NCBI GenBank assembly: GCA_030637455.1
Contig: DAOWGL010000162.1
Coordinates: forward strand, 1 to 10,035
From: Candidatus Nitrosopumilus sp.
GTDB lineage: Archaea > Thermoproteota > Nitrososphaeria > Nitrososphaerales > Nitrosopumilaceae
Length of the DNA: 10,035 nucleotides
Direction of reading: 5' to 3'
Position 1 is the first letter of the stretch, and each line of letters begins with the position of its first letter. This document shows, in pieces, positions 1-10,035 of the stretch. The position numbers and the translations under genes were made by a program. Under the pieces are notes generated by a model. It searched no databases and was not told the DNA's origin. It saw only the letters and a program-made list of their open reading frames with translations.

Positions 1-1152
1 GAAAAGGTTTGTGTTCTTGGCGCTGGTAGCACCAAATATGGAAAATTAAGTGAAAGTATTGCTGATATCACTACACAGGCATCAGTTGCAGCCATAGAAA
101 GTGCAGGAATTTCTCCAAAAGACATCCAAGCATCTTACATTTCAAACGTTTTCGGAGTTGCTGACAAACAAGTCCACATTGGTCCAGTATTGATGAGCCG
201 ATTAGGAATTCCAGATAAACCATCATTAACAATAGAGTCCGCATGTGGAAGTGGTTCTGTATCTTTTAGAGAAGCCTATGCAAATGTTGCAGCAGGATTT
301 TATGATTGTCTAGTTGTTACCGGTGTTGAAAAAGTAACTCACACAGGAACTGAATGGACAACAACTTACTTTGCATATTGTTCTGACTTTTTCTATGAAG
401 GTCAAGCAGGTGCATCATTTCCAGGTTTGTTTGCATCAATGGCAAGAGCTTACTTGACAGAGTTTGATGCAACTGAAGAAGACTTTGCAGCAGTTGCAGT
501 AAAGAATCACGATAATGGTTTTCTTAATCCTAAAGCTCACATGCAAAAGAAAATTACTATTGATGATGTAATGAAATCACCAGTAGTTGCAAGTCCACTA
601 AAACTTTATGATTGCTGCCCATTCTCTGATGGCGCAAGTTCTGTTATTCTTTGTTCTGAAAAGTTCGCAAAAGCACATGGCGGTGATTACATTGAAGTAA
701 CTGGTTCTGGCAGAGGTGGCTCACCTGCTGCATTACAAGGACGTGAACATTTGACAACTATTCCTAGTACGAAGATTGCAGCAGCAGATGCATACAAGAT
801 GGCAGGTATAACTGCAAAAGACGTTGACTTTGCAGAAGTACATGATTGTTTTACTATTGCAGAAGTAGTTGACACTGAAGACTTGGGATTCTTTGATAAA
901 GGACAAGGTGTTCAAGCTGTTCGTGAAGGTAGAACAAAATTAAATTCTGACATTTCTATTAATCCATCTGGTGGTCTTAAATCAAAAGGACATCCAATTG
1001 GTGCAACAGGTGTTGGACAAGTAGTAGAAGTATTTGATCAACTAACTGGAAAAGCAGGTGCAAGAACTGTTAAAGATGCAAAAATTGGTTTAACTCATAA
1101 CTTTGGTGCAACTGGTGCAAGTTGTGCTGTTCACGTATTCCAAAGTGTATAA
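1..1152 (+). CDS. Thiolase family protein (acetoacetyl-CoA thiolase type), 5' end cut by window edge
   Basis: The reading frame is open from base 1 to TAA at 1150-1152 and gives 383 residues beginning EKVCVLGAG, so probably only the initiator Met lies outside. An internal ATG at 190 is not the start, because thiolase-fold sequence precedes it. The nucleophilic Cys is at window residue 82 (ESACGSGS). The VHDCF motif (His 281) is typical of SCP-x/archaeal thiolases, the GHPIGATG motif carries His 331, and GATGASC near the C-terminus carries Cys 375. Family knowledge: such enzymes interconvert two acetyl-CoA and acetoacetyl-CoA, and in archaea they work with a DUF35 protein, which follows here after 1 base. 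In ammonia-oxidising archaea the step could serve the end of the 3-hydroxypropionate/4-hydroxybutyrate cycle or the start of the mevalonate route; the sequence alone does not decide. No HMG-CoA synthase is visible, but it could lie upstream. Confidence 0.93.
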   Translation, partial: EKVCVLGAGSTKYGKLSESIADITTQASVAAIESAGISPKDIQASYISNVFGVADKQVHIGPVLMSRLGIPDKPSLTIESACGSGSVSFREAYANVAAGFYDCLVVTGVEKVTHTGTEWTTTYFAYCSDFFYEGQAGASFPGLFASMARAYLTEFDATEEDFAAVAVKNHDNGFLNPKAHMQKKITIDDVMKSPVVASPLKLYDCCPFSDGASSVILCSEKFAKAHGGDYIEVTGSGRGGSPAALQGREHLTTIPSTKIAAADAYKMAGITAKDVDFAEVHDCFTIAEVVDTEDLGFFDKGQGVQAVREGRTKLNSDISINPSGGLKSKGHPIGATGVGQVVEVFDQLTGKAGARTVKDAKIGLTHNFGATGASCAVHVFQSV

Positions 1153-1153
1153 A

Positions 1154-1519
1154 ATGACTATTGAAGAACAACTTATTGAATTTGCCAAACAAGGCAAACT
1201 TCTAACTCACAAATGTACTGAATGTGGACATCTTCATTTGTCTACGGCATATTATTGTCTAAAATGTGGTAGTAAGGGATTTGAGGATACTATTTTAGAT
1301 GGTGTAGGCTCAGTTGCCACTTATACTATAATCACAGTAGCTCCTGCAGGCTTTGAAAAATATACTCCATATGCCTTTGTTGTTATGGAAGTAGATAATA
1401 CAGATTTGAGAATTTCAGGATTTATGCCAAATATTGCTACCCCTGATGATCTCCCTGTTGGTATCCGAGCAAAAATTGCTGGTTTTGATGAACGCGGAAT
1501 ACTCATCGAAAAACAGTAA
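1154..1519 (+). CDS. DUF35 zinc-ribbon/OB-fold protein, thiolase partner
   Basis: This 121-residue protein starts at ATG 1154, one base after the thiolase stop. The frame stays open upstream to a possible start at 1103, but that would overlap the thiolase and add residues with no family resemblance. The N-terminal helix (1-18) is followed by a rubredoxin-like zinc ribbon with Cys 21, 24, 35 and 38 (CTEC and CLKC). Residues from about 45 to the end look like the OB-fold, with the family pattern GVGSVATYTI then PYAFVVMEVD. Known role: archaeal DUF35 proteins bridge acetoacetyl-CoA thiolase and HMG-CoA synthase and help form a shared CoA site; relatives support other thiolase-like enzymes. The tight spacing implies translational coupling and a complex with the thiolase. 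The OB-fold resembles nucleic-acid-binding folds, but an acyl-CoA role is much more likely in this context. Confidence 0.92.
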   Translation: MTIEEQLIEFAKQGKLLTHKCTECGHLHLSTAYYCLKCGSKGFEDTILDGVGSVATYTIITVAPAGFEKYTPYAFVVMEVDNTDLRISGFMPNIATPDDLPVGIRAKIAGFDERGILIEKQ

Positions 1520-1539
1520 AATAATTTGCTTGAATTATT
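1520..1539. other. AT-only inverted repeat after the DUF35 gene
   Basis: AATAATT and AATTATT form a perfect 7-bp arm pair around a 6-base loop (TGCTTG), directly after the stop codon. A run of A, not T, follows on the + strand, so it does not look like a normal terminator for the upstream genes. It may be incidental in AT-rich DNA or a weak mRNA 3' structure. Confidence 0.3.
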
Positions 1540-1560
1540 AAAAAAAATCCAAATCGATTC

Positions 1561-1567
1561 TTAATTA
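1561..1567 (+). promoter_or_regulatory. Possible TATA box for the 53-residue zinc-ribbon gene
   Basis: TTAATTA lies 23-29 bases before ATG 1590, which suits a leaderless archaeal transcript. The surrounding DNA is AT-rich, so this is a positional guess. Confidence 0.3.
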
Positions 1568-1589
1568 TTTTACATATCTGATCTATATC

Positions 1590-1751
1590 ATGTCAGTAGA
1601 AATTACATGTGGTAAATGTGGAGAAAAGATCACAAACATGAAGATGTTGAAATCTCTAAAAGATGTACTAAATCCGACAAATGGAAAGTGTCCATCATGT
1701 GGACAGAAACTTTCTACATCAGAATTTTCACTTGATGTCCAAGAAAAATAA
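1590..1751 (+). CDS. 53-residue zinc-ribbon protein, function unknown
   Basis: ATG 1590 to TAA 1749-1751 encodes 53 residues. Two CxxC knuckles, Cys 7/10 (CGKC) and Cys 34/37 (CPSC), enclose a Lys-rich 23-residue stretch, and Gly follows the second Cys of each pair, as in zinc ribbons. There are no other domains, no membrane segment and no signal peptide. Support for a real gene: both metal knuckles are intact, a TATA-like stretch sits at leaderless distance upstream, and a hairpin plus T-run follows 7 bases after the stop. It stands alone between the thiolase pair and the regulator. Small zinc ribbons of this sort occur in archaeal RNA-binding proteins, transcription factors and ribosome-associated proteins, so no function can be assigned. 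Upstream in-frame codons offer no better start. Confidence 0.65.
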   Translation: MSVEITCGKCGEKITNMKMLKSLKDVLNPTNGKCPSCGQKLSTSEFSLDVQEK

Positions 1752-1758
1752 ACGAATT

Positions 1759-1788
1759 GATCTTCTTTAAAGATCTTTTTTATCTTTT
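1759..1788 (+). terminator. Hairpin plus T-run after the zinc-ribbon gene
   Basis: GATCTT (1759-1764) pairs with AAGATC (1770-1775) around a 5-base loop. Six Ts follow directly, then ATCTTTT. The placement 7 bases after the stop at 1751 fits transcription termination; in archaea the T-run alone often suffices. Confidence 0.6.
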
Positions 1789-1832
1789 CACGAATCTGAT
1801 CAAAAACCGTAACATATTATCTAGTCACAAGT

Positions 1833-1840
1833 CTTATTTA
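1833..1840 (+). promoter_or_regulatory. Probable TATA box of the regulator gene
   Basis: CTTATTTA is centred about 27 bases before the GTG start at 1864, the spacing expected for a leaderless archaeal mRNA. A second TATA-like stretch (CATATAAT, 1844-1851) lies too close to the GTG to direct a leaderless start, but could do so if the true start were further downstream. Confidence 0.45.
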
Positions 1841-1863
1841 CTGCATATAATTTAGGAACAACA

Positions 1864-2874
1864 GTGAAACAAACCGAAGAAGAATTAGACTTAGATGTTG
1901 GTGCAGATATAGATAATGATTCTGAATTAGGTATGGATTTAGATGACGATGTAGACGAATTTGATCCAAAAAGAGGTGGAATCTTACAATCTACCTCAAA
2001 ACGCGTTAGAATGATCTTTTCTGTCATGGCCAGTCCAAACAGAATTGATATCCTCAGAATCCTAAATTCTAAGGGTCCGTTAACTTACTCTGAATTAAAA
2101 TCATTAGCTGGTTTCAAATCAAAAAAAGAAAGTGGAAAATTTGCATACCACTTGAGAAAATTACTTAGACAATCACTTGTTGCATTAAACAAATCTGAAA
2201 GACGTTACACCATTACAAATCTTGGAAAACTTGTTTTGAGTTTAGCAAGACAAATTGAAGAAAGATCAATTATTGAAAGTGGAAAGATGTATGTTAGAAC
2301 ATCTTCTGAATCAATTGAAGAATTCAACTCTCACAAAATCATTCAATCCCTAGTCCGTGAAGGAAGTCTTCCATTAGAACTAGCACAAAAAATTACTGAA
2401 GAAGTTGAAAATAGAATTTACAAATATCAAACAACCTATCTGACAGGTGCATTAATCCGAGAAATGGTTAATTCTGTACTTCTTGAGCACGGTCATGAAG
2501 AATACAGGAACAAACTAGCACGCCTAGGACTACCTGTCTATGATGTTCAAGAGATGATTTCTAATCTAGATGATGTCGATAATGGTGCTGAGGGATTATT
2601 ATTCAATGCTGGACAAAAGGTATTTGCTGAACGTCTTCTTACAAATGTTTTACCTAAAGATGTAGCAGACTCTCATCTTTCTGGCGACTTGCACATTTCA
2701 AATCCTGGAGTTTGGTCCATGATTCCTGATACAATATTTGTTAACATTAAAGAATTGATTGAAGATGGAGTTGATCTTGGAGGAAAATATCTTGATGTAT
2801 CAAGAATTTCTACATCAAAACAACTAGATAAAATCAACACTTCCTTCCCTGTAGTCCTCGCCGCGCTGGCGTAA
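1864..2874 (+). CDS. Winged-helix/ATP-cone/NrdD-like regulator, N-terminal part, ended by an in-frame TAA
   Basis: From GTG 1864 to TAA 2872-2874 this gives 336 residues. Residues 1-38 are very acidic (LDLDVGADIDNDSE). Residues about 45-135 look like an ArsR-type winged helix (MASPNRIDILRIL, then KFAYHLRKLL, then RRYTITNLGK). Residues about 142-215 match an ATP-cone, the nucleotide-sensing domain of ribonucleotide reductases and NrdR (IEEFNSHKIIQSLVRE, then LIREMVNSVLLEHG). From about 220 the sequence resembles class III RNR NrdD: LGLPVYDV, then VLPKDVADSHLSGDLHIS, close to the NrdD pattern VLPKEIADAHLSGDIHIHD. Homology continues in the same frame past the stop to 4032, so this is the front half of a ~722-residue gene, not a complete protein. 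There is no Cys in this half. Inferred role: a DNA-binding regulator sensing dATP/ATP, probably for the adjacent RNR gene. If the stop is real, the truncated product keeps its winged helix and ATP-cone and might still bind DNA. Confidence 0.85.
   Translation: MKQTEEELDLDVGADIDNDSELGMDLDDDVDEFDPKRGGILQSTSKRVRMIFSVMASPNRIDILRILNSKGPLTYSELKSLAGFKSKKESGKFAYHLRKLLRQSLVALNKSERRYTITNLGKLVLSLARQIEERSIIESGKMYVRTSSESIEEFNSHKIIQSLVREGSLPLELAQKITEEVENRIYKYQTTYLTGALIREMVNSVLLEHGHEEYRNKLARLGLPVYDVQEMISNLDDVDNGAEGLLFNAGQKVFAERLLTNVLPKDVADSHLSGDLHISNPGVWSMIPDTIFVNIKELIEDGVDLGGKYLDVSRISTSKQLDKINTSFPVVLAALA
2856..2874 (+). other. GC-rich patch with small hairpin and the in-frame stop that splits the gene
   Basis: Bases 2856-2871 are 14/16 G or C inside strongly AT-rich coding DNA and use codons uncommon here (CTC GCC GCG CTG GCG). 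CGCC (2859-2862) can pair with GGCG (2868-2871) around GCGCT, and TAA follows directly. The next 82 codons are all sense and the protein resemblance continues. A single change at TAA (for example from TCA or TTA) would restore one open frame. Sequencing error, a recent nonsense mutation and local sequence replacement all remain possible. Confidence 0.8.
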
Positions 2875-4032
2875 GTATCCGCACAAGAAATTGTTCTTGA
2901 TGGTTTAGTTCCATTATTTGCAAAACATTCAAAATCTATTCCAGAACTTGAACAAAAACTAACTGATGCATTTGCAACTTCATCAACAACTTCCAAATAT
3001 AATAAAAATAGTACCAATGTTTCAATTCGTTTACAATTAGGAACTGACACAAAAATAATTACTGCAATTATCAATGCATACAAAAATTATACAAAGATTA
3101 CACCAATTCCAAAAATTGGTTTGATAATTGATGCTGATAAAGGAAAGATTACTGATGTATCACAAGCAGTAGCTGAAATTCTTTCTATTGGTGGAAAAGT
3201 AATGTTTGCAAAAGGTCAAACATCTAGTTATGGAATAACTAATGGATCTACTAAAACATCTGGTCCTCTTTCAATTACATTACAATCTGTTTCAATTAAT
3301 CTTCCGAGATTAGCATTTGAATCAAACAAAGATGAAACTTATTTTAGAGCAAGACTTGCTTTACTAATGAAACCAGCTTTGGCTTCTATGGCATTAAGAA
3401 AGAAAGAGATCTCTGATCTTACTAGAAGAGGACTTAATCCAATTCTAGCAAAGAACACCCAATACATGCAGAGAAGTTCTGTATCTCTTGTTGTGAATTT
3501 AGTAGGACTCAAGGAAGCAGTCTTTAACATACTTGGATTCCAAGACAATAAAGAAGGACGAGATATTCTTAACAAAGTTATAGAAACTGCAGTCGATGTT
3601 GGTGCCAAAAAAGGCAAGGAATTAGGCGACACAGTGGCTATTTCTATGACTGAAACTGAAGGTTCTACCCGTTTTGCAACCCTTGATGGTGAAAAATATG
3701 GCAAAAACTCAAGCCTAAACTCTATGGATACTGATTACTATTCTCAAGGTATAGTGGTTAATGCTTCAGAAGTTTCTAATTTAACTGCAAGAAGTGAGGT
3801 CATCTCTGAGTGTAACAAACTCTCAAAGGTACTCAATGGCGGTCTCCTAGTAACATTACAAATTGACAAATATGCTAAAGTCGAGGATATCAAAAAAGCA
3901 ATAGAGAAAACATCTACACTTACTCCTTCTTTCAAACCAGTAAGACCAACTGCAATTTGTGGTGAGTGTGGATTCAAGGATGAACCATTTGATGACAAAT
4001 GTCCAAAGTGCAAGTCACCTTATGTTGTCTGA
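2875..4032 (+). pseudogene. C-terminal part of the same regulator: degenerate NrdD-like domain plus zinc ribbon, no start of its own
   Basis: This is the same frame as the segment starting at 1864. Codons 2875-3120 are all sense but contain no ATG, GTG or TTG; the first possible start is TTG 3121, then ATG near 3202, both inside the domain. It therefore reads as the detached second half of one gene. Numbered from GTG 1864, about 338-690 resemble the NrdD barrel C-terminal region (LGFQDNKEGRDIL, then AISMTETEGSTRFATLDGEKYG). The tail is a zinc ribbon with Cys 699, 702, 713 and 716, like the metal site of NrdD. The chain ends six residues later, so the glycyl-radical segment is missing. The only other Cys in the whole 722-codon frame is 650, so no finger-loop thiyl Cys is evident: the domain should be non-catalytic. 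It may act as a sensor or dimer platform. It ends 233 bases before the RNR gene. Confidence 0.75.
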
Positions 4033-4057
4033 ATATCGTAAATGAAAAACTAGTTCC

Positions 4058-4082
4058 GATCATTTTTGAAAATTTTTTGATC
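4058..4082 (+). terminator. Probable terminator after the regulator gene
   Basis: GATCA (4058-4062) and TGATC (4078-4082) form a short stem enclosing a T- and A-rich loop that holds runs of five and six Ts, beginning 25 bases after the TGA at 4030-4032. The T-tracts fit archaeal U-tract termination; the stem is weak. Confidence 0.4.
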
Positions 4083-4113
4083 AGTTTCAGATCTCGCGAT
4101 CATCGTTAACTAC

Positions 4114-4124
4114 TAACAATGTTA
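4114..4124. promoter_or_regulatory. Palindrome TAACAATGTTA upstream of the RNR gene, possible operator
   Basis: This is a perfect 5+1+5 dyad. Its core ACAATGT is the exact reverse complement of ACATTGT, the core of a second dyad centred 52 bases downstream (4161-4179). That spacing is about five helical turns, so the two would lie on the same DNA face. A link to the neighbouring winged-helix protein is inference. Confidence 0.3.
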
Positions 4125-4160
4125 AGAAGTATGAAGTTCATAGTAACATCAAGCACCATT

Positions 4161-4179
4161 ACGATACACATTGTACCGT
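4161..4179. promoter_or_regulatory. Imperfect dyad ACGATACACATTGTACCGT, possible operator
   Basis: Seven of nine base pairs of this 19-base dyad match (inner TACA/TGTA, outer ACG/CGT). It lies 44 bases upstream of the presumed TATA box at 4223, a position suited to a regulator. It shares a 7-base core with the palindrome at 4114-4124. Confidence 0.3.
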
Positions 4180-4222
4180 TGTCAATTTTATTGAACTGAA
4201 ATTTATCAAAGTTTTTCAGAAT

Positions 4223-4230
4223 CATTTATA
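4223..4230 (+). promoter_or_regulatory. Probable TATA box of the RNR gene
   Basis: CATTTATA ends 35 bases before ATG 4266. Transcription would then start around 4250-4256 and leave a short leader, unlike the probable leaderless genes in this window. The leader contains a Shine-Dalgarno-like GGGGAG. Confidence 0.5.
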
Positions 4231-4234
4231 CCCC

Positions 4235-4261
4235 ATCTCTCAATACCCTTAGCGGGGAGAT
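4235..4261. promoter_or_regulatory. Dyad over the presumed transcription start and ribosome-binding site of the RNR gene
   Basis: ATCTCTC (4235-4241) can pair with GGGAGAT (4255-4261), seven pairs including one G-T, around a 13-base loop. The right arm includes most of the Shine-Dalgarno-like GGGGAG. As DNA it could be a repressor site between TATA box and start codon; as RNA, if transcription starts upstream of 4235, it could hide the ribosome-binding site. Confidence 0.35.
4254..4259 (+). promoter_or_regulatory. Shine-Dalgarno-like site GGGGAG of the RNR gene
   Basis: GGGGAG ends 6 bases before ATG 4266 and supports that ATG as the start. No comparably clear Shine-Dalgarno site was noticed before the other genes with a TATA-like box at leaderless distance. 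Confidence 0.5.
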
Positions 4262-4265
4262 TATA

Positions 4266-6917
4266 ATGGACAATTCACAAATAGAAAATACGATCAATGA
4301 GATCCGTAAGCGCAGTGGCGCAGTAACGGCTTTCAAAAAAGATAAAATTTCAAATGCCATATTTCAGGCATTGGCAGCCACCTCCAAAGCCGATCGTGGC
4401 GTTGCCGATAAACTAGCAGAAGATGTAGTTAACAAGTTAGTAGAGCAAGGATTTACAAGCTCTAGAGCACCTACAGTTGAAGATATTCAAGATATTGTAG
4501 AGTCAACTTTAATCGATAGCGGTAATAGCGATATTGCAAAAGCATACATCGTTTACAGACATGAAAGAAGAAAATTAAGAGACGAAAAAATGAAGGTCTT
4601 AAATCTTAAAGCCCTTGATCCAGTCTCCAAAAAATTCGACTTGAACTGTCTGAGAGTATTAGCATCAAGATATCTATTTAGAAATTCAAAAAGTGAGATT
4701 ATCGAATCACCAACTCAAATGTTTGAGCGAGTCGCAATTCTAGTCGGAATTGGTGATATGTTATATGATTCACAAATCTTTGACAAATCTGGAAATAACA
4801 AGCAGGATATAGATGAGGCAAAATCTTATCTTGAAAAACTAGATGCCTTTGATTATAAATTCAAAGTTGGAGATTACTTCTTCAATAAATGGCATTTTAG
4901 ATCTTTAATCACTCACTATGTGACCCTTGCAAACAAAGGTCAGATGAAAATAAGTTTCAAAGGCCTACTGACATTACTAGCAGGCAAAAAACTAGAAAGT
5001 TATGCAGATAAAATCACTGAATACTTTACAATGATGACTAACCAAGACTTCCTACCAAACTCACCAACCATGATGAACGCTGGTGGAAGACTAGGACAAC
5101 TCTCAGCATGCTTTGTACTTGGTATGAATGATGGAATGGAAGAAATCATGAAATCTACTTCTGATGCAGCATTAATCTTCAAGTCTGGTGGTGGAGTTGG
5201 AATCAACTACTCAAATCTTCGTGAAGAGGGTGACATTGTAGCATCAACATCTGGTGTTGCATCTGGTCCAGTATCTTTCATGAATATCATCAACACTGTC
5301 ACTGAAGTTGTAAAACAAGGTGGTAAAAGACGTGGAGCAAACATGGGAATCATCGAAGCATGGCATCCTGATGTTGAAAAATTCATCACAAACAAAACAG
5401 AAGCAGGAGTTTTAGAAAATTTCAACGTAAGTGTTGGAATCTGGGAAGACTTTTGGCATGCACTTGTTAATACTACTGATGGTAACTATGTCTTACGTAG
5501 TCCACGAAACAGAAAACCTGTTAAAGAAATCAATGCGCATCAACTAATTGATCTAATTGCATTATCTGCATGGAAGAGCGCAGAACCTGGTTTGATCTTT
5601 TTTGATCAAATTAACAAATACAATGTATTTGCTAAAGCAAGACAAGCACCATTAAGAGCTACAAATCCATGCGGTGAACAAAGTCTCTACCCATACGAAT
5701 CATGCAACTTGGGTTCTATCAATTTGATAAATCTTGCACAAAGACAAGCTGATGGCTCCTATGAATTTGATTGGCAAGGATATGAAGAGATTATCAGAAA
5801 GACAACAAGATTCTTGGATAACATCATTGATGTAAATAATTACCCAGTTCCAGAAATTAGTATAGCCTCAAAAGAGTCTAGAAGAATTGGACTTGGTGTA
5901 ATGGGTGTAGCTGATTTGTTGTACAAACTGAAAATTCCATACAATTCCCAAGAAGGATATGAACTTCAATCAAAACTATCTGAAGCTCTAACATACTATT
6001 CTATGCAAGAAAGTGTTGCACTAGCAAGATCTCGTGGTGAATTCCCACTTTGTGCAAAGACAGAATATCCTGAAGGAAAGATTCCAATATCTGGATACTA
6101 TGAGAAATCAAAAGAATCTCATTCATACGAATGGGAGCCACTCATTGCAGAAATCAAAAAACATGGTATTAGAAATGTCTTAACTACCACAGTAGCACCA
6201 ACTGGCACACTATCTATGATTGCAGACTGTTCAAACGGAATGGAACCTGCATTTGCTTTAGTGTTTGAAAAGAGAGTTACTGTTGGAAGATTCTTCTATA
6301 CAAACAAGATTCTTGAAGCAACCCTCAAAGAAGAAGGTCTCTATTCTGATGAAATCCTTGAAAAGATTGCAGATAACTATGGTTCATTGAAAGGATTGGA
6401 TGAAATCCCACAATGGATGCAAGATGTCTTTGTTACAGCAATGGATATCCATTGGGCTGATCATTTAATGGCTCAAGGTGTATGGCAAGATTGGATTGGA
6501 AATGCAATTGCAAAAACAATCAACATGCCATATGATGTAACAGTCGACGATGTAAAATCTGCATATCTACTTGCACACGAAATTGGTCTAAAAGGAATGA
6601 CTGTTTATCGTGATGGTTCAAGACACAAACAAGTTCTTCACATGACAAGTGAGAATGCAACGAAAACATTTGATGTAACACCAAGTGAGTTTATGACCGC
6701 ATTTGTTACTAAAAATATCACAAACCCATACATCAAATCCCAAGTCAATGCTTCATTGGCATTAAAAGTACATGATGAGGAAATCATACTAGAAGCTCCA
6801 AAAGTAGAAGAGGTTTCTGAAGACAAATTATGTCCTACATGTAAAAACAACTTGGTATTCGTAGAGGGTTGTAGTATCTGCATTGAATGTGGATACAGTG
6901 GTTGTACTTCTGGATAG
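4266..6917 (+). CDS. nrdJ: Class II (adenosylcobalamin-dependent) ribonucleotide reductase
   Basis: This 883-residue enzyme reduces ribonucleotides to deoxyribonucleotides in the cytoplasm using a B12-generated thiyl radical. An ATP-cone occupies about residues 14-105 (GAVTAFKKDKISNAIFQAL, then YIVYRHERRKLRD) and should bind ATP/dATP to control activity. In the catalytic barrel, Cys 282 (QLSACFV) and Cys 480 (YESCNLGS) are the expected active-site redox pair; Asn 467, Cys 469 and Glu 471 (NPCGE) match the radical-site triad. GGVGINYSNLR and GGKRRGANMG are family signatures. The C-terminus has a Cys-rich zinc/redox tail: Cys 856, 859, 869, 872, 875 and 880 (CPTC, then CIECGYSGC). No separate small-subunit gene is nearby, as expected for class II. 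The ATG is supported by GGGGAG and by the intact ATP-cone. The gene lies directly downstream of an ATP-cone/winged-helix regulator gene, with dyads in its upstream region. Confidence 0.96.
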   Translation: MDNSQIENTINEIRKRSGAVTAFKKDKISNAIFQALAATSKADRGVADKLAEDVVNKLVEQGFTSSRAPTVEDIQDIVESTLIDSGNSDIAKAYIVYRHERRKLRDEKMKVLNLKALDPVSKKFDLNCLRVLASRYLFRNSKSEIIESPTQMFERVAILVGIGDMLYDSQIFDKSGNNKQDIDEAKSYLEKLDAFDYKFKVGDYFFNKWHFRSLITHYVTLANKGQMKISFKGLLTLLAGKKLESYADKITEYFTMMTNQDFLPNSPTMMNAGGRLGQLSACFVLGMNDGMEEIMKSTSDAALIFKSGGGVGINYSNLREEGDIVASTSGVASGPVSFMNIINTVTEVVKQGGKRRGANMGIIEAWHPDVEKFITNKTEAGVLENFNVSVGIWEDFWHALVNTTDGNYVLRSPRNRKPVKEINAHQLIDLIALSAWKSAEPGLIFFDQINKYNVFAKARQAPLRATNPCGEQSLYPYESCNLGSINLINLAQRQADGSYEFDWQGYEEIIRKTTRFLDNIIDVNNYPVPEISIASKESRRIGLGVMGVADLLYKLKIPYNSQEGYELQSKLSEALTYYSMQESVALARSRGEFPLCAKTEYPEGKIPISGYYEKSKESHSYEWEPLIAEIKKHGIRNVLTTTVAPTGTLSMIADCSNGMEPAFALVFEKRVTVGRFFYTNKILEATLKEEGLYSDEILEKIADNYGSLKGLDEIPQWMQDVFVTAMDIHWADHLMAQGVWQDWIGNAIAKTINMPYDVTVDDVKSAYLLAHEIGLKGMTVYRDGSRHKQVLHMTSENATKTFDVTPSEFMTAFVTKNITNPYIKSQVNASLALKVHDEEIILEAPKVEEVSEDKLCPTCKNNLVFVEGCSICIECGYSGCTSG

Positions 6918-6932
6918 AAACAGAATAACAAC

Positions 6933-6954
6933 TTTTTTACTTTCTTTTAATTTT
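6933..6954 (+). terminator. T-rich terminator tract after nrdJ
   Basis: A run of six Ts at 6933-6938, then TTTCTTTT and TTTT, lies 15-37 bases after the stop. Such T-tracts without a hairpin terminate archaeal transcription. The tract reaches almost to the next start codon, so the next gene's promoter must overlap it or transcription must read through. Confidence 0.5.
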
Positions 6955-6962
6955 GAATCTAT

Positions 6963-8081
6963 ATGGATAACAGATCTCTGGGCATAATTGTAGGCATAGG
7001 TATTGTTATTGCAGTAATAGCTGTAGCTATGAGCATTTCAAATCCTGATATTATTTCTCCTCAGCAAACAAATGAAAAAATTGGCCTTGTAATTAATTCT
7101 CCAAATCAATCAACAACATTACAGGAACTAAATGATGTTTATTCTGAAGCATCTGATTCTGGAATTGGAAGAAGCAATGTCTATCTCTTTTGGAATCTAG
7201 TTGAACCAGTACGTGGAGAATATGATTGGGGACAATCTGATGCATTAATGAGCTTTAACAAAAACAATAATCTCAAAGTTACTCTGTATTTTTCAATAAT
7301 TAATGGTGAGACACTTGGACCTTTCCCAAATTGGATTGGAAAACCATCTATCAATTCTATAGGTGAGGATAGAGTTGTTAGTGTTCTTGATGAAATATTA
7401 TCTAGATATGATATTGTAGATACAGTAATTCTAGCTGGACAAACAGAATCACAATTCAGATTTTATGAGCAAAATATTCCTGTTTACAAGGAACTATTCA
7501 ATGGAGTCTATGAAAAAATTAAAGAAAAGCATCCTGATGTAAAAATAGGAAATGCATTTGCTTTAGATCAAGTATTAAACAAAAATCTACGATACATAGT
7601 GACTGAATTATCTATTGGTGATTTTGTTGCTTTTTCATATTCTCCAGTTGATATTTTAAATGACATTGTAAAAACTCCCGAACAGGCAAGAGATGAACTT
7701 CAACTGGTATTTGATTTGGCAGGTGACAAAAAAGTGGGAATTTTTGAGATTAGTTGGGGTACATCTGATTTTATTGGAGGAAGTGAAACTGGACAAACAG
7801 AATTTTTAAAAAAATCCTTTGAATTTTACGCTGAAAATGAATCTGAAATAGAATTTTTTACTTGGTATAGGCAATATGACAGACCTGAGGGAACCTGTAT
7901 AGTTGAAGCTCCGATAATTGGAGATGATACTCTTACTGTTGGAGGCTCTGGTTTTGGAAGTAGCGAACATGTGGCTGAAAGATTAAGCCACTACATTTGT
8001 AGTGCTGGTATGATAAACAACGACGGTAATCCTAAATCTAGTTGGAATGAATTTAAGAAGCAAATTGAAATGATAAACTAG
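6963..8081 (+). CDS. Membrane-anchored glycoside-hydrolase-like (TIM barrel) protein
   Basis: This is a 372-residue protein. Residues 5-26 form one hydrophobic segment (GIIVGIGIVIAVIAVAMS) after a short polar start, indicating a signal anchor with the rest outside the cell. The body resembles glycosidase TIM barrels: the strand and loop YLFWNLVEPVRGEYDWG (74-90) is a common pattern of GH5/GH10/GH42-like enzymes, and VTLYFSII (106-113) would be the next strand. Glu 162 (LAGQTESQF) and Glu 262 (GIFEISWGTS) sit where the acid/base and nucleophile are expected, though the usual NE acid/base motif is replaced by QTE. The C-terminal KSSWNEFKK is typical of the last barrel helix. Substrate and activity are unknown; it might trim surface glycans or S-layer sugars, or be a non-catalytic sugar-binding relative. 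It starts 45 bases after nrdJ and ends one base before nep1, which suggests co-transcription with the latter. Confidence 0.7.
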   Translation: MDNRSLGIIVGIGIVIAVIAVAMSISNPDIISPQQTNEKIGLVINSPNQSTTLQELNDVYSEASDSGIGRSNVYLFWNLVEPVRGEYDWGQSDALMSFNKNNNLKVTLYFSIINGETLGPFPNWIGKPSINSIGEDRVVSVLDEILSRYDIVDTVILAGQTESQFRFYEQNIPVYKELFNGVYEKIKEKHPDVKIGNAFALDQVLNKNLRYIVTELSIGDFVAFSYSPVDILNDIVKTPEQARDELQLVFDLAGDKKVGIFEISWGTSDFIGGSETGQTEFLKKSFEFYAENESEIEFFTWYRQYDRPEGTCIVEAPIIGDDTLTVGGSGFGSSEHVAERLSHYICSAGMINNDGNPKSSWNEFKKQIEMIN

Positions 8082-8082
8082 A

Positions 8083-8751
8083 ATGATTTCTTTAATTTTA
8101 GCTGAATCCTCCTTAGAACTGGTTCCATCTGAATTACAACATCATCCATCAGTTATTTCTCATGCAAGAAAACTTGGTAAGCATCCCTCAGAAATCTTAC
8201 TAGATAATTCATGGCATTTTGCAGCTATGAAAGGAATTGAAAATGAAATGAAAAGAGGCAGACCTGATCTTGTACATTTTTCTATACTCGAAGCTACAAC
8301 TATCCCACTATATCTTCAAAATAAAATAAAACTTTATGTTCACACACTAGATGACAAAGTAATTTCTTTTGGAAAAAATGTTCACATTCCAAAATCATAC
8401 CATAGATTTGAAGGCGTTATAGAAAAATTGTATCAAGAAAAAGAAATTACAACAAAAGATGATGTTTTATTAGAAATTGAAGAAAAAACATTTTCTGAAT
8501 TGCTTGATGAGATAAATCCCTCAAAAGTACTTGGTTTTTCTACAGCAGGTAATAATAGTACATATGAAAAAATTGCAAAAGATATCCCAGATGATGCTTG
8601 TATTGTGATTGGAGGATTTCAAAAAGGACATTTCTCTGATTTAATTGAAAATAAAATAACAGATCTCTATTCTGTTGGAGATGAATCATTTGAAGGGCAT
8701 GTTGTAGTTGCCAGAATGCTCTATGAGTACGAAAAAACCATTTTTATGTAG
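8083..8751 (+). CDS. nep1: 16S rRNA pseudouridine N1-methyltransferase Nep1 (Emg1)
   Basis: This 222-residue SPOUT-class methyltransferase acts in small-subunit ribosome biogenesis. The archaeal enzyme methylates N1 of a pseudouridine in helix 35 of 16S rRNA (position 914 in Methanocaldococcus). Family signatures run in order: LILAESSLELVP (4-15), HPSEILLDNSWHFAAM (34-49), RPDLVHFSILEAT (60-72), VHTLDDKVISFGKNVHIPKSYHRF (from 86) and, in the C-terminal trefoil knot that binds S-adenosylmethionine, VLGFSTAG (149-156) and IVIGGFQKGHFSD (174-186). The length is normal for archaeal Nep1. The start ATG follows the preceding stop by one base, and the N-terminus matches the family, so no other start is needed. 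A tRNA gene follows 22 bases downstream on the same strand, and an RNase P protein gene after that. Confidence 0.95.
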   Translation: MISLILAESSLELVPSELQHHPSVISHARKLGKHPSEILLDNSWHFAAMKGIENEMKRGRPDLVHFSILEATTIPLYLQNKIKLYVHTLDDKVISFGKNVHIPKSYHRFEGVIEKLYQEKEITTKDDVLLEIEEKTFSELLDEINPSKVLGFSTAGNNSTYEKIAKDIPDDACIVIGGFQKGHFSDLIENKITDLYSVGDESFEGHVVVARMLYEYEKTIFM

Positions 8752-8773
8752 GAAATTAAGTTTGCATTTTATT

Positions 8774-8847
8774 GCAGTCATAGTATAGCCTGGTTAGTAT
8801 TCGGGGTTTCCAACCCTGTGACGCGGGTCCGAATCCCGCTGACTGCA
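8774..8847 (+). tRNA. tRNA-Gly (anticodon UCC)
   Basis: The cloverleaf closes fully. The acceptor stem is GCAGTCA with TGACTGC (8774-8780, 8840-8846) and discriminator A at 8847. The D-arm GTAT/GTAT has a loop containing GG. The anticodon stem CGGGG/CCCTG (8802-8806, 8814-8818) carries loop TTTCCAA with U33 and A37, giving anticodon UCC (8809-8811), which reads GGA and other Gly codons. The T-arm is GCGGG/CCCGC with loop TCCGAAT. There is no intron and no encoded CCA. A short T-run after the gene (8848-8852) may end transcription. One oddity: position 55 is C instead of the usual T. Confidence 0.95.
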
Positions 8848-8871
8848 TTTTTCAATACTCATGAGAACCAA

Positions 8872-8877
8872 TTTTTA
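8872..8877 (+). promoter_or_regulatory. Possible TATA-like box before rpp21
   Basis: TTTTTA lies 22-27 bases before GTG 8899, at leaderless distance. It is weak as a TATA box and the area is AT-rich, but it supports a start after, not inside, the tRNA gene. Confidence 0.25.
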
Positions 8878-8898
8878 GGTGCATTATTAGATAATATT

Positions 8899-9201
8899 GT
8901 GAAGCCTGGAGCAAAAAAAATTGCAATGGAGAGAATGCAAATTCTCATTGAAAATGCAATAACTAATGCAAAACGAGATCCTGAACTTTCTCAGAGGCAA
9001 GCTTCTATTGCGAGAAGAATTAGTACCCGACACAAAATTCGAATGCCATATTATCTTAGAATGGTATTTTGTAAAAAATGTAAATCCTTTATTGCGCCTG
9101 GAGTAAATTCTAGATTTCGATTAGGTAGAGCGTCTGTCAAGTCGATCAGAATTTCTTGTAACTTATGTGGGCATACTTATCGCAAAATTATATCTCAATG
9201 A
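8899..9201 (+). CDS. RNase P protein component Rpp21 (Rpr2/RNP4)
   Basis: This protein is the zinc-binding subunit of archaeal RNase P, which trims tRNA 5' ends. It is about 100 residues if started at GTG 8899 (KPGAKKIAMERMQIL). An in-frame GTG at 8818 would lie inside the tRNA-Gly gene and is rejected; ATG 8926 is a shorter alternative that would cut into the conserved KKIAMERM helix. The N-terminal helical region includes ARRISTRHKIRMPYYLRMVF, matching the family pattern of a basic helix before the metal site. The zinc ribbon is FCKKCKSFIAPGVNSRFRL then ISCNLCGHTYR; the four Cys and the PGVN loop are diagnostic. The position directly after a tRNA gene and close to S19e fits a tRNA/ribosome maturation cluster. 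Translated from 8899 it is at the short end of the family. Confidence 0.88.
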   Translation: MKPGAKKIAMERMQILIENAITNAKRDPELSQRQASIARRISTRHKIRMPYYLRMVFCKKCKSFIAPGVNSRFRLGRASVKSIRISCNLCGHTYRKIISQ

Positions 9202-9208
9202 TTTATAA
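9202..9208 (+). promoter_or_regulatory. TATA box of the S19e-PDCD5 unit
   Basis: TTTATAA starts one base after the rpp21 stop and lies 25-31 bases before ATG 9233, the classic spacing for a leaderless archaeal transcript. It suggests separate transcription of S19e and PDCD5 from rpp21. Confidence 0.6.
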
Positions 9209-9232
9209 GACGATTATCGAGTTTTTGACTTT

Positions 9233-9685
9233 ATGGCAAAGGTATACGATGTACCAGCAGATGTACTGATAGAAAGACTATCTACAGCACTAAAGAGTGA
9301 GGATATTCCTGCACCTTCTTGGATACCATTTGTCAAAACTGGAGCTCATGCAGATAAACCTCCTCAAGATAGAGAATGGTGGCATACAAGATGTGCTTCA
9401 ATTATGAGAAAAATTTACCTTAATGGTCCACTTGGAATTAATGCTTTAAGAAATGATTATGGTGGCGGTAAACCATCTGGATATGGAGCTGCACATCACA
9501 AAGATGCTGGTGGTGCAATTATCCGTAATGCAATTCAAGGATTAGAAAAACTTGGATACGTAGAAAAAGTTGAGAAGAAAGGACGTATAATTTCTAAACA
9601 AGGAATGCAAAAACTTGATAGATTAGCAACTGAAATTCTTAAAGAACTAATTGTTGAAACCCCACAATTGAAGATATACTCTTAG
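9233..9685 (+). CDS. rps19e: 30S ribosomal protein S19e
   Basis: This 150-residue protein is the normal archaeal S19e length. It belongs to the small-subunit head and, in eukaryotes, is needed for rRNA maturation of the 40S subunit. Diagnostic stretches are VYDVPADVLIERLS near the start, then SWIPFVKTGAHADKPP, the signature WWHTRCASIMRKIYLNGPLG, then LRNDYGGGKPSGYG, and the C-terminal winged-helix part IIRNAIQGLEKLGYVEK. A TATA box at leaderless distance supports the ATG. The PDCD5-family gene starts 7 bases after the stop, so the two are probably one operon; this pairing is known from other archaea. Confidence 0.97.
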   Translation: MAKVYDVPADVLIERLSTALKSEDIPAPSWIPFVKTGAHADKPPQDREWWHTRCASIMRKIYLNGPLGINALRNDYGGGKPSGYGAAHHKDAGGAIIRNAIQGLEKLGYVEKVEKKGRIISKQGMQKLDRLATEILKELIVETPQLKIYS

Positions 9686-9692
9686 ATTCAAA

Positions 9693-9974
9693 ATGAGTTT
9701 TCCAGAATCTAACGAACCTCCTGTCGATAATACAAATCATGAATTAGCTGCACAAAAAGAACAAATTCTAAAACAAGTCTTATCTCCTGAAGCTAGAAGT
9801 AGACTAAACAATATCAAAATGGTAAAACCTGAACTTTCTGAGATGGTTGAGCAATATCTTATTGGAATGGCTACTCAAGGAAAACTCCCTGGTCAACTAA
9901 CTGATGAACAATTAAAGCAAATTTTACTCTCTACACAGCAACCTAAACGAGATTTTAAGATAAATCGAGTTTAA
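9693..9974 (+). CDS. PDCD5 (TFAR19)-family DNA-binding protein
   Basis: This 93-residue protein is somewhat short for the family because its N-terminal tail is brief and acidic/polar (residues 1-17). The helical core is clear: QKEQILKQVLSPEARSRL, then NIKMVKPELSEMVEQYLIGM. The most diagnostic stretch is GKLPGQLTDEQLKQILLS, followed by a basic tail (PKRDFKINRV). Archaeal members are small helical-bundle proteins reported to bind DNA; the eukaryotic homologue is PDCD5, which interacts with chaperonin. The cellular role in archaea is not settled. It starts 7 bases after the S19e stop and probably shares its transcript. In many archaea L39e, L31e and aIF6 follow this pair, but here the next gene looks metabolic. 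Confidence 0.93.
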   Translation: MSFPESNEPPVDNTNHELAAQKEQILKQVLSPEARSRLNNIKMVKPELSEMVEQYLIGMATQGKLPGQLTDEQLKQILLSTQQPKRDFKINRV

Positions 9975-9985
9975 TACAGAAAAAA

Positions 9986-9993
9986 TATAAATT
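9986..9993 (+). promoter_or_regulatory. TATA box of the last, partial gene
   Basis: TATAAATT is centred about 27 bases before ATG 10016, the spacing of a leaderless archaeal promoter. It supports both the ATG and a transcription unit separate from PDCD5. Confidence 0.55.
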
Positions 9994-10015
9994 TAGAAAG
10001 AAATTCTATCAATAC

Positions 10016-10035
10016 ATGAAAGCCGTTGTATACAC
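10016..10035 (+). CDS. Start of a probable zinc-type alcohol dehydrogenase/quinone reductase family gene, cut by window edge
   Basis: Only ATG plus five full codons and two further bases are present. They read MKAVVY and then probably T, a very common N-terminus of medium-chain dehydrogenase/reductase (MDR) proteins, which are NAD(P)-dependent alcohol dehydrogenases and quinone oxidoreductases. The TATA box at the right distance supports a real start. Six residues cannot prove the family, so the assignment is tentative. Confidence 0.4.

Follow-up and report, generated by a model that had tools for sequence, protein, structure and literature searches.

The window, a stretch of 10,035 nucleotides from a Candidatus Nitrosopumilus genome of the order Nitrososphaerales, raises the question of what a protein built largely like an anaerobic ribonucleotide reductase (RNR) does in organisms that are aerobic, as those of this order are, and why its gene stands directly before nrdJ, the gene of a class II RNR. 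An earlier note on this DNA had proposed an archaeal analogue of NrdR, in which a winged helix, an ATP-cone and a retired reductase together regulate the neighbouring RNR gene. The comparisons reported here, all made at the level of sequence, favour the reading that the protein is probably an RNR-specific transcription regulator derived from a duplicated class III reductase. The coding features are the following.

1864 to 4032, plus strand: gene of a winged-helix (wHTH), ATP-cone and pseudo-NrdD protein, with one interruption in this assembly
2014 to 2238, plus strand: winged-helix domain (DUF7347 / HTH_20), by Pfam profile match
2287 to 2505, plus strand: ATP-cone of the putative regulator, by Pfam profile match
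2587 to 2820, plus strand: NRDD-like N-terminal stretch (18.5 bits, under the Pfam cut-off of 26.2)
2872 to 2874, plus strand: in-frame TAA inside a short unusual stretch; close relatives are without the stop
3253 to 4017, plus strand: C-terminal NRDD body (77.6 bits, cut-off 26.2)
3958 to 4011, plus strand: zinc-ribbon cysteines CxxC...CxxC, with the end of the gene next and no glycyl-radical loop
4266 to 6917, plus strand: nrdJ, encoding a class II RNR that has an N-terminal ATP-cone of its own (Pfam; cone 76.1 bits)

Pfam profiles recognised each domain that the earlier note had named. In the window's protein the winged helix exceeded the cut-offs of PF24038 (42.2 bits; cut-off 27.6) and PF12840 (34.4 bits; cut-off 27), the ATP-cone exceeded that of PF03477 (37.2 bits; cut-off 25.8), and the second half of the NRDD body exceeded that of PF13597, the first half scoring below it; HTH_metalloreg, at 23.5 bits, stayed below its cut-off of 55. 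Within the winged helix the GxFxYHL core was invariant in the two sets of rows aligned (76 and 14). The single joined frame described in that note did not stand, as a TAA at 2872-2874 divides it into 1864-2874 and 2875-4032. The stretch around the stop, about 30 bases, is short, locally GC-rich and dissimilar to relatives. No stop was found in the regulator gene of the other 29 same-genus loci examined, and 120 close database homologues are open at this position, which is weaker evidence because protein databases contain open frames only. On these grounds the TAA is attributed to a local error of sequencing or assembly, or else to a mutation of very recent date, and not regarded as a trait of the family.

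Of 61 sampled relatives 58 have the protein, as do 183 of the 201 genomes surveyed in the order, including 125 of the 129 with completeness of at least 90% and contamination of at most 5%; in a sample of the phylum 111 of 151 genomes gave a match, a count that includes matches to true NrdDs. When GTDB species genomes were ranked by the wHTH and cone part, 74 of the best 80 loci were named Bathyarchaeota, Bathyarchaeia, Hecatellales or similar, and on these matches the wHTH, cone and pseudo-NrdD family reaches into Bathyarchaeia. A tree of 53 rows, made by a quick short search without bootstrap and containing several long-branch rows, has one branch (SH-aLRT 100) that parts all NrdDs from all winged-helix proteins, with the order's proteins nested within the other winged-helix proteins. 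Judged by its domains and alignments, the regulator protein shares NrdD ancestry.

The next gene was correctly read in the earlier note as a class II RNR with an ATP-cone of its own, and the adjacency of the two genes proved to be conserved. In 109 of 114 loci across the order, nrdJ follows the regulator gene directly and in the same orientation (51 of 52 and 56 of 60 fetched loci, and 2 of 2 more), counted one per genome and leaving out G046 and G059, where the gene is split over contigs. Three of the five loci without nrdJ (L099, L102, L117) end close to the regulator gene; the other two, L091 and L100, have some 2 kb and 4.3 kb of DNA downstream of it, respectively, in which nrdJ was not found. 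The linked NrdJ proteins range from 97% down to about 29% identity to that of the window, so the partnership has persisted while the enzyme itself diverged widely. Outside the order, on the Bathyarchaeia side, an RNR gene is present within a flank of at most 6 kb in at least 15 of 80 named loci, a lower bound because many contigs are short. All 15 of these RNRs are downstream on the same strand, with NrdD in 11 and NrdJ in 4; thus, one type of regulator goes with two classes of RNR.

The DNA upstream of nrdJ was examined for a candidate operator. In 15 families of the order GTCAA was the top enriched 5-mer before nrdJ (22 against 7.8 in shuffles), and it was extended by eye in these regions to the dyad GTCAA-N6-TTGAC. 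At 9 of 10 matching positions the dyad has 9 sites before nrdJ against 0.26 predicted from control intergenic DNA, a comparison made post hoc. The DNA upstream of the regulator gene, which was unused in the definition of the motif, contains sites in 6 of 19 loci of the order (L036, L038, L041, L043, L047 and L053). A k-mer search of 34 upstream regions in Bathyarchaeia gave no GTCAA signal, and the dyad upstream of the regulator gene was seen there only in L068 and L221, apparently one genome. The locus L251 has a triple palindrome, which may be terminator-like, behind a fibrillarin-like gene.

With the motif and the threshold of 9 out of 10 fixed beforehand, the search was extended to 40 fresh loci from families other than that of the window. 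They contain 26 dyad sites before nrdJ (in 23 loci), 13 before the regulator gene (spread over 12 loci) and 6 elsewhere in 363.7 kb, a background rate at which about 0.2 would be expected per promoter set. The discovery set had already included all six families of these loci, so that the species are new and the lineages are not. Loci with the dyad before nrdJ number 9 of 11 in family f10, 4 of 4 in f13, 4 of 5 in f14, 3 of 5 in f9, 3 of 3 in f4 and 0 of 12 in f8; those with the dyad before the regulator gene number seven in f10, three in f4 and one each in f14 and f8. This last site is the single one among the 12 loci of f8, a family that has kept the regulator gene. Searches of whole genomes for perfect sites gave seven in five f4 genomes, six of them before the regulator gene (5) or nrdJ (1), against 2 in the reversed control; ten other whole genomes have 10 perfect sites, all elsewhere, with 9 in the reversed control. 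In several f10 loci the dyad is centred on the region some 33 bases before the start of the regulator gene (-33), the position expected of a TATA box, which suggests self-repression. Second copies of nrdJ that are unlinked to the regulator gene have no site of at least 9 out of 10 upstream in nine loci (L154-L161 and L164), and action in trans is thus without support. Two of these loci, L158 and L161, contain almost no DNA upstream of the unlinked copy. The recurrence of the dyad in front of both nrdJ and the regulator gene in many related genomes supports the regulation of nrdJ, which the earlier note had offered as inference.

In the window's own family none of 20 loci has a site of the GTCAA-N6-TTGAC form at 9 out of 10, and the candidate there is a dyad shorter by one base, GTNAA-N5-TTGA. 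The promoter region of the window has the following features.

4130 to 4142, no strand assigned: palindrome TATGAAGTTCATA; among 30 same-genus loci, TATGAANTTCATA precedes nrdJ in 15
4161 to 4179, no strand assigned: genus-level palindrome ACGATACACATTGTACCGT, the arms of which tend to covary among relatives
4181 to 4196, no strand assigned: GTCAATTTTATTGAAC, a GTNAA-N5-TTGA dyad and candidate nrdJ operator, by position and conservation
4225 to 4230, plus strand: TTTATA, likely nrdJ TATA box; all rows of the genus alignment share TTATA

By analogy with archaeal promoters in general, TTTATA is the likely TATA box, and the GTNAA-N5-TTGA dyad sits about 28 bases upstream of it. Of the 30 same-genus loci from which this short form was defined, 20 have it before nrdJ; so do 15 of the 22 test loci of the window's family (expected 0.21), some of them of the same genus, and 9 matches were found elsewhere in 232 kb. 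In the window's genome a loose short-spacer form has 16 matches against 36 in the reversed control; the short form is thus not unique there, and its position and conservation are its sole support. No GTNAA-N5-TTGA site was identified before the window's regulator gene. For the genus-level palindrome at 4161-4179, compared in 13 related sequences with rows chosen by eye, the covariation score of the arms was 0.248, where shuffles averaged 0.157 and equalled it in 1 of 500, and arm pairs changed on both sides numbered 3 against 1.6, a value reached in 44 of 500. As a stand-alone palindrome ACGnTACAnnnTGTAnCGT was rejected, being found in the window and one relative only and representing the genus-level form of this dyad with covarying arms.

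These sites might instead belong to some other, unlinked transcription factor, the protein encoded beside nrdJ being an allosteric partner of NrdJ with a winged helix that serves for protein contacts. Linkage to an RNR gene would suit such a partner too, and the retention of the gene in f8, where the dyad is nearly absent, is in its favour. The dyad before the regulator's own gene, with its 13 sites in 12 of the 40 fresh loci, is a usual mark of autoregulation, however, and the invariance of the GxFxYHL core likewise argues against this explanation, which is considered unlikely.

If the protein is a DNA-binding regulator of RNR genes, the next point is what its cone may sense. In the window's protein the cone starts with VRTSSE and does not have the classical signature VxKRDG, which a passage of PMC3267527 gives for ATP-cones. 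A start of the VRTS type is common to the NrdDs of L070 and L071, from the same phylum and with their catalytic residues intact, and nucleotide binding by the regulator's cone is therefore plausible. The absence of the signature, together with the zinc cysteines retained in 106 of 107 order members, would fit a regulator that binds DNA at RNR genes with a cone that no longer binds nucleotide, the signal being zinc, redox state or a protein partner. We hold this to be quite improbable, given that the cone scores above its Pfam cut-off and that NrdDs with catalytic residues share its VRTS-type start; as the reading preferred here has it, the regulator probably responds to (d)ATP.

The body of the protein was compared with that of NrdD in an alignment of 107 order members (window included), 118 family rows outside the order and 21 NrdDs; the 118 rows represent 110 distinct sequences, and L091 among them belongs to the window's own family. 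The RPFC cysteine is present in 21 of 21 NrdDs and absent from all 107 order members and all 118 outside rows. The QCC cysteines are likewise present in all 21 NrdDs, and the second of them falls in one column with the cysteine of GCR in an NrdD of solved structure, presumably the thiyl residue. The thiyl segment was realigned locally, because the full alignment had gapped all family rows there, an artefact outside the order. In the local realignment no order member (0 of 107) has a cysteine at the matching position after the conserved glycine, with 7 of 107 having one within a few residues, and of the 99 outside rows that could be aligned 16 keep a thiyl-like cysteine, so that catalysis was apparently lost stepwise. 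The column of the glycyl radical has glycine in 20 of 21 NrdDs, 0 of 107 order members and 7 of 118 outside rows, and the full glycyl-radical motif is present in 19, 0 and 0 of these sets, respectively; the motif was also not found in any of 80 named loci outside the order. The single NrdD without this glycine is a truncated frame, and L225, one of the seven outside rows with it, reads RITGRF, near the glycyl motif. All four zinc cysteines are present in 106 of the 107 order members and in 107 of the 118 outside rows.

Profile searches agree with the alignment in that the window's protein reaches 89.8 bits with the NCBIfam NrdD model TIGR02487, against a cut-off of 326.35, and that NrdD was above cut-off in only 1 of 61 genomes. 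The NrdG model TIGR02491 was over its cut-off in 0 of 61 genomes, with weaker matches in 52, and as only 3 of 14 controls pass, the absence of the activase is not firm. The regulator's body in the order is judged to be no class III reductase, its radical and active-site residues being gone, and the retired reductase of the earlier note, NrdD-like in body and ending in a zinc ribbon, was borne out. The view that the protein is a class III reductase of variant type, with perhaps some other kind of activity, fits its names in several databases ('anaerobic ribonucleoside-triphosphate reductase'), its NRDD match above the Pfam cut-off and the thiyl-like cysteine of some relatives outside the order, but it is most improbable in view of the lost residues, the low NrdD score and the lack of matches over cut-off to the NrdG model TIGR02491 in the 61 genomes.

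A course of events may be proposed for the regulator. Duplication of an NrdD and gain of a winged helix would have provided a presumably dimeric scaffold that carried a nucleotide-sensing cone, after which catalysis would have been lost, apparently in steps, and DNA binding acquired. The NrdD-like body would dimerise the protein so that two winged helices, with the GxFxYHL core as part of the putative recognition helix, could grip a two-fold site, predicted to be GTCAA-N6-TTGAC in several families of the order and GTNAA-N5-TTGA in the window's family. The regulator would bind such sites at the promoter of nrdJ and, in certain families, also at that of its own gene. By reading the ATP/dATP state, the cone may change how the regulator assembles or how far apart its two winged helices stand, and transcription of nrdJ would thereby be coupled to the supply of dNTPs. 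NrdJ would then be controlled twice, in its transcription by the regulator and in its activity by its own cone. The candidate sites at nrdJ stand upstream of the TATA box, a position that would suit either repression or activation, and repression, by analogy with NrdR, is a slightly preferred guess. It is conceivable, though rather doubtful, that the protein reads dNTPs in two ways, the overall level through its cone and the identity of the dNTP through the old specificity site of NrdD, so as to sense dNTP balance on behalf of a different RNR class, and that it serves as the general RNR control of the order and of Bathyarchaeia in place of NrdR.

If the favoured reading is true, an enzyme was turned into a transcription factor that controls a different class of enzyme for the same reaction, and database names that imply an anaerobic reductase in aerobic organisms would be corrected. 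A conserved regulator adjacent to nrdJ, with a predicted operator, would also make dNTP control in an abundant order directly testable. The architecture may have been described elsewhere, but searches of open PMC papers brought up none that describes it in title or abstract.

Among known systems the closest in plan is NrdR, which a passage of PMC9110341 describes as rare in archaea and the box of which is given as absent there in a passage of PMC4009431. The analogy drawn in the earlier note held in part: there is an ATP-cone joined to a DNA-binding domain, linkage to an RNR gene, and candidate sites before both the RNR gene and the protein's own gene, but the protein is not of the NrdR family and its cone is without VxKRDG. 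The NrdR profile TIGR00244 was over its cut-off in 0 of 61 genomes, that of the window included, and matched 9 of 14 controls. By these comparisons the regulator is not an NrdR family member and its DNA-binding part is unrelated to that of NrdR. In the regulator a winged helix precedes the cone, where NrdR has an N-terminal zinc ribbon; its own zinc ribbon is C-terminal, in the NrdD body; and it has about 720 residues, with a large dead NrdD body, whereas NrdR has 150-200. With NrdD it shares the cone, the NRDD body, the C-terminal zinc ribbon and its ancestry, differing in the order by an added winged helix and by the loss of the thiyl cysteine and the glycyl-radical loop. It resembles ArsR/SmtB-like and DUF7347 regulators in its N-terminal winged helix and differs from them in that the helix is here fused to a cone and a pseudo-reductase.

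The dyad GTCAA-N6-TTGAC, a candidate operator that lies before nrdJ (the class II RNR gene) and often before the regulator's own gene, was not found at the unlinked second nrdJ copies present in several families of the order (loci L154 to L161 and L164), and these copies may be under different control. At locus L100, in family f8, the regulator gene is present, nrdJ was not found in the 4.3 kb downstream, and an ERCC4-type nuclease-like gene (recognized by eye) occupies the downstream region in its place. In one Bathyarchaeia genome, a fibrillarin-like gene is followed by three GTCAA...TTGAC-type palindromes with a spacing of 33 bp (L251:3749-3830); these are perhaps terminators.

Other features within the window are as follows:
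1-1519, upstream: thiolase-like frame (by eye) adjoining a ChsH2-type zinc-ribbon/OB-fold protein, also upstream.
2853-2884: brief segment, GC-rich locally, that encloses the in-frame TAA of the regulator gene and differs from close relatives.
8773-8848: tRNA-Gly (tcc), overlapping the listed start (8818) of the Rpr2 (RNase P) frame.

The oddity at 2853-2884 is probably a sequence or assembly error, and possibly a fresh mutation. The true start of the Rpr2 frame is probably further in than the one listed. The genome to which the window belongs encodes a third protein with an ATP-cone (L003:1564-2304; 246 aa), which by eye has a nuclease-like look after the cone.

One genome of the order, G050, encodes a true NrdD besides (L162:1-1407; 457.5 bits, over the NCBIfam cut-off). 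Outside the order, the thiyl position, one of the catalytic radical sites of true NrdD (class III RNR), is still occupied by a cysteine in 16 of 99 members of the regulator family (among them L057:5134-7455, L188, L212 and L229), where it forms part of a GC[RK]-like motif. These members have nevertheless lost the glycyl motif, and the cysteine could be either a relic or the mark of a new role.
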